Assembly: GCF_000706645.1 (NCBI RefSeq)
Contig: NZ_KL407338.1
Span: 139,405 to 203,404 of the forward strand
Reading direction: 5' to 3'
DNA: 64,000 nt
Origin: Bartonella rochalimae ATCC BAA-1498
GTDB lineage: Bacteria > Pseudomonadota > Alphaproteobacteria > Rhizobiales > Rhizobiaceae
Shown here: positions 1 through 64,000 of the stretch, piece after piece
How the letters are laid out: each line of letters starts with the position of its first letter
Position numbering within the stretch: the stretch's first letter is position 1
Position numbers and translations under genes: made by a program
The notes under the pieces: model-generated
Databases searched by the model: none
What the model saw: the letters and a program-made list of their open reading frames with translations, nothing else
What the model was told of the DNA's origin: nothing

Positions 1-472
1 CAATTTGCTTTAAAAAGGTTGAGTGTTTTTATTATTATCTTGTAAATTTCAAATACAGCTATAGATGAAGTTTAGGGAGTTATTAAATATTAACGGTATG
101 GGTTGGCATTTGCGTACTATATTATATCTGAAATAAATTGTATTCATTTAGTATTATACAAAGATGTAAATTTATTATCATACTATCTTTTAAAAATGTC
201 TGTTATAAAGCGTATTCTGTGTTTTATGATACAGCTTAATTTGATTTTAAATGTCATCAAATATATGTACAAAATGAATATAATTAAATTAATTCTACAA
301 TGCTAATGAGATAGCGATAGAGAAATAATTGTATGAGGTAATAGCTTAGTATGGAATAAAATTCTGTAGAGTAGGGATTTTTATTCGTATGAAGTTCTGT
401 TGAATGTAAGATCAACGGATATAGAATTATAATATAAACATGTTTTTCACTAACTGAAAATCGAAATAATAT
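1..472. other. AT-rich stretch, no supported gene
   Basis: Very AT-rich sequence with no recognisable gene. A 67-codon open frame at 103-306 has a biased composition (I, L, Y, K, N), no ribosome binding site and no familiar motif, so I treat it as chance. The stretch may hold the promoter of the small ORF at 473 or the decayed end of a gene lying to the left of the window. Confidence 0.5.
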
Positions 473-778
473 ATGTTAAGTTCTATTATGGTAAATAAAC
501 GAAAGAAACGAAAAAAGAAATCTATAAAACAATGGAGTATTACCATAGCATTTTTGGCAGTAATGTTCCGCTTTATTCTTTGGTTAATAAAACAATTTTA
601 TCGCCGTGTATGTGCAAATGCTTGTTTAGTTATAGGCTTGTTTATTTTTATTATAAGTTTTGGTTTTTTTTTAATTAATGCATTGTTTTCACAAATAAAA
701 ACACACCAGGATGTATTGACTGATATTAATTTAGCATTGGTTTCAGTTGTATCAGAAGATACTATTTTATCTAAATAA
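473..778 (+). CDS. small membrane protein of unknown function, possibly a truncated remnant
   Basis: A 101-residue ORF. It has a very basic N-terminus (KRKKRKKK near residues 8-16), one hydrophobic stretch at about residues 24-38 and a second at about 51-70, then a short polar tail. No Shine-Dalgarno sequence is visible before the ATG at 473 or the alternative ATG at 488. The layout (basic cap, membrane segment, then NALFSQ) is reminiscent of the N-terminus of rhizobial membrane-anchored peptidoglycan-binding proteins, whose C-terminal domain would be missing here. That comparison is from memory and weak. It could equally be a lineage-specific small membrane protein. The next 480 bases contain no ORF that would supply a missing domain. 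Confidence 0.35.
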   Translation: MLSSIMVNKRKKRKKKSIKQWSITIAFLAVMFRFILWLIKQFYRRVCANACLVIGLFIFIISFGFFLINALFSQIKTHQDVLTDINLALVSVVSEDTILSK

Positions 779-1260
779 CCAACAAAAATTTAAGTCGATG
801 CTCATTCCTGTTTCTATTGCAAGTAGTTTACTTAAGATTTATCTTTGCGCTGACTGTAAAGAATTATATTAGAAAGCCTATTGGATACGCAACAGAAATT
901 AGCAAAATTAAAATGATCCATGGTCATTTATCAAGAAATATTTTGTTATAAAGAATTAGAGAGTTATAGTTTTTATTTATTAGGTATAGTGTATTAAAGA
1001 TAGCAAGTGCTTCAATAACGATATTGAATACTTTACTAAAGAAACTATTTTAAATGTTCTATTTTGATATTATTTAGAGAAAAGAAACTTTATATTCTTT
1101 CAGCTTTTAGAGAAATCATTATTTGTGTAGAAGATTAAAAGGCTGAAAATGATTTTAAATAGTCAAAAATATTTACATTTGTTCAGAATAGAAAAATTAA
1201 TCATAAGATTTTGATTAAAATACTGAAGTTGATTTGTTCAGTTAAAGATTAGGACACTTA
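779..1260. other. intergenic stretch, no supported gene
   Basis: AT-rich, with stops in all frames. I translated it looking for a continuation of the ORF ending at 778 and found nothing convincing. The only structure seen is an imperfect stem in which TTCAGC-TTTTA near 1098-1110 pairs with TAAAAGGCTGAA near 1134-1147. It lies between a rightward ORF and the end of a leftward operon, so it could be a weak terminator, but there is no clear U-tract. Confidence 0.4.
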
Positions 1261-1800
1261 TCATTCATTGAATATACGACAAGTTGCTTTTGCAAGAAAA
1301 GATTCACTTTCTTTTTTTTCAAGTAGCGATGGAGTGAATACACGTAAAATAGCAAAACCCTCATTTAATTTTTGAGAGACTAAAACTGAATGAAGGGTAT
1401 GTTCAATTTTTGATTGTTTGAGTTTTGTTATTTGTAGAGGGCTTCCGATAATGAGATTGAGCTTAGCATTTGGGGCTGTTTTATCATTGAGATTGTAGAA
1501 AATAATTCCGTCGTTTGTATAAGCTGATAATGACCAAAATTGTGTTGTTTGTGGAGTGGTTAAGTGAACAGGACCATTGTCTAGATTAAATTTGCAGACT
1601 TTAAGAAGAAATAAAGGATCCATTGATTGGCGAATAGGATTATCCGAATTCAGGTCGGCAAATTGATAAGGAGGTCCTATTTTTTCAAGTCGTGTCCATA
1701 TATTATTTCGTGTGTAATGAGGAATGAACAGTAAAATACAAATATGAACAATGATCGTACTGGTGCCTATAAGAAGAATTGTATGGATGAATTTAAACAC
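1261..1800 (-). CDS. DUF1254-type small membrane protein
   Basis: A 179-residue protein with one N-terminal membrane segment (about residues 5-26) followed by an extracytoplasmic domain. Segments such as TPQTTQFWSLSAYTNDGIIF and the LNLIIG region resemble the DUF1254/DUF1214-type membrane proteins that rhizobia and Brucella encode in pairs. The biochemical function is unknown. The start is a GTG preceded by AGGAG at a 7-base spacing, and the gene overlaps the end of the upstream DUF1214 gene by 8 bases. It is therefore very probably the last gene of a three-gene leftward operon headed by the penicillin-binding protein. Confidence 0.65.
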   Translation of the reverse strand: MFKFIHTILLIGTSTIIVHICILLFIPHYTRNNIWTRLEKIGPPYQFADLNSDNPIRQSMDPLFLLKVCKFNLDNGPVHLTTPQTTQFWSLSAYTNDGIIFYNLNDKTAPNAKLNLIIGSPLQITKLKQSKIEHTLHSVLVSQKLNEGFAILRVFTPSLLEKKESESFLAKATCRIFNE

Positions 1801-2407
1801 ATTTTTCTCCTGCTGGAATTCGTTCTACGGAGGGCATCATAGGTTTTCGTAGTTCTGTTGTAGAAATAATTGAAGTGTCATATAAGTTCAGAATAATTCC
1901 AAATTCTTTTTTACTCGTTGATGCAAGCCAATTTCCTGTTTGCGGTGTTGGTGAGATATGTATCCGTAATGAACCATCATTTTCATAAATTACGTTGTAA
2001 GTGTGGAGTGCAGAAGGAATATTATTTGTTGAAGTGTAAGGTTTAAGGAATTTGTCAGCTAGATACAGAGTAAAGAGACGCGTTTCAGGAATGTGTCCTG
2101 TAAGTAAATAATGGCAGTTGGGACGTAGCGGATGTCCCTGGTTGTCTGTCCAAAGTTGGAAAATAAGATTTTCTGGATATCCAAGAGAAATATCACCACG
2201 CTTTGCAGTGCGTGCGCGGGTGTAAGGATCAGCTTTAGGTGTTCCTATGTGTAAATAGCTCTTCCATTCTCTAATCTTTAAACTATCAAAATCTATGGCA
2301 GTATTAAGCATATAATTAACGCTGAATATTCCAGATATAATGGAAAAAACGAAGATTAAAAAAGTAAAAATGATATTAAAAAACACTGTAGGATACTCAA
2401 ATTGCAT
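1793..2407 (-). CDS. DUF1214 domain-containing membrane protein
   Basis: A 204-residue protein with one membrane segment at about residues 8-30 and a C-terminal domain containing CHYLLTGHIPETRLFTLYLA and the GSLRIHISPTPQTGNWLAS region. The latter is the recognisable DUF1214 signature (a short beta-rich domain ending in NWLP or NWLA). The function is unestablished. The gene overlaps the 3' end of the penicillin-binding protein gene by 11 bases and the next DUF1254-type gene by 8, which indicates translational coupling. The association with a peptidoglycan synthase is positional and does not prove a role in the cell wall. Confidence 0.7.
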   Translation of the reverse strand: MQFEYPTVFFNIIFTFLIFVFSIISGIFSVNYMLNTAIDFDSLKIREWKSYLHIGTPKADPYTRARTAKRGDISLGYPENLIFQLWTDNQGHPLRPNCHYLLTGHIPETRLFTLYLADKFLKPYTSTNNIPSALHTYNVIYENDGSLRIHISPTPQTGNWLASTSKKEFGIILNLYDTSIISTTELRKPMMPSVERIPAGEKCV

Positions 2408-4559
2408 TCGTTGAAGAAAAAATAGTTTTCGTATTTGATAAGGTCATATTTGGTAATTTTTGTAAGTCTTTGTTGATAGAACGTATAGCGTTTAATGTTT
2501 CTGGTGAGAGTATTTTAGGCAATTTAGAAATTATATAAGAATTATCATGGGAAGGATTCATTGGTGATTGATAAGGTAAAATAGAATTTTTTACACCATA
2601 GAGTGGTTGAAGAACTGTATTTTGGTGTGCACAGAGCATAATGCGATGCCATATCATGGCGGGAATAACACCACCAAAAGCGCGATTCATGGGTGAAAAA
2701 TTATCATTTCCCATCCATACAGCACCAGTATAATTACCAGTAAAGCCAACAAACCAAGCATCACGGTAGGCTTGTGATGTTCCAGTTTTTCCGGCAACAA
2801 GTGACATGGGCAGCGCTGCGCGTTTACCAGATCCTCGTGTGGTAACACCAACAAGCATTTGATTCATATAAGCAGCGGATTGTTCACTGATAACTTGATA
2901 TGGTTTGTTACCGTTCCGTGTCCAATCCCATATGACATGACCATCTATTGTGCTAATTCGTGTAAAGCCGTGGCGATTTCCAGCTATGCCTCTATTAGCG
3001 AAGACATTAAAACCAATTGCTTGATCCATTGGTGTCATATTGGATGTTCCTAATACCATGGTTTTGTGTGATAAAATATGAGAATTAATACCCATATTTT
3101 TAATCAAATTTCTGATTGGTTCAGTATTACGATTAAGATATTTGTAAGTAATATAGACGGGTATTGTATTAATAGAAAAGGCTAAAGCAGTTGCTAAATC
3201 GACATTGCCGATATAACGGCCAGAGTTATTTCTTGGCGACCAACCATCCCAATGGATAGGTTTATCAGATACTATAGTATCGGGGGATAATCCATGTTCC
3301 TCCATGGCAGTTGCATAAACATATGGTTTGAACGAAGAACCAGGTTGTCGACCACCTTGTGTTGCTCTATTAAATTGGCTTTTTTCATAATCAAGTCCCC
3401 CAACAATTGCACGTACAGCTCCGTTATTGTCAAGAATAACGGTGGCTGCTTGTGTTGCGTGATATTGTTGGCCATATTGGTATAGATAATATTCGATTGC
3501 TTCTTCTGCTGCTCGTTGAATATTTGGATCAAGGGTTGTTTGAACAATTAAGGTGCGGCTTGGTAATTGACTGCTGATTTGACGTATTTCATCAAATGCC
3601 CAATCAAGAAAATAATTAGGCTGACTGTTTTGGGCTTTTGTAATAATTTTGGCAGGTTGGCGGTATGCTTTGATAATTTGGCTATCCATCATAAAATTAC
3701 TGTCAACAAGATTAGATAGAACTATATTTGCACGTGCTTGTGCAGCAGGTAAATTGCTATGAGGAGCATATTTGGTTGGTGCTTTGAAAAGACCAGCTAA
3801 TATAGCGGATTCTGCTAAGGATATGTTGCGTATATTTTTATCGAAATAAAATTTTGATGCCGCTGCAATACCGAAATTGTTTCCTCCCATATATACGCGA
3901 TCGAGATAGAGTTGCAAAATTTGTTTTTTGCTAAGATTTGCTTCTAGCCATAGAGCAAGATAAGCTTCTTTAATTTTACGTGTTATGGTTCTTTCATGTG
4001 TTAAAAATAAATTTTTAGCGAGTTGTTGTGTAAGGGTTGAACCACCTTGAACGATAATTTTAGCTTGTATATTTTGTGTAATTGCTCGTATAAGACCGTA
4101 AAAATCAATTCCCCAATGATGAAAAAAACGTCGATCTTCTGTTGCAAGAACTGCTTTGATAAGATAATCAGGCATTTCCTCTACAGGGACGGATAGAGCT
4201 GGTAAAGCTCCACGGTGTCCAATAGAATTTCCATAGCGGTCCAGAAAAAGAATGGAAAAATTCTTCGATGAATACCAATCTTTTTTTGTTAATTCAAAAA
4301 CAGAAATACCGATGATGGTGAATAAAGTAAAAGCAATCACCCCTAATGTTAATGTTTCATCGAGAATTTCAACGATACATCGTTTCCATCCTCGTACACG
4401 AAAACGTTGCGAAATAAGGGCTGTTCTATTCCAGAAGAAATTGTGACAAATACGGATATTGTAAAGTGTTGTGTCTAGCCACGCATCTAATTCAATAAGT
4501 TTAGGGCTATGGAATGGTTTATTTTGTTGGATTTTCTTTTTTTTCAAAAAATCAAACAT
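2397..4559 (-). CDS. class A penicillin-binding protein (PBP1A family)
   Basis: A 720-residue bifunctional peptidoglycan synthase. A cytoplasmic N-terminus is followed by a membrane segment near residues 67-88. The glycosyltransferase domain (family GT51) shows EDRRFFHHWGID with the catalytic Glu and GGSTLTQQLAKN. The transpeptidase domain shows the active-site SxxK as GGRQPGSSFKPYVYA, the SxN as SIN (ALAFSINTIP) and the KTG box as AGKTGTSQAYRDAWFVGF. All key residues are present, so both polymerisation and cross-linking should work at the periplasmic face of the inner membrane. It is the first gene of a leftward operon, coupled to the DUF1214 gene by an 11-base overlap. I do not assign a mrcA or pbpC name because paralogue distinction needs a tree. 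Confidence 0.93.
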   Translation of the reverse strand: MFDFLKKKKIQQNKPFHSPKLIELDAWLDTTLYNIRICHNFFWNRTALISQRFRVRGWKRCIVEILDETLTLGVIAFTLFTIIGISVFELTKKDWYSSKNFSILFLDRYGNSIGHRGALPALSVPVEEMPDYLIKAVLATEDRRFFHHWGIDFYGLIRAITQNIQAKIIVQGGSTLTQQLAKNLFLTHERTITRKIKEAYLALWLEANLSKKQILQLYLDRVYMGGNNFGIAAASKFYFDKNIRNISLAESAILAGLFKAPTKYAPHSNLPAAQARANIVLSNLVDSNFMMDSQIIKAYRQPAKIITKAQNSQPNYFLDWAFDEIRQISSQLPSRTLIVQTTLDPNIQRAAEEAIEYYLYQYGQQYHATQAATVILDNNGAVRAIVGGLDYEKSQFNRATQGGRQPGSSFKPYVYATAMEEHGLSPDTIVSDKPIHWDGWSPRNNSGRYIGNVDLATALAFSINTIPVYITYKYLNRNTEPIRNLIKNMGINSHILSHKTMVLGTSNMTPMDQAIGFNVFANRGIAGNRHGFTRISTIDGHVIWDWTRNGNKPYQVISEQSAAYMNQMLVGVTTRGSGKRAALPMSLVAGKTGTSQAYRDAWFVGFTGNYTGAVWMGNDNFSPMNRAFGGVIPAMIWHRIMLCAHQNTVLQPLYGVKNSILPYQSPMNPSHDNSYIISKLPKILSPETLNAIRSINKDLQKLPNMTLSNTKTIFSSTNAI

Positions 4560-4891
4560 AAAAAGCCTATGCTAAAGTAATACAATTAAATAATCTGATA
4601 ATAATTATATGGAGTATAAGAACTTTTTTGCTATAGGCATGGCAAAAAAAGAATGTATTTGAGATTATGATACTTAATTTATCTGAAATATATATTTAGT
4701 TTTATATTTTAAAAATTTTTGTTATTTAAATTTCGCATGCCATTAAAAAAAATGAACTTATAATTACTAAAATTTTAATATGATGATATATATATATAAA
4801 GTTATATTTTTCTTTATGTCATTTAAATTGGGGAAATGAATTAATTTCTTTATTCATTGTTTATTCACATAAAATAACTTATAAAAAATCT
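4560..4891. promoter_or_regulatory. divergent intergenic region between the PBP operon and feuN
   Basis: These 332 bases separate two divergently transcribed units and must hold both promoters. The sequence is very AT-rich, with a TATATATATA tract near 4788-4798. I could not pick a convincing -35/-10 pair for either direction and see no strong operator-like dyad. Confidence 0.4.
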
Positions 4892-5128
4892 ATGATGGGA
4901 AAAATTTTCTTTTTTGCGATATTCATAGGCCTTATCGGTTTAGATTTTGTTTTAGCAGCTGATTGTATTGAAGTAGGAAAAAAAGTTGCTATGCAACAAA
5001 AAGGGACACTAACTCGTTCAACACCGAGTATTCAAGGTGGCAAAAATATGTGTGTGGTTGTGATTGTTGTTCCTGCGCATAATGGGGATAAATCACGACG
5101 TGTTGAGGTTGTTATTGCTGCCGATTAA
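4892..5128 (+). CDS. feuN: FeuN-like small periplasmic modulator
   Basis: A 78-residue protein with a clean signal peptide (hydrophobic residues 4-20, cleavage expected after VLAA) and a mature part of about 55 residues with two cysteines (DCIEVG and NMCVVV). It lies 18 bases upstream of a FeuP-FeuQ-type two-component pair. In Sinorhizobium meliloti, feuN encodes a small periplasmic protein in that position that restrains the FeuQ sensor. The assignment rests on position, size, signal peptide and the shared rhizobial layout. I cannot align the proteins here. The start is one of two adjacent ATG codons (4892 or 4895), and neither has a good Shine-Dalgarno sequence. Confidence 0.65.
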   Translation: MMGKIFFFAIFIGLIGLDFVLAADCIEVGKKVAMQQKGTLTRSTPSIQGGKNMCVVVIVVPAHNGDKSRRVEVVIAAD

Positions 5129-5146
5129 CTTTTTTCAGGTGTAGTG

Positions 5147-5815
5147 ATGCGTATTTTGATTGTTGAAGATGATCGCGATCTTAATCATCAATTAGCAAAA
5201 GCAATAAAAGATGCTGGATATGTTTTTGATAGCGCTTTTAATGGTGAATACGCTTATTTTTTAGGAAGCACAGAGTCTTATGATGCTGTAATTCTTGATA
5301 TCGGTTTGTCAGGTATGGATGGAATTCAAGTCGTTAAAAAATGGCGTAAAGAGGGATATTCTATGCCTGTTTTAATGTTAACAGTATGTGATCGTTGGTC
5401 TGATAAGGTACGTGGTATTGATGCCGGTGCTGATGATTATGTTGTTAAGCCATTCCATTTAGAGGAAGTAATGGCACGGTTGCGTGCTTTAATTCGCCGC
5501 TCGACGGGACATGCAACAAATACGTTATCTTGTGGGGAGGTGTTATTAGATACTAAAACTTCTCGTGTTTTTATTGATGGACAGTTAATTAAATTAACAT
5601 CATATGAATTTCGGCTTCTTTCTTATCTTATGCATCATAGTGATAAAGTAGTTTCAAAGACAGAGCTTATTGAGCATCTTTATGATCAGGATTTTGATAA
5701 AGATTCGAATACAATTGAAGTGTTTGTAAGGCGGTTGCGTAAAAAACTTGGGGTAGATTCGATTGAGACTGTTCGTGGACTAGGCTATAGAATAAAAATG
5801 TTAGGTGATAAATGA
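5147..5815 (+). CDS. feuP: FeuP-like response regulator (OmpR family)
   Basis: A 222-residue OmpR/PhoB-type regulator. The receiver domain has the acidic pair in VEDDRD, the phospho-acceptor Asp near residue 51 (AVILDIGLSGMDG), a Thr switch residue (LMLTV) and the conserved Lys in DYVVKPFH. The winged-helix DNA-binding domain ends in VRGLGYRI. I chose ATG at 5147 over GTG at 5144 because translation then begins directly with MRILIVEDD. Its stop overlaps the kinase start as ATGA. In S. meliloti FeuP activates genes for cyclic glucan export. The target set in this organism is unknown. Confidence 0.85.
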   Translation: MRILIVEDDRDLNHQLAKAIKDAGYVFDSAFNGEYAYFLGSTESYDAVILDIGLSGMDGIQVVKKWRKEGYSMPVLMLTVCDRWSDKVRGIDAGADDYVVKPFHLEEVMARLRALIRRSTGHATNTLSCGEVLLDTKTSRVFIDGQLIKLTSYEFRLLSYLMHHSDKVVSKTELIEHLYDQDFDKDSNTIEVFVRRLRKKLGVDSIETVRGLGYRIKMLGDK

Positions 5816-7221
5816 GGGCTTTGAAGAATAATAATCGGTTGAAACGGTTATTTTTTTTTGTTGGAAAATCTCTCAGTCTGCGTGTTATGATTTTATCAAC
5901 ATTATGGGCTATTATTTCACTTTCATTTATTTCAGCAGTCAGCATTTTATTCTATCAGCGTTCAAGTGAACAAAGTTTGGATCGTATTCTTTCTTCTCAG
6001 CTTTATAGTCTGATTACAGCTGTAACTGTCACACCTGAAGGATATTTGAGAGGGAATCCTAGATTTGGTGATATTCGTTATTCAGATCCAACGTCTGGAT
6101 GGTATTGGGAGGTATTGCCTGTATCATCTAATCTATATGGAAGATTGGTATCACAATCATTAGGAACTAAAGAAATTTTTTCACCGAGCATTGTTGATAT
6201 TCCTTTTAATAGTGAATTTTTTCGTTCTTATCGAATAAAGGGTATAGATGGGGAAAACCTAAAAGTTATTGAAAGTGATGTTATTCTTGATAATCAGAAT
6301 CGTGTTGCTCGTTTTCGCCTTATTGGAAATATTGATGAAGTGCATGGACAGGTAAAAGAATTTGAACAGACTTTACAAATTTTTCTGTGGAGTTTTGGTA
6401 TAGGGAGTGTTCTTATCAATTTGACTCTTATTTTTTTTAGTTTGCAGCCATTAAGACGAATTCAACAAACATTGAATGATATTCGTACGGGAAAGACTGA
6501 TTATATAAGTATGGATTTATTAAGTGAAGTTATGCCATTGGCACAAGAAATGAATGCTCTTATTGATAATAATCAACGTATTATTGAAAGATTTCGAACT
6601 CAGGTTGGTAATCTTGCTCATTCATTAAAGACACCTTTATCAGTTATCATTAATGAAGTTGATGGCATGACAGGGGAAGCAGCCCTTTTATTGCGCGAGC
6701 AAGCTAAAATAATGCATGCACAAATTAATCATTATTTACGACGTGCGCGGATTGCAGCACAGCGCGATAGTATTATTTCTCATACGTCTGTTTGGGAAAC
6801 ACTTAATCGTTTGATTAGGGTCATAAAAAAACTCAATCCTGATAAACATATTCAATTTACTATGGATGTTGATGATATTATTTTTTCTGGTGAAAAAGAA
6901 GATCTAGAGGAAATTGTGGGTAATTTGCTTGAGAACGCTGCTCAGTGGTCTCGCACTAAAATCTTAATCTGTTGTTCTTTAGAAGAAAGTTTTGAAGAAA
7001 TAGCATTCTTTAGTATTGTTATTGAAGATGATGGTCCTGGTTTGACAGAAGAGCAAATTGATAAAGCTTTAAAAAGAGGTCAACGTTTTGATGAAAGTAA
7101 GCCAGGAACAGGATTGGGATTAGCAATTGTCTCAGATATGGTTAGTGAATATGGTGGAAGCTTTTCTTTGTCGCGTTCTAAACTGGGTGGATTATATACA
7201 AAAATTGTATTACCAAGGTGA
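5812..7221 (+). CDS. feuQ: FeuQ-like sensor histidine kinase
   Basis: A 469-residue membrane kinase. One membrane segment lies at about residues 24-46 and a second at about 191-213, enclosing a periplasmic sensor domain of about 145 residues. A HAMP-like linker follows (LQPLRRIQQTL). The phospho-acceptor His is in NLAHSLKTPLSV, the N box is GNLLENAAQWS, and the G boxes are EDDGPGLTEEQ and GTGLGLAIV. It begins by a four-base ATGA overlap with the regulator, so the two are co-translated. The periplasmic loop is the expected contact site for the small FeuN-like protein encoded just upstream. Confidence 0.87.
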   Translation: MRALKNNNRLKRLFFFVGKSLSLRVMILSTLWAIISLSFISAVSILFYQRSSEQSLDRILSSQLYSLITAVTVTPEGYLRGNPRFGDIRYSDPTSGWYWEVLPVSSNLYGRLVSQSLGTKEIFSPSIVDIPFNSEFFRSYRIKGIDGENLKVIESDVILDNQNRVARFRLIGNIDEVHGQVKEFEQTLQIFLWSFGIGSVLINLTLIFFSLQPLRRIQQTLNDIRTGKTDYISMDLLSEVMPLAQEMNALIDNNQRIIERFRTQVGNLAHSLKTPLSVIINEVDGMTGEAALLLREQAKIMHAQINHYLRRARIAAQRDSIISHTSVWETLNRLIRVIKKLNPDKHIQFTMDVDDIIFSGEKEDLEEIVGNLLENAAQWSRTKILICCSLEESFEEIAFFSIVIEDDGPGLTEEQIDKALKRGQRFDESKPGTGLGLAIVSDMVSEYGGSFSLSRSKLGGLYTKIVLPR

Positions 7222-7426
7222 TAAATATGTTTTCTTTTTCTTGGTGTCTATACCAAAGATAATATCTGTAATAAAAAGCGATATTTTGTATACAGCTTAA
7301 GGTAGTAAGTAAAAATATTTTCGTACCTTAATTGTTATATTTATATGTCATGGAGGATATAAATGAAAATTTTGTTTTTATGGTTTTATAGATGTCAGAA
7401 AAATTGATGATGAGTTTTATGGTGTC

Positions 7427-7846
7427 ATGATGCAGAAAGTCTTTTTATCATTAATTGGTATGTTGATTGTCAGTTTATCGGGGTGTAGTCATACGTTGAA
7501 ATTAGATACAAAGGATCTCAATGTAGAAGAAGTTCATTTTGATAAGATTAATAGCATGGGGACTGGTCTCCTTGGATCTTCTTTTACGCTATTATCTATG
7601 GATGATCGTTATAAAGTTTTGCAAGCAGAATATAATGCGCTAGAATATGCTGGTGCTGGAAAAAAAGTAAGCTGGGTATCTAAAAAAAGAGGTATTTTTG
7701 GTGAAGTAAGTGCAGGGCAATTTTATCAGGTTGGTTCACAAAATTGTCGTCAGTATAGTCACTCTTTTACTCTTAATAGTGTATCTGAAATAGTTTATGG
7801 TAGTGCATGCCGCAATGCTGATGGAAGTTGGGTGCCTCTTATATAA
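7427..7846 (+). CDS. outer-membrane lipoprotein with 17-kDa-antigen-like C-terminus
   Basis: A 139-residue protein. A lipoprotein signal peptide ends in the lipobox LSGC (Cys near residue 20), so the mature protein should be lipidated. The C-terminal half contains NCRQYSHSFTLNSVSEIVYG followed by ACRNADGSWVPL. This matches the C-terminal domain found in rickettsial 17-kDa surface antigens and many alphaproteobacterial lipoproteins (CR.Y..TV...G....G.ACR..DGSW). The glycine-zipper N-terminal domain of that family is not evident. Its role is unknown, probably structural at the envelope. It stands alone between feuQ and the ccm operon, about 200 bases from the former. Confidence 0.65.
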   Translation: MMQKVFLSLIGMLIVSLSGCSHTLKLDTKDLNVEEVHFDKINSMGTGLLGSSFTLLSMDDRYKVLQAEYNALEYAGAGKKVSWVSKKRGIFGEVSAGQFYQVGSQNCRQYSHSFTLNSVSEIVYGSACRNADGSWVPLI

Positions 7847-7914
7847 GTGCCACAATAAAAGCATGAAGGAAATTGGTTGTAGTTTTTTGATTTCCACATA
7901 GGTGTTAAAGTGAT

Positions 7915-8694
7915 ATGCTATTATCAGTCTTGGTTGCATTTTTTTTAATTTTTTTAACAATTATTCTTTTTTTGTTTTTTTATTGTGGAACAAAACAAAA
8001 GAAAATGTCTTCTTTCAACCTTGATCAAACTCAAAACTGTGAGAGTGAAACTAATTTTCAACGTTGTACTTTTGATGCAGGAGGTGTGCGAAGACTTTAT
8101 AAATATTCAAAAAGTTTTTGCGCACTTATGGTGCTAAGTGTTCTATTTATTTTTTTTGTAACATGGGGTGTTTATAGTCTGACGGGTAATCCAGGAGTCA
8201 AAAGTTATTTTTTTAGTGAATTGATGGAGAAAGATCCCAATACGTTAAATGAGCATGAAAAACTTATTCGTTTAGAAGTGCTTTTTTTTCGTATGCCTCA
8301 TGATGGAAAGGTAGCAGATGCATTGGCAGTAGCGTATCTTGAGGCTGGTCGTTTTCAAGATGCTGTGAATACCTACTTATATGCACTTCATTTAAATGGA
8401 GAAACAGCTCCAAGGCTGTTAGGATATGGTTTAGCGTTAGTTAATTATGAAGGAGGAATAATTACGCAAGAAGCACAGGATATTTTTCAGAAGGCTGTTA
8501 ATTTAGCACCAAAAGATTTTTATCCTCATTTACTTTTAGCAAGTGCTTTTCATCAATCAGGTCAATCTTCTCAAGCGGTTCAGCTTTTACAAAACTTCCT
8601 TAATCAGACACCTAAGAATATTAAAGGAAGATCACGTATTGAAGAAATGATTATTCAGTTGCGTAGTGTTTCTGATGAGCAAGATTTAGATTAA
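7915..8694 (+). CDS. ccmI: cytochrome c maturation protein CcmI (CycH)
   Basis: A 259-residue inner-membrane protein with two membrane segments (about residues 4-24 and 66-88) and a C-terminal region with tetratricopeptide-like helices (EAGRFQDAVNTYLYALHLNG and the NLAPKDFYPHLLLASAFHQSG region). CcmI presents apocytochrome c to the heme ligation machinery. The protein is shorter than the roughly 370-residue rhizobial CycH and seems to lack most of the C-terminal extension after the TPR part. It is the first of four ccm genes in the classical rhizobial order (cycH-cycJ-cycK-cycL), which supports the call. The ccmABCD genes are not in this window. Confidence 0.85.
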   Translation: MLLSVLVAFFLIFLTIILFLFFYCGTKQKKMSSFNLDQTQNCESETNFQRCTFDAGGVRRLYKYSKSFCALMVLSVLFIFFVTWGVYSLTGNPGVKSYFFSELMEKDPNTLNEHEKLIRLEVLFFRMPHDGKVADALAVAYLEAGRFQDAVNTYLYALHLNGETAPRLLGYGLALVNYEGGIITQEAQDIFQKAVNLAPKDFYPHLLLASAFHQSGQSSQAVQLLQNFLNQTPKNIKGRSRIEEMIIQLRSVSDEQDLD

Positions 8695-8847
8695 TTTATA
8701 ATTGCATAATTGGGTGAATTTGTTCAGAAATAGACAAAATACTTATAATCAGTTTTACTTATATAAAAGAATGTGCAAAACTCTTTCAGTACACAATAGG
8801 GCATGTATACAATACACATTAATGAAAATATTTTTCATGAGTAGGCC

Positions 8848-9345
8848 ATGAACAGTGCACCTTTAAAGGATTCTTTTTCACTTGAGCTTGTTTTGAAGAC
8901 GCAAAAAAAAAATAGACTACTTATGGTTTTATCATGTCTTTTTATTATAGCAATTGTTACCGGTTTCATGTTGTATATGATCCGTAATACAGTCAATTTT
9001 TTTCGAATGCCATCTGAAATTACAAGAGAAGATATTTTAACGGGTCGTTCCTTACGTTTAGGTGGTTTTGTTGAAAAAGGAACTGTTGAATACAGTGGAA
9101 ATATGCAAGTTACCTTTTTTGTAACTGATAATCTAAAACATGAAAAGGTTATTTTTACTGGTATATTACCGGATCTTTTTCGCGAAGGACAAGGCGTTAT
9201 TGTGGAAGGATATTTCAATAAACAAAGAATTTTTATAGGTACGCGTATTTTGGCAAAACATGATGAGACTTATATGTCTAAAGAAATGGCTGATCGCGTA
9301 AATAAATGTCAGAATATGAAGGGACAATTCGATTGTGCTCGTTGA
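8848..9345 (+). CDS. ccmE: cytochrome c maturation heme chaperone CcmE (CycJ)
   Basis: A 165-residue protein with an N-terminal membrane anchor (about residues 27-50) and a periplasmic OB-fold domain. The family signature [20 protein letters not shown] is present, and LAKHDETYM carries the histidine that binds heme covalently. CcmE shuttles heme from the CcmABCD complex to CcmF/H. It follows ccmI after about 150 bases and overlaps ccmF by 11 bases, so it is translationally coupled to the ligase subunit it serves. Confidence 0.95.
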
Positions 9346-11299
9346 ATTGGGTCATCTTTTTTTAGCGGCAGCATTGGCAGTTAGTTTGTTGCAGGCATTT
9401 TTACCAACTTTTGGGGTTTTACAAAAAAAGCGTTTATTGATGCAATTAGCAGTACCGCTAACATATATCATTTTTATATTATTGCTCTTATCTTTTTTGA
9501 TTATTGTTTACGCTTATATTGTATCTGATTTTTCTGTTCTTAATGTTGTTGAGAATTCTCATTCAGAAAAGCCAATGCTTTATAAAATCGTTGGTGTGTG
9601 GGGTAACCATGAAGGATCAATGTTATTATGGGTTTTGCTTTTAGCCTTTTTTAGTACATTGATTGCATTATTTTCTCCACAATTACAAGAACAGTTTAAA
9701 GCATTAGTTTTAAGTTGCCAAAGTTGGATCATAAGTGCTTTTCTTTTGTTTATTCTCTTTATGTCTAATCCATTTGTACGTGTTCATTCACCGGTATTGC
9801 AGGGAAATGATCTTAATCCTGTGTTACAGGATATTTCTTTAGCAATTCATCCCCCACTTCTTTATTTGGGCTATGTTGGTTTTTCGGTTTGTTTTTCTTT
9901 TGCAATAGCTGCATTGATTATAGGATATATTAATAAGATTTGGGCTTGTTGGATACGACCATGGGTTTTGCTTGCATGGATTTTTTTGACAATTGGCATT
10001 ACCGTTGGGTCTTATTGGGCTTACTATGAATTAGGTTGGGGTGGTTACTGGTTTTGGGATTCAGTTGAAAATGTTTCATTAATGCCTTGGCTTTCGGGAA
10101 CTGCTCTTTTACATTCGGTGATTGTTTTTGAAAAACGAAACTTATTGAGAAGCTGGACCTTATTTTTAGCTATTCTTACGTTTTCTCTTTCTCTTATGGG
10201 AACTTTTCTTGTTCGTTCAGGTCTTTTGATGTCTGTGCATAGTTTTGCTGTTGATCCAGCACGTGGGAAGGCAATTCTTGCTATTTTGTTTTTTTTCACG
10301 GGAGGAGCTTTTCTTCTTTTTGTTATACGGATGCCTATTTTGAAAACAGGGGGACTTTTTCATCCAATTTCGCGTGAAGGTTTTATTATTTTAAATAATT
10401 TACTTCTTACAACAGCAACAGCCACAGTTTTAATTGGTACACTCTACCCTTATTTTTTCGAGGCATTAACAGGGCAAAAAATCTCTGTGGGTGCTCTTTT
10501 TTTTAATCTTACATTTGGATCTTTAATGATAGTACTTTTGTTATTTGTTCCATTTGGCACGATGATGGCTTGGAAACGTAGCGATTTTTTTGCAGTTTTT
10601 GAGCGATTGTGGTGTGTTTTTGCACTGGCTTGTGTAGCGTGTTTTATAACATTTTATGTAGATTCTTTACGTGATATTTTTGCTGCTTTAGGGATTGGAT
10701 TAGCAGTTTTTGTTTTTTTGGGTGGTTTGGCTGATCTTTGGAACAAAAGTGGTTATCATAAGGTGTCTTTTAGGGTTCGGGTTAAGAGATTTTTAGGATT
10801 ACCATTATCTGTTTTTGGTGCAGCGTTGGCCCATATGGGATTAGGAGTTACATTATTCGGCATTATTTGGGTTGCAACTTTTGGGCAAGAACGTATTTTA
10901 ATTATGCAAGTAGGAGAGACAGTTACGATAGCTGATAAGACTATTCGTTTTGATGAAGTTCATAATATTGCAGGTTCGAATTATTCAGCGATACAATTCG
11001 ATTTTAAAATATACGAGAATAAAAATGTGATAAGTAATGTGACAGCATCGAAACGTTTTTATTCAAGCCAAAATAGATCGACGACGGAAGTTGGTATTCA
11101 AAATCATGGCTTTTCTCAGTTTTATATTGCTCCTGGTCGTATAAATGATCAAGGGCTTGTCGTGCATATATGGTGGAAACCGTATGTGATATGTATTTGG
11201 TTTGGTGCGTTCATGATGGCGATAGGAGGAGGCTTTTCTCTTTTAAATCATTGGATGCGTGTAGGTTGGGTGCAATCGATTATAAAGGGATCAAGATGA
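9335..11299 (+). CDS. ccmF: heme lyase subunit CcmF (CycK)
   Basis: A 654-residue polytopic inner-membrane protein with many hydrophobic segments. The tryptophan-rich heme-handling motif [19 protein letters not shown] is intact. Further family landmarks are [14 protein letters not shown] and [14 protein letters not shown]. CcmF with CcmH transfers heme from CcmE to apocytochrome c at the periplasmic side. The start is GTG at 9335 inside the end of ccmE, and the stop overlaps the ccmH start as ATGA. Its length is normal for the family. Confidence 0.96.
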
Positions 11300-11724
11300 G
11301 GAAGCTTTTCTTTTGGATTTTTACATTCTTTATTCTCATTTTTTCTATGCAATTAGTGGGAGCGGTAGAGCCAGATGAGATTTTAATGGATCCAATACTC
11401 GAAGGGCGCGCGCGTGATATTTCATCCTATTTGCGTTGTCCAGTTTGTCAAAATCAAACAATTGATGATTCAAATTCCTCCTTAGCACGTGATTTACGTC
11501 TTTTAGTTCGTGAGCGCTTGAAAGCAGGTGATAATAATCAGCAGGTTATTGATTTTCTTGTTGAACAATATGGTGAATTTATTTTACTAACACCCCCATT
11601 TAATAAAACAACATGGTTTTTATGGTTATCACCTCTGATCATCATTATTATTGGTGTAAGTTTCATTTTATTTCGAATAAGGTGGGCAAGCAGAAAAACA
11701 CCCATTTCTTTTGATGCTCATTAA
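11296..11724 (+). CDS. ccmH: cytochrome c maturation thioredoxin-like protein CcmH (CycL)
   Basis: A 142-residue protein with a signal peptide (residues 1-22), a three-helix domain bearing the redox motif in LRCPVCQNQTIDDSNS, and a C-terminal membrane anchor at about residues 105-126. It keeps apocytochrome CXXCH cysteines reduced for heme attachment. I start it at ATG 11296, which overlaps the ccmF stop in ATGA. A longer in-frame reading from 11170 would run inside ccmF without reason. Its length matches the short single-domain CycL of rhizobia. It is the last gene of the operon. Confidence 0.94.
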   Translation: MRKLFFWIFTFFILIFSMQLVGAVEPDEILMDPILEGRARDISSYLRCPVCQNQTIDDSNSSLARDLRLLVRERLKAGDNNQQVIDFLVEQYGEFILLTPPFNKTTWFLWLSPLIIIIIGVSFILFRIRWASRKTPISFDAH

Positions 11725-11867
11725 TAGAAGCGATTCATAATATTGTTGAAATTAAAATGGATATTATATGGATAAAGAAAAGTGAGGGATTTAAACGGAT
11801 AGTTTAGATTTATTTCATCTGAATGTTATTTATCATCAACTTTACAAAACTTTAATAATTTAGACAG

Positions 11868-11890
11868 AAAACAGTAATATTTACTGTTTT
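11868..11890. promoter_or_regulatory. 10-bp perfect dyad before htrA
   Basis: AAAACAGTAA (11868-11877) and TTACTGTTTT (11881-11890) form a perfect inverted repeat with a 3-base spacer, 48 bases upstream of the htrA start. AATATTACTG at 11912-11921 repeats the core in inverse orientation. The dyad could be an operator for htrA or a short-loop terminator of the ccm operon, since a TGTTTTATTG tract follows. Spacing and the repeated half-site favour an operator. No binding protein is implied by the sequence. Confidence 0.45.
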
Positions 11891-11938
11891 ATTGTTAATT
11901 ACAGTATGGTTAAAATATTACTGAGTAGGAGCATAAAA

Positions 11939-13444
11939 ATGATCAGATCAAATTTTCGTATGATGTTAACAGCAGTAAGTTGTTCTGTATTTTTAGCAAG
12001 TACGATGTTTTTTACCGGATCAAGCTTTTGGGTGACAAATACCTATGCGAATCCTGTATTTGTTCCTTCAGTACAACAACAAGGATTTGCAGATGTTGTA
12101 TCTAAAGTAAAAGCAGCTGTTGTTTCTGTGCAAGTGAAGAGTAATGCTAAGAAAGAAGAGCGTTTCTTTAGTAATTTTTTTAGCAGTCCAGGGATTGATC
12201 AGTTGCCAGATCAACATCCTTTGAAAAGATTTTTTAAAGATTTTTATAATCATGCTCTTCCTAATAATAAGCCTTTGAATCGTTCGCGTAAATTTCGTCC
12301 TATTGCCTTTGGATCTGGCTTTTTTACCTCTTCTGATGGTTATATTGTTACCAATCATCACGTCATTGCGGAGGGAACGAGCTATGCTGTCATTCTCGAT
12401 GACGGTACAGAACTTGAGGCAAAACTTATTGGAGCAGATCCCCGAACTGATCTTGCGGTATTAAAAGTAAATGATAAACGGAAGTTTCCATACGTTGATT
12501 TTGCAGATGATTCGACAATCCATGTGGGAGATTGGGTAGTGGCTGTCGGGAATCCATTTGGCCTTGGTGGAACTGTAACAGCGGGTATAGTTTCTGCGCG
12601 TGGACGTGATATTGGTGCTGGTGTTTATGACGATTTTATTCAGATTGATGCTGCTGTTAATCGTGGTAATTCTGGGGGGCCAACGTTTAATCTTAATGGA
12701 CAAGTTGTTGGAATTAATACAGCAATTTATTCTCCCTCTGGTGGGAATGTTGGGATTGCTTTTGCTATTCCTTCAGCAACAGCAAAACAGGTTGTGAAAC
12801 AACTTATGGAAAAAGGTTCTGTTCAGCGAGGTTGGATCGGTGTGCAAATTCAGGCTGTTACAAAAGAAATTTCTGATTCAATTGGTCTCAAAGAATCTAA
12901 AGGTGCTTTAATTACTGATCCGCTCAAAGGGCCAGCAGCAAAGGCTGGCGTTAAAGCAGGGGATGTAATTATTGCAGTTAATGGCGAAAAAATTAATGAT
13001 GCACGTGATCTAGCAAAGCGTATTGCAAATACTAAGCCTGGAGAAACTGTTACTTTAGGAATTTGGAGATCGGGTAAAGAGGAAAGTATTAAGGTTAAGC
13101 TTGATTCCATGCCAGCAGATGAGGGACAGCGAGAAAAAGGAAAATATTCAAGTGAACATGGTAATTCAGATGAAACGTTAGAAGATTATGGTTTGATTGT
13201 AGCTCCTTCTGATGATGGTGTAGGATTGGTTGTAACGGATGTGGACTCAGATGCAGATGCAGCTGATAGGGGAGTACGTCCTGGTGATGTCATCGTAACG
13301 GTTAATAATAGGCCTGTCAAAAAAGCATCTGATATTACTGATGCAATCAAAGATGCAAAAAAACTAGGGAGAAATGCGATATTGTTACAAGTGCGAACAA
13401 ATGATCAGAATCGTTTTATTGCCCTTCCAATTCTAAAAAAATAA
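11939..13444 (+). CDS. htrA: periplasmic serine protease HtrA/DegP
   Basis: A 501-residue Do-family protease/chaperone. A long signal peptide is followed by a trypsin-like domain with the full triad: His in VTNHHVI, Asp in DPRTDLAVL and Ser in NRGNSGGP. Two PDZ domains follow (beginning near RGWIGVQIQ and EDYGLIV). I chose ATG 11939 because AGGA lies 8 bases upstream. An ATG at 11906 has no such site. The gene degrades or refolds damaged envelope proteins, and the HtrA homologue is a known antigen in Bartonella. The two-component pair just downstream, separated by a stem-loop, is a conserved neighbour in rhizobia and may sense envelope stress. Confidence 0.95.
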   Translation: MIRSNFRMMLTAVSCSVFLASTMFFTGSSFWVTNTYANPVFVPSVQQQGFADVVSKVKAAVVSVQVKSNAKKEERFFSNFFSSPGIDQLPDQHPLKRFFKDFYNHALPNNKPLNRSRKFRPIAFGSGFFTSSDGYIVTNHHVIAEGTSYAVILDDGTELEAKLIGADPRTDLAVLKVNDKRKFPYVDFADDSTIHVGDWVVAVGNPFGLGGTVTAGIVSARGRDIGAGVYDDFIQIDAAVNRGNSGGPTFNLNGQVVGINTAIYSPSGGNVGIAFAIPSATAKQVVKQLMEKGSVQRGWIGVQIQAVTKEISDSIGLKESKGALITDPLKGPAAKAGVKAGDVIIAVNGEKINDARDLAKRIANTKPGETVTLGIWRSGKEESIKVKLDSMPADEGQREKGKYSSEHGNSDETLEDYGLIVAPSDDGVGLVVTDVDSDADAADRGVRPGDVIVTVNNRPVKKASDITDAIKDAKKLGRNAILLQVRTNDQNRFIALPILKK

Positions 13445-13457
13445 CATTTATAAGAAG

Positions 13458-13489
13458 TGAAACAGAAACTGACTAAGGTTTCTGTTTCA
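13458..13489 (+). other. 12-bp stem-loop between htrA and the response regulator
   Basis: TGAAACAGAAAC (13458-13469) pairs perfectly with GTTTCTGTTTCA (13478-13489) around an 8-base loop, 14 bases after the htrA stop. There is no uridine tract after it, so it is not a textbook intrinsic terminator. It may stabilise the htrA mRNA end, terminate in a factor-assisted way, or lower read-through into the regulator gene. Confidence 0.6.
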
Positions 13490-13522
13490 TCAATCATTGA
13501 ATAAAATAATGGAGATGCGTTT

Positions 13523-14209
13523 ATGAAGATACTCATTATCGAAGATGATCGTGAGACAGGGCGTTATCTCGAGAAAGCCTTTTTGGAGGCAGGACATACA
13601 GCTGACATTGCTTATGATGGAGATACGGGGTATACTTTTGCTGAGACGGTAAATTATGATGTGATGGTTATTGATCGCATGCTTCCATATCGTGACGGTC
13701 TTTCTATTGTTACTGAGTTGCGTGCAAAAGGCATCGAAACACCAGTTCTTATTCTTTCTGCTTTAGGTCAGGTTGATGATCGTGTAACTGGTTTGCGTGC
13801 GGGTGGAGATGATTATCTGACAAAACCCTTTGCTTTTTCTGAACTGCTTGCGCGTGTTGAAGTTTTACGAAGGCGAAAAAATCCGAAGGAAGCAGAAACT
13901 GTTTATTGTGTTGGCGATCTCGAACTTGATCGATTAGCACATATAGTGAAGCGTGGTGACAAGAACATTATATTGCAACCGCGTGAATTTCGTTTACTGG
14001 AGTATTTAATGCGATACTCTGGACAGGTCGTTACTCGTACGATGCTTTTAGAAAATGTTTGGGATTACCATTTTGATCCGCAAACAAATGTTATTGATGT
14101 TCATATATCTCGTTTAAGAGCAAAGATTGAAAAAGATTTTGATGTTCCCCTTTTGCATACAGTTCGTGGAGCAGGATATATGCTAAAGGCACCAGAAAAG
14201 AAAATATGA
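13523..14209 (+). CDS. OmpR-family response regulator
   Basis: A 228-residue regulator. The receiver domain has IEDDRE, the phospho-Asp in VMVIDRMLPYRDG, LILSALG as the Ser switch region and DYLTKPFAF with the conserved Lys. The winged-helix domain ends in HTVRGAGYML. A Shine-Dalgarno GGAGA precedes the ATG. Its stop overlaps the kinase start as ATGA. The order degP-regulator-kinase-glnE is conserved in rhizobia, but I know of no established gene symbol or regulon. Confidence 0.9.
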   Translation: MKILIIEDDRETGRYLEKAFLEAGHTADIAYDGDTGYTFAETVNYDVMVIDRMLPYRDGLSIVTELRAKGIETPVLILSALGQVDDRVTGLRAGGDDYLTKPFAFSELLARVEVLRRRKNPKEAETVYCVGDLELDRLAHIVKRGDKNIILQPREFRLLEYLMRYSGQVVTRTMLLENVWDYHFDPQTNVIDVHISRLRAKIEKDFDVPLLHTVRGAGYMLKAPEKKI

Positions 14210-15597
14210 ACCGTTTAATCAACATGATGCGTACGACTGCAGTGAGGCTTTCTGCGCTTTATATTTTGCTTTTTGGATTAGTTGCGGCGGGACTTTCTCT
14301 TTATATGACAGCATTCGCTATTTCATTACTGACAGACCAAACGGAACAAGCTTTACGTGAAGAATTAAGGTATATCGAGAGTGCTTATAATTATGGTGGG
14401 CTGCCTATATTAATGCGTACTATTGATTATCGTTCACGTCAACCAGGGGCTTTTCTTTATCTTGTCACTGATCCAACGGGTCGTATTTTGGCAGGGAATG
14501 TTGCGCACATAGAACCTGGGATTCTTCAATCTAATGGCTTTCTTTCTCATTCTTTTTTGTATTCACGCTTTGGAGAAAATGGCCAGATAAATGAACAAAA
14601 TAAACATCGTGCTTTAGCGGCTATTATTGATTTACCCAATGCTATGAAACTTCTTGTTGGGCGAGATTTAGATGAACCGGAACGTTTTGTAACAGTTATT
14701 CGTAAAGCCGTTATGATTGCTCTTGCAGCAATGGTTGGAGGTGCTTTGTTAATATGGTTTTTTATTGGTCGGCGCGCATTACAAAGGATTGATCGTGTAA
14801 CAGCTGCATCACAGCGTTTGATGAATGGTGATTTTAGTGGGCGCTTACCCGTTTCTGGAGCCGGTGATGAGTTTGATCGATTGTCAGTTAATCTTAACGT
14901 TATGTTAGATCGTATTGAAGAATTAAATACTGGTTTGCGTCAGGTGTCAGATAATATTGCTCATGATCTTAAGACACCACTAACTCGTCTCAGAAATCGT
15001 GCCGAAGAAGCACTTGTAGGAAAGAAAACAGAGTTTGAATATCGGCAGGCTCTGGATGATGTTATTGCTGAATCAGATTATCTTATTCGTACTTTTAGTG
15101 CTATTTTAATGATTTCACGTATTGAAGCAGGTAGCTCAATTGAGAATCTTGAAATAACGAATATAAAATTGATTCTTGAAAATGCGGTTGAATTTTATGA
15201 ACCTTTTGCTGAAGAAGCTGGTGTTTCGCTTCGATTGGGACATACTTTTGATAAAGAGCTCAAGCTGAATCGTGAACTTATTACACAATCAATTTTAAAT
15301 CTTATTGATAACGCAATCAAATATGCATCTATAGGTGAAAAAAAGGCAGAGGTTTCTTTGTCAATGGAGGATGATGGAGGACGTTTGCGCGTTGTAGTTA
15401 GTGATAATGGTCCAGGAATAGCAGAAGATAAACGTGAAAAAGTGATAGAACGGTTTGTTCGTCTTGAAGAAAGCCGCACACAACCTGGTTTTGGTATTGG
15501 TTTAAGTATAACAAAAGCTGTTATGAAACTTCATGGGGGCGAATTGTTACTTGAAAACGCAAATCCAGGATTGAAAGCTGTTTTATTATTTCCTTAA
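14206..15597 (+). CDS. sensor histidine kinase paired with the htrA-linked regulator
   Basis: A 463-residue kinase with membrane segments at about residues 12-34 and 163-186, a periplasmic loop of about 130 residues, a HAMP domain (RRALQRIDRVTAASQRLMNG), the His box in DNIAHDLKTPLTRLRNR, the N box in LNLIDNAIKYA and G boxes in SDNGPGIAED and GFGIGLSI. It is co-translated with the regulator. Proximity to htrA suggests an envelope signal, but this is inference. Confidence 0.9.
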   Translation: MNRLINMMRTTAVRLSALYILLFGLVAAGLSLYMTAFAISLLTDQTEQALREELRYIESAYNYGGLPILMRTIDYRSRQPGAFLYLVTDPTGRILAGNVAHIEPGILQSNGFLSHSFLYSRFGENGQINEQNKHRALAAIIDLPNAMKLLVGRDLDEPERFVTVIRKAVMIALAAMVGGALLIWFFIGRRALQRIDRVTAASQRLMNGDFSGRLPVSGAGDEFDRLSVNLNVMLDRIEELNTGLRQVSDNIAHDLKTPLTRLRNRAEEALVGKKTEFEYRQALDDVIAESDYLIRTFSAILMISRIEAGSSIENLEITNIKLILENAVEFYEPFAEEAGVSLRLGHTFDKELKLNRELITQSILNLIDNAIKYASIGEKKAEVSLSMEDDGGRLRVVVSDNGPGIAEDKREKVIERFVRLEESRTQPGFGIGLSITKAVMKLHGGELLLENANPGLKAVLLFP

Positions 15598-15691
15598 TAT
15601 TGTTATTGCTTGTTTATTTTATAGATATTGCCTTTTTCTAATTTTGTTATGCAATAAAATAGAATGAAAACTAAAATGCTTTCTTGATGGA

Positions 15692-18622
15692 ATGCAGATG
15701 AAGACAGCTTTTTTAAAAACACGGCTTTTTCCTTTACGTCCTCTTGATGAGAGTGGTTCACAATGGTTGAAAGATATTGAAGAACAAGCAAGAAAAGAAA
15801 ATTTAGAACCATTGGTTTCCTATATTGTAGGTGGAGGAGAGCAAGTTGATTTTATCTGCGCAGTCATGACTTTATCTCCTTTTTTACGTGGAGTTTTGAT
15901 TGCAAATCCCTCTTATCTTAGTCCTTTATTGACTACAGATATAGAAACAAGGCTCAGTGAAATTGTAGAAGATATTGCTGCCGTTGATAGAGCTGAAATG
16001 ATTCATGAAACTTCATTAATGGCGGCTTTAAGGTGCAAGAAAAGAGAAGCGCACACTCTGATTGCTTTAGCTGATTTAAGTCGTGTTTTTACTTATGAGG
16101 TTTCTTGCGCATGGCTGACACGTCTTGGTGAAGCAGCATTAGGTGCAGCTTTACGTTTTCTTTTGAGGGAAGCTCATGATTGTGGAAAAATACGTTTAGC
16201 TAATCGTGATATACCAGAGAAAGATTGTGGTTTAATTGTTTTAGGGATGGGGAAATTTGGCGCTGAAGAACTTAATTATTCCTCTGACATTGATCTGATT
16301 ATTTTAATTGATGAAATGTCATCTCATGTGGGAGATTCCTATGAAAGTGTTGATATATTTTCAAAAATGGTGCGCCGATTAATCCGTATCATTCAAGAGC
16401 GTACTGCCGAAGGATATGTTTTTCGGCTCGATTTGCGACTCCGACCAGATCCAGGTTCAACACCTTTGGCGTTACCTATTAGAGCTGCTCTGCGTTATTA
16501 TGAAGGGCATGGTCAAAATTGGGAACGTGCAGCTATGATTAAAGCACGTCCAGTAGCGGGCGACATTGATGCAGGTTTTAATTTTCTTAAAGAACTTTCT
16601 CCTTATGTATGGCGCAAATATTTAGACTATGCAGCTATTGCTGATATTCATTCTATTAAACGCCAAATCCATGCTTATAAAAATTATGGGCAAATTGCTG
16701 TTTATGGTCATAATATCAAATTGGGACGAGGGGGTATTCGTGAAATTGAATTTTTCGTGCAAACACAACAGTTAATTGCTGGAGGACGCTTACCTCAATT
16801 ACGTGGACGTAAAACAGTTGAAATGTTAGCAGAGCTTTGCAATCTTGGTTGGATCGGAGAGGAAATTAAAGATAGCCTTATAAAAAGCTATGCTTTTTTA
16901 CGTAATGTTGAACACTGTATTCAAATGATTGCAGATGAACAAACGCATGTTTTGCCAGAAGAAGTTACGCGATTTACGAGCGTTGCGTATTTGATGGGAT
17001 ATCAAGAGAGTCACTGTTTTATTCGTGATTTGTTAGAAACACTTCTGATAGTGGAAGAACATTATGCTGCGTTGTTTGAGCACGAGCAAGAACTTGGCTT
17101 GGAAATGGGTAACTTGGTTTTCACAGGTGAGGAGGATGACCCTGAAACACTTATTACATTAAGTCGTTTAGGTTTTAAAAGGGCAAGCGATATTTGTCGT
17201 ATTATGCGTACGTTGCATTGTGGGCGTTATAGGGCCACTCAATCTGCTGAAGCGCGTGAAAGATTAACAGAGCTTACACCAGCACTTTTAAAGGCTTTTG
17301 GTGCGACCAAAAGAGCAGATGAGGCAATGTTGCGTTTTGATAGTTTTTTGCAAGGCTTGCCTTCAGGGATACAGCTTTTTAGCTTATTGCAGTCAAATCC
17401 GCCCCTTTTAGATATGTTGGTTTGTATTATGGGTGCTGCACCACGGCTTGCCGAGATTATTACACGTACACCACACGTTTTTGATGGGATGCTGGATCCT
17501 AAAATTTTTTCAGAATTGCCAACAAAAGATTATTTAGAAAATCGTTTGCAATATTTTCTTGAAGGTGTCACTTCTTATGAAGAAATTCTTGATCATCTAA
17601 GGATTTTTGCTGGTGAACAGCGTTTTTTGATTGGTATTCGGCTTTTGAATGGTACAATTAATGGAGATAGAGCAGGTTTTGCTTTTACTGCGCTCGCTGA
17701 TCTCATGATTGCAAAAACGCTTACTGCTGTTCAAGAAGAATTTTTTCGTCATCATGGCCATATCAAAGGGGGACGTATTGGCATATTGGGTATGGGTAAG
17801 CTGGGAAGCTGTGAATTAACAGCAGGATCAGATGTCGATCTTATTTTACTGTATGAGCATGACGAAAATGTAGAAATGTCTGATGGAGAAAAGCCACTCT
17901 ATGTTTCTCAATATTATACCCGTTTAACACAACGTTTTGTTTCTGCTTTATCTACTTCTACAAATCAAGGAGTTCTTTATACTGTTGATTTAAGACTACG
18001 GCCATTGGGCAATAAAGGGCCTATAGCTGTTCCCTTTCAGGTTTTTAGAAAATATCAACGCCAGGAAGCTTGGATATGGGAACATCTTGCCTTAACCCGT
18101 GCAAGGGGTATAGCTGGAGATGCTGATTTTTTGCAAAAATTGGAAAATGAAGTAAGGGAAATTATTGCACTTCCTTGTGATAAAAAAAAGGTTGCAAAAG
18201 AAGTGCTTGAAATGCGTGCTTTAATTGAAAAAGAAAAACCACCGGCAAATCGATGGGATTTAAAAACTCTACCTGGTGGTATTATGGATCTTGAATTTAT
18301 TGCTCAATTTGCTCTTATAACTCATGTCATTGATTTTCAAATTGGAGCGACTACAGCTGATATTCTTTCTCGTTTACCACTCGATTTTCTAAGTCAATCA
18401 TTGATTGCTGATTTACATTACGCTTATTGTCTTTATAACAATTTAAGTCAGATTATACGTCTTTGCTTAAATGAGGCTCTTAATCCTGATGATATGCCAC
18501 CTGGGTTGAGCGATCTTTTGCTACGTAGTATTGGCGAGCCTGATTTGCCACGTGTTGAAAAATTAATTGAAGAAATAGGACAATCAGTGCGTACAATTTT
18601 TACACAAGTTATGGGACGCTAG
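15692..18622 (+). CDS. glnE: bifunctional glutamine synthetase adenylyltransferase/deadenylase
   Basis: A 976-residue protein of full family length with two nucleotidyltransferase halves. The N-terminal half has LGMGKFGAEELNYSSDIDLI and the C-terminal half has LGMGKLGSCELTAGSDVDLI, each with the GxGKxG and DxD metal-binding motifs. The first removes and the second adds AMP on glutamine synthetase in response to PII and glutamine. RLDLRLRPDPGSTP and VDLRLRPLGNKGPI are the matching downstream motifs. The start is ATG at 15692 or 15698, with GATGGA ahead of both. Its position after the htrA-linked kinase is the rhizobial order. Confidence 0.96.
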   Translation: MQMKTAFLKTRLFPLRPLDESGSQWLKDIEEQARKENLEPLVSYIVGGGEQVDFICAVMTLSPFLRGVLIANPSYLSPLLTTDIETRLSEIVEDIAAVDRAEMIHETSLMAALRCKKREAHTLIALADLSRVFTYEVSCAWLTRLGEAALGAALRFLLREAHDCGKIRLANRDIPEKDCGLIVLGMGKFGAEELNYSSDIDLIILIDEMSSHVGDSYESVDIFSKMVRRLIRIIQERTAEGYVFRLDLRLRPDPGSTPLALPIRAALRYYEGHGQNWERAAMIKARPVAGDIDAGFNFLKELSPYVWRKYLDYAAIADIHSIKRQIHAYKNYGQIAVYGHNIKLGRGGIREIEFFVQTQQLIAGGRLPQLRGRKTVEMLAELCNLGWIGEEIKDSLIKSYAFLRNVEHCIQMIADEQTHVLPEEVTRFTSVAYLMGYQESHCFIRDLLETLLIVEEHYAALFEHEQELGLEMGNLVFTGEEDDPETLITLSRLGFKRASDICRIMRTLHCGRYRATQSAEARERLTELTPALLKAFGATKRADEAMLRFDSFLQGLPSGIQLFSLLQSNPPLLDMLVCIMGAAPRLAEIITRTPHVFDGMLDPKIFSELPTKDYLENRLQYFLEGVTSYEEILDHLRIFAGEQRFLIGIRLLNGTINGDRAGFAFTALADLMIAKTLTAVQEEFFRHHGHIKGGRIGILGMGKLGSCELTAGSDVDLILLYEHDENVEMSDGEKPLYVSQYYTRLTQRFVSALSTSTNQGVLYTVDLRLRPLGNKGPIAVPFQVFRKYQRQEAWIWEHLALTRARGIAGDADFLQKLENEVREIIALPCDKKKVAKEVLEMRALIEKEKPPANRWDLKTLPGGIMDLEFIAQFALITHVIDFQIGATTADILSRLPLDFLSQSLIADLHYAYCLYNNLSQIIRLCLNEALNPDDMPPGLSDLLLRSIGEPDLPRVEKLIEEIGQSVRTIFTQVMGR

Positions 18623-19555
18623 ATAGAATGTTTCTTAAGTAAAATCATACGTTGATTTTTTAGTATACAAATGAATGTATGTTAAAATAAACTATGAATA
18701 TTATACTATGCTTTATTTTTTTGATTAATAAACTCAGAAAAGCTTTTTTGATTGTCAATCAATAAAGCAGGTGAGTTTATTACACGGATAAGCTTCCTTT
18801 TAAGCAATTATTTTCTACTCACAGAAAGTGATCACTAATAATATTTTTATAATTTATTTCTCTGTTCAATTTAATATATGCATCATTTTATATGTAAAAT
18901 TTTAGCTCAAAGAGTTATAGTATTACACGTATGGTGAGAATTGATACAATACAAGAAATAAGTAAGCTATGCTGAAGATATATAATCGTTGTATATTTTA
19001 TGATGACTATGTACCTTACACATTATAGAGATTCATGCAAAATAGAGATTCATGCAAATGTTGAAAGAGGCAAATTTTCAGGGATCTCTTCTATATCCTA
19101 TTGTGATGCAAAAAAAGTTAAAATAAGACTATAGATGTAGACGTGTTATGCGTGTTTAAATTGCTTCAGAAGAAAATAGATCTGTAATAAGGAGAAAAGG
19201 GAGAAAAAGTAAATTTTATCAAATTATATGCTGTTATAGTATTTATTTTTCTGAGAAGTATGCTCAATATATTAAATATGTTTATCATTTTAACGTACAA
19301 TACTTTTAAGTATAATAAGTAAGATTATGATTTTCTTTTTACTTATTGCATCCGTATTTATCTGCAATAAGATTGAGATGAGGTTTAGTGCCCTTACTAA
19401 AGTAGAGAAGTTTATCTTTCATTATAAGTTAATGACAAACTTTATTCCTAGGATTAAATATTTGGGTTTACATTAGATTTTCATACGAGAAGTTTAGAGT
19501 TCATTGGAATAAGGTCATTTTTTATGGGTGAAGATTTAATTTGTAGGAGATTCCT
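18623..19555. other. 933-base gap between glnE and ogt
   Basis: No supported gene. It contains stops in every frame and no protein family I recognise on either strand. It holds a 17-base tandem duplication at 19025-19058 (listed separately) and a short dyad TTGATTG/CAATCAA near 18748-18762. The length is unusual beside the tight packing on either side, so a fully eroded gene is possible. I found no residual motif to name it. Confidence 0.45.
19025..19058. repeat. 17-bp perfect tandem duplication
   Basis: The unit ATAGAGATTCATGCAAA occurs twice head to tail (19025-19041 and 19042-19058) within a non-coding gap. It looks like a recent slippage or duplication event. There is no sign that it is a regulatory iteron. 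Confidence 0.85.
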
Positions 19556-20113
19556 ATGAATTTAAAGATGTCACAAAGTATAATGGAAAAGCGTAAAAAC
19601 AAGAGTAGGCAAGATACGATTATTGTGACGGCAAGAAAGACATCTATAGGGAGTCTTTTGGTAGCTAAATCTCATAAGGGTATTTGTTATATTGCTTTAG
19701 GTGATTCAACTGAACAATTATTACAGGAATTAGGAACGCGTTTTACCAATATAAAATACAATATTAATGATAATGTGTTGAATCAAGAAATAGCATGTAT
19801 TGTAGCGATGGTTGAAACTCCTAAGTTGGTAAAACATCACAATTTACTATTCGATATCAATGGCACAGTTTTTCAAAAAAAAATTTGGACTGCATTATGT
19901 GAAATACGATGTGGAGAAACAATTTCTTATAAAGAGTTAGCGCAAAGTATTGGTATGCCAAAAGCGTACCGTGCTGTTGCTAATGCATGTGCATGTAATG
20001 AATTGGCATTAGTGATCCCCTGCCATCGTGTAATCCGAAAGAATGGTGCTCTTTCTGGTTATCGTTGGGGTATTCAGCGCAAACAAATTTTGCTACAACG
20101 TGAACGATATTAA
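19556..20113 (+). CDS. ogt: methylated-DNA--protein-cysteine methyltransferase
   Basis: A 185-residue DNA repair protein that transfers methyl from O6-methylguanine to its own cysteine. The active-site motif is LVIPCHRVIRKNGALSGY with the acceptor Cys near residue 155. The preceding helix-turn-helix region includes SYKELAQSIG and the arginine finger in YRAVANACACN. The ATG at 19556 has GGAG 7 bases upstream. The first 20 residues are polar and not part of the family core. The 3' end comes within 4 bases of the convergent pleC stop. The protein lacks the DNA-binding AraC domain of Ada, so Ogt-type is the better name. Confidence 0.9.
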   Translation: MNLKMSQSIMEKRKNKSRQDTIIVTARKTSIGSLLVAKSHKGICYIALGDSTEQLLQELGTRFTNIKYNINDNVLNQEIACIVAMVETPKLVKHHNLLFDINGTVFQKKIWTALCEIRCGETISYKELAQSIGMPKAYRAVANACACNELALVIPCHRVIRKNGALSGYRWGIQRKQILLQRERY

Positions 20114-20117
20114 AGAT

Positions 20118-22427
20118 TTAATTTTGTTGAATTGGCATTATAATCGTTACAATTGTGCCTTTTCCTTCTTTAGAAGTGATTTCTAGTTTTCCTTTATGTA
20201 GTTCTAATAAAGAACGAGATATAGCTAGTCCAAGACCTGAACCAGGGTGGGTTTTGGTAAATTGATTTTCAACTTGTTCAAAAGGTTGTCCAAGTTTTTT
20301 GATTGCTTCTTGGGGAATACCAACACCTGTATCTTTAATACTAAAGATAAGGTTGTTATTTTTCTGGAAAGCACGGATATCAATGCTGCCACCAGAAGGT
20401 GTGAATTTAACAGCATTTGAGATAAGATTAAGAAAAATTTGTTTCATAGCGCGACAATCAACATCAGCATGAAGTTTTTGTTCAATATTTGTTGTAAGAG
20501 AAATCTTTTTCGCTTGTGCTTGTGGCGTTAGTGTACGAATTGTTTCACTGATGATTGGCTCAAGGTTGATATTTTTACGGTCAAGGGTAAATCTTCCAGC
20601 TTCGATTTTTGACATATCAAGAATATCATTGATAAGAGTAAGAAGATGGGTTCCTGAATTATGAATATCGTGCATATATTCTTTATAGCGTTGTGAACCG
20701 AGAGGACCAAAGGTAGATTGTAACATGATTTCTGAAAAACCAAGAATAGCATTAAGAGGAGTACGCAATTCATGGGATATATTGGCTAAAAATTCTGATT
20801 TAGCTTTGTTAGCACTTTCGGCTCGCTCTTTTTCTTCTTGCAGGCTTTTATTAAGCTTTTCAACTTCTGTAGCACGTTGTTGAGCATTGCCTCGAGCACG
20901 TTTCAGCTCTTGAATGAATGAAAAAAGTCGTCTTTCACTATCTTCAAATTTTTCTTGTTGTTGTTTAAGTTCAGAGATATCAGTGCCAACACAAACAAGC
21001 CCTCCATCTTGTGTGCGTCTTTCATTAATTTTAAGCCAGTAGCCATTTGCAGTTTGACGAATACTCGTTAAGTTACCAGATTCATCTATCTTAAGAGGAT
21101 ATTCACTGATAGCAGGACGTGACATGGCTTCAACAGTTGCACGTTCAATTCCTGATTGTAGCATTTGTTTAGGGATAGCAGCATATTCACAAAATTTGCT
21201 GTTAGACATAACTAGACGTCCTTCTGAATCCCATAAGACAAAAGATTCAGAAATATTTTCAATCGCATCACGGATACGAAGGTCAGCTTGTGCAGTTTGT
21301 TCAGCAAATTGATGTTGTTCACTAATATCAAAGGAAATACCAACTAAGTGAGGTTCTTCTTCATCGGTTACTTCGGCGCGAATGCGCATCCATACATAAT
21401 GACCTTCAGCGTGACGCATAGGTACATTAATATCGATATGTTTTTTTTTACTCTCCATTAATTCTTGAGCGAGTTCAAAAAAATTTGCATCTTTTGGATC
21501 AATGATAGCAGTAATTTGAGAAATTGATAGGAGTGCATTTTGAGGTTCATAGCCAAGCATTTCATACATTGCTCGTGACCAATAAACCCGTCCACTCGCC
21601 ATATTCCAATCCCATAATCCACAACGTCCCCGCATCATAGCTATATCAATGCGATTTTGAATTTTTTCTGAAATCAAATCTGTATTACGTGCTCGTGTGA
21701 CTTGATTATAATAGGCATAGAGAAGAACTAAAATAATACTCACTGTTCCTATCAGTAAAGTTATATTTAATGAGAACTTTTTTTCCCATTCCGTATAGAT
21801 ATGTTTTTTTGTTGCACTAATGAATACTCCATATTGGCCACTGTCTGTTTGGCTGAATGAAGCGAGAGCAGGTTCTTGTTCTATTGTAATTGGTATGATG
21901 CCAGTGTTTTTTTTGAGAGGCCATGAAATGATATTCCCAGAAATAAAATCCTGTAAAGACTCCCCTGAAATTATTTCTGAATTAGACGAAGCTAGTATAT
22001 TTCCATTGCGATCAAGGATAGCTATCATAGGATTGATATGAGTAGAGCTGTGATGATGAAAGGTTATTAGAATATTTTGTAAATGATTAGGAGAAAGAGA
22101 GGCTACTTTTTTTTGCTGAGTAAAAGCCAGTAAATCATGATCGATTTTATTTACTATAGAGGAAGATAAAAGAGAAAGTATGGAACGCGCATTCTTATCA
22201 ATTGTATGGCGCCAGTCATAAAGTGACGCAAAGCGTATTGTTGCTAACACAATCAAAGATATAATAATGGCGAATGGAATAGAACGTCGCAACCAAGGTT
22301 CGATAAAGAGGAGTTTTTGGTAAATTGAATTAGAAATACGTGTTACTCCTACCCTGCGATTTGAAGCGCTTGGTTTTGAATCAGAATGCATTCTTGTGGC
22401 CGCGTTATACACGTCCAATTTAGCCAT
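20118..22427 (-). CDS. pleC: PleC-like PAS-domain hybrid-less sensor histidine kinase
   Basis: A 769-residue membrane kinase. Membrane segments lie near residues 50-70 and 222-245, enclosing a periplasmic domain. Two PAS domains follow (GLWDWNMASGRVYWS and SFVLWDSEGRLVMSN), then a short coiled coil. The HisKA domain has NISHELRTPLNAILGFSE, the form typical of the PleC/DivJ/PdhS group that acts on DivK. The ATPase domain has LNLISNAVKFTPSGG, DTGVGIP and GSGLGLAISRSL. Location beside glnE and pepN matches the S. meliloti pleC locus. PleC controls cell-cycle asymmetry through DivK. The family assignment is solid, and the orthologue name rests largely on synteny. Confidence 0.75.
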   Translation of the reverse strand: MAKLDVYNAATRMHSDSKPSASNRRVGVTRISNSIYQKLLFIEPWLRRSIPFAIIISLIVLATIRFASLYDWRHTIDKNARSILSLLSSSIVNKIDHDLLAFTQQKKVASLSPNHLQNILITFHHHSSTHINPMIAILDRNGNILASSNSEIISGESLQDFISGNIISWPLKKNTGIIPITIEQEPALASFSQTDSGQYGVFISATKKHIYTEWEKKFSLNITLLIGTVSIILVLLYAYYNQVTRARNTDLISEKIQNRIDIAMMRGRCGLWDWNMASGRVYWSRAMYEMLGYEPQNALLSISQITAIIDPKDANFFELAQELMESKKKHIDINVPMRHAEGHYVWMRIRAEVTDEEEPHLVGISFDISEQHQFAEQTAQADLRIRDAIENISESFVLWDSEGRLVMSNSKFCEYAAIPKQMLQSGIERATVEAMSRPAISEYPLKIDESGNLTSIRQTANGYWLKINERRTQDGGLVCVGTDISELKQQQEKFEDSERRLFSFIQELKRARGNAQQRATEVEKLNKSLQEEKERAESANKAKSEFLANISHELRTPLNAILGFSEIMLQSTFGPLGSQRYKEYMHDIHNSGTHLLTLINDILDMSKIEAGRFTLDRKNINLEPIISETIRTLTPQAQAKKISLTTNIEQKLHADVDCRAMKQIFLNLISNAVKFTPSGGSIDIRAFQKNNNLIFSIKDTGVGIPQEAIKKLGQPFEQVENQFTKTHPGSGLGLAISRSLLELHKGKLEITSKEGKGTIVTIIMPIQQN

Positions 22428-22602
22428 TTCTGGGATCCTCTAATCATGAATAATGTAACTAGAAAACTGTTTTGGTACTCATAACAATTCAGTAAGCCTA
22501 ATGAATCAAAACAAGAGTCTTCTGTCTAGTCTTTTTTTAAAAAAAAGAATAATTTTACTCTGATGAGTATAAATTATGAAAATTAAAAGAACTTTAATAT
22601 TA

Positions 22603-22634
22603 CCTATAAATAGGCTAAAATAGCTATTTATAGG
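22603..22634. repeat. 11-bp inverted repeat between pleC and pepN
   Basis: CCTATAAATAG (22603-22613) and CTATTTATAGG (22624-22634) form a perfect dyad with a 10-base loop, about 90 bases beyond the pepN stop and upstream of pleC. No U-tract follows in the direction of pepN transcription, so it is at best a weak terminator. It may also be an operator for pleC. Confidence 0.5.
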
Positions 22635-22720
22635 CTTATTGTTATGAGAGCTGCAGAAGAACTAAATTTGATTAATTAATAGAGCAATATTACAATAATT
22701 TAATTATAAATATTTTTATT

Positions 22721-25348
22721 TTAAGCAAGTGTACGATTGATGATATCTGTTACATCGCTTGATAATTTTTCTGCTGCTGCAATTGTTTTTAATGCAGATT
22801 CGAGTTTTTTCTGTCGAATAGGTTCCAATTGTCTCCAAGAGCGCATAATTGTTAATAACCGTGAAGCAAGTTGTGAATTTTTAGGGTCAATTTCTAAAAT
22901 AGTTTGGCATAGAAAATGATAAGATGCTCCATCAATCCTGTTAAAACCTGTTTGGTTCCCAGAAGCAAAAGTGCCAATCAAAGCACGTACTCTATTAGGA
23001 TTATCTTGTGAAAAAAGCGGATGTTTTGTGAGTTTTTGAACGCAGTCAAGTGTTGATGCTCCTGCAACCATTGCTTGAATTGCAAACCATTTATCCATGA
23101 CTAAAGGATTATGATAATATCGATTTTCAAAATCATTTAAAGCATTTTGTGCTTGTTTGCTTGTGTTAAAGCGTTGTACTAAAATCGTTATGCTGGCAAT
23201 GCGATCTGTCATATTATCAGATGTGGCATATTGTGTGGCAGCGCGCTCTGGATTAGCTTCAGCAATAGAGAGATAGTCTAAGATGATATTGCGTAATGCT
23301 CTTTTTCCAGTTTGCTCAGCATTTGGTGAATAAGATTCTTGTACCTGCATTTGTACGTAGAATTCTGTGAAAAGTTCTTGATGGGTGTGTGCAATAGAAG
23401 CTAAAAATTGATTACGTACATAGTGTATTCGATCTGGATCAACATTTTGACCGATTGTATGTGCAAGTTCACTTTCGCTTGGTAAATTTAAACAAAATGC
23501 TCGAAATTCCGGTTCTAGGTTTTCATCTTTGATGATGGTTTTAATCAGCTCTAGTAAATTAGAGGGCATGGTTGCTTTTTCAGCTGTTTTATCTTGAATG
23601 ACTTGAATAAGAGCTTGGGTTATGAGAATATTCAGTGACTGCCAACGATTGACTTGATTGCTATCATTTTGAGCAAGAAAAATCAGTTCGTTTTCGTTAA
23701 ATGGAGTTTGTAAAATAATGGGAGCAGAAAAATCTCGTAGGAGTGATAAAATAGGTTTATTAGGTAGTCCTTTTAATTGAAAGGTTTGAGATTCCTTAGA
23801 AAGCAACATAATATCTGATTGAATAGTTGTATCACTTTCGTAGATGAGTGATTGTCCCTCACTTCCTAATAGACCAAAGGCAATAGGGATCAGCATGGGT
23901 TTTTTATTATTTTGTTGTGGCGTTGGTGGAATATGTTGCTGTGCATGAATTGTTAAAGTACCTTCATTATAATGGCTATCAATTTTCACATGAGGAGTAC
24001 CTGCTTGTTCGTACCATAGCATAAATTGTGAGAAATCTTGATCCGATACTTCAGCAAAACAAGCGATAAAATCTTCAATAGTACACGCTTGTTCATCATG
24101 GCGTTGAAAATAGAGATCCATACCTTTACGAAAGAGCACAGGACCTAAGATAGTCCGTATCATACGCACTACTTCTGCACCTTTTTCATAGATAGTTGTA
24201 GTATAAAAATTATTGATTTGACTATATTGACGAGGACGTACAGGATGAGAAAGAGGACCAGCGTCTTCAGGAAATTGTGTAGCTTTCAACATTTTTATGT
24301 TTTCAATCCTTTGCAGACTGCGTATATTTTGATCTGCAGAAAATTCCTGATCACGGTAGACAGTTAATCCCTCTTTTAAACAAAGTTGAAACCAGTCACG
24401 ACAGGTAATACGATTACCAGTCCAATTGTGAAAATATTCATGTGCAATGATACGTTCAATATTTCTATAGTCTTTGTCTGTTGCTGTTTCAGGATCTGCA
24501 AGGATATATTTATCATTAAAGATGTTAAGACCTTTGTTTTCCATTGCGCCCATATTGAAATCAGAGACAGCAACAATATTAAAAACATCTAGATCATATT
24601 CACGGCCAAAACATTGTTCATCCCAACGCATGGAACGTTTGAGGGCATCCATGGCATAGGTTGCTTGTTTAGCTTTACCTTTTTCTACATAGATACCAAG
24701 TTTAACAGGCCGTCCAGATGCTGTGATAAAATGATCTTCAAGTTGGTCAAGATTTCCACCAACTAAAGCAAAAAGATAAGATGGTTTTGGATAAGGATCC
24801 TCCCAAACAGCAAAATGCCGATTATTTTCAAGGATGCCTGTTTCAATGAGATTACCATTAGAAAGCAAGATTGGAATCGTCTGAGAATCTGCTGTAATTT
24901 TTACTGAATAGGTAGAAAGAATATCAGGACGGTCATAAAAATAAGTTATGCGACGAAAACCTTCTGCTTCGCATTGTGTGCAATAAACACCGTTTGAAAG
25001 ATAAAGTCCCATAAGTTGACGATTACTTTCGGGGTTTAATTCTGTCACTATTTGTAATATGAAAGAAGTTGCAGGAGGAGCAATAATTTCTAGGTTCGAA
25101 GGAGTGCTTTTATAAGCATTTTTAGCTAATTCTTCGCCATTGATAGCAACAGAAATTAATGTCAGTTCGTCACCAGAAAGTACGAGAGGTGTTAATTCTT
25201 TTGTATGTTGACGCGGTTCAATAGACAATGTCGCTTTAACGACAGTTTTTGTTGGATTCAGACAAAAATTAAGTTGTGTTTTAGGTATAGCATAGGGTGT
25301 TGGTTGGTAATCTTCTAAATGATAAACAGGAATTGTTTCTTGCTGCAT
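22721..25348 (-). CDS. pepN: aminopeptidase N
   Basis: An 875-residue M1 metallopeptidase of normal length. It has the exopeptidase signature GAMENKGLN and the zinc site HEYFHNWTGNRITC with the third ligand in KEGLTVYRDQEF. The N-terminal beta domain and long helical C-terminal domain are both present. It removes N-terminal residues from peptides in the cytoplasm and feeds amino-acid recycling. The start codon (25348) yields MQQETIPVYHLEDY, the usual bacterial PepN beginning. Confidence 0.96.
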   Translation of the reverse strand: MQQETIPVYHLEDYQPTPYAIPKTQLNFCLNPTKTVVKATLSIEPRQHTKELTPLVLSGDELTLISVAINGEELAKNAYKSTPSNLEIIAPPATSFILQIVTELNPESNRQLMGLYLSNGVYCTQCEAEGFRRITYFYDRPDILSTYSVKITADSQTIPILLSNGNLIETGILENNRHFAVWEDPYPKPSYLFALVGGNLDQLEDHFITASGRPVKLGIYVEKGKAKQATYAMDALKRSMRWDEQCFGREYDLDVFNIVAVSDFNMGAMENKGLNIFNDKYILADPETATDKDYRNIERIIAHEYFHNWTGNRITCRDWFQLCLKEGLTVYRDQEFSADQNIRSLQRIENIKMLKATQFPEDAGPLSHPVRPRQYSQINNFYTTTIYEKGAEVVRMIRTILGPVLFRKGMDLYFQRHDEQACTIEDFIACFAEVSDQDFSQFMLWYEQAGTPHVKIDSHYNEGTLTIHAQQHIPPTPQQNNKKPMLIPIAFGLLGSEGQSLIYESDTTIQSDIMLLSKESQTFQLKGLPNKPILSLLRDFSAPIILQTPFNENELIFLAQNDSNQVNRWQSLNILITQALIQVIQDKTAEKATMPSNLLELIKTIIKDENLEPEFRAFCLNLPSESELAHTIGQNVDPDRIHYVRNQFLASIAHTHQELFTEFYVQMQVQESYSPNAEQTGKRALRNIILDYLSIAEANPERAATQYATSDNMTDRIASITILVQRFNTSKQAQNALNDFENRYYHNPLVMDKWFAIQAMVAGASTLDCVQKLTKHPLFSQDNPNRVRALIGTFASGNQTGFNRIDGASYHFLCQTILEIDPKNSQLASRLLTIMRSWRQLEPIRQKKLESALKTIAAAEKLSSDVTDIINRTLA

Positions 25349-25431
25349 AATTGTTTCCCTTGCTATATTTGGAGAGTATAATTTGTTGAAAGGCTGCTTA
25401 TTGCTTAAGAAAAGGCAGAATTTAAAAATGA

Positions 25432-26253
25432 CTAAAGATTATTTAAACGGTTTTTTACTTCTAAAAAGTCCATCCATGTAAGCTTTTTTTGACTAGGCGT
25501 CCTTAAAAGATAAGCGGGATGAAAAGTTGGCATAACAGGGATTTGAAGATCTTCATTTTCATAAGTAAGCCATTTTCCTCTTATTCGAATAATGCCACTC
25601 TGAATTCCCGTAAAGAATTGTGCGGCAGTGCTTCCTAGTGCTATAAGAATACGAGGCTTGGCTAATAAAATTTGACGTTCAATAAAAGGGCGACATAATG
25701 TAACTTCGCGTGGTGTTGGTGTGCGGTTTCCTGGTGGACGCCAGGGAATAGTATTTGCTATGTAAACATTTTGTCTTGAGAGACCAATTGATGCGAGTAT
25801 TTTGTTGAGTAGTATGCCTGCTTTTCCTACAAATGGAATTCCTTGTATATCTTCTTCTCGTCCTGGAGCTTCACCTATGAGCATAAGAGGACTTCCTGCT
25901 GTTCCATCAGAAAAACAGGTATTTTTGGCTGTTAGTTTTAATGAGCAACCATTAAAAGAAAGAAGGGCGGATTTCAACTCATCAAGAGTTTGAGCACTTT
26001 TTGCTATCTCTACAGCTGAGAGTACAGGTTGTGTTTTGTCTGGATTATCAGGTGCAAGAGTATGCGATTTTATGGTTGGAGATATTTTTTTATAATAGGG
26101 GATATCGTGTGCTTGGTTTAATTGCGGTTCTAAAGAGGCAGCTTGATTAAAGTGATCAATAGGAACGTCAGTAAGCGCAGCATCAACACCACTTTCTTTG
26201 TAGAAGCTGAGTAGATCTTCATTGGAGATTACATCTTTATTTTTTTCTGACAT
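25432..26253 (-). CDS. uracil-DNA glycosylase, family 4-like
   Basis: A 273-residue protein when started at ATG 26253. A TTG 30 bases upstream is possible but unlikely. The core shows MLIGEAPGREEDIQGIPFVG with the water-activating loop, YIANTIPWRPPGNRTPTPRE, and the C-terminal PTFHPAYLLR leucine loop. It excises uracil from DNA. The N-terminal CxxC that carries two ligands of the family's iron-sulfur cluster is reduced to one cysteine in FNGCSLKLT, which I remember as common in alphaproteobacterial members. It is monocistronic or loosely linked to pepN (83 bases). Confidence 0.85.
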   Translation of the reverse strand: MSEKNKDVISNEDLLSFYKESGVDAALTDVPIDHFNQAASLEPQLNQAHDIPYYKKISPTIKSHTLAPDNPDKTQPVLSAVEIAKSAQTLDELKSALLSFNGCSLKLTAKNTCFSDGTAGSPLMLIGEAPGREEDIQGIPFVGKAGILLNKILASIGLSRQNVYIANTIPWRPPGNRTPTPREVTLCRPFIERQILLAKPRILIALGSTAAQFFTGIQSGIIRIRGKWLTYENEDLQIPVMPTFHPAYLLRTPSQKKLTWMDFLEVKNRLNNL

Positions 26254-26380
26254 TTTGCTTTTTGCTTTATACTGATCTATCAATCAATAAACTAAGAAGA
26301 ATTATTCTTCAAGATTTATAATATGTTTATTGTAAATAGAAGTTCAGTATACTCTCAGAAAATGGAATGGTATTAGATTT

Positions 26381-27139
26381 TTAATGATCCTTTTTACAAT
26401 GCTTTAGAAGCAATGTGTAAGTGTACGCTTTAGCATTTTTTATGGCTTCAATCATCGATTGTTTTAATGCTAGATTTGCAGCAATAGCACTTGAAAGGAT
26501 GCAACCTGTTCCACGCATCGTTCCTTTTAAACGCGGAGAGGAAATATTTATAATTTCAGTTTTATTAATTAAGCTGTCTGTTGCAAAATTACCTTCGGTA
26601 TGTCCGCCTTTTATTAATATATGGCGTGGACCAAATGAAAGAAGTCTTTGTGCTTGGTGGATTGCTTCTTCATGATTAGAAGCCAAAGGGCTTTTACTGA
26701 GAAGAGAAAGCTCTGCCATATTGGGTGTTAAAAGATCAATATGAGGAAGCAGTTTATTGAGCATAATATCTGTGATTGTTTCTGTGGTAAGCTGCCCCCC
26801 TGATGAGGCGATGAGTACAGGATCAAGAATGGTTGGAATATGATGATAATCTTTTAAGATATCACAGATTCCTTCTATAATTGCTTGGGTTCCTGTCATA
26901 CCGATTTTGATTGCATGTATTGAGTTATTTTTAAGGGCAATACGCATTTGTGCAGAAATAGTTTCTTTACTCATGGGTACAATTTCAGCAACATGGTTGT
27001 TATCTTGTACGTTGACAGCTGTGATTGCTAAACTTGCTTTTGTTTGAAAATGTGTTGCTGTTTCTATATCACGAGCAATACCGGCTCCTCCTGTTGGATC
27101 GGTACCTGCAACAATAAGTATAGAAGGCATTAGCGCCAT
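26381..27139 (-). CDS. thiD: hydroxymethylpyrimidine/phosphomethylpyrimidine kinase
   Basis: A 252-residue ribokinase-fold enzyme that phosphorylates HMP and HMP-P for thiamine synthesis. It shows ILIVAGTDPTGGAGIARDIE at the N-terminus and the anion hole GTMRGTGCILSSAIAANL near the C-terminus. I start it at ATG 27139, preceded by AAAGGTG at about 8 bases, so it overlaps the thiE stop by 10 bases. A start 21 bases upstream is open but lacks a better ribosome site. It is the last gene of the thiCOSGED operon. Confidence 0.93.
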   Translation of the reverse strand: MALMPSILIVAGTDPTGGAGIARDIETATHFQTKASLAITAVNVQDNNHVAEIVPMSKETISAQMRIALKNNSIHAIKIGMTGTQAIIEGICDILKDYHHIPTILDPVLIASSGGQLTTETITDIMLNKLLPHIDLLTPNMAELSLLSKSPLASNHEEAIHQAQRLLSFGPRHILIKGGHTEGNFATDSLINKTEIINISSPRLKGTMRGTGCILSSAIAANLALKQSMIEAIKNAKAYTYTLLLKHCKKDH

Positions 27140-27735
27140 GCTTGAGTCACCTTTATCCACTGTTGGACACGTTCTTCGGGCTTTTTATTTAAAATAATAT
27201 CAGTGACAACAGCAGCGCTATTTGCTCCAATTTTTAAAATACTTATTGCGCGTTCTGGTGTTAAACCACCAATACCTATTAAAGGCAAAGAACCAATTTT
27301 CTTTCTCCATTGCTTGATTTTTTCTAGTCCTTGTGGAGCCCATTTCATTTTTTTTAAAATTGTTGGATAAATGGGACCAAGTGCAATATATTCGGGAGAG
27401 ATAGATAAACTGATATCTAGTTCGTGTTCATCATGAGTGCTAAGACCAAATTTTATACCACTTTTACGGATTGCCAAAATGTCAGCACTTTTTAAATCTT
27501 CTTGTCCAAGGTGAATAAAATCACATTTTTCGTCAATGGCTATTTTCCAATAATCGTTAATGACTAATTGGACTTTAAATTTATCACATATATTCTTTGC
27601 TCGTTTTATATGTTGAATGATTGTTTCTGTATCTTTATCTTTTATGCGTAGTTGTATCAGCTTAATTCCAAAGGGAACTAAACGTTCAACCCAATCTGCA
27701 CTATCAACAATGGGATAAAATGGGTCAAGTTTCAT
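27130..27735 (-). CDS. thiE: thiamine-phosphate synthase
   Basis: A 201-residue TIM-barrel protein. Landmarks are [50 protein letters not shown] and [12 protein letters not shown], which line the pyrophosphate and pyrimidine sites of ThiE. It joins HMP-PP with thiazole phosphate. It lies between thiG (4-base overlap) and thiD (10-base overlap). It could formally be a TenI-type relative, but TenI aromatises the thiazole and the residues here, with the operon lacking any other ThiE, favour ThiE. Confidence 0.88.
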
Positions 27736-28505
27736 GAGAATATTGCTTTGCCGATAACTGGTGTTGAAGGCACTGCTACATTGCGTGCTTTAAGGAGTCC
27801 TGCTTTGTAACCGATATGTCCTGCTATAATAGCTTTAGAAAATGCTTCAGCCATTAATACAGGATCACCCGCTTTAGCAACAGCTGTATTGAGGAGTACT
27901 GCATCATAGCCAAGTTCCATAGCAATGGCAGCATGCGATGGACGTCCAATGCCAGCATCGATAACAAGAGTAAGATCAGGAAGATACGCACGGATAGAAC
28001 GTAATCCATCAGTATCACGAGGACCTTTAGCAGATCCAATAGGCGCACACCAAGGCATAATGACACGGCAGCCAACTTCAAAGAGTTTTTCAGCAACAAT
28101 AAGATCATCTGTTGTATAGGCAAAAATTTGAAAGCCTTCATTATTTAAAATTTGTGCTGCTTCAACTAAAGAAAAAACATTTGGCTGTAATGTATCTGAA
28201 TTACCAATAACTTCCAGTTTAATCCAAGGTGTTTTAAAGAGATCTCGTGATAATTGAGCTGTTGTGACAGCTTCCTTAACAGTATAACAGCCGGCAGTAT
28301 TGGGAAGTACAGTTATGTCAAGTTCTTTAAGAAATTGCCAAAATTGTCCACTCTGTTTTCCCCCTGCAGTTTCTCGGCGTAATGAAATTGTTACAATTTC
28401 TGTACCAGATTTATGAATAGCTTTACGGAGAACTTCTAGTGAGGGATATTGAGCTGTACCTAACAAAAGGCGGGAAGAAAATTCACGTCCATAAAAATTC
28501 AACAT
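27732..28505 (-). CDS. thiG: thiazole synthase
   Basis: A 257-residue TIM-barrel enzyme that builds the thiazole ring from deoxyxylulose phosphate, dehydroglycine and the ThiS thiocarboxylate. It has [14 protein letters not shown], the Schiff-base lysine in [30 protein letters not shown] and [19 protein letters not shown]. It sits directly after thiS (4-base gap), which is its sulfur donor, and after thiO, which supplies dehydroglycine. Deoxyxylulose phosphate would come from dxs, also in this window. Confidence 0.96.
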
Positions 28506-28509
28506 CGTT

Positions 28510-28707
28510 TTAGCCTCCTTGCATTGGGCTTAGAATTTCAATTCTATCTCCTTCATGCAAAACAAATTGGCTTCGTTCATCAAGAGAAACAACTTCAGAA
28601 TTAACAGCCGTTGCTAGCCAATTACCTTCATAACCTAATTCATCAAGAAGTAAATTAAGATAGGTTGCTTTTGTTTCAATTATTTCACCGTTAACAGATA
28701 TTTTCAT
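28510..28707 (-). CDS. thiS: sulfur carrier protein ThiS
   Basis: A 65-residue ubiquitin-fold carrier ending in the obligatory diglycine (SPMQGG), whose terminal carboxylate becomes the thiocarboxylate used by Thi[10 protein letters not shown] at the start and GDRIEIL before the tail are typical. It is packed between thiO and thiG. No thiF-type adenylyltransferase is in the window, so activation must be encoded elsewhere. Confidence 0.95.
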
Positions 28708-28710
28708 GCT

Positions 28711-31745
<3,035 letters not shown>

Positions 31746-32013
31746 TTGCAAAGATGTATTTTGAATAATTTTGAAATGTTTTTTGAATAGAATCAAGAAA
31801 AATTATAAGTCATTAACATACAATATTAGCAAAATAGTATAGGTAGAAAGTATATTCTTATGATTTACTTCATAAATAATTTATTGATGCAAAAAGTATA
31901 GCTCTATTATTAGTAGAGCGCCTTTAATATATATAATAAAATTGTTCTTTTATTGAGGACTATCAATGAATGCAAGATCGCAAGAGATTTATGATTATTA
32001 CAAATATTATTAG
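31746..32013. other. intergenic stretch between the thi leader and the porin terminator
   Basis: AT-rich and without coding potential. No repeat or operator-like site stands out. It insulates the thi operon from the porin transcription unit. Confidence 0.5.
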
Positions 32014-32049
32014 TAAAAAAGACACCGGTAACCTAGGTTACCAGTGTCT
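32014..32049 (-). terminator. intrinsic terminator of the porin gene
   Basis: In the direction of porin transcription GACACTGGTAACC is followed by TA and GGTTACCGGTGTC, giving a 13-base stem with a single mismatch, and then a TTTTTTACT tract. It starts 22 bases after the porin stop. This is the clearest intrinsic terminator in the window, as expected for a highly expressed outer-membrane gene. Confidence 0.9.
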
Positions 32050-32070
32050 ATAAGCTTTCTTTTTAAGAAA

Positions 32071-33306
32071 TTAGAATGAACGTTGGAAACGAATCATACT
32101 TTGCAAAGCACTTTTTCCATTCAAAGCATTACTATAGTTTGCATCACTATTCGCTTTACCTTTGAAAGTACGGTCATCGTTCCAAGAAATGTAGGTTAGT
32201 TCAGGTGTAATAACAAATCCTGGAATCAGTTTATATGCAACATTAACGGATGTTGCGAAAGTTTTTATAGCACTATAAGACACTTGAGCATTCAAATTTG
32301 CTTTTGGATTGATTTTGTAAGTTGCACCAGCCCACGCTGCCCATTTACCACCCCAGTTTGCATAAATGGTGGTATTCTGACGCGACAATACATTATTAGA
32401 ATCCTCTACAGTATCTACTCTATAGTAATCTAGGTTATTTTTATAGCCTCCCATTGCCCAAAGATTTAAATTATCATTGATATTCAAATCTACACGTGCT
32501 TTAGCAGCCCATTTTTTGTAATAAGCATCATAAGCGACAACAGTTGAGGCTCCACCCCATTTTTGCATAAATTTCATACCAAATAAGATATTAGGGTTAT
32601 AGTCTTTTGTTTGTTTACTTGGGAGATCTGTTTCATCAACACGAACAATTTTGCTATCTTTATCGATGTAATAGTATTCGATACTGTTACCAGCGTTTGT
32701 TTTAAGAGCAGGACCTGACGCATTACCCAATTCAACTCCAACAATAGCGGAAAAACCAGAATCAGCATTAAAAGTGTAAGAAATAGTATTCGTGCGTATA
32801 TCACCTGCTGGTGCTATGCTATCGCTATTGATAACTTTACCATAACCACCGGTCCAACTGTCGAAAATTGTGCTATCAAGACCTACACGAAAGCCACCAA
32901 TTTCTATATAAGCAGCACGAAGTTGACCACCAGAACTATCCTTTCCTTTGCTCCATTGTGAGCGAATTTCCGCATATGAGCGAAGCGTTCCTAATTCTGT
33001 TTCAGAAGCAGCTTGGAAAATAAGGGTTAAACGTGAATTTGTGCGATAAGTTTTTTTACCATTTGCTAAATCCGCATCGGTTATTGCATTAACATTGTCA
33101 CCACCTGTAAAATCTGCGCGGACATTACCAGATACGCGAATACATGTTTCTGTTCCAGGAATATAGAAATATCCCGGACCGTACGCATCACAAGCACGTA
33201 CATATTCTATAGGTTCAGGTTTTGCTGGGACAGTTGAAGCCGCTTGAGATCCAGAAACTGCAGAAAGAGCTAATGTAGAACTTAGAAGGAAGGTTTTAAT
33301 ATTCAT
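32071..33306 (-). CDS. omp43: major outer-membrane porin, Omp2b/Omp43 type
   Basis: A 411-residue porin. The signal peptide ends at SGSQA, then comes the family start with YVRACDAYGPGYFYIPGTET (two cysteines form the usual pair with CIRVSGNVRADF). The rest alternates as beta strands with a terminal phenylalanine (IRFQRSF). Brucella Omp2 and Bartonella Omp43 belong here. It forms a general diffusion channel and in Bartonella is surface exposed. A GGAGATC Shine-Dalgarno precedes the ATG. A consensus -35 lies about 175 bases upstream and a strong terminator follows, so it is monocistronic. Confidence 0.92.
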   Translation of the reverse strand: MNIKTFLLSSTLALSAVSGSQAASTVPAKPEPIEYVRACDAYGPGYFYIPGTETCIRVSGNVRADFTGGDNVNAITDADLANGKKTYRTNSRLTLIFQAASETELGTLRSYAEIRSQWSKGKDSSGGQLRAAYIEIGGFRVGLDSTIFDSWTGGYGKVINSDSIAPAGDIRTNTISYTFNADSGFSAIVGVELGNASGPALKTNAGNSIEYYYIDKDSKIVRVDETDLPSKQTKDYNPNILFGMKFMQKWGGASTVVAYDAYYKKWAAKARVDLNINDNLNLWAMGGYKNNLDYYRVDTVEDSNNVLSRQNTTIYANWGGKWAAWAGATYKINPKANLNAQVSYSAIKTFATSVNVAYKLIPGFVITPELTYISWNDDRTFKGKANSDANYSNALNGKSALQSMIRFQRSF

Positions 33307-33456
33307 AAATGATCTCCAGTCGGTTTTAATTATAAGAGTGTGTATTGGGTTTATTTATAGAGTGTATAAAGGTTATATATTATGTCCGCTTGCTAAAAAA
33401 ATACGCGAGAACTAAGCCAAACATTACATAATGTTAACTATACGAACCTTTATTTT

Positions 33457-33485
33457 GAGATACAAATATAAATTAACCTTGTCAA
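33457..33485 (-). promoter_or_regulatory. candidate porin promoter
   Basis: On the minus strand TTGACA (33485-33480) is followed after 17 bases by TATCTC (33462-33457). The -35 is a perfect consensus and the -10 is poor. It would give a 5' leader of roughly 145 bases before the porin ATG. Confidence 0.35.
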
Positions 33486-33614
33486 AAGTAATTTATGTAC
33501 TATTTATTCTTGTGTGATAAAAAAGACACAAACATTCATTATTTTTTAATTTAATCCAATCAATTAGAACTAAAATTTCAGATATTTTGAAAAAAATCGA
33601 AAATATCTTGAATT

Positions 33615-33748
33615 TTTTATTGATACTGTTTATGCACCTTAATTGGAGAGGTGGCCGAGTGGTCGAAGGCGCTCCCCTGCTAAGGGAGTAGGGCTCAAAA
33701 GGCTCTCGAGAGTTCGAATCTCTTCCTCTCCGCCAAGTATCAATAAAA
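33615..33748. repeat. 13-bp inverted repeat flanking tRNA-Ser
   Basis: TTTTATTGATACT (33615-33627) upstream and AGTATCAATAAAA (33736-33748) immediately after the CCA end are perfectly complementary. In a precursor transcript they would bring leader and trailer together into a stalk below the tRNA. Confidence 0.75.
33645..33735 (+). tRNA. tRNA-Ser (anticodon GCU)
   Basis: A 91-base gene with the CCA end encoded. The acceptor GGAGAGG pairs with CCTCTCC, the D arm begins TGGCCGAGTGGTCGAAGG, the anticodon stem-loop is CTCCCCTGCTAAGGGAG with anticodon GCT, a long class II variable arm follows, and the T arm carries GTTCGAATC. It reads AGC and AGU serine codons. It is framed by a perfect 13-base inverted repeat and lies next to a decayed integrase, the usual relation between a tRNA and an integrated element. 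Confidence 0.97.
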
Positions 33749-33797
33749 TCAATGGGTTATCTAAAAGCTAAGGGTTTTTGACTCCATTGATTTTATT
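33742..33797. repeat. 14-bp inverted repeat downstream of tRNA-Ser
   Basis: AATAAAATCAATGG (33742-33755) and CCATTGATTTTATT (33784-33797) are perfectly complementary around a 28-base loop. The left arm shares 33742-33748 with the tRNA-flanking repeat, so the two stems exclude each other. It could end the tRNA transcript or mark the old element junction. Confidence 0.7.
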
Positions 33798-33811
33798 ATG
33801 TTTTTTCTGTT

Positions 33812-34858
33812 TTATCCTGAATCTTTTTGAAGCTTTTTTATTGCTTCTATTGCGAGGTGCTTCCTATCCGCTGTTTTAGTATAGAGGGATGCCATGCTAT
33901 TTTCTGTCTAGCCAAAAATTGCCTTGAGTTGTGAAGCTGTAGCACCAGCATTGGCAGCACGTGTTGCTGTTAGTTTTCTTAATCCATAGGCTGATTTTTG
34001 ATTTCCGCTTGATTACACGCTTCATGAAATAAGTTGCCAAAGTTTTCTTTTACAAGTTTATTTCCACCCTTTTCGCAAATGAATGTTTCATCACCTACGG
34101 GACCAATTTTAAGAGTTTCTGCAAGTTCTAGTAAAATCAGAAGAAAAACATCTGTTTTAAATTGGCTCTTTTCTATTTTGAGATGAATAATATTATCTGT
34201 TACATCTTTCCACCTAATCCGAACGGCATCACCACGGCGTAAGCCTGTAAAAGAACATCAATCCAGACACCTTCATGTGTTCCTCTTGTCTAGCAATAGT
34301 AGTATTTTTCAATGTCTTCTTCTAGCCGTGGAGCGAAACCTTCTGCGTTCAAGGATTTTGGTGCTTTAATATTCAGAGCAGGATTTCTGTTTAACAGAGC
34401 ATTCTCAACCGCCCAATTAAAAAGACCATTCAAAGCCGTTAAGAAATGTTTTGTTGCTGCAGGTGTTGCACATCTTCTTTCTACAGCATCAAGAATATGA
34501 TGTTTTTCTATACTTTTATATGCGTATACGTGCGATCACCAATATGTTTATACACATTGTTCAGAATCCTGTGCTTAACTTTTTTAGTGGATTCTGATTG
34601 GTTGTGCCATGATATGCTTTGTAAATATTGATGCAACAACCAATCAAAAGACCCTTCCGTAAGTCTTGTGCGTCTTATTGTTTTTAAGGAGCCATTTTGC
34701 GCGTCTTTCAGAGCAAGCGTATAATTGTCAACAAATTCTTGTGTTCCATAGGTTCCGTGCACTCTGCGACGTTGTCCATGATCAATACGGACATACCATA
34801 TGATTTTACCATGGCGTGTACGTTCACGCACAAGATGTGGTGGACGACGCTTTGGCAT
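33812..34858 (-). pseudogene. tyrosine-recombinase (phage integrase) pseudogene
   Basis: Read through its lesions this is a phage-type integrase of about 350 residues. The intact N-terminal ORF (34858-34508) has MPKRRPPHLVRERTRHGKI and an SAM-like arm. Later fragments show the catalytic TGLRRGDA, YGLRKLTATRAANAG and SLYTKTADRK (nucleophile Tyr). Lesions I can place are a frameshift near 34513-34519, a stop at 34290-34292, a frameshift near 34246-34254, a frameshift near 33990-34000 and a TAG replacing an expected Trp codon at 33908-33910. The gene overlaps no neighbour and starts 3 bases after the small ORF upstream. It cannot make active recombinase. Confidence 0.88.
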
Positions 34859-34860
34859 GG

Positions 34861-35109
34861 TTAGAATTTTATGCCATCAACAGAAAGGCAAGATGGGTTA
34901 GTACGAAATTCTTCTTGCTCGTTTTCAAGTGAAGGAAAATTATTGATGCTATACACATCATTTATTGTTGGTGATACTACAGTTTTATTGATATGAATTA
35001 ATAACTCTCCAGATGGTTTAATTTCTATGAGTTCACATCCTTGTTTTTTTGCTTCTTGCAAGGCGCGAGCAATAGCGGGTTGAGTTATGGTGGGAAGGCG
35101 GTGTGCCAT
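34861..35109 (-). CDS. small phage-associated protein, unknown function
   Basis: An 82-residue protein beginning MAHRLPTITQPAIARALQEA with GGAG about 6 bases upstream of the ATG at 35109. An upstream in-frame start at 35160 is less likely. The N-terminal helical segment (TQPAIARALQEAKKQG) looks like a DNA-binding or coiled helix, and the rest is unstructured-looking. ORFs with this beginning are common directly upstream of integrases in alphaproteobacterial prophages, where they may act as excision or integration accessory factors. The frame is intact, though its partner integrase is broken. Confidence 0.6.
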   Translation of the reverse strand: MAHRLPTITQPAIARALQEAKKQGCELIEIKPSGELLIHINKTVVSPTINDVYSINNFPSLENEQEEFRTNPSCLSVDGIKF

Positions 35110-35225
35110 GTTTTTCTCCTTCAATTGAGATGCAATTCGCCTGTGGCGTGAAGCACGCATGTTTTTAAAGTTGTTAGGAAAGGGCAGGGACGCTGGAGGG
35201 GGATGGCTGGAGCGTCCCCATAACT

Positions 35226-35700
35226 TTAAGCCGCTTGAGCTGTAATCTTTTTGATATCTTGTTCGATTTCTTTTAAAAATGCTTCCACTGCTTGATTGAT
35301 GGATTCTATCTGTTCATCATTGCGATGGATCCGCTGAACCTTGAGACGTAAGTGAGCAGATTGTCCTGAAAACCCGGGATCATAGCTCAAAAATCACACT
35401 ACTGACGTCCTGTACAAGCCATTTGAAATTGCATTTATGCTAAATATTCTGGTTTGATTTTTTCTGTCATCCAGAAACGAAGGTGGTTTACAGATTGGGG
35501 ACATTTAATCTCTATGAGCCCATTCTCACCTATGAGACCATCAGGGCTTGCACTGGCCATTTCGATTGTAGGATATGGGATGAAACCACATGTAACTTCT
35601 CTATCATAGATAAAGCTATATTCTTTGAGGGCATCCTCTTCATGTTCAATGCCCCTGTTGAAAGGCAGTTTCGCTTTTCAGACAATAAAGTCATCAGGAA
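35226..35700 (-). pseudogene. YqaJ-type phage exonuclease pseudogene fragment
   Basis: Pieces of the minus-strand translation reassemble a YqaJ/lambda-exonuclease-like recombination nuclease. They include RGIEHEEDALKEYSFIYDRE, then SPDGLIGENGLIEIKCPQS, which carries the PD-(D/E)xK residues, then MQFQMACTGRQ, SYDPGFSGQSAHLRLK and a C-terminal helix ending ITAQAA. Stops lie at 35435-35437, 35399-35401 and 35387-35389, with a frameshift near 35385. An upstream stop lies just before KAKLPFNRGIEHE. The 5' end is lost: the fragment stops within about 20 bases of the hmuV stop codon. It is a remnant of the same prophage as the integrase. Confidence 0.82.
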
Positions 35701-35720
35701 AAGCCGTTGTATTATATATG

Positions 35721-36515
35721 TTATAAATGAGATGCTGTTTGTGGTAATATAAAAGGGATGTTTTTTTTAGGTATTTCGGAAACTGTGAGCGAGCAATTAT
35801 AAGCTTTACGCAGATTTTCTGTTGTTAAAACAGTGGAGGCATCTCCTTCACAACAAATTTCTCCTTGTTTTAATAGTATGATTTTATCGGCATAGTGAGC
35901 GGCAAGATTGAGATCATGTAGAACAGCAAGAACGCCACCACCACAACGAACAAAATTTTTTATAATATTCATGACAATAAGCTGATGTTGTATATCAAGG
36001 TTGGCAATGGGTTCATCTAATATCAGCCAACGAGCAACTCCATTATAAATAGGCTCCCATACTTGGCAAAGAACACGGGCAAGCTGGACTCTAGCTTGTT
36101 CACCACCAGATAATTGGTGATAATATCGGTTTTCATAGTCTGCCAGACCAACACGTTTTAAAGCTTTTTGAGGGAGGTTTTTAAATTGAGCTTTTGTGAT
36201 GTTAATCTGGTTGATAGAAAGACCAAGTCTTACTACTTCATGAACGAAAAATGGAAATGCTAGTGTTGTTGATTGAGGCAAAACTGCACGCATCATTGCC
36301 ATTTTATTTGCTTTTGTTTGTTTAATATCATGGCCATTTAGGGTCATTTTACCATTATAAGGAATTTCTCCACTAAGCGCTTGTATAAAGGTACTTTTTC
36401 CAGAGCCATTTGGACCAATAATGATGGTGAGGGTGCCACTTTTAGCTTGAAAGTGAATATGCTTCAGAATATTTGTTTTTCTGCGTTGAATACAGACATT
36501 GATCGCTTCAATCAT
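35721..36515 (-). CDS. hmuV: hemin ABC transporter ATPase
   Basis: A 264-residue ABC ATPase. It has Walker A GPNGSGKST, signature LSGGEQARVQLAR, Walker B WLILDEPIANLD and the His switch in AVLHDLNLAAHYAD. I start it at ATG 36515, which overlaps the permease stop in ATGA. The longer open frame to 36620 lies inside the permease. It powers hemin transport across the inner membrane with HutC and HutB. It is the last gene of the leftward hemS-hutB-hutC-hmuV unit, and the prophage remnant abuts its 3' end. Confidence 0.95.
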   Translation of the reverse strand: MIEAINVCIQRRKTNILKHIHFQAKSGTLTIIIGPNGSGKSTFIQALSGEIPYNGKMTLNGHDIKQTKANKMAMMRAVLPQSTTLAFPFFVHEVVRLGLSINQINITKAQFKNLPQKALKRVGLADYENRYYHQLSGGEQARVQLARVLCQVWEPIYNGVARWLILDEPIANLDIQHQLIVMNIIKNFVRCGGGVLAVLHDLNLAAHYADKIILLKQGEICCEGDASTVLTTENLRKAYNCSLTVSEIPKKNIPFILPQTASHL

Positions 36516-37618
36516 GAAAAATTTATTCCTCGTTGGTATATAAGGATCCAAAGAAAAAAAGGTGCACCAAAAAGTGCTGTGACAATTCCAATGGGTAATT
36601 CTGCTGGAGCAATAATACAACGTGCAAAGGTATCAGAAAAAGTCAGTAATACTGCTCCTAAGAGAGCTGAACAAGGGATGAGATAGCGGTGATCAGGACC
36701 AATAAGCAGACGTAGAATATGTGGAACAACAATACCAATAAAACCAATTCCACCACTGACAGCAACTGCTCCTCCGCACATTAGAGCAACAAGTAAAACA
36801 GCAATGTTTTTAATCCGTTGAATATGAAAACCAATATGTTGAGCGACAGCTTCTCCGAGTGCGAGTGCATTAAGTGCACGTGATAAAAAGGGAGAAAAAA
36901 GCAAGCCAATCCAAACAATAGGTAAAATGAGACAAACTTTTAACCACGTAGCACCCGAAAGGGAACCAAGATTCCAAAAAGTAATGTCACGCAATTGTTG
37001 ATCATTAGCAGTAAAAATTAAACTTCCAACAATAGCGCTGCTGAAAGCACTAAGAGCAATGCCTGCAAGAAGCATCGTTGCAATAGAGGTAAAACTGTGT
37101 CGTGTTGCTATTACATAGAGAATCATTGTTGATAAAAGTCCACCAAGAAATGCACCTATGACAATTTTGTAAGATTCTAGAAAAGGAATAAAGAAAGGTG
37201 GGAAGGAAATACCAATAACAATGGTTAATACAGCGCCGAGACTTGCACCTGCTGATACACCTACGATTCCAGGATCTGCGAGAGGATTACGAAAGAGTCC
37301 CTGCATAAGAACACCAGAAACAGCGAGAGCGGCTCCGACCAATGAGCTTAAGATAATACGAGGTAATCTGATCTCAATGAGGATAAGGTAGTCATACGTC
37401 TTGCTAGCTGCTGAAAAATTTTGCGTAAGAATTACATGAATGAGATTAATGAGAGAAGCATTTGATGCACCACTGAATAGTCCACTAAAAATACTGAAGA
37501 TAAGAATTACTATTAAAATTAATAGCGCAATTTTTCCTCGATTTGTGGGGGGTACTTTTGTATTGTCTATTATTTCAGAGATGTGCGTTGTAGAAATATG
37601 CTTAACCATTTCTATCAA
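36512..37618 (-). CDS. hutC: hemin ABC transporter permease (FecCD family)
   Basis: A 368-residue polytopic membrane protein with about nine to ten hydrophobic segments. Family landmarks are LIEIRLPRIILSSLVGAALA, LMQGLFRNPLADPGIVGVS and GGIGFIGIVVPHILRLLIG. It forms the inner-membrane channel for hemin as a dimer with HmuV. It overlaps both hutB (4 bases) and hmuV (4 bases). The start at 37618 is kept. A second ATG lies at 37609. Confidence 0.94.
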   Translation of the reverse strand: MIEMVKHISTTHISEIIDNTKVPPTNRGKIALLILIVILIFSIFSGLFSGASNASLINLIHVILTQNFSAASKTYDYLILIEIRLPRIILSSLVGAALAVSGVLMQGLFRNPLADPGIVGVSAGASLGAVLTIVIGISFPPFFIPFLESYKIVIGAFLGGLLSTMILYVIATRHSFTSIATMLLAGIALSAFSSAIVGSLIFTANDQQLRDITFWNLGSLSGATWLKVCLILPIVWIGLLFSPFLSRALNALALGEAVAQHIGFHIQRIKNIAVLLVALMCGGAVAVSGGIGFIGIVVPHILRLLIGPDHRYLIPCSALLGAVLLTFSDTFARCIIAPAELPIGIVTALFGAPFFLWILIYQRGINFS

Positions 37619-38517
37619 CTCTTGCCATTTTGTTCTGTGCCATAAAGCATATTAATTAGCTCTTTTGATGCTTCTGCAGTGCGTGGACCAAAACCTAAAA
37701 AATACATGGCATCTATTTGTTTAATAGCATGATTTTTAGCTGCAGGTGTTGCTTGAATTGCTGGTATAGCTAAAATTGTATCAATTTTAGTTGAATTTCC
37801 ATTGTGATTGACAAACAATATGAAATCAGGATTTGAATTTAATAAAGCTTCATTATTTAAAAGCTTATATCCTTTATAATCAGAAATGGCATTTATACCT
37901 CCTGAAAGTTTGATCATACCATCAGCTGCAGTATCTGTTCCAGATACCATAACACCTCCGTTTTGTAATGAAAAAATAAAAAGAACGCGTTTTGGTTTAG
38001 TTATTTTTGTTAAAAGCATATCATTGTTTATAAAGTTATTGTTCAATTTTTTAATCAGTTCAGCTGCTTGAACTTCTCGATGTAGAGCTTTACCAACAAG
38101 GCGAATTTTTTCTATGACACTTTCACGTGAAAAGTTTTCTGGTATGATTACGAGAGGTATTGATGTTTTTTTGAGAATCTCAATTGTTGAAGGAGGACCG
38201 CTTCCTTCAATAAGTAATATACCTTCTGGAGAAAGAGATAAAATACCTTCAGGAGAAAGATGGCGCATGTACCCAAGTTCAGGAAGTTTGAGTGCAGCTT
38301 GTGGATAGATGCTTGTGCTGTCACGAGCAACAAGTTGATCTTGAGCCCCTAATGCATAAACAGTTTCTGTAAGAGCACCACCAATGGAAATAATTCGGGC
38401 ATTTTCAGGAAAACTTGTTGTCAGTTCAGCCATTACTTGTTTAGAGAAACAAGTAAAGAACAACAACAAATATAAAAGAGAAAGGCCTGATAGTTTATGC
38501 AAAAAAGGTCTCAACAT
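37615..38517 (-). CDS. hutB: periplasmic hemin-binding protein
   Basis: A 300-residue solute-binding protein with a signal peptide ending near KQVMA. The mature domain begins ENARIISIGGALTETVYALG, the pattern of class III heme and siderophore binding proteins. HutB/HmuT proteins bind heme through a Tyr near RDSTSIYPQAA, which is present here. It lies between hemS (16-base gap) and hutC (4-base overlap), and delivers hemin from HutA to the ABC transporter. Confidence 0.93.
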   Translation of the reverse strand: MLRPFLHKLSGLSLLYLLLFFTCFSKQVMAELTTSFPENARIISIGGALTETVYALGAQDQLVARDSTSIYPQAALKLPELGYMRHLSPEGILSLSPEGILLIEGSGPPSTIEILKKTSIPLVIIPENFSRESVIEKIRLVGKALHREVQAAELIKKLNNNFINNDMLLTKITKPKRVLFIFSLQNGGVMVSGTDTAADGMIKLSGGINAISDYKGYKLLNNEALLNSNPDFILFVNHNGNSTKIDTILAIPAIQATPAAKNHAIKQIDAMYFLGFGPRTAEASKELINMLYGTEQNGKS

Positions 38518-38533
38518 ATCTAGGTCTTATCCT

Positions 38534-39577
38534 TTAAGTAATATTTGTCTCTTGGTACAAAGGCAAATCATTTAGTAAAGAGCGCCATTTTTCGCATTCT
38601 TTTTGACCCTCTTTTCTTAGACCAAAGAATTGGACAATCATTTCACCATTTTGATCAAAAACTTCAAGAGAACTAACATAACCCTCACTTATAGGTTTGC
38701 GAACATGCCATACTTTGTTAACACCAGAAATAAGCATATGTAAATGAAAGTTGTCATCAAGAATATTGAGCCAAGGTCCCATTTGTTTAATATTTTTAAT
38801 TGGACCGCTGAAAATTTGAATGCAGCCTTTATTACCAACAAAACACATAATTGGTATTTCTTGTTCAACGGCTTTATTCAGCATCATTTCAATGGATTCT
38901 GCACTTAATTCATTAGTAAACTCGTTGCTAGCATGTTTTACAGCATCATGCCGACCAATTTTAAATTCGGAAGTAATTTCATGGAGCTGATGCACATCAG
39001 TCATGTTTCTCCAACGATCACGAAATTTCTCAATGTCTAAATTTTCTGTATTGTGTTGTATAGGTGCAGGAGTTGGAGGAATATGAAGAGCAGATGATTG
39101 ATCTTCATGAAGTAATTTTTCAACAAGTATATTCCATTGTTCCATATTTGTCATGTCTTTAGAATAGACTTTAAAAATAGCGGTACCATATTGATCAAAA
39201 AATTGTAAACTTTTTGTCGGCTTTCCAAAAACCATCATTTCATATTCAAAACCAAATTCCCATTTTTGGGGAAAAATCCGCAAATCAATTTCTCCAAATG
39301 TCATAGGGATATGTTCATTCAGAACAATTTTTTCAAAACATCCTGTTTTTTCATGAACAGCATATTCATTGCGTGTTAATGCCATAACGGTTTCAATTTT
39401 AGGAGCATTTTCAAGGAGAGTAGGAATATCAACTTTTAATCTTTTTGCTTTTCCAATTGTACGATATGCTGCTATGAATTCCGCTTCAGATATACCAATC
39501 GAATTAGCAAAATCACGATTACGCATATCTTTTTTTTCTTCACGCATTTTTATAATCATTTCAGCTGTATAAGACAT
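38534..39577 (-). CDS. hemS: hemin-degrading/handling factor HemS
   Basis: A 347-residue cytoplasmic protein of the HemS/ChuS family made of two structural repeats (about residues 35-170 and 200-335), each with a KVYSK- or EVFDQNGE-type strand and a helical segment. It receives hemin after import and releases iron or stores heme. The C-terminal repeat includes VGNKGCIQIFSGPI and the LHMLISGVNKVWHVRKP region, which carries the proximal heme pocket. It is the first gene of the inner-membrane transport unit and starts 43 bases after an intrinsic terminator that closes the hutA unit. Confidence 0.92.
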   Translation of the reverse strand: MSYTAEMIIKMREEKKDMRNRDFANSIGISEAEFIAAYRTIGKAKRLKVDIPTLLENAPKIETVMALTRNEYAVHEKTGCFEKIVLNEHIPMTFGEIDLRIFPQKWEFGFEYEMMVFGKPTKSLQFFDQYGTAIFKVYSKDMTNMEQWNILVEKLLHEDQSSALHIPPTPAPIQHNTENLDIEKFRDRWRNMTDVHQLHEITSEFKIGRHDAVKHASNEFTNELSAESIEMMLNKAVEQEIPIMCFVGNKGCIQIFSGPIKNIKQMGPWLNILDDNFHLHMLISGVNKVWHVRKPISEGYVSSLEVFDQNGEMIVQFFGLRKEGQKECEKWRSLLNDLPLYQETNIT

Positions 39578-39584
39578 AGGCTTT

Positions 39585-39756
39585 CCTTACTTTATTTAGA
39601 GTCAATTTTACTTCATTTTAAAAAATTATGCTGAGCCATTGTAAACAATGGCTCAGCTTGTCAATCAATTGCCCCTATCAATAATAAAAATTGAATCTGA
39701 TAAATTAAAAATATTTACAATCCTTTTCCCAAATTTTGGGTTAGAATAAAGTAAGG
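39585..39756. repeat. 12-bp inverted repeat enclosing the hutA-hemS terminator
   Basis: CCTTACTTTATT (39585-39596) and AATAAAGTAAGG (39745-39756) are perfect complements 148 bases apart, one arm directly ahead of hemS and the other just after the hutA stop. The right arm contains TTAGAATAAAG, reminiscent of iron-control sequences. They could pair in RNA around the terminator or be two copies of a regulator site. Confidence 0.55.
39620..39657 (-). terminator. intrinsic terminator between hutA and hemS
   Basis: In the direction of hutA transcription GCTGAGCCATTG pairs perfectly with CAATGGCTCAGC (12 bases) around a TTTA loop (39657-39646, 39641-39630), followed by ATAATTTTTT. It separates the hutA message from hemS-hutB-hutC-hmuV. 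Confidence 0.88.
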
Positions 39757-39826
39757 ATTAAAATGCAATAACATACCTTTTTATCAATTATAATTTCCTC
39801 AATAGTTTAAAGACTGACAACAATAA

Positions 39827-42028
39827 TTAAAATTCTTGTACATAAGATATCTTAAAGTTACGACCAGGCTGACTAAAATAATCTTTTGGTGGTAACGATT
39901 GGCGTCTAGGAATAGGAGAAGGGGAAGGTAGATCAGCTGCATTCCAGTATTTTTGGTCAAAAAGATTATAAACACCAGCTCTTATAATTGGGCCTTTCTC
40001 ACCGAAAGGTTTCCACCAACCCAATATATCAACGACACCATAGCCTGGAACTTTGTTGTAATCAGAATTTCCTTCTACTTTATCACGCTTAGCAGCCAAA
40101 GTCAGTATAATATCTGTTCCCCAAAGTTCTTTTTCATATCCCAATCCAAAGACTGTTTTAAAAGCTGGAATTGAATTGAGATATTCATCTTTATCGAGAT
40201 CTTTTCCTTGTGTATAAGCAAGGGCAAAATTACTATAAAGGCCATTCATCAAGGTGAAATGTGCTTTCGTTTCGACACCAGAAATACGCACATGCGCACG
40301 GTTTACATAATGTTTGCGCGCATACATAAATTCTTTTGAAGGTCCTTTATCTATAACATCAATAAAGTTTTTATATTCATTGGTGAAAACACTGAAAGAA
40401 CCATTTAAATGCATGTTATTGTATTGTACACCAATATCATATCCATTACTGGTTTCTGGTTTAAGATCAGGATTTCCAATCATATAGTAAAAAGGAGATT
40501 TGACAAAGGTTAAGTAAAGCTCTGAAACGCTCGGCGCGCGAAAAGCTTGCGCCCACTGAGTATAAAATAACACTTGATTATTAGCATTCCATTCTATCCG
40601 CATTTTAGGAGAAAAATGTGAGCCGCTACTTTCTTCAGGCATTATCCTGGAACCTAATGCTTTTTCAAAAGCAGGTGTTCTTTGAGGGATATGTTTATAC
40701 CAATCATAACGTATTCCGGGGATAAAACGAAGGTTATTATTAGAAAAACCTATTTCGTTTTCGAGAGTCAGACCAAAACCTTGGCTATTTGTGTCAGGTG
40801 CATCTGATTTATTTGTACCTAGGAATACACACCCACGCTCATTGCCTCTTAAATGACAATTATCTTTACCTGATGCATATTGATGAAATTTAGATGCAAA
40901 AACATTTGCAGCAAACTTTAACTTATGACTCATAGAACCAATATCCACTTTTTTAAAGCTATAAGTGTTAAAGCCATAATCCGTATTGCGCATAAAGTTA
41001 TCTCTTAAATAATCTCCTTTGGGCATTTGTATGCGATATCCATTTAAGATATGATTATTTGATTGCTTTTGCCAATAAAGTTGCCCATGAAATGCATCAA
41101 AAACAGCATCTCCATTGCCGTTATAATCATAAGAAACAGAAAAACGTTTACGACGTGTATTCCTCTCATTATAAACAGATTTTGGAGAAAATATTTCAGT
41201 TGAAGCATTCAATGAATGAGTGTCTTTGTTGTAAGAAAAACGTTCTGCTGTAAAGCCAAATCGATGATTATCATTAAGATATTGATGGACTTTAAAGAGC
41301 AGATTATTTTTGTCAAAATCAGCAGGATTTTCGCGTGTGCGTTTATCTCCATCAACCTCTACAGTACCCATATTCTTACGTTGATGACCTTCTGCACGAG
41401 AGCCCTGAAAAAGAAGCAAGGTTTGGTTAGCACGCACTGCAAAAGCTTGATTTACATGCCAACTTTTATCAGCAGAATTGTAGCTGCCTTTTGTAAGGGC
41501 TCCCCAATTCTTTTCTTTTGTAAGGAGGTCTTCAGGATTAAGAGTACGCAAGGCAATAATTCCACCTAATGCACCAGAACCATAAAAACTAGAATCTGAA
41601 CCACGAATAATATCAATTGTAGAAAGCGCATTAAAAGCAAATGCAGAACTTCCACCTTTAATACCACGTACTCCATCATTCAGCCATGGGAGAGGAACAC
41701 CATCTATTGTTGTTAAAACACGATTGGCATTTAAACCACGAATTACGAAACTGTTATTATCTGTATTATAGTTTATAGAGGGATTAAGATGGCTAATATC
41801 GTGAATATCATTTATTTGTTTTTTATCAATATTTTGGGTAGTTTCACGATCAGTCAAAACCGTCGCTTTATTCAAAGAATTTTCTATTTTTTTTTCAATT
41901 ACGATTGGTTTAAGTTTAGTTATAGAATCCTTATTATTACCATTTTGTGCAAAAACAAATGAAGGTATACAAACTGAGAGCATACCTGAAATCATATACT
42001 TTTTATAGATATTTCGCTTTATTCGCAT
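39827..42028 (-). CDS. hutA: TonB-dependent outer-membrane hemin receptor
   Basis: A 733-residue receptor. The signal peptide ends near SFVFAQ, the TonB box region precedes a plug with SFVIRGLNANRVLTTIDGVP and a 22-strand barrel ending in aromatic ISYVQEF. The heme-receptor motifs QAFRAPSVSELYL and GNPDLKPETS are both present. In B. quintana the orthologue transports hemin when energised by TonB. The segment between the two motifs lacks the histidine found in Yersinia HemR. The gene is divergent from tonB across about 230 bases and ends before an intrinsic terminator. Confidence 0.93.
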   Translation of the reverse strand: MRIKRNIYKKYMISGMLSVCIPSFVFAQNGNNKDSITKLKPIVIEKKIENSLNKATVLTDRETTQNIDKKQINDIHDISHLNPSINYNTDNNSFVIRGLNANRVLTTIDGVPLPWLNDGVRGIKGGSSAFAFNALSTIDIIRGSDSSFYGSGALGGIIALRTLNPEDLLTKEKNWGALTKGSYNSADKSWHVNQAFAVRANQTLLLFQGSRAEGHQRKNMGTVEVDGDKRTRENPADFDKNNLLFKVHQYLNDNHRFGFTAERFSYNKDTHSLNASTEIFSPKSVYNERNTRRKRFSVSYDYNGNGDAVFDAFHGQLYWQKQSNNHILNGYRIQMPKGDYLRDNFMRNTDYGFNTYSFKKVDIGSMSHKLKFAANVFASKFHQYASGKDNCHLRGNERGCVFLGTNKSDAPDTNSQGFGLTLENEIGFSNNNLRFIPGIRYDWYKHIPQRTPAFEKALGSRIMPEESSGSHFSPKMRIEWNANNQVLFYTQWAQAFRAPSVSELYLTFVKSPFYYMIGNPDLKPETSNGYDIGVQYNNMHLNGSFSVFTNEYKNFIDVIDKGPSKEFMYARKHYVNRAHVRISGVETKAHFTLMNGLYSNFALAYTQGKDLDKDEYLNSIPAFKTVFGLGYEKELWGTDIILTLAAKRDKVEGNSDYNKVPGYGVVDILGWWKPFGEKGPIIRAGVYNLFDQKYWNAADLPSPSPIPRRQSLPPKDYFSQPGRNFKISYVQEF

Positions 42029-42103
42029 AGTTCACCATCATTTTTCTTAAAAACACCCCCTACTTAAGCTTTCGTATATAAAACACACACAAAAAATATT
42101 CAT

Positions 42104-42140
42104 CTTACTAATTACACACTGTAATCACATAATTGGTAAG
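42104..42140. promoter_or_regulatory. candidate operator in the hutA-tonB divergent promoter region
   Basis: CTTACTAATTA (42104-42114) and TAATTGGTAAG (42130-42140) form an 11-base inverted repeat with one mismatch around 15 bases. It lies about 75 bases from the hutA start and 118 from tonB. Bartonella hut and hbp genes are known to respond to iron and heme through Irr and a so-called H-box. I cannot confirm that this is that box. Confidence 0.45.
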
Positions 42141-42257
42141 CTAAACACTTAATTACTAATATAATCATATTAAACATGATAAAAATCGTCAAGAAAAAAG
42201 TTGTGCTTTAAAGATGACATGTTTTAATAGAACTGAGCTTCGATTATTTAGCTTAGA

Positions 42258-43049
42258 ATGGTGGTAGATGAGATGATGAAGAGTGTAAGTATTGGGCGAG
42301 TATTAGCTCTTTGGATAGGTGCTTTTTTGTGTTCTTTTGCTTTACATATTGGAATAGGAGCACGATTTTATTTTAAAAGTATTTATATGAATGATTTTAT
42401 GTTCTCACCGATGGCTATGTTAATTGTTGTACCAGAGATTATGCACTCCGATGTTAATTTAGATACAGAAATAGTAGAGTTTGATATTTTAAAACAAGAA
42501 GAAATATCAAAATCAGAATTCAGTAAAGTTCAATCAGAAAATTCTCTATCAAAAGAGGGGCAGATTACGGAAGAGTTGCAGTCTATCGCAGAAAAAAATG
42601 ATTTGAAAGTGTTGAAACCTTTGGAAAAATCTTCTCCATCAGAAATAAATCGTAAAGTTTTTATAAAAAAGCGATCATCAACACTGAATGTTACAGCGAA
42701 GAAAAGTAATGAAAAAAAAGCACATTCATTTTCTGAAAGTAGGGATAATCATATAATGGCATTTGACAGTGCATTATCAGAACGTTGGTTAGCAAAGGTA
42801 CAAATACAGTTAGAAAAACAAAAAAGTTACATTATAGGACAGCGTATTAGTAGTGCACAAGGAGTCGTGCAGTTAGAATTTAAAGTGCATGAACAAGGAG
42901 ATATTTTTGCCAGCCGTATTATGCTTTCTTCTGGTAATCGGGAACTTGATTGGTTGGCTATGACAGCACTTAAACGTATTGACATGTTTCCTCCACCACC
43001 ACGTGAAATGGTGAATAAAACTATTAGAGTATCTTTGGTGTTCGAGTAA
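42258..43049 (+). CDS. tonB: TonB energy-transducing protein
   Basis: A 263-residue protein with one N-terminal membrane segment (about residues 13-36), a long charged periplasmic linker rich in E, K and S instead of the usual Pro-Lys repeats, and a C-terminal TonB domain (GVVQLEFKVHEQGDIFASRI and ALKRIDMFPPPPREM). It transmits proton-motive force to HutA. Starts at 42258, 42270 or 42273 are possible, and the last ones follow GGTGGTAGATGAG more closely. ExbB/ExbD are not in the window. The divergent layout with hutA is that of the Bartonella hut locus. Confidence 0.9.
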   Translation: MVVDEMMKSVSIGRVLALWIGAFLCSFALHIGIGARFYFKSIYMNDFMFSPMAMLIVVPEIMHSDVNLDTEIVEFDILKQEEISKSEFSKVQSENSLSKEGQITEELQSIAEKNDLKVLKPLEKSSPSEINRKVFIKKRSSTLNVTAKKSNEKKAHSFSESRDNHIMAFDSALSERWLAKVQIQLEKQKSYIIGQRISSAQGVVQLEFKVHEQGDIFASRIMLSSGNRELDWLAMTALKRIDMFPPPPREMVNKTIRVSLVFE

Positions 43050-43641
43050 AGAAAGTAAAATGACTATATAAAATCATATATCGTATTTGGATTTTTCAGA
43101 AGGGTAATATATTGAAACTTATGATATTCTTGGTTATCGGGAGGGAATAACTGAGATGGTTTCTGTTAGATTTATAGAGATAGAAAAGTTTATAGCATTA
43201 TTAGTATGTCTAACTACCTATCTACGGGACTAAAAATGTTTACGCTTATGACAAAGATACAGTTGTAATTATGTAGGGGGTAGGGAAGAGAAGATTATTA
43301 AAAACGCTTAACCTTATGACAAAACGAACTTTGCGAGATTTACGAAATTGAGATTACTTTGAATTATGTCTTTGAAAAGAATGTATGTTATTCAATAAAC
43401 ACTAAAAGGAGAAACTGAAATTTATGTGGATACTCCTTTTAGATACTCAATTGAAAGAAATAGAAAAGGTGAGCAAAGAAGAAAATCATTCCTTTTAAAA
43501 GTAAAACTATTTTATTGTACATAGAAAATGAGCAATGCATTTATATAACTAAGGTAAATTATTTAACTGTTACGCTATGTGGTAATAGTTTACACTACTT
43601 ACTATAGCGCTTGCAGAAAATAGGTAGTGATGTAAAAATGG
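43050..43641. other. 592-base gap between tonB and rnhB
   Basis: No supported gene. It contains a perfect 10-base inverted repeat CTAAAAGGAG/CTCCTTTTAG (43402-43411 and 43433-43442), and an 11-base direct repeat CTTATGACAAA near 43245 and 43312. A 24-codon open frame at 43424-43498 follows GGAG but has no recognisable content. I translated all frames looking for an eroded gene and could not name one. Confidence 0.45.
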
Positions 43642-44313
43642 GTGCATGTTTTTTTATATTCGCGATTGTTAGATATGTTTGATGTACCATTTCAGCCAAA
43701 TTTTTCATATGAACTTGATTTGCAAAAAAAAGGTTTCTTTTATATAGCAGGCGTTGATGAAGTTGGTCGTGGACCTTTAGCTGGGCCTGTAGTGACGGCA
43801 GCAGTTATTTTAGATAAAGACCGTATTCCTGAAGGCTTGAATGACTCAAAAAAACTCTCTAGCCAACAGCGTAATAGACTTTATTATGAAATTTTGCGAA
43901 ATGCATTAGCGATTTCGGTTGCTAGTCTTTGTGCTCGGACAATTGATAAGTCTAATATTAGAAAAGCGACTTTAGAGGCAATGCGGCATTGTATTACAGG
44001 GCTTGCTATTTCAGCGCATTATGCGTTGATTGATGGGCGTGATATTCCTTTTGATCTGCCCTGTCCTGCAGTTGCTTTGATTAAAGGTGATCAGTCTTCA
44101 GTTTCAATTGCGGCAGCGTCTATTATTGCTAAAGTAATTCGTGATAGGATGATGCAATATGCTGGGCGGATTTATCAAAATTATGGTTTAGAGAAGCACG
44201 TAGGTTATGGAACAGTAGCACATCGAGCAGCTATCGATAAGTATGGGCCTATTGTAAGATTACATCGTTATAGTTTTTCTCCTCTTAAAGAACGCTATAA
44301 GGATAGTATTTAA
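43642..44313 (+). CDS. rnhB: ribonuclease HII
   Basis: A 223-residue enzyme that removes RNA from RNA-DNA hybrids and starts ribonucleotide repair. Catalytic motif [17 protein letters not shown] carries the DEXG acidic pair, and further acidic residues are in [10 protein letters not shown] and the [11 protein letters not shown] region. HVGYGTVAH is also typical. The N-terminus is uncertain: ATG 43642 gives [19 protein letters not shown], while ATG 43675 gives MFDVPFQP, closer to relatives. Neither has a strong ribosome site. The stop overlaps the next start as TAATG. Confidence 0.94.
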
Positions 44314-45275
44314 TGACGATCTTACCATTTAATAATGCTGCAATAAACCAAGCAGTTGCGATTTTTCAACAAGGACAATTAGTAGCTTTGCCGACAGAAA
44401 CTGTTTATGGATTAGCTGGAGACGCGACAAATGGAAAGGCTGTGGCGTCTATTTTTTCTACAAAGGCACGACCACTCTTTAACCCTCTTATCGTTCATGT
44501 AAGTGACATAGTTATGGCAGAATGTTATGTGAAAATTGATTTGCTTTCACGTCGATTAATGGAAGCATTTTGGCCAGGTCCTTTAACTGTAGTTTTGCCA
44601 TTAAAGGCTCATCATAATATTCACCCTTTAACAACTGCTGGCCTTAATACATTGGCTATTCGCTCTCCAAAGGGAGGCTTTGCAGAAGTTATTCGTCATT
44701 TTGGACGTCCTTTAGCAGCGCCTAGTGCTAATCAATCAGGAAAATTGAGTCCTACTTCAGCTTTATCTGTGTTTACATCTTTAGGAACATCAGTGCCTTT
44801 AATTATTGATGGTGGAGCTTCAAAAATAGGGATTGAATCAACGATTATTAAAATTTGTGATGAAAATATTTATTTATTGCGTCCAGGAGGATTAGCTATT
44901 GAAGAAATTGAAAAAGTGGCAAAGAAGTCTGTAAAACGTTTGGAGCAGCAAACTGCAATTGAAGCTCCAGGGATGTTAAAATCACATTATGCACCTAATA
45001 CTTCTATGCGTTTAAATGTAAAAAAGGTGAAAAGCGGTGAAGCACTTTTAGCATTTGGACCTAAACGTATTGAAGGTGTTGAAAATGCCGTTGCTGTTCT
45101 GAACCTGAGTACAAGTGGTCGATTAGAAGAAGCTGCATTCCATTTATTTCAATATATGCAGCAATTGGATTCACTTGAAGTGAAGTGCATTGCAGTGGAG
45201 CCTATTCCATTCTACGGATTAGGGGAAGCTATTAATGATCGTTTAATACGCGCTGCGGCTCCAAAAGGGAAATAA
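44313..45275 (+). CDS. L-threonylcarbamoyladenylate synthase (Sua5 type)
   Basis: A 320-residue protein with an N-terminal YrdC domain (VALPTETVYGLAGDA, STKARPLFNPLIVHV, SANQSGKLSPT) and a C-terminal Sua5 domain beginning near residue 210 (APGMLKSHYAPNT). It makes the threonylcarbamoyl-AMP used for t6A37 in ANN-decoding tRNAs. The two-domain form distinguishes it from TsaC of E. coli. It is coupled to rnhB by a one-base overlap and followed 2 bases later by the FAD oxidase. Confidence 0.92.
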   Translation: MTILPFNNAAINQAVAIFQQGQLVALPTETVYGLAGDATNGKAVASIFSTKARPLFNPLIVHVSDIVMAECYVKIDLLSRRLMEAFWPGPLTVVLPLKAHHNIHPLTTAGLNTLAIRSPKGGFAEVIRHFGRPLAAPSANQSGKLSPTSALSVFTSLGTSVPLIIDGGASKIGIESTIIKICDENIYLLRPGGLAIEEIEKVAKKSVKRLEQQTAIEAPGMLKSHYAPNTSMRLNVKKVKSGEALLAFGPKRIEGVENAVAVLNLSTSGRLEEAAFHLFQYMQQLDSLEVKCIAVEPIPFYGLGEAINDRLIRAAAPKGK

Positions 45276-45277
45276 AA

Positions 45278-46687
45278 ATGGAGCAAGGTTTAATTGAGTC
45301 TTTTAAAAGCATTGTCGGTTCTGAATATGCTATAACAGATCAGGCACTGATTGCACCTTATTTATTTGAAAATCGTCGACTTTTTCATGGTAAATCGCCA
45401 TTACTTTTACGGCCATCTTCTACAAAAGAAGTATCATTGATTATGCATTTGGCTAGTCAAACGTGTACGCCGATTGTTCCTCAAGGAGGAAATACTGGTC
45501 TTGTAGGTGCTCAGTTGCCAGATGATAGTGGGCACAGTGTTATTTTATCTATGGAACGTTTGAATAAGATTCGATCATTGGATCTTAAGGATAATTTCGC
45601 TATAGTAGAGGCTGGAGTTATTCTAAAAACGTTACAAAAAAAAGCTGATAAAATGAATCGTTTTTTTCCTCTTTCTTTGGCTTCTGAAGAATCGTGTCAG
45701 ATAGGAGGTAACCTATCTTCTAATGCTGGAGGAACGGGGGGATTAGCTTATGGTAATATGCGTGATTTGTGTCTTGGTTTAGAAGTCGTTTTACCTGATG
45801 GACGTATTTTGGATGATTTGCGATTTGTGAAGAAAGATAATAGCGGCTACAATTTGAAAGATCTTTTTATTGGTGCGGAAGGGACTTTAGGAGTTATTAC
45901 CGCAGCAGTTTTAAAGCTTTTTCCAAAACCAAAGGGGAAAGAAGTTGCTCTTGTAGGTTTAGATAGTCCAGCGAAAGTTGTAGAGCTTTTATCTCTTGCT
46001 CAATGCCACGGGGGGACATTATTGACTGGTTTTGAGCTCATGGGAAAACTTAGTTTTCAAATGGCTTTAAATTATAAGATGTGTTCCCGATCTCCTTTTG
46101 ATCGTGAGCATGAATGGTATGTTTTGATTAATATGTCATCATCACGAAGTGACAACGATGCATTATCAGCATTGCATATTGTTTTAGAAATGGCTTTAAA
46201 GAATTCTATTATTGACGATGCAGTTGTTGCTCAATCATTAAAACAGCAAGATTTTTTTTGGCAATTGCGTGAAAGTATATCACCTGCACAGAAATTAGCA
46301 GGAGGATCTATAAAACATGATATTGCTGTACCTATTGCTTCCATTTCTGATTTTATTACTGAGGCTGCTCTTATTGTTGAAGAAATAATTCCAGGTGCAC
46401 AAGTAGTTTGTTTCGGACATGTGGGTGATGGGAATCTTCATTATAATATTACACAACCAGTTGGAGCGGATACTGCAGCATTTTTAAAATTATGGCCGAA
46501 AATAAACCATCGTATTCATTGTTTAGCAATACAATATCATGGCACATTTTCTGCTGAACATGGAATTGGTCAGCTTAAACGAGAAGAACTACGTACTTTT
46601 AAGTCATCTGTTTCATTAGAAATTATGCAAGAGATTAAGAAGATATTTGATCCTTTAGGAATTATGAATCCTGGAAAAATATTATAA
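45278..46687 (+). CDS. FAD-linked oxidase/dehydrogenase (GlcD or D-2-hydroxyglutarate dehydrogenase family)
   Basis: A 469-residue flavoprotein. The PCMH FAD domain has PIVPQGGNTGLVGAQ and GGNLSSNAGGTGGLAYGNMR. The C-terminal substrate domain has CFGHVGDGNLHYNI and the FSAEHGIGQLKREEL metal and substrate motif. Family members oxidise 2-hydroxyacids such as D-lactate, glycolate or D-2-hydroxyglutarate and pass electrons to an acceptor. The substrate cannot be settled from sequence reading. It forms an operon-like string with rnhB and the Sua5 gene. Confidence 0.88.
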   Translation: MEQGLIESFKSIVGSEYAITDQALIAPYLFENRRLFHGKSPLLLRPSSTKEVSLIMHLASQTCTPIVPQGGNTGLVGAQLPDDSGHSVILSMERLNKIRSLDLKDNFAIVEAGVILKTLQKKADKMNRFFPLSLASEESCQIGGNLSSNAGGTGGLAYGNMRDLCLGLEVVLPDGRILDDLRFVKKDNSGYNLKDLFIGAEGTLGVITAAVLKLFPKPKGKEVALVGLDSPAKVVELLSLAQCHGGTLLTGFELMGKLSFQMALNYKMCSRSPFDREHEWYVLINMSSSRSDNDALSALHIVLEMALKNSIIDDAVVAQSLKQQDFFWQLRESISPAQKLAGGSIKHDIAVPIASISDFITEAALIVEEIIPGAQVVCFGHVGDGNLHYNITQPVGADTAAFLKLWPKINHRIHCLAIQYHGTFSAEHGIGQLKREELRTFKSSVSLEIMQEIKKIFDPLGIMNPGKIL

Positions 46688-46833
46688 TTTCAGAAGAATA
46701 AATATTTTTTGTATTTTTATTTAGAATTTAATAACCAAAAAGAAACTAAGTTTTTTATATAACTTTGTTAATAATCTAATGAAGAAAATCTGCTAGATTG
46801 TGTGGCTTATTGAAAAAATTGGGAATATTATGT

Positions 46834-47361
46834 ATGGCTAATCAATGCTTTAATCAGGCAAAGGCGGTGCTTGAGTTTCGACTAGATCCGTATCATTTGC
46901 CACAAATAACGACATATTTTGTATCAAAAACGGGTAATCAAATAGTTTGTTCGTTAAATAAATGTGGTGTTTTTTTTAAATTGGGGGCTTCTTCAAGACT
47001 GTCACGTTTGATCCCAGCTCACCATTTTAGAGGGGTTGTAGCCCGTATAGTTGATACTCTCTCAGGTGAGAAAGCCATAACATTAGAGCTATTTCATGTA
47101 GATGAGGAGATTTGTATTCCACTGTTAGTTTCTAGAAAATTAAATAATGTTTTTCTGGATTGGCGATTGTGGACGCAGATTTACAATCTTCCTATGCTTA
47201 TGATTGATGAGTATAGCAATATTGTCAAGGTTCAAGATCGTTCTATTATGCATCAATTTTTTCATATGGTATCACCTAATTCTGCACAGAAGCGTTTTTT
47301 ACTTCGTGGGCATAATTCATTAGGTTTACGTTTGATGATTAACAATCAGACTGCATTGTAG
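46834..47361 (+). CDS. conserved rhizobial hypothetical protein, DUF6101-like
   Basis: A 175-residue soluble protein when started at ATG 46834, which has GGGA about 9 bases upstream. A TTG 36 bases earlier opens the same frame. Segments such as EFRLDPYHLP, LIPAHHFRGVVARI and LDWRLWTQIYNLPMLMIDEY resemble the DUF6101 proteins of Rhizobiales as I remember them. No catalytic motif or membrane segment is visible and its function is unknown. The last residues (LGLRLMINNQTAL) are not distinctive. Confidence 0.6.
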   Translation: MANQCFNQAKAVLEFRLDPYHLPQITTYFVSKTGNQIVCSLNKCGVFFKLGASSRLSRLIPAHHFRGVVARIVDTLSGEKAITLELFHVDEEICIPLLVSRKLNNVFLDWRLWTQIYNLPMLMIDEYSNIVKVQDRSIMHQFFHMVSPNSAQKRFLLRGHNSLGLRLMINNQTAL

Positions 47362-47512
47362 AAAATATACGTTCATTTTTATATGTTGTGCAGTCATGTA
47401 TATTTATTTCATTTGCGTTTTGACTTTTTATTCATGATAATTGAATTCCTATCTAATAAAAATAGAAAAGAATTGTAAGTATTTGAAACATTCAGAAAAA
47501 ATTAAAAGGCGT

Positions 47513-48052
47513 ATGCTTGTCTTCGAACTTGATCAAAAGAAGGCAATAGAAGCGCAAAAAGCGCATTGTCGTCGTTATACCAGAAGATTGAAGACATTTT
47601 TACATTTATTAATATTGTGGCTGATTTGTGTTTCTGTTTATTGTGGTTTTCTCATCATGATTGAGGGACAAAATTGGACGCATTATTGGGGAAAGTCTCT
47701 TATCAAAACGGCTTGCATTTATGCTGCAATTATTTGTGTTATTTGGGCACTGAATTATTATGTTTTAGTAACGCATAAAGCGTATCGTTTAGTAAAAAAT
47801 AATCAGCAAATAGGTCTTAAACAAGTATGGCAATGGGATGATCATGCGCTTGCGATTCGAAACTCTTATATACAGGGCACTTATCCTTTTCGTCTGTTTT
47901 ATGATTGGCATGAGTATCCAAATTTTTTAGCACTCTATATTTCAGAGGAAAAATTCAACATTCTTCCTAAAGCTATCATGACTAAAGAGCAGTTAGCTGA
48001 TTTACGCACTATTCTATCACGTGAAATTACGAGTCCTAAAAAAAGACTTTAA
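47513..48052 (+). CDS. YcxB-like membrane protein
   Basis: A 179-residue protein from ATG 47513 with two membrane segments (about residues 28-50 and 64-86) followed by a soluble C-terminal domain (WDDHALAIRNSYIQGTYPF, FLALYISEEKFNILPKAIM). The C-terminal pattern of a residue-by-residue strand then NILPK resembles the YcxB-like domain. The function is unknown. A TTG at 47441 would add 24 polar residues. AAAAGG lies just before the ATG. It ends 4 bases from the convergent purD. Confidence 0.65.
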   Translation: MLVFELDQKKAIEAQKAHCRRYTRRLKTFLHLLILWLICVSVYCGFLIMIEGQNWTHYWGKSLIKTACIYAAIICVIWALNYYVLVTHKAYRLVKNNQQIGLKQVWQWDDHALAIRNSYIQGTYPFRLFYDWHEYPNFLALYISEEKFNILPKAIMTKEQLADLRTILSREITSPKKRL

Positions 48053-48056
48053 AAAT

Positions 48057-49331
48057 CTAATTTTCTCGCATGATAGCTCGCCATCCAATATCACGGCGTA
48101 CAAAACCTTCTGGCCAATCAATACATTCCACCGCTTCGTAAGCGCGTTTTTGAGCGATTTTTATGGTTTTTCCTGTTGCTGTTATATTTAAAACACGTCC
48201 GCTATTCGCAATTAATTCTCCATTGCATAAGGCTGTACCAGCTTGAAAAACTTTTACATTAGGGAGAGAATTTACTTTATCAATATTGCGAATTACACTC
48301 CCTTTTTGAGGAGAAACAGGGTAGCCATTAGCGGCCATAACAACTGTTAAAGCAGTTTCTTCAGACCATTGAAGATTTTTCTTTTCAAGGTTTCCTTGAG
48401 CCGCTGCAAGAAAAAGTGGAAGAATATCATCTTTTAGACGCATCATTAAAACTTGGCACTCAGGATCACCAAATCGCACATTAAACTCAATTAATTGGGG
48501 ACCTTTTTGTGTTATCATCAACCCAACGAAGAGAATTCCCTTAAAAGATATATCCATTTCAGCTAGACCGCGTAGAGCTGGTGTAACAATTTCTTGAAGA
48601 GTACGGTTAACCATTTCTTCCGTCATGATAGGAGCTGGTGAATAGGCTCCCATGCCACCTGTATTGACACCTGTATCACCATCACCAATACGTTTATGAT
48701 CTTGTGCAGATCCAAAGGGGATAGCTATTTTGCCATCACAAAGGCAGAAAAAACTTGTTTCTTCTCCTTCGAGGAAAGCTTCAACAACTACTTCTTTTCC
48801 TGCATCGCCGAATGTCCCTTCAAAACAAGAATCAATTGCATCAAATGCTTCTTCCATTGTCATAGCAACTACAACGCCTTTACCGGCAGCTAAACCATCA
48901 GCTTTAATAACGATAGGAATACCTTGTTGATGAATATAAGATTTAGCTTTCAAAGCATTATCAAAGCGTTGATAAGGAGCTGTAGGAATATTATTTTTGT
49001 AACACAGGTCTTTTGTAAAACCTTTTGAGCCTTCTAGCTGAGCAGCTTTTTGATTCGGTCCGAATACACAGATATGAGCTGCATTAAGGGCATCTGTTAT
49101 ACCCCCTACTAATGGGGCTTCTGGACCGACAACTACGAGATCAATAGTATTTTTTTTACAAAAATTAATGATACTACAATGATCATTAATGTCTAAGTTA
49201 ATATTTGTACCAAATTCCATTGTTGCAGGATTTCCAGGAGTACAATATAATTTCGTTAGCAGTGGAGATGCTGCTATTTTCCATGCTAAAGCATGTTCTC
49301 GTCCGCCTGAACCTATAAGAAGAACGTTCAT
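48057..49331 (-). CDS. purD: phosphoribosylamine--glycine ligase
   Basis: A 424-residue ATP-grasp enzyme of purine synthesis. It begins [18 protein letters not shown], has ATP-grasp residues in [18 protein letters not shown] and the Mg site in [33 protein letters not shown] is the family loop. Full length. It is monocistronic, divergent from ubiA with about 90 bases between. Confidence 0.97.
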
Positions 49332-49422
49332 TGCTTGCTCCTATCATAGAAGATGGTTAAACTGATTATTTGTCATAAGAATGAAATATTTCTATTGCAA
49401 GTCTAAAAGGTGAAATCATTTA

Positions 49423-50427
49423 ATGAAAAAAAGTAAAGATATTTTGCATATTCAGTCCTGTGATAAGCAGGGACGAGTTATGGATGCAGTGCCAAAACAG
49501 TGGGTTTATGATTTTCTTCCTTGTTCTTTATGGCTATATGCTCAATTAGCTCGATGGGACAGGCCTATTGGATGGAAACTATTGATGTGGCCTTGTTTTT
49601 GGTCAACAACTATGGCTATTTCTTGTGAGATGTCACAATTATCTATTTTGTCGAGTGTTGTTAATTGGATTTGGTATCTTTTTTTATTCTTCGTAGGCTC
49701 TATAGCTATGCGGGGTGCAGGTTGTACATGGAATGACCTTGTTGATCAAGAAATTGATTCTAAAATAGAACGAACACGTTCTCGCCCATTGCCCACTGGT
49801 CAAGTGAGTCGGTTTCAGGCAAAAATTTTTATATTGATACAATGTATCATAGGCCTAGGTGTTTTATTGCAATTTAATAAATTTACTTTTTTTTTAGGTC
49901 TTTCATCACTGGTAGCAGTTATACTTTATCCTTTTATGAAACGTATAACAAATTGGCCGCAGTTTTTTTTAGGTATTGCATTTAATTGGGGAGCATTAAT
50001 GGGATGGGCTGCGGTACATGGGAGTTTAAGTTGGGCTCCAATAGCACTTTATGGAGGCTCAATTCTATGGACGATAGGATATGATACAATTTATGCTCAT
50101 CAAGATAAAGATGATGATGTGATTGTTGGTGTTCGTTCTACGGCACTTCTCTTTGGTAAAAAAACGAAATATGCATTGATATTTTTATATGGTGGTTTTG
50201 TGATTTTAACCAGCTTGGCATTTTATTTGGCTCAAGTTCCTATTCTGAGTTTTTTAGGGATTTTTATCGCAGCGATCCATATGTTTATACAAATTAAAGT
50301 TATTGATATTGACAATAATTTACAATGTTTACGACTTTTCAAGTCTAATTCGTTTGTTGGTTTTTTGATCTTTGTTGGTTTGGTATGCGGAGAAATCTCG
50401 GCGGTATTATATTCTGTGATTTTGTGA
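49423..50427 (+). CDS. ubiA: 4-hydroxybenzoate polyprenyltransferase
   Basis: A 334-residue polytopic membrane enzyme with the two aspartate-rich prenyl-diphosphate motifs: NDLVDQEIDSKIERTRSRPL and YDTIYAHQDKDDD. It joins the polyprenyl tail to 4-hydroxybenzoate in ubiquinone synthesis. The N-terminal 30 residues are cytoplasmic and poorly conserved. The substrate derives from chorismate, which makes the aroC pseudogene at 53447-54475 relevant. Confidence 0.94.
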   Translation: MKKSKDILHIQSCDKQGRVMDAVPKQWVYDFLPCSLWLYAQLARWDRPIGWKLLMWPCFWSTTMAISCEMSQLSILSSVVNWIWYLFLFFVGSIAMRGAGCTWNDLVDQEIDSKIERTRSRPLPTGQVSRFQAKIFILIQCIIGLGVLLQFNKFTFFLGLSSLVAVILYPFMKRITNWPQFFLGIAFNWGALMGWAAVHGSLSWAPIALYGGSILWTIGYDTIYAHQDKDDDVIVGVRSTALLFGKKTKYALIFLYGGFVILTSLAFYLAQVPILSFLGIFIAAIHMFIQIKVIDIDNNLQCLRLFKSNSFVGFLIFVGLVCGEISAVLYSVIL

Positions 50428-50511
50428 TATTTATGACAATATAAAATAATCTATGAAGTAGAAATTTGTTATCATATAAACAGGAAACGTATTGTTTTGA
50501 GAGTTTAAGAA

Positions 50512-51135
50512 TTAAGGATAGAGTTTTTGCTTCTTCCAGCTGTTTTGTTTAATAGAGTCTCGTGTAAAGAGTAAGCGATCATGTAAACGGAATGGGCGAT
50601 CACGCCAGAATTCAATAGAAAGAGGGTTTACACAAAATCCAGACCAGTGAGGTGGGCGTGGGATTTTTTTTGCAGCATATTGTGCGGTATATTCGGTGAT
50701 TGCTTTTTCAAGAGCAAAGCGGTTCTCTAATATTTGAGATTGTTTAGATGCCCATGCGCCAATTTGGCTTCCACGTGGACGTGATTGAAAATATGCATCT
50801 GCTTCCTCAGTGCTGACTTTTTCAACGTTTCCCCTGATTCGAACTTGACGACGGAGTGATTTCCAATGAAAGCCTAAGGATGCTTTCATTGATGCTAAAA
50901 TTTCTTGTCCTTTGCAACTTTCGTAGTTTGTGTAGAAGATAAATCCTCTAGAACTGAAATCTTTGAGAAGAACCATGCGAACGTTAGGTAAGCCTGTTGT
51001 ATCTACTGTTGCTAAAGCCATAGCATTTGGATCATTGATTTCGCTTGTTGTTGCTTCTTCAAGCCACTGTGTAAAGAGTACAAAGGGATCTTGTATTTGT
51101 ACAAAGTTATCATTTGTTTGTGTTGTATTGTTCAT
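50512..51135 (-). CDS. pdxH: pyridoxamine 5'-phosphate oxidase
   Basis: A 207-residue FMN enzyme that makes pyridoxal phosphate. It has [48 protein letters not shown] and the C-terminal [14 protein letters not shown] segment, ending in KKQKLYP where most homologues end in RLYP-type tails. It is divergent from the DnaJ-like gene. Rhizobial genomes share the pdxH/dnaJ/fabI neighbourhood. Confidence 0.95.
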
Positions 51136-51453
51136 AATAGACTTTTATCAATTAGCATGAATGAAGGATTATCAGAGTCGTTTTTTATATCAGCTAACAA
51201 AAGACTGCTCTTTTTATTTTGAAAAATTAATAATATTACATATTTTTATCATAGTTTTTTAATGATGTTGGTTTTTAGTATGAGTTGCAATACATTATGT
51301 TAGGTATAAAAATATTTATTCCATATGGTATTTCCATTTATTTATAAACATATAGATAAAGTAGAAATTACTTTAGTTAAATTGATTCAAGAATAAAATT
51401 ACTAAAAATATACCGGTTGATATTAAAAATGACAAAACTGGAAAGAAGACAAT
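51136..51453. promoter_or_regulatory. divergent intergenic region between pdxH and the DnaJ-like gene
   Basis: This 318-base AT-rich region must hold both promoters. No sigma-32-type or other clear promoter stands out. TGGAAAGAAGA just before 51454 serves as the ribosome site of the DnaJ-like gene. Confidence 0.4.
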
Positions 51454-52353
51454 ATGCGTGATCCCTATACAGTTCTAGGTGTGGCGCGCACCGCAAGACC
51501 GCAAGAGATTAAATCTGCATTCAGAAAACTAGCGAAAAAATATCATCCAGATCATAATATGGGTGATGTGAAGGCTAAAGAAAAGTTTGCTGAAGTGAAT
51601 CAAGCCTATGAAATTATAGGAGATAAAGATAAAAAAATACAATTTGACCGGGGTGAAATTGATGCAGAAGGAAAACCACTCCATCAAGCTTATAGCGCTG
51701 GAGGACATTTTAGAGAAGGACATAATCCTTTTTCAGGAAGTACAGGAGGGTTTGACTTTGGTTCTTCAAGTGGTGTAGGTTTTGACGCAAGCGATATTTT
51801 TCGTGATTTATTTGGAAAAGGAAGAGGTTTCTCGCATTCTACACAACATAATCAGTCTCAACAAGGAGCTCATATTCGGACTAGTCTTTCTGTAACCTTG
51901 GAACAGATGGTTGGTGCAGAAAAGGTGGAAACAATTTTTCCTAATGGCAAAAAACTAAAAATTAAGCTTCCGGTTTATGTTGAAGATGGGCAAACTATCC
52001 GTTTAAAAGGTCAGGGAGAAAAAGTTCCGTATGGACAATCAGGGGATGCATTGGTAACGATTCATATCCAAAAACATCCTCGTTTACGAGTTGAAGGAAG
52101 GGCACTTCATCTTGATTTGCCAATTCCTCTTAAAGACGCTGTGTTGGGAACAAAAGAGGAAATTCAGACATTAGAAGGACGCGTCGTTGTAACAATTCCT
52201 GCATGGTCAAGTTCTGATCGTGTTTTACGGCTAAAAGGGAAAGGACTTCATTTAAAAAATGGAGAAAGAGATGACCTTTATGTGCATGTTCGTATCATGT
52301 TACCCAAAAAGGATCCTGCATTAGAACAGTTCTTGCAAATGGAGAAGAGTTAA
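51454..52353 (+). CDS. DnaJ-like co-chaperone (CbpA type)
   Basis: A 299-residue protein with an N-terminal J domain ([19 protein letters not shown], with HPD in KKYHPDHNM), a Gly/Phe-rich linker (about residues 85-130) and the two beta-barrel substrate domains of class II J proteins ([36 protein letters not shown]). The cysteine-rich zinc finger of true DnaJ is absent. It stimulates DnaK in the cytoplasm. Confidence 0.92.
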
Positions 52354-52476
52354 GATTGTTTATAAGACGAAATTATAGTTTTGATTTGATTTTAAACCAA
52401 CTGCTTGAAGAAAAAGTTTACCTGTGCCATAGGCAAGTGGGTAATATTAATTTTTTGTTGCGATGAGGCAATGTTA

Positions 52477-53295
52477 ATGGCTGATAGTAATAATTTATTA
52501 TGCGGTAAGCGTGGTCTAATTTTGGGGTTGGCCAATAATCGATCTATTGCATGGGGAATAGCTAAGGCAGCAAGTGCTGCAGGAGCAGAGCTTGCTTTTA
52601 CTTATCAAGGTGAAGCATTGAAGAAGCGTGTTGAACCTTTGGCCGAAGAAGTAAGAGGAATTGTTTGTGGTCATTGTGATGTATCTGATAGTAAATCTAT
52701 TGATGCAGTTTTTAATGAAATAGAAAGAAAATGGGGTAAGCTTGATTTTTTAGTTCATGCTATTGGTTTTTCTGACAAAGATGAATTAAGCGGTCGTTAC
52801 ATTGATGTCAGCGAATCAAATTTTATGATGACAATGAATATTTCTGTTTATTCTTTGACAGCTCTTACACAGCGTGCAGAAAAGTTGATGTCAGGTGGTG
52901 GTTCGATTTTAACATTGACTTATTATGGTGCTGAGAAAGTTGTTCCTAACTATAATGTGATGGGGGTTGCTAAGGCTGCTCTTGAGGCTAGCGTAAAATA
53001 TTTAGCTGTAGATTTAGGACCGAAGAATATTCGTGTTAATGCTTTGTCAGCAGGGCCTATAAAAACGTTGGCTGCTTCCGGTATTGGTGACTTTCGTTAT
53101 ATTCTTAAATGGAATGAGTATAATGCTCCTTTACGTCGTACAGTGACAATAGAAGAGGTTGGTGATTCTGCGCTATACTTTCTTTCAGATTTATCTCGTT
53201 CTGTTACGGGAGAAGTACATCATGTAGATTCAGGGTATCATATTATAGGTATGAAAGCCGTTGATGCACCAGATATTTCCGTTATTAAAGAGTAA
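52477..53295 (+). CDS. fabI: enoyl-[acyl-carrier-protein] reductase (NADH)
   Basis: A 272-residue SDR enzyme of fatty-acid elongation. It begins after ATG 52477 with the nucleotide loop RGLILGLANNRSIAWGIA and carries the FabI active site as TYYGAEKVVPNYNVMGVAK (Tyr-x6-Lys). LSAGPIKTLAASGI is also typical. An upstream TTG at 52405 would add 24 untypical residues, while GAGG sits about 10 bases before 52477. The gene ends about 150 bases before the aroC remnant. Confidence 0.94.
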   Translation: MADSNNLLCGKRGLILGLANNRSIAWGIAKAASAAGAELAFTYQGEALKKRVEPLAEEVRGIVCGHCDVSDSKSIDAVFNEIERKWGKLDFLVHAIGFSDKDELSGRYIDVSESNFMMTMNISVYSLTALTQRAEKLMSGGGSILTLTYYGAEKVVPNYNVMGVAKAALEASVKYLAVDLGPKNIRVNALSAGPIKTLAASGIGDFRYILKWNEYNAPLRRTVTIEEVGDSALYFLSDLSRSVTGEVHHVDSGYHIIGMKAVDAPDISVIKE

Positions 53296-53446
53296 GGGGT
53301 GAGCTTACTTTATCAGTAACAATTTGACTACAGTTGAAATGGTTAATAATAGTCTTAAGTGAGATGATCTTGCTTGCAGATTAATGTACTTGATTATCTG
53401 TATTTTGTGTGCTGTGGTTTTGTATATTTAAAAAATGAGACTGTTT

Positions 53447-54475
53447 CCATATCGCCTATACATTGATCATTTATTTCGTGTGACAATATGGTATGAGAAT
53501 ATGGAGTTAAGTTGTGCGTTGAGTACATTATTGAGGATTGTTCTCTAGGGATTATTTTCACTTTTACAGAAATTCAGTCATATCTTGATAATGGTGAGCA
53601 GAACAATCAAAATTAAAGCATAACGTCAAGAATTAAGTCAGGTAGAAGTTCTTTCAGGAGTTATTACTCAGGTTGATGCTATAACATGAGTAACAATAGG
53701 GATGCTAGTTTCAATATTTATTTAGGGTACAGATCAGTGATTAGAAGATTATAATATAATAGTTAATTATTATTATCTAAGTTATGCAGGTTTTATATAT
53801 GATGTTAAATATGAAATTCTTTATTGTTATAATGGTGAGCGTACTGCAACAGCTGAAATAATAGAGCATGTTGCGCTAGGTATATTTGCACGCAAAATTA
53901 TTCTTGATTTGATTGTTTGGGGGGCGGTGATAGTGATTATCCCTAATCAATAATTGTGGTCGATGGAAGTGGTCAGAGGTCGATAATAATCCTTTTTTAC
54001 ATTTTCTGCTTATGAAATGTTTTCACTGATTATATAAATAAACTACTTCCATTGATATTATTGCAGAAAATGTTTCATTATGGTTAGGAAAACTTAATTT
54101 ATGCAAGACTTGATCAGCATATTGTATCATTTTAAATGTTAATGAATACAGTTTAGGATATAAAATTTGTGAAGGCTATGCTGTTACCTGTTGGATCAGT
54201 GAAGGAAATATAGCTGAAATGCGAATGATAAGTGATAAAAATTACATTTTTAACCGATATTATAAACAGAATATCAAGGAAATAGCCGATTTTTGTGTAT
54301 TTTATAGTTAAGCCCATATTATTGATTTTAGCTTTTTATTGTTCAATTGATGTTGATGGTAAAAACGTAGATGTTATCACGAACGAGTGTTGCGATTCGG
54401 ATTATTATTTTTAGTGAATCAATAGTTTCTTGTGCTATTGCTGATCATTAGCTGAGGAATTGCGATCAAATTGGT
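53447..54475 (+). pseudogene. aroC: chorismate synthase pseudogene
   Basis: The stretch from fabI to ribB has no long ORF, but pieced frames follow AroC from end to end. IDHLFRVTIWYEN matches the usual GHLFRVTTWGES start; FTFTEIQSYLDN, VEVLSGVITQ, FIYDVKYEI, IFARKIILDLIVWGAV, GRWKWSEVDNNPF, NIAEMRMISDKN and AIADH-LRNCDQIG occur in the correct order and spacing over about 1,030 bases. There are many stops and frame changes, and the FMN/phosphate motif RGGGRSSARE has decayed to YNGERTATAE. The gene is therefore long dead. AroC normally makes chorismate, the precursor of 4-hydroxybenzoate, folate and aromatic amino acids. Confidence 0.9.
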
Positions 54476-54497
54476 TGTATAGGAAGGAAAAGCAATA

Positions 54498-55607
54498 ATG
54501 TATAATCAGAAAAAGGTTGTTTCTGCTATTCAGGCTTTTGAACGCGGTGAAATTGTTGTGGTTATGGATGATAATGATCGCGAAAATGAAGGTGATTTAA
54601 TCGTTGCTGCTGTCCATTGTACAGAAAAAAAAATGGCATTTATTATGCGTTATACATCCGGTATTATTTGTGCTCCTTTGCCGAAGGAGAAAGCGCAACG
54701 ATTGAATTTAACTCCTATGGTATCAGATAATGATTCAATGCATTGTACCAAGTTTACTGTTACTGTTGATTTTAAATATGGAATAACAACAGGGATTTCA
54801 GCACACGATCGTACATTAGCAGTGCGTAATCTTGCTAATCCAAATGCTAGTGCTAATGATTTTGTGCGTCCGGGACATATTTTTCCTTTAATTGCACATG
54901 AGGGTGGTGTTTTGATGCGATCAGGACATACTGAGGCTGCGGTTGATTTATGTAAATTAGCTGGTTTGTCACCAGTTGGTGTGATTGGTGAACTAGTCAA
55001 TGATGATGGCAGTGTTAAACATGGAGATGAGGTTATAAAATTTGCGCAAGATCATCAGTTGCATACAATAACAGTTGCTGATCTTATTGCTTATCGCCAG
55101 TGTAAAGAGACGCTAATAAAACATGTCGGAGAAATGCAAATTGAAACATTCGTAGGGCCAGCTGTGGTTCAAAGTTATCAACTGCCTTGGGAGAGAGTTC
55201 AACATGTTGCGATTGTTTTTGGTGATATCCGTGATGGTGAGGATATTCCAGTACGTTTGCATCGTGAGAACATTTTGAATGATGTTTTTGGTCAAGCTTC
55301 AAATATTGAAGTTATTATGCGTCGTATGGTAGAAAAGGAAAAACGGGGTGTATTTGTTTATCTGCGAGGAGGATTTGTTGGTGTTGATTGTCAATCAGCT
55401 ATTGATAATCAGGAAATAACAAAAAGAGATTTAGAAAATCATATGCAGGCGATTGAACGTGAAAAAGAGTGGCGCCAAATTGGTTTAGGAGCACAAATTT
55501 TGAGACATTTAGGGATTAGTTCTGTTATTGTTTATGCTTCTAAGGAACGTCATTATGTTGGTTTAGAAGGTTTTGGAATTCGCATATCTAGAACAGATAT
55601 CTTGTGA
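54498..55607 (+). CDS. ribB: 3,4-dihydroxy-2-butanone-4-phosphate synthase with degenerate RibA-like domain
   Basis: A 369-residue protein. Residues 1-205 form the RibB domain: [41 protein letters not shown] and [20 protein letters not shown], with the acidic and histidine residues needed to make the four-carbon unit of riboflavin. The second half resembles GTP cyclohydrolase II ([14 protein letters not shown]) but lacks the zinc cysteines (CxxxxxxxxxxCxC) of RibA. It therefore should act only as RibB. Such RibB-X fusions are known in rhizobia. GGAAGG lies 10 bases upstream of the ATG. It is followed 7 bases later by xseB. Confidence 0.9.
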
Positions 55608-55614
55608 GGATTAT

Positions 55615-55869
55615 ATGAAGCAAGGCACGAAAAAAGAGGATATTGCTACGTTGAGTTTTGAGGAAGCGCTAAAACAGCTTGAAGCGATTGTCGAAAATTT
55701 AGAACGTGGAGATGTTCCTTTGGAGCAATCGATTGATATTTATGAACGTGGTGAAGCTCTTAAAAATCATTGCGATAAGTTATTAAAAGTAGCTGAAGCT
55801 AAAGTTGAAAAAATTCAACTTTCAGATGAGGGAAAACCCGAAGGGGTAGAACCACTAGACCCTGAATGA
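55615..55869 (+). CDS. xseB: exodeoxyribonuclease VII small subunit
   Basis: An 84-residue helical protein with the family core [20 protein letters not shown] and [20 protein letters not shown]. It binds XseA to degrade single-stranded DNA. I start it at ATG 55615, preceded by GAGGA. An in-frame opening at 55573 lies inside ribB. xseA is not in the window. Confidence 0.95.
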
Positions 55870-56339
55870 TGTAAGTCATTTTTTATTTTTTGAGTACAAG
55901 AAGTACAAAAAGCTTATATGCAATAAACTTGTTAATCTCATTTCTTGACATAAGCGAGTCAAAAGGGCGTATATGAAACATCAAAACATATGGATATAAT
56001 TGTAATTATATCTACATAATTATCATGCATTGTGTATATCCATATTGTCTTTTATTCTTGATCATAAGTGATTGTTAAAAATATTATTTATGCAGTGTAT
56101 AAGACTCTTATGATGAGAGCTATCTACACTTCATTGAATATTCGTATACATCATGATATCTACATCATTATTTATGTTTTATATTCTGTTCATACAGGAC
56201 CATTTTTTATAAAGAACCAGCAATTTTTTATAAAGAACCAGCAATTGAAACATCTGTTAAGGTATGAATTCTAAAAAGATATCGAAGGAACAAGATAGCA
56301 TAATTGATTGCTCTATACTGATAATATAAGGAGTTCTTT
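55870..56339. promoter_or_regulatory. intergenic region before dxs, with tandem repeat
   Basis: 470 bases without a supported gene. A 68-codon frame at 56068-56274 is hydrophobic and lacks a ribosome site. The region should carry the dxs promoter. It contains the 21-base tandem duplication listed separately and the strong AAGGAG at 56328-56333 that serves dxs. Confidence 0.5.
56202..56243. repeat. 21-bp perfect tandem duplication
   Basis: ATTTTTTATAAAGAACCAGC plus a final A occurs twice head to tail (56202-56222 and 56223-56243), about 100 bases upstream of dxs. It is likely a recent duplication and could change promoter or leader spacing between strains. Confidence 0.9.
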
Positions 56340-58262
56340 TTGTCTCGCCCATTAACACCACTGCTTGATCTGATTCATTTACCGCAAGATTTGCGAGCAT
56401 TGCCGGAGTCTGATTTGCTACAGTTGGCTCATGAATTGCGCACCGAGACAATTGACGCAGTTTCTGTAACAGGCGGTCATCTTGGGGCAGGGCTTGGTGT
56501 TGTTGAACTCACTATTGCACTGCATTATGTTTTTAATACCCCTGATGATAGGATTATTTGGGATGTTGGGCATCAAACCTATCCTCATAAAATTTTAACG
56601 GGTCGCAGAGATAGAATTCGCACATTACGTCAAGAGGGTGGTCTATCAGGTTTTACAAAGCGTTCGGAAAGTGTGTATGATCCATTTGGTGCTGGCCATT
56701 CTTCCACTTCTATTTCGGCAGGTCTTGGTATGGCAATGGTTAGTGCATTGGAAGCTGAAGAAAAACGCAACATTATTTCTGTGATTGGTGATGGCGCTAT
56801 ATCTGCAGGTATGGCTTATGAAGCGATGAATAATGCTGGTGCTTTGGATGCACGTTTGATTGTTATCCTTAATGATAATGATATGTCTATTGCATCTCCT
56901 ACAGGCGCTATGAGCGCTCATCTTGCACGGTTAGTTTCACGTCCATCTTACCGCAGTTTGCGTGAACGGGTAAGGATTTTAAGCAAAAAGTTACCAAAAT
57001 TCTTTTCGGAGAAAGCGCGTTATTCAGAAGAATTTGCACGTAGTTTTTTTGCTGGGGGAACCTTGTTTGATGAGCTTGGTTTTTACTATGTTGGGCCTAT
57101 AGATGGTCATAATTTTGGACATTTGTTACCTGTTTTGAAAAATGTTCGTGAATGCCCTGATGGTCCTGTTTTAGTGCATGTGGTAACGCATAAAGGGAAA
57201 GGGTATCCACCCGCAGAGGCATCATCTGATAAATATCACGGTGTTAATTGTTTTGATGTCATTACAGGTAAACAAGTTAAAGCACAAAGTAGCTCTCTTT
57301 CTTATACTAAAGTGTTTTCTCAAGCTTTAATAGAGGAGGCTACACATGATAATAAAATTGTTGGCATTACGGCAGCAATGCCAAATGGAACAGGGCTTGA
57401 CTCTTTTTCTGAAAAATTTCCAAAAAGGATGTTTGATGTCGGTATTGCTGAGCAGCACGCTGTAACTTTTGCTGCAGGGATTGCATGTGAGGGATATAAA
57501 CCCTTTGTTGCGATTTATTCTACTTTTTTACAGCGTGCTTATGATCAAATTGTTCATGATGTATCACTCCAAAAATTACCGGTGCGTTTTGCTATTGATA
57601 GAGCAGGATTTGTTGGAGCAGATGGTGCGACGCATGCGGGGAGTTTTGATATTGTTTTTTTGGCAACTCTTCCTGATTTTGTGGTTATGGCACCTTCTGA
57701 TGAAGTTGAACTTATGCATATGGTGCGTACAGCGGCAGCTTATGATCAAGGACCTATTTCTTTTCGTTATCCCCGTGGTCAGGGTGTTGGTATGGATTTG
57801 CCGCAGAGGGGTGAATTGCTTGAAATTGGAAAAGGGCGTCTTTTGTGTGAAGGAAGTAAAATCGCTCTGGTTTGTTTTGGGACACGGTTGTCTGAAGTAT
57901 TGGTTGCAGCTGATGAATTAGTGGCAGAAGGATTGTCTACGACTGTTGCAGATGCTAGATTTGCAAAGCCTTTGGATAAGGATTTGATGCGTCGGTTAGC
58001 GCGGGAGCACGAAGTCTTAATAACAATTGAAGAAGGAGCAATAGGTGGCTTTGGAGCGCATTTACTACAGTTTTTGGCACAAGAAGGACTCTTAGAGCAT
58101 GGCTTAAAAGTCCGTACCTTAAAGTTTCCTGATGAATATTTAAATCATGGTTTGCCAGATAAAGTTCTCTCACAGATTGGGCTTGATGCGACAGGTATTA
58201 TTAATGCCGTTTTTAGTGCTTTAGGGCGTAAACCTCGGCCTATATCGCGAACTCGAGTGTAA
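56340..58262 (+). CDS. dxs: 1-deoxy-D-xylulose-5-phosphate synthase
   Basis: A 640-residue thiamine-diphosphate enzyme that opens the MEP isoprenoid pathway and supplies thiazole precursor. It has [15 protein letters not shown], the TPP/Mg motif [20 protein letters not shown], the active-site [13 protein letters not shown] and C-terminal transketolase domain. The start is an unusual TTG at 56340 with an optimal AAGGAG seven bases upstream, giving the family-typical [11 protein letters not shown]. The next gene, tlyA, begins 2 bases after its stop. Confidence 0.96.
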
Positions 58263-58264
58263 AT

Positions 58265-59012
58265 ATGGCAGTCACAAAAAGACTGGATGTTCTCTTAGTT
58301 GAAATTTTTTTTTGTAACGCGTTCACAGGCACGTGATGCAGTGGCACGAAAAACAGTTAAAGTGAATGGAGAAATTGTTTTTAAAGCTGGAAAAATGATT
58401 CCTGATGACGCGACGATTACGGTTTCTGATTCTGCGCAAAGTTATGTATCTCGTGCAGCATTGAAACTTCTTTATGCACTTGATGTGTTTCCTGTGATGA
58501 CAAATAAAATTACTGCAATTGATGTTGGTGCATCGACGGGTGGTTTTACACAAGTTCTTTTAGAACGAGGCGCTTCTTATGTCATTGCTCTTGATGTTGG
58601 TCACAATCAATTTGATGTTCGTTTATCTGGTAACGATGCGATAACTTTACTAGAGGGTCTGAATGTTAGAGATTTGAAACAGGAACATTTAAATGGTCAT
58701 GAGATTGATCTTATTGTATCAGATGTCAGTTTTATTTCTCTTAAACTTGCATTACCATCGGTTTTATCTTTAACAAAAAAGAGTGCTCAAGCAGTTTTAT
58801 TGGTAAAACCTCAATTTGAAGTTGGTCGAGCGGGTATTGGTAAAGGAGGAATATTAAAAGATCCGTTAGTAGCCAAAAGAGTTGCTGAAGAACTTTTTGA
58901 TTGGCTGAATACTCAAATAGGATGGACAGCAAAAGGTTTACTTCCTTCACCTATTACAGGTGGTGATGGTAATTTAGAATATTTGTTATTCGGAGAAAAA
59001 AGTGAGCAGTGA
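58265..59012 (+). pseudogene. tlyA: TlyA-family rRNA methyltransferase, frameshifted at a T9 tract
   Basis: Translation from ATG 58265 gives AVTKRLDVLLVE and then loses frame at nine Ts (58305-58313). From there the second frame continues FFVTRSQARDAVARKTVKV with the S4 RNA-binding domain, and the FtsJ methyltransferase domain AIDVGASTGGFTQVLLERG, ALDVGHNQFD, IVSDVSFISLKLALPS and VKPQFEVGRAGIGKGG. Removing one T restores a 248-residue TlyA. Members methylate ribose in 16S and 23S rRNA or are called hemolysins. It may be a true pseudogene, a slippage-corrected gene or a sequencing error. It lies in an operon after dxs and overlaps the next gene by 11 bases. Confidence 0.85.
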
Positions 59013-60254
59013 TGTTGTAATTGATCATGTTGGCGTGAATGGTCATGGTATTGCCAAAACAGCATATGGTTCAATTTCTGTACCTTTTACTCTGCCTGGA
59101 GAGGTTGTTAATGTTGCCCTTCATGGAAAATACGGTACACCTATTACTCTAAAAGAGAAATCGCTAGAGCGTGTTGATGCTGTTTGTCAACATTTTGAGG
59201 TATGTGGAGGATGTATGCTTCAGCATTGGCATTTTGATGCTTATCGCTCTTGGAAGCGGCAATTGGTTGTTGATGCATTTAAAAGATATGGTCTTGATGC
59301 TGTTATTTCTCCATTAATTGAATGTGGAAATTATACTCGTCGACAAGTTACTTTAACAGCATCTGTGATTCAAAAAAACCATATTGTTGGTTTTAATCGT
59401 TATCGATCTCCTGACATTATAGCTATTAAAGAATGTCCAGTTACTCGTTCAGAGATTTTGTCTAAATTGGATGATATTAGGGTTATATGCGCTCTTTTAA
59501 GAAATAACGCCAAACGGTTTCATGTAACAGTAACAGCTGTCGAAAACGGTTTTGATGTTGCTTTAAGTAATTGTGTTGTCCAAAATGAGTTTACTCGTCA
59601 AAAAATGATACGTGTAGCTCTTTCATGTGGAATTACACGTTTATCCATTGAAGGTGAGGTCTTAGTTGAACAAGAAAAACCGGTGATCCACTTTGGAGAT
59701 GTTTGTGTTGAGTTTCCTATTGGTGGTTTTCTTCAAGCAACTTTTGAAGCGGAAACTGTTATGGGTGAGATTATTTTAGCTCATTTAAAAAAGCAAAAAA
59801 TGCTGCTGATTTATTTGCAGGAGTAGGGACTTTTACTTTACGCATGGCGAAAAAGATGAATGTTCATGCAATAGAAAACAATGGAGAAGCTCTAGCTAAC
59901 CTTGATCAGGCAGCACGTATTGCTACTGGTTTAAAGACAGTGGTTTGTGAAAAACGTGACTTATTTCGTCGTCCACTTTCTGCAAAGGAGCTTGAATGCT
60001 TTGATAGTGTTGTTTTTGATCCACCACGGTCTGGAGCAGAGGAGCAGGTAAATGAGTTGGACAAGACAACGGTAGCACGTGTGGTAGCTGTTTCGTGCAA
60101 TCCTATTACATTGGCTCGTGATTTATCACTTCTTGTTGCTGGTGGTTATATAATTGAAAAAGTTGTATCAATTGATCAATTTTTATGGTCACCTCATATT
60201 GAAATTGTTGCAACTTTAAGAAAACAAAAAACGAAGAAAAGTTGGAAGCTTTAG
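59002..60254 (+). pseudogene. TrmA/RlmD-family RNA uracil-5-methyltransferase, frameshifted at an A tract
   Basis: The first frame (GTG start at 59002) has the iron-sulfur motif CQHFEVCGGCMLQHW and a further KECPVT cysteine. It then reads HLKKQKMLLIYLQ and stops at 59826. The other frame supplies AKNAADLFAGVGTFTLRMAK, with the SAM-binding motif, and continues through DSVVFDPPRSGAEEQV and the catalytic VSCNPITLARDL to 60254. Adding one A in either A6 run (59787-59792 or 59795-59800) restores a 417-residue protein. It would make m5U in rRNA or tRNA; the exact site is undetermined. The caveat about sequencing error given for tlyA applies here too. Confidence 0.86.
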
Positions 60255-60321
60255 CTGAACAATAAAAAGGCTTTTTTAAATAAAATTGGGAAATTTCCAG
60301 ATTAATTATATTCAATTCATT

Positions 60322-61740
60322 CTATGAAACTGCTGTTCCACCAATTGTCATATTATTAATTCGCAAATGAGGTTGTCCCACACCAACAGGAACGCTTTGT
60401 CCTGCTTTGCCGCACATTCCTATGCCATTATCAAGTTTGCTATCATTACCAATCATTGTAATGCGTTTCATAGCATCTGGTCCATTACCAATAAGGGTTG
60501 CACCTCTGATTGGAGCTATGATTTTCCCATTTTCTACTCGATAAGCTTCGGTACATTCAAATACAAATTTTCCAGATGTAATATCGACTTGTCCGCCACC
60601 AAAAGAAACAGCATAGATACCGTTTTTTAATGAGGATAAAATTTCTTCAGGTGTTTTATCTCCACTCAACATTATTGTATTGGTCATTCGCGGTATTGGT
60701 GCATGTGCATAGGATGCACGGCGTCCATTTCCAGTTGGTTTCATTCCCATCAGTCGAGCATTTAGTCTATCTTGCATATAATTAACGAGTTTTCCATCTT
60801 CAATCAAAACATTATGATTTGATGGCGTTCCTTCATCATCAACTGTGAGTGAACCACGGCATCCAGGGATTGTACCATCATCAACAATGGTAACACCTTG
60901 CGCAGCAACCTGTTGGCCTAAAAGTCCAGAAAAAGCAGATGTTTTTTTACGATTGAAGTCTCCTTCCAGACCATGTCCAACAGCTTCATGAAGCATAACA
61001 CCAGGCCATCCATTGGCTAATACAACATCAAATGTTCCAGCTGGTGCTTCTTCTGCTTCTAGGTTGATTAAGGCTATTCGTAAAGCTTCATCAGCAGCTT
61101 TTTTCCAGTTCTCTTCACAAATGAATTGGTCAAACATTTGTCGTCCACCACAGCCATAGGAACCATTTTCGCGTCGATTACCATCGGCAGCAACTACGGA
61201 TATAGAGAGCCGTACGAGAGGACGAATGTCACGAACAAGATGTCCATCAGCTCGTAAAATTTCAATATGCTGTAATGAACCAGAAAGAGCAACAGTTACT
61301 TGATGCAATTTGTCATTTTTTTCACGTAAATATGCATCAATTTTTTGCAAAAGTGCACTTTTTTCTTCAAATGATGGAGAAACAAGAGGACTTTGGGATT
61401 GATAAAGACTTTTGCTTGTCGGTTTAGGAGCTGCACTATAAGGTCCCGCATGATTATTATAGGTTGCAGTTTTAGCTGTTTCACTCGCACGTTTAAGTGC
61501 AGCTGCTGATAGTTCATCAGAGTGAGCATATCCAGTGGTTTCTCCGGCAACCACGCGTAAACCAAATCCTATATCTTGGTGAAATGAACCATTTTTAAGT
61601 TGTCCATTATCAAATAGAAGAACTTCACTTTCTGTATATTCAAGATAAAGTTCACCATCATCAGCCTTATGAAGAGCTTCTTGTACAAGTGATTGTACTT
61701 TTTGTGAAGAAATATCAAAATGGTCAATCAGCGATTTCAT
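60322..61740 (-). CDS. tldD: metalloprotease TldD
   Basis: A 472-residue protein. The metal-binding motif is VMLHEAVGHGLEGDFNRK (HExxxH). GCRGSLTVDDEGTPS and the C-terminal GKAGQSVPVGVGQPHLRI are typical. With PmbA/TldE it degrades unfolded peptides in the cytoplasm and processes some peptides and antitoxins. It is convergent with the methyltransferase gene and is followed on its upstream side by the ialB-like gene, the rhizobial arrangement. Confidence 0.95.
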   Translation of the reverse strand: MKSLIDHFDISSQKVQSLVQEALHKADDGELYLEYTESEVLLFDNGQLKNGSFHQDIGFGLRVVAGETTGYAHSDELSAAALKRASETAKTATYNNHAGPYSAAPKPTSKSLYQSQSPLVSPSFEEKSALLQKIDAYLREKNDKLHQVTVALSGSLQHIEILRADGHLVRDIRPLVRLSISVVAADGNRRENGSYGCGGRQMFDQFICEENWKKAADEALRIALINLEAEEAPAGTFDVVLANGWPGVMLHEAVGHGLEGDFNRKKTSAFSGLLGQQVAAQGVTIVDDGTIPGCRGSLTVDDEGTPSNHNVLIEDGKLVNYMQDRLNARLMGMKPTGNGRRASYAHAPIPRMTNTIMLSGDKTPEEILSSLKNGIYAVSFGGGQVDITSGKFVFECTEAYRVENGKIIAPIRGATLIGNGPDAMKRITMIGNDSKLDNGIGMCGKAGQSVPVGVGQPHLRINNMTIGGTAVS

Positions 61741-61835
61741 AGTGATTATCCTATTTTTTTGGTACTCAAAATTTGTCCATTTTGTTTTATTTGTGGAGCT
61801 AAAAGCAAAAACTATTTTATTTATAGGGGGAGTAT

Positions 61836-62372
61836 TTATGATGACAAAGTCGCATAGGCTTCTTTAAGACCATTAAGATCAATTAGAGCTCCGATTCCTT
61901 GTTCAGGAGTTGTAAAGATAATATAGGTTGCTACTTTACCTTCTAAAAAGTGTTGTATTGCATTTTCTTTAAGAAGCGCTTCAGCAACACAATTATTACC
62001 TAAACAACGACGATATTCCATTCTTCCTATATTTTCATTATCAATTTTAATTCTAATTCCAGACTGCAATTCAACTCGGATCGGAACAAAAACACGCATC
62101 AAAACCCCTTGGTTTTGAGGCAATTTTTGAAATGCTACACGAAAGGTAATATCGCGACGCTCTTGTGTACGAACCTCTTGGACAATTTCACATTGTACGT
62201 TAGGCGTGCCTGGTGGCAAAGAACAAATTTTTGTCCATGCACCATAAGTTTGTGGAGCAGGAACACTTTGCGTATTGGGTGTTTGTGCAATAACGTGATT
62301 GGCGAAGACATTGCAAAATGCGTAAATAAGAATGCTAAAAAAGTTTTTTTTGAGAAATTGATAAAGTGTCAT
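61836..62372 (-). CDS. invasion-associated locus B (IalB) family protein
   Basis: A 178-residue secreted protein. I start it at ATG 62372, which has TAGGG about 8 bases upstream and gives a signal peptide ending near NHVIAQ. An ATG at 62399 adds 9 residues. The mature domain has YGAWTKICSLP, CEIVQEVRTQE and the cysteine pair YRRCLGNNCVAEALL, the standard IalB pattern. IalB itself promotes erythrocyte entry in B. bacilliformis. This paralogue, next to tldD and ctaB, is the one found in most rhizobia, so an invasion role should not be assumed. Confidence 0.85.
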   Translation of the reverse strand: MTLYQFLKKNFFSILIYAFCNVFANHVIAQTPNTQSVPAPQTYGAWTKICSLPPGTPNVQCEIVQEVRTQERRDITFRVAFQKLPQNQGVLMRVFVPIRVELQSGIRIKIDNENIGRMEYRRCLGNNCVAEALLKENAIQHFLEGKVATYIIFTTPEQGIGALIDLNGLKEAYATLSS

Positions 62373-62773
62373 AAAAAGCCCTACCCGAATCGCTATCATA
62401 TTATTGTGTATAGCTTTTCATGAAAAGTAAAATTTTGATTTTTTTGATAAAATAATTATAAAGTCAGGTTTTTTCGAAGATATGAGTTCGTAAGATATAC
62501 AACAAAAATGGAAATTTAAAATGGTTAGTATTTGATGAAAACATAGTCTTTTAGTGTTTGATATATGATATTTGGTAGAGTGTTTTGTGGTACATTTCTT
62601 TAATACAATTAAAAAGTATGCTCTTATTACAGTTATTTCTAATCTACATTAGGTATGTGTCAAATTAAGAGTATTGTACATTCTTTAAAAAACTGTAACA
62701 CTAATTGGTTCTTCCTATATTTTAGACAATGTTTGTTTGTGGGTAATATAGATGAAAAAGGTTCTTTGACGGA
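62373..62773. promoter_or_regulatory. divergent region between the ialB-like gene and ctaB
   Basis: 401 AT-rich bases. In many rhizobia coxB and coxA lie here between the same neighbours. I see no trace of either. No clear promoter boxes were identified. Confidence 0.4.
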
Positions 62774-63709
62774 ATGTCTGTTTCAAGAGAATTATTGGTT
62801 AAAAATGGTAAATTAAGCTCGATAGTAGCTAAGATTTATAATTATATTACATTGATGAAGCCGCGAGTTATGTCGCTTGTTATATTTACAGCTCTGGTTG
62901 GGTTAATATTATCACCTGGTGCTATGAGTCCGCTGCATGCTTTTTTAGCTATTTTGTGTATAGCTTTAGGTGGTGGTGGTGCGGGAACGCTTAATATGTG
63001 GTATGAATCTGATATTGATGCGATGATGAAACGTACCCAAAAGCGTCCTATTCCGACTGGTAAAATCAGCCGTAGGCAAGCATTTATTTTTGGTTTAGCT
63101 CTTTCTATATTCTCAGTTTTGATTATGGGAATTTTCATTAATTGGTTTACGGCGTTTTTTCTTACTTTTACAATTTTCTTCTATGTTGTTATTTACACAA
63201 TTTGGTTAAAGCCTATAACATCTCAAAATATTGTGATTGGTGGTGCAGCTGGAGCTTTTCCGCCAATGATTGGGTGGGCAGCTGCAACAGGTACAGTAAG
63301 TTTTGAGAGTTTCCTCTTATTTTTAATCATTTTTATGTGGACTCCGCCACATTTTTGGTCTCTTTCTCTCTTCTCATCTTTTGATTATGATGTAGCGGGT
63401 ATTCCTATGATGCCTAATATGCGAGGAGAGCAATCGACGAAAAACCAGATTTTGATTTATACGATTATTATGGCAATATGCGCTATTGGACCTTATATTA
63501 TAGGTTTTTCAGGTATTATCTATGGTATTTTTTCAACAATTTTAAGCACTATTTTTATCTATCTTTCTTATCGTTTATGGACAGCTAAAGGATATGATGA
63601 AACAGTTGTTATGGCAAAAAAAGTATTTTTCTTTTCGCTATTTTATTTATCTGCTATATTTGGGACCCTTTTAGTTGAATCCTTTCTTAAGCAATTTATC
63701 ATTTTTTAG
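62774..63709 (+). CDS. ctaB: protoheme IX farnesyltransferase (heme O synthase)
   Basis: A 311-residue polytopic membrane enzyme of the UbiA superfamily. It begins with the typical YNYITLMKPRVMSLVIFTAL, has NMWYESDIDAMMKRTQKRPI as the first Asp motif and SFDYDVAGIPMMPNMRGE as the second region. MWTPPHFWSLSLF is a CtaB hallmark. It farnesylates heme b for heme-copper oxidases. No oxidase subunit gene lies on either side within the window. Confidence 0.95.
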   Translation: MSVSRELLVKNGKLSSIVAKIYNYITLMKPRVMSLVIFTALVGLILSPGAMSPLHAFLAILCIALGGGGAGTLNMWYESDIDAMMKRTQKRPIPTGKISRRQAFIFGLALSIFSVLIMGIFINWFTAFFLTFTIFFYVVIYTIWLKPITSQNIVIGGAAGAFPPMIGWAAATGTVSFESFLLFLIIFMWTPPHFWSLSLFSSFDYDVAGIPMMPNMRGEQSTKNQILIYTIIMAICAIGPYIIGFSGIIYGIFSTILSTIFIYLSYRLWTAKGYDETVVMAKKVFFFSLFYLSAIFGTLLVESFLKQFIIF

Positions 63710-64000
63710 TGTTTTTTAATTTATCAAAAAGTTATACATTAATATAATAATTATATATCGTAGGTGCAGCATTTCTTTTGAGAGATCTAAAGTTATCTGA
63801 AGATAAGAGATCTTATTAATAGGTAGATATTTAGTTTACATCCTCTGAAAAGTTCAGAAATATTAATAACTCTTATCCTTGATGATCTGCAGAAAAAGTG
63901 CGTTTTAAAATCAGTATTAATGGAACTCAGATAATACTTTTAGATTGTTATCTGTTTAGCTATGAACAATGTTTTCCTACTGTTGAAAAGGCCCAAAATA
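63710..64000. other. AT-rich end of window, no supported gene
   Basis: The last 291 bases contain no ORF worth naming on either strand. Any gene following ctaB lies beyond the window edge. Confidence 0.5.

Follow-up and report, generated by a model that had tools for sequence, protein, structure and literature searches.

What lies between fabI and ribB in Bartonella rochalimae ATCC BAA-1498, and where does the ring of its ubiquinone come from if it no longer makes chorismate? A sequence-only reading of this 64,000-nucleotide stretch (hereafter the window, whose positions we use throughout) had proposed that the gap holds a full-length ruin of the chorismate synthase gene aroC at 53447-54475, with many stops and a destroyed active-site motif, while ubiA, whose product uses chorismate-derived 4-hydroxybenzoate, stands intact at 49423-50427. 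We followed this proposal through the window, through the whole genome to which it belongs (G000), and through a sample of 71 Bartonella genomes.

The aroC relic between fabI and ribB

The gap examined (window 53293-54497) is bordered by two intact open frames on the forward strand, fabI at 52405-53295 and ribB at 54498-55607, whose names we took from the sequence-only reading. We aligned it, by three-frame, frameshift-tolerant local alignment, with the intact AroC of B. melophagi K-2C (G029; genomes were named by identical gap sequence). Residues 8 to 363 of the 364 in the query were matched along 53468-54478, also on the forward strand, with 158 of 329 aligned codons identical (48%) and 27 residues deleted. 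The score was 493, compared with 38 for the reverse complement and a maximum of 50 in 200 dinucleotide-preserving shuffles (mean = 30.6, SD = 3.5). A second AroC query, from G001, scored 503 (shuffle maximum = 51, reverse complement = 46). The frame is wrecked by 7 stops and 9 frameshifts in the alignment to G029 AroC, and the GESHG and GGGRSSAR motifs of that protein are both wiped out. DNA alignment among relatives traced the old start codon to near 53450, and the interval first proposed was correct to within a few bases. The relic occupies the same position between fabI and ribB as aroC does in the genomes that still have it (the keepers).

The many stops are the sole point in favor of taking the gap for ordinary noncoding DNA or a sequencing artifact, an idea that is close to inconceivable in view of the score of 493 against at most 50 in the shuffles. 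Shuffles and reverse complement together exclude chance similarity. The lesions are too many for sequencing error, which is further excluded by five indels, one of them a 14-base deletion, that the relic has in common with those of Bartonella sp. G70 (G010) and Bartonella sp. AR 15-3 (G041). Because these five indels are common to all three ruins, aroC was dead before G000, G010, and G041 (hereafter the trio) split. The sequence at 53468-54478 is thus, with certainty, a decayed unitary aroC pseudogene, and the original proposal of a full-length ruin with many stops and a lost motif is borne out by the frameshift-aware search.

Loss of the chorismate branch and the source of 4-hydroxybenzoate

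We searched all 71 genomes for aroC, ubiC, aroA, and cmk, and 20 chosen genomes for the other families. A full-length, stop-free aroC match was present in 63 of the 71, in agreement with the earlier belief that other bartonellae carry the gene. Broken pieces were found in four genomes (G000, G006, G042, and G015, the last being B. clarridgeiae ATCC 51734), and the same search gave no aroC match in another four (G002, G010, G041, and G046). Across the whole G000 genome (1,534,143 bases, 3 contigs), the ruin was the single AroC match. This excludes a second AroC-family copy and removes the second chorismate synthase that the sequence-only reading had offered as one way around the loss.

Comparison of the locus showed that fabI and ribB border the same gap, of 460 to 2545 bases, in G000 and in each of the 19 genomes set beside it, with an open aroC in 12 of these 20. 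Relics scoring above all random sequences were found in G006, G010, G041, G042, G015, and G046 (scores of 110 to 1539, null maxima of 38 to 55), that of G046 being the short remnant with a score of 110. In the gap of G002, the score of 42 did not reach the best of 100 random sequences (48), and a relic there was dropped as a candidate. RibB, used as the query for named relatives, was 97% identical between G000 and G70, 96% between G000 and AR 15-3, and 93% between G000 and B. clarridgeiae.

In a six-protein tree (1955 columns, 20 genomes), the genomes that lost the pathway (the losers) fell on four branches. G000, G010, G041, G015, and G042 form one clade (support = 100); G002 groups with the keepers G007 and G008 (support = 100), and G046 groups with the keeper G047 (support = 95). 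The deep placement of the remaining loser, G006, is weak (support = 38). The pathway has been lost on at least four Bartonella lineages.

The sequence-only reading had pointed to the other pathway genes as the next place to look. Profile search detected no UbiC, AroB, or AroE in G000, where aroA is open. Of DAHP synthase, three stop-containing fragments are left, and the shikimate kinase profile gave only a 40-residue match within a 657-residue frame of a type that keepers also have. Relics of AroK and AroB remain in place (L076:18978-19841, G000:C1), adjoining a gene that we take for xerD, and match the position of the intact genes in G012. Loss of the DAHP synthase-AroB-AroE-AroK-AroC-UbiC branch from G000 is nearly certain.

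In B. clarridgeiae, the pathway is at an early stage of decay (L060, L041, L081, L082, and L087): there is one frameshift in aroC, one stop in ubiC, and stops in aroK, the aroB and aroE frames are shortened, DAHP synthase is split, and the catalytic sites of AroA are kept. Single frameshifts in this draft genome may be sequencing errors. A frame break in aroE (L085:1476-2304) was also seen in G012, whose aroC is intact, and is either an error or early decay.

The ubiA gene, encoding the 4-hydroxybenzoate prenyltransferase, is open at 49423-50427 on the forward strand, as first described. Its dN/dS in the trio is 0.101 (2ΔlnL = 108.8 against 1), and all 20 genomes tested have a UbiA match. Such strong purifying selection indicates that UbiA stayed useful after chorismate was lost. 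The search for chorismate users covered UbiC, TrpE/PabB-type enzymes, and chorismate mutase. A TrpE/PabB-type enzyme was absent from 18 of the 20 genomes tested and present in G003 and G063, both large; chorismate mutase exceeded the cut-off in 8 of the 20, G000 not being among them. Within the families searched, UbiC, and hence ubiquinone, appears to be the main recognized user of chorismate in most of the bartonellae tested. If chorismate fed mainly ubiquinone in these bacteria, and if 4-hydroxybenzoate can be obtained from the host or vector, the branch would have become dispensable, and UbiA would now prenylate 4-hydroxybenzoate taken from outside. Of the two ways out first suggested, then, an outside aromatic precursor gains from the additional loss of UbiC and the other searched steps and from the selection on UbiA, and the second synthase falls with the single AroC match.

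A known case is similar. Rickettsia keeps UbiA, lacks chorismate synthesis and UbiC, and is inferred to import host 4-hydroxybenzoate (PMC5615194). G000 likewise has an intact UbiA, no chorismate synthase, and no UbiC, and would take 4-hydroxybenzoate from outside. Unlike in Rickettsia, the loss in Bartonella is recent enough to have left ruins and occurred within a single genus on four or more branches; the route persists in most Bartonella species, and AroA outlives the pathway in losers. By this analogy, the respiratory quinone ring of G000 is probably drawn from the host. Should the species make 4-hydroxybenzoate by a chorismate-free route, nothing from the host would be needed. Some room for this is left by 14 large-genome bartonellae (G003, G004, G014, G043-G045, and G056-G063), which have a full aroC and no UbiC match, so that bartonellae may have another, unrecognized source of 4-hydroxybenzoate. 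Chorismate synthesis is open to those 14 and not to G000, however, and Rickettsia, which lacks the same steps, is taken to import the compound (PMC5615194). We find such a route quite improbable. Taken jointly, the aroC pseudogene, the loss of the branch, and the reliance on outside 4-hydroxybenzoate form an account that we hold to be very likely.

Three further observations concern ubiA and its surroundings. In G037, which has aroC and ubiC, ubiA is interrupted by frame changes (G037:C1:439587-440359, L053) that resemble homopolymer errors and may be real. About 13 kb past ubiA, a second match to the UbiA superfamily (PF01040) lies at window 62879-63631 and is presumably a heme prenyltransferase. 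Two adjacent frames at window 59002-60254 (274 and 136 aa), which we take to be of an RNA methyltransferase family, resemble one interrupted gene.

AroA after the loss of its pathway

With AroB, AroE, AroK, and AroC lost, AroA is left without a pathway to supply its substrate or use its product. The gene is nevertheless a full open frame in G000, G010, G041, G015, G006, and G046, that is, in three of the four loser lineages. In G042 the frame is broken close to its beginning, and in G002 only a relic of the gene is left (score = 329, null maximum = 49), so some losers have dispensed with it.

Residues were mapped in the numbering of CP4 5-enolpyruvylshikimate-3-phosphate (EPSP) synthase onto positions that we take to be those of the active site; position 433 (Phe in CP4) was left out of the list. 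The G000 AroA scores 343.9 bits, above the curated family cut-off of 287.25. It is full length, like the class II enzyme CP4 of Agrobacterium, which is also its best solved-structure match (2ggd and 2gg4, residues 5-441, E = 3.3e-154). Unlike CP4, it has Glu354, Arg128, Gln175, Arg33, Arg200, and Arg405 replaced (E354I, R128Y, Q175P, R33K, R200Q, and R405Q) and has neither a route to its substrate nor an AroC. The catalytic role of Glu354 is described in PMC3371024. Thus, the protein passes the family cut-off and lacks the catalytic and substrate-binding residues, as well as the pathway, of a functional EPSP synthase.

The relatives have altered the site in their own ways. Position 354 is Thr in G010 and Val in G041 and position 128 is Cys and Leu, respectively, with Gln175 and Arg200 retained in both. 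In G046, Lys28 is replaced by Gln, Arg128 by Tyr, Gln175 by His, and Arg200 by Pro, with Glu354 kept and a three-residue in-frame deletion beside position 100. In G006, Glu354 and Arg128 are unchanged, Leu replaces Ser29, and Gln replaces Arg33. B. clarridgeiae, with fewer pathway lesions, keeps all listed sites. Among the 13 arginines that do not vary across the 12 keepers, G000 has replaced 10, G046 has replaced 8, G010 and G041 have each replaced 6, G006 has replaced 4, and G015 has replaced 1. Pseudoenzymes in general keep fold-type residues and lose catalytic ones. The G000 AroA is similar in both respects and reads as an EPSP synthase turning into a pseudoenzyme, a class that we regard as putative.

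We then asked whether the protein is still under selection. The dN/dS model gives values that are too low when drift is AT-biased (neutral mean = 0.76), and results were therefore judged against simulation and the aroC ruin and not only against 1. AroA dN/dS was 0.284 in the trio (2ΔlnL = 53.2 against 1), below all 14 estimates from neutral stop-free simulations (0.54-0.96, mean = 0.76), in which neutral change is probably overstated because the GC content of aroA exceeds that of the ruin. For three keepers taken together it was 0.137, and the higher value in the trio counts against maintained constraint. A larger tree gave the trio 0.305 internally and 0.470 on its stem, compared with 0.190 for G015 and 0.104 for keepers. 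Separate branch values for G046 and G006 (0.136 and 0.094) mix time before and after the loss and prove nothing by themselves. Across the trio, 72 AroA residues vary, compared with a mean of 212 and a minimum of 191 in 40 neutral runs, as do 4 of 41 glycines (mean = 20.9 and minimum = 13 in the same number of runs). Between G000 and G010, divergence since the split is 0.172 in the ruin; in aroA it is 0.054 at first, 0.077 at second, and 0.127 at third codon positions.

The two genes also differ in what they have lost. Keeper-invariant glycines of AroA are changed at 1/30 sites in G000, 0/30 in G010, and 1/30 in G041, and those of the aroC ruin at 21/29, 12/23, and 8/21, respectively (Fisher test for G000, P value = 1.5e-8). 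Arginine loss in G000 amounts to 10/13 in AroA and 9/16 in the ruin. Within the trio, changes in AroA fell equally on keeper-invariant sites (37/234) and on other sites (35/208), which indicates that AroA is no longer constrained as an EPSP synthase. The constraint still present resembles one on the fold. From these comparisons of sequences, we judge it probable that AroA is a constrained protein other than an EPSP synthase.

AroA may instead have gone on working as a normal EPSP synthase for a while after the death of aroC and be decaying only now, with no reason for its being kept. A selected period followed by a neutral one can yield an intermediate dN/dS, the even spread of changes over invariant and other sites agrees with this, and B. 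clarridgeiae has every listed catalytic residue. Such late decay is made less likely by the fact that, without AroC, nothing is known to consume EPSP. Moreover, aroC was dead before the trio split, and during neutral evolution aroA should have collected stops and indels: about 15 nonsense hits are expected and none is seen, and the trio has no aroA indel, compared with 24 that arose in the aroC ruin after the split (our own count; one is also in G015). G046, with only a short aroC relic, also still has an open aroA. We consider late decay rather unlikely. Protein-level purifying selection appears to have persisted in AroA after the loss of catalysis, a late-decay mixture being less probable.

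The place of the gene suggests another reason for an open frame. In 19 of 19 genomes, the stop codon of aroA runs into the start codon of cmk with a 4-base overlap (TTGA in 17, ATGA in G003 and G063), preceded in every one by a purine-rich, GGAGG-like site. The frame could thus be selected only as a carrier of ribosomes to cmk, whose ribosome site lies inside aroA, and the protein not at all; the absence of aroA stops and indels from the trio fits this as well. A pure conveyor predicts free amino acid change, and such change is not seen, given a dN/dS below every neutral simulation, 72 variable residues against a minimum of 191, and 1 of 30 invariant glycines changed. The comparable case of aroE and coaE serves as a control. 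These genes overlap likewise (ATGA) in the six keepers fetched (6/6), yet G041, G042, G006, and G015, in which the coaE starts keep the overlap, have an aroE that is either missing or broken. G002 also retains its cmk start behind a ruined aroA. A coupled leader frame was sought there and rejected: the open run to the cmk start is 99 codons, one of 107 exists in a different frame over that stretch, and no start in it has a clear ribosome site. The aroE-coaE control and G002 weaken coupling as the sole reason for AroA, and we regard it as possible but doubtful.

AroA would then be retained as a full frame ahead of cmk and rpsA for a noncatalytic reason, either a new role or a need to be translated and to fold safely ahead of these genes. 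That it has been kept with a new role, as a noncatalytic protein in three independent Bartonella lineages, shedding its anion-binding arginines and preserving the fold, is a reading that we put forward tentatively, with somewhat less than even confidence.

Relation to earlier work and meaning

An aroC pseudogene with loss of its branch is a known kind of event, and pathway loss in Bartonella is not new as such. The shikimate pathway was incomplete in 91 of 295 host-associated proteomes, and the Background of that paper names Bartonella as one of the genomes that have lost discrete pathway elements (PMC3018139). The parts of PMC3018139 used here give no species, locus, lineage count, or selection test for Bartonella. 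The aroC of B. quintana appears as BQ03510 in an expression table of PMC3595295, and neither shikim- nor chorismate nor ubiquinone appears in the main text of PMC3610622, which deals with 16 Bartonella genomes. In open-access titles and the starts of abstracts, with subscription papers outside the search, we found no report of chorismate-branch loss in these Bartonella or of an EPSP-synthase pseudoenzyme. The new, testable part is the retained AroA, which lacks catalytic residues and appears to be under protein-level selection.

Two cautions follow. AroA was shortlisted as a drug target for B. bacilliformis (PMC7416641), and its active site is altered in at least three lineages of the genus, which calls for care in extending such a target to Bartonella at large. 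Furthermore, a profile score alone is no proof of function, as the orphan AroA passes a curated cut-off without its catalytic residues.

For the biology of the genus, these genomes present one pathway loss at several stages. Bartonella can be cultured, and the dependence on outside 4-hydroxybenzoate that was inferred for Rickettsia becomes directly testable in it. The same losses offer a natural experiment on why one enzyme, AroA, outlives its pathway.
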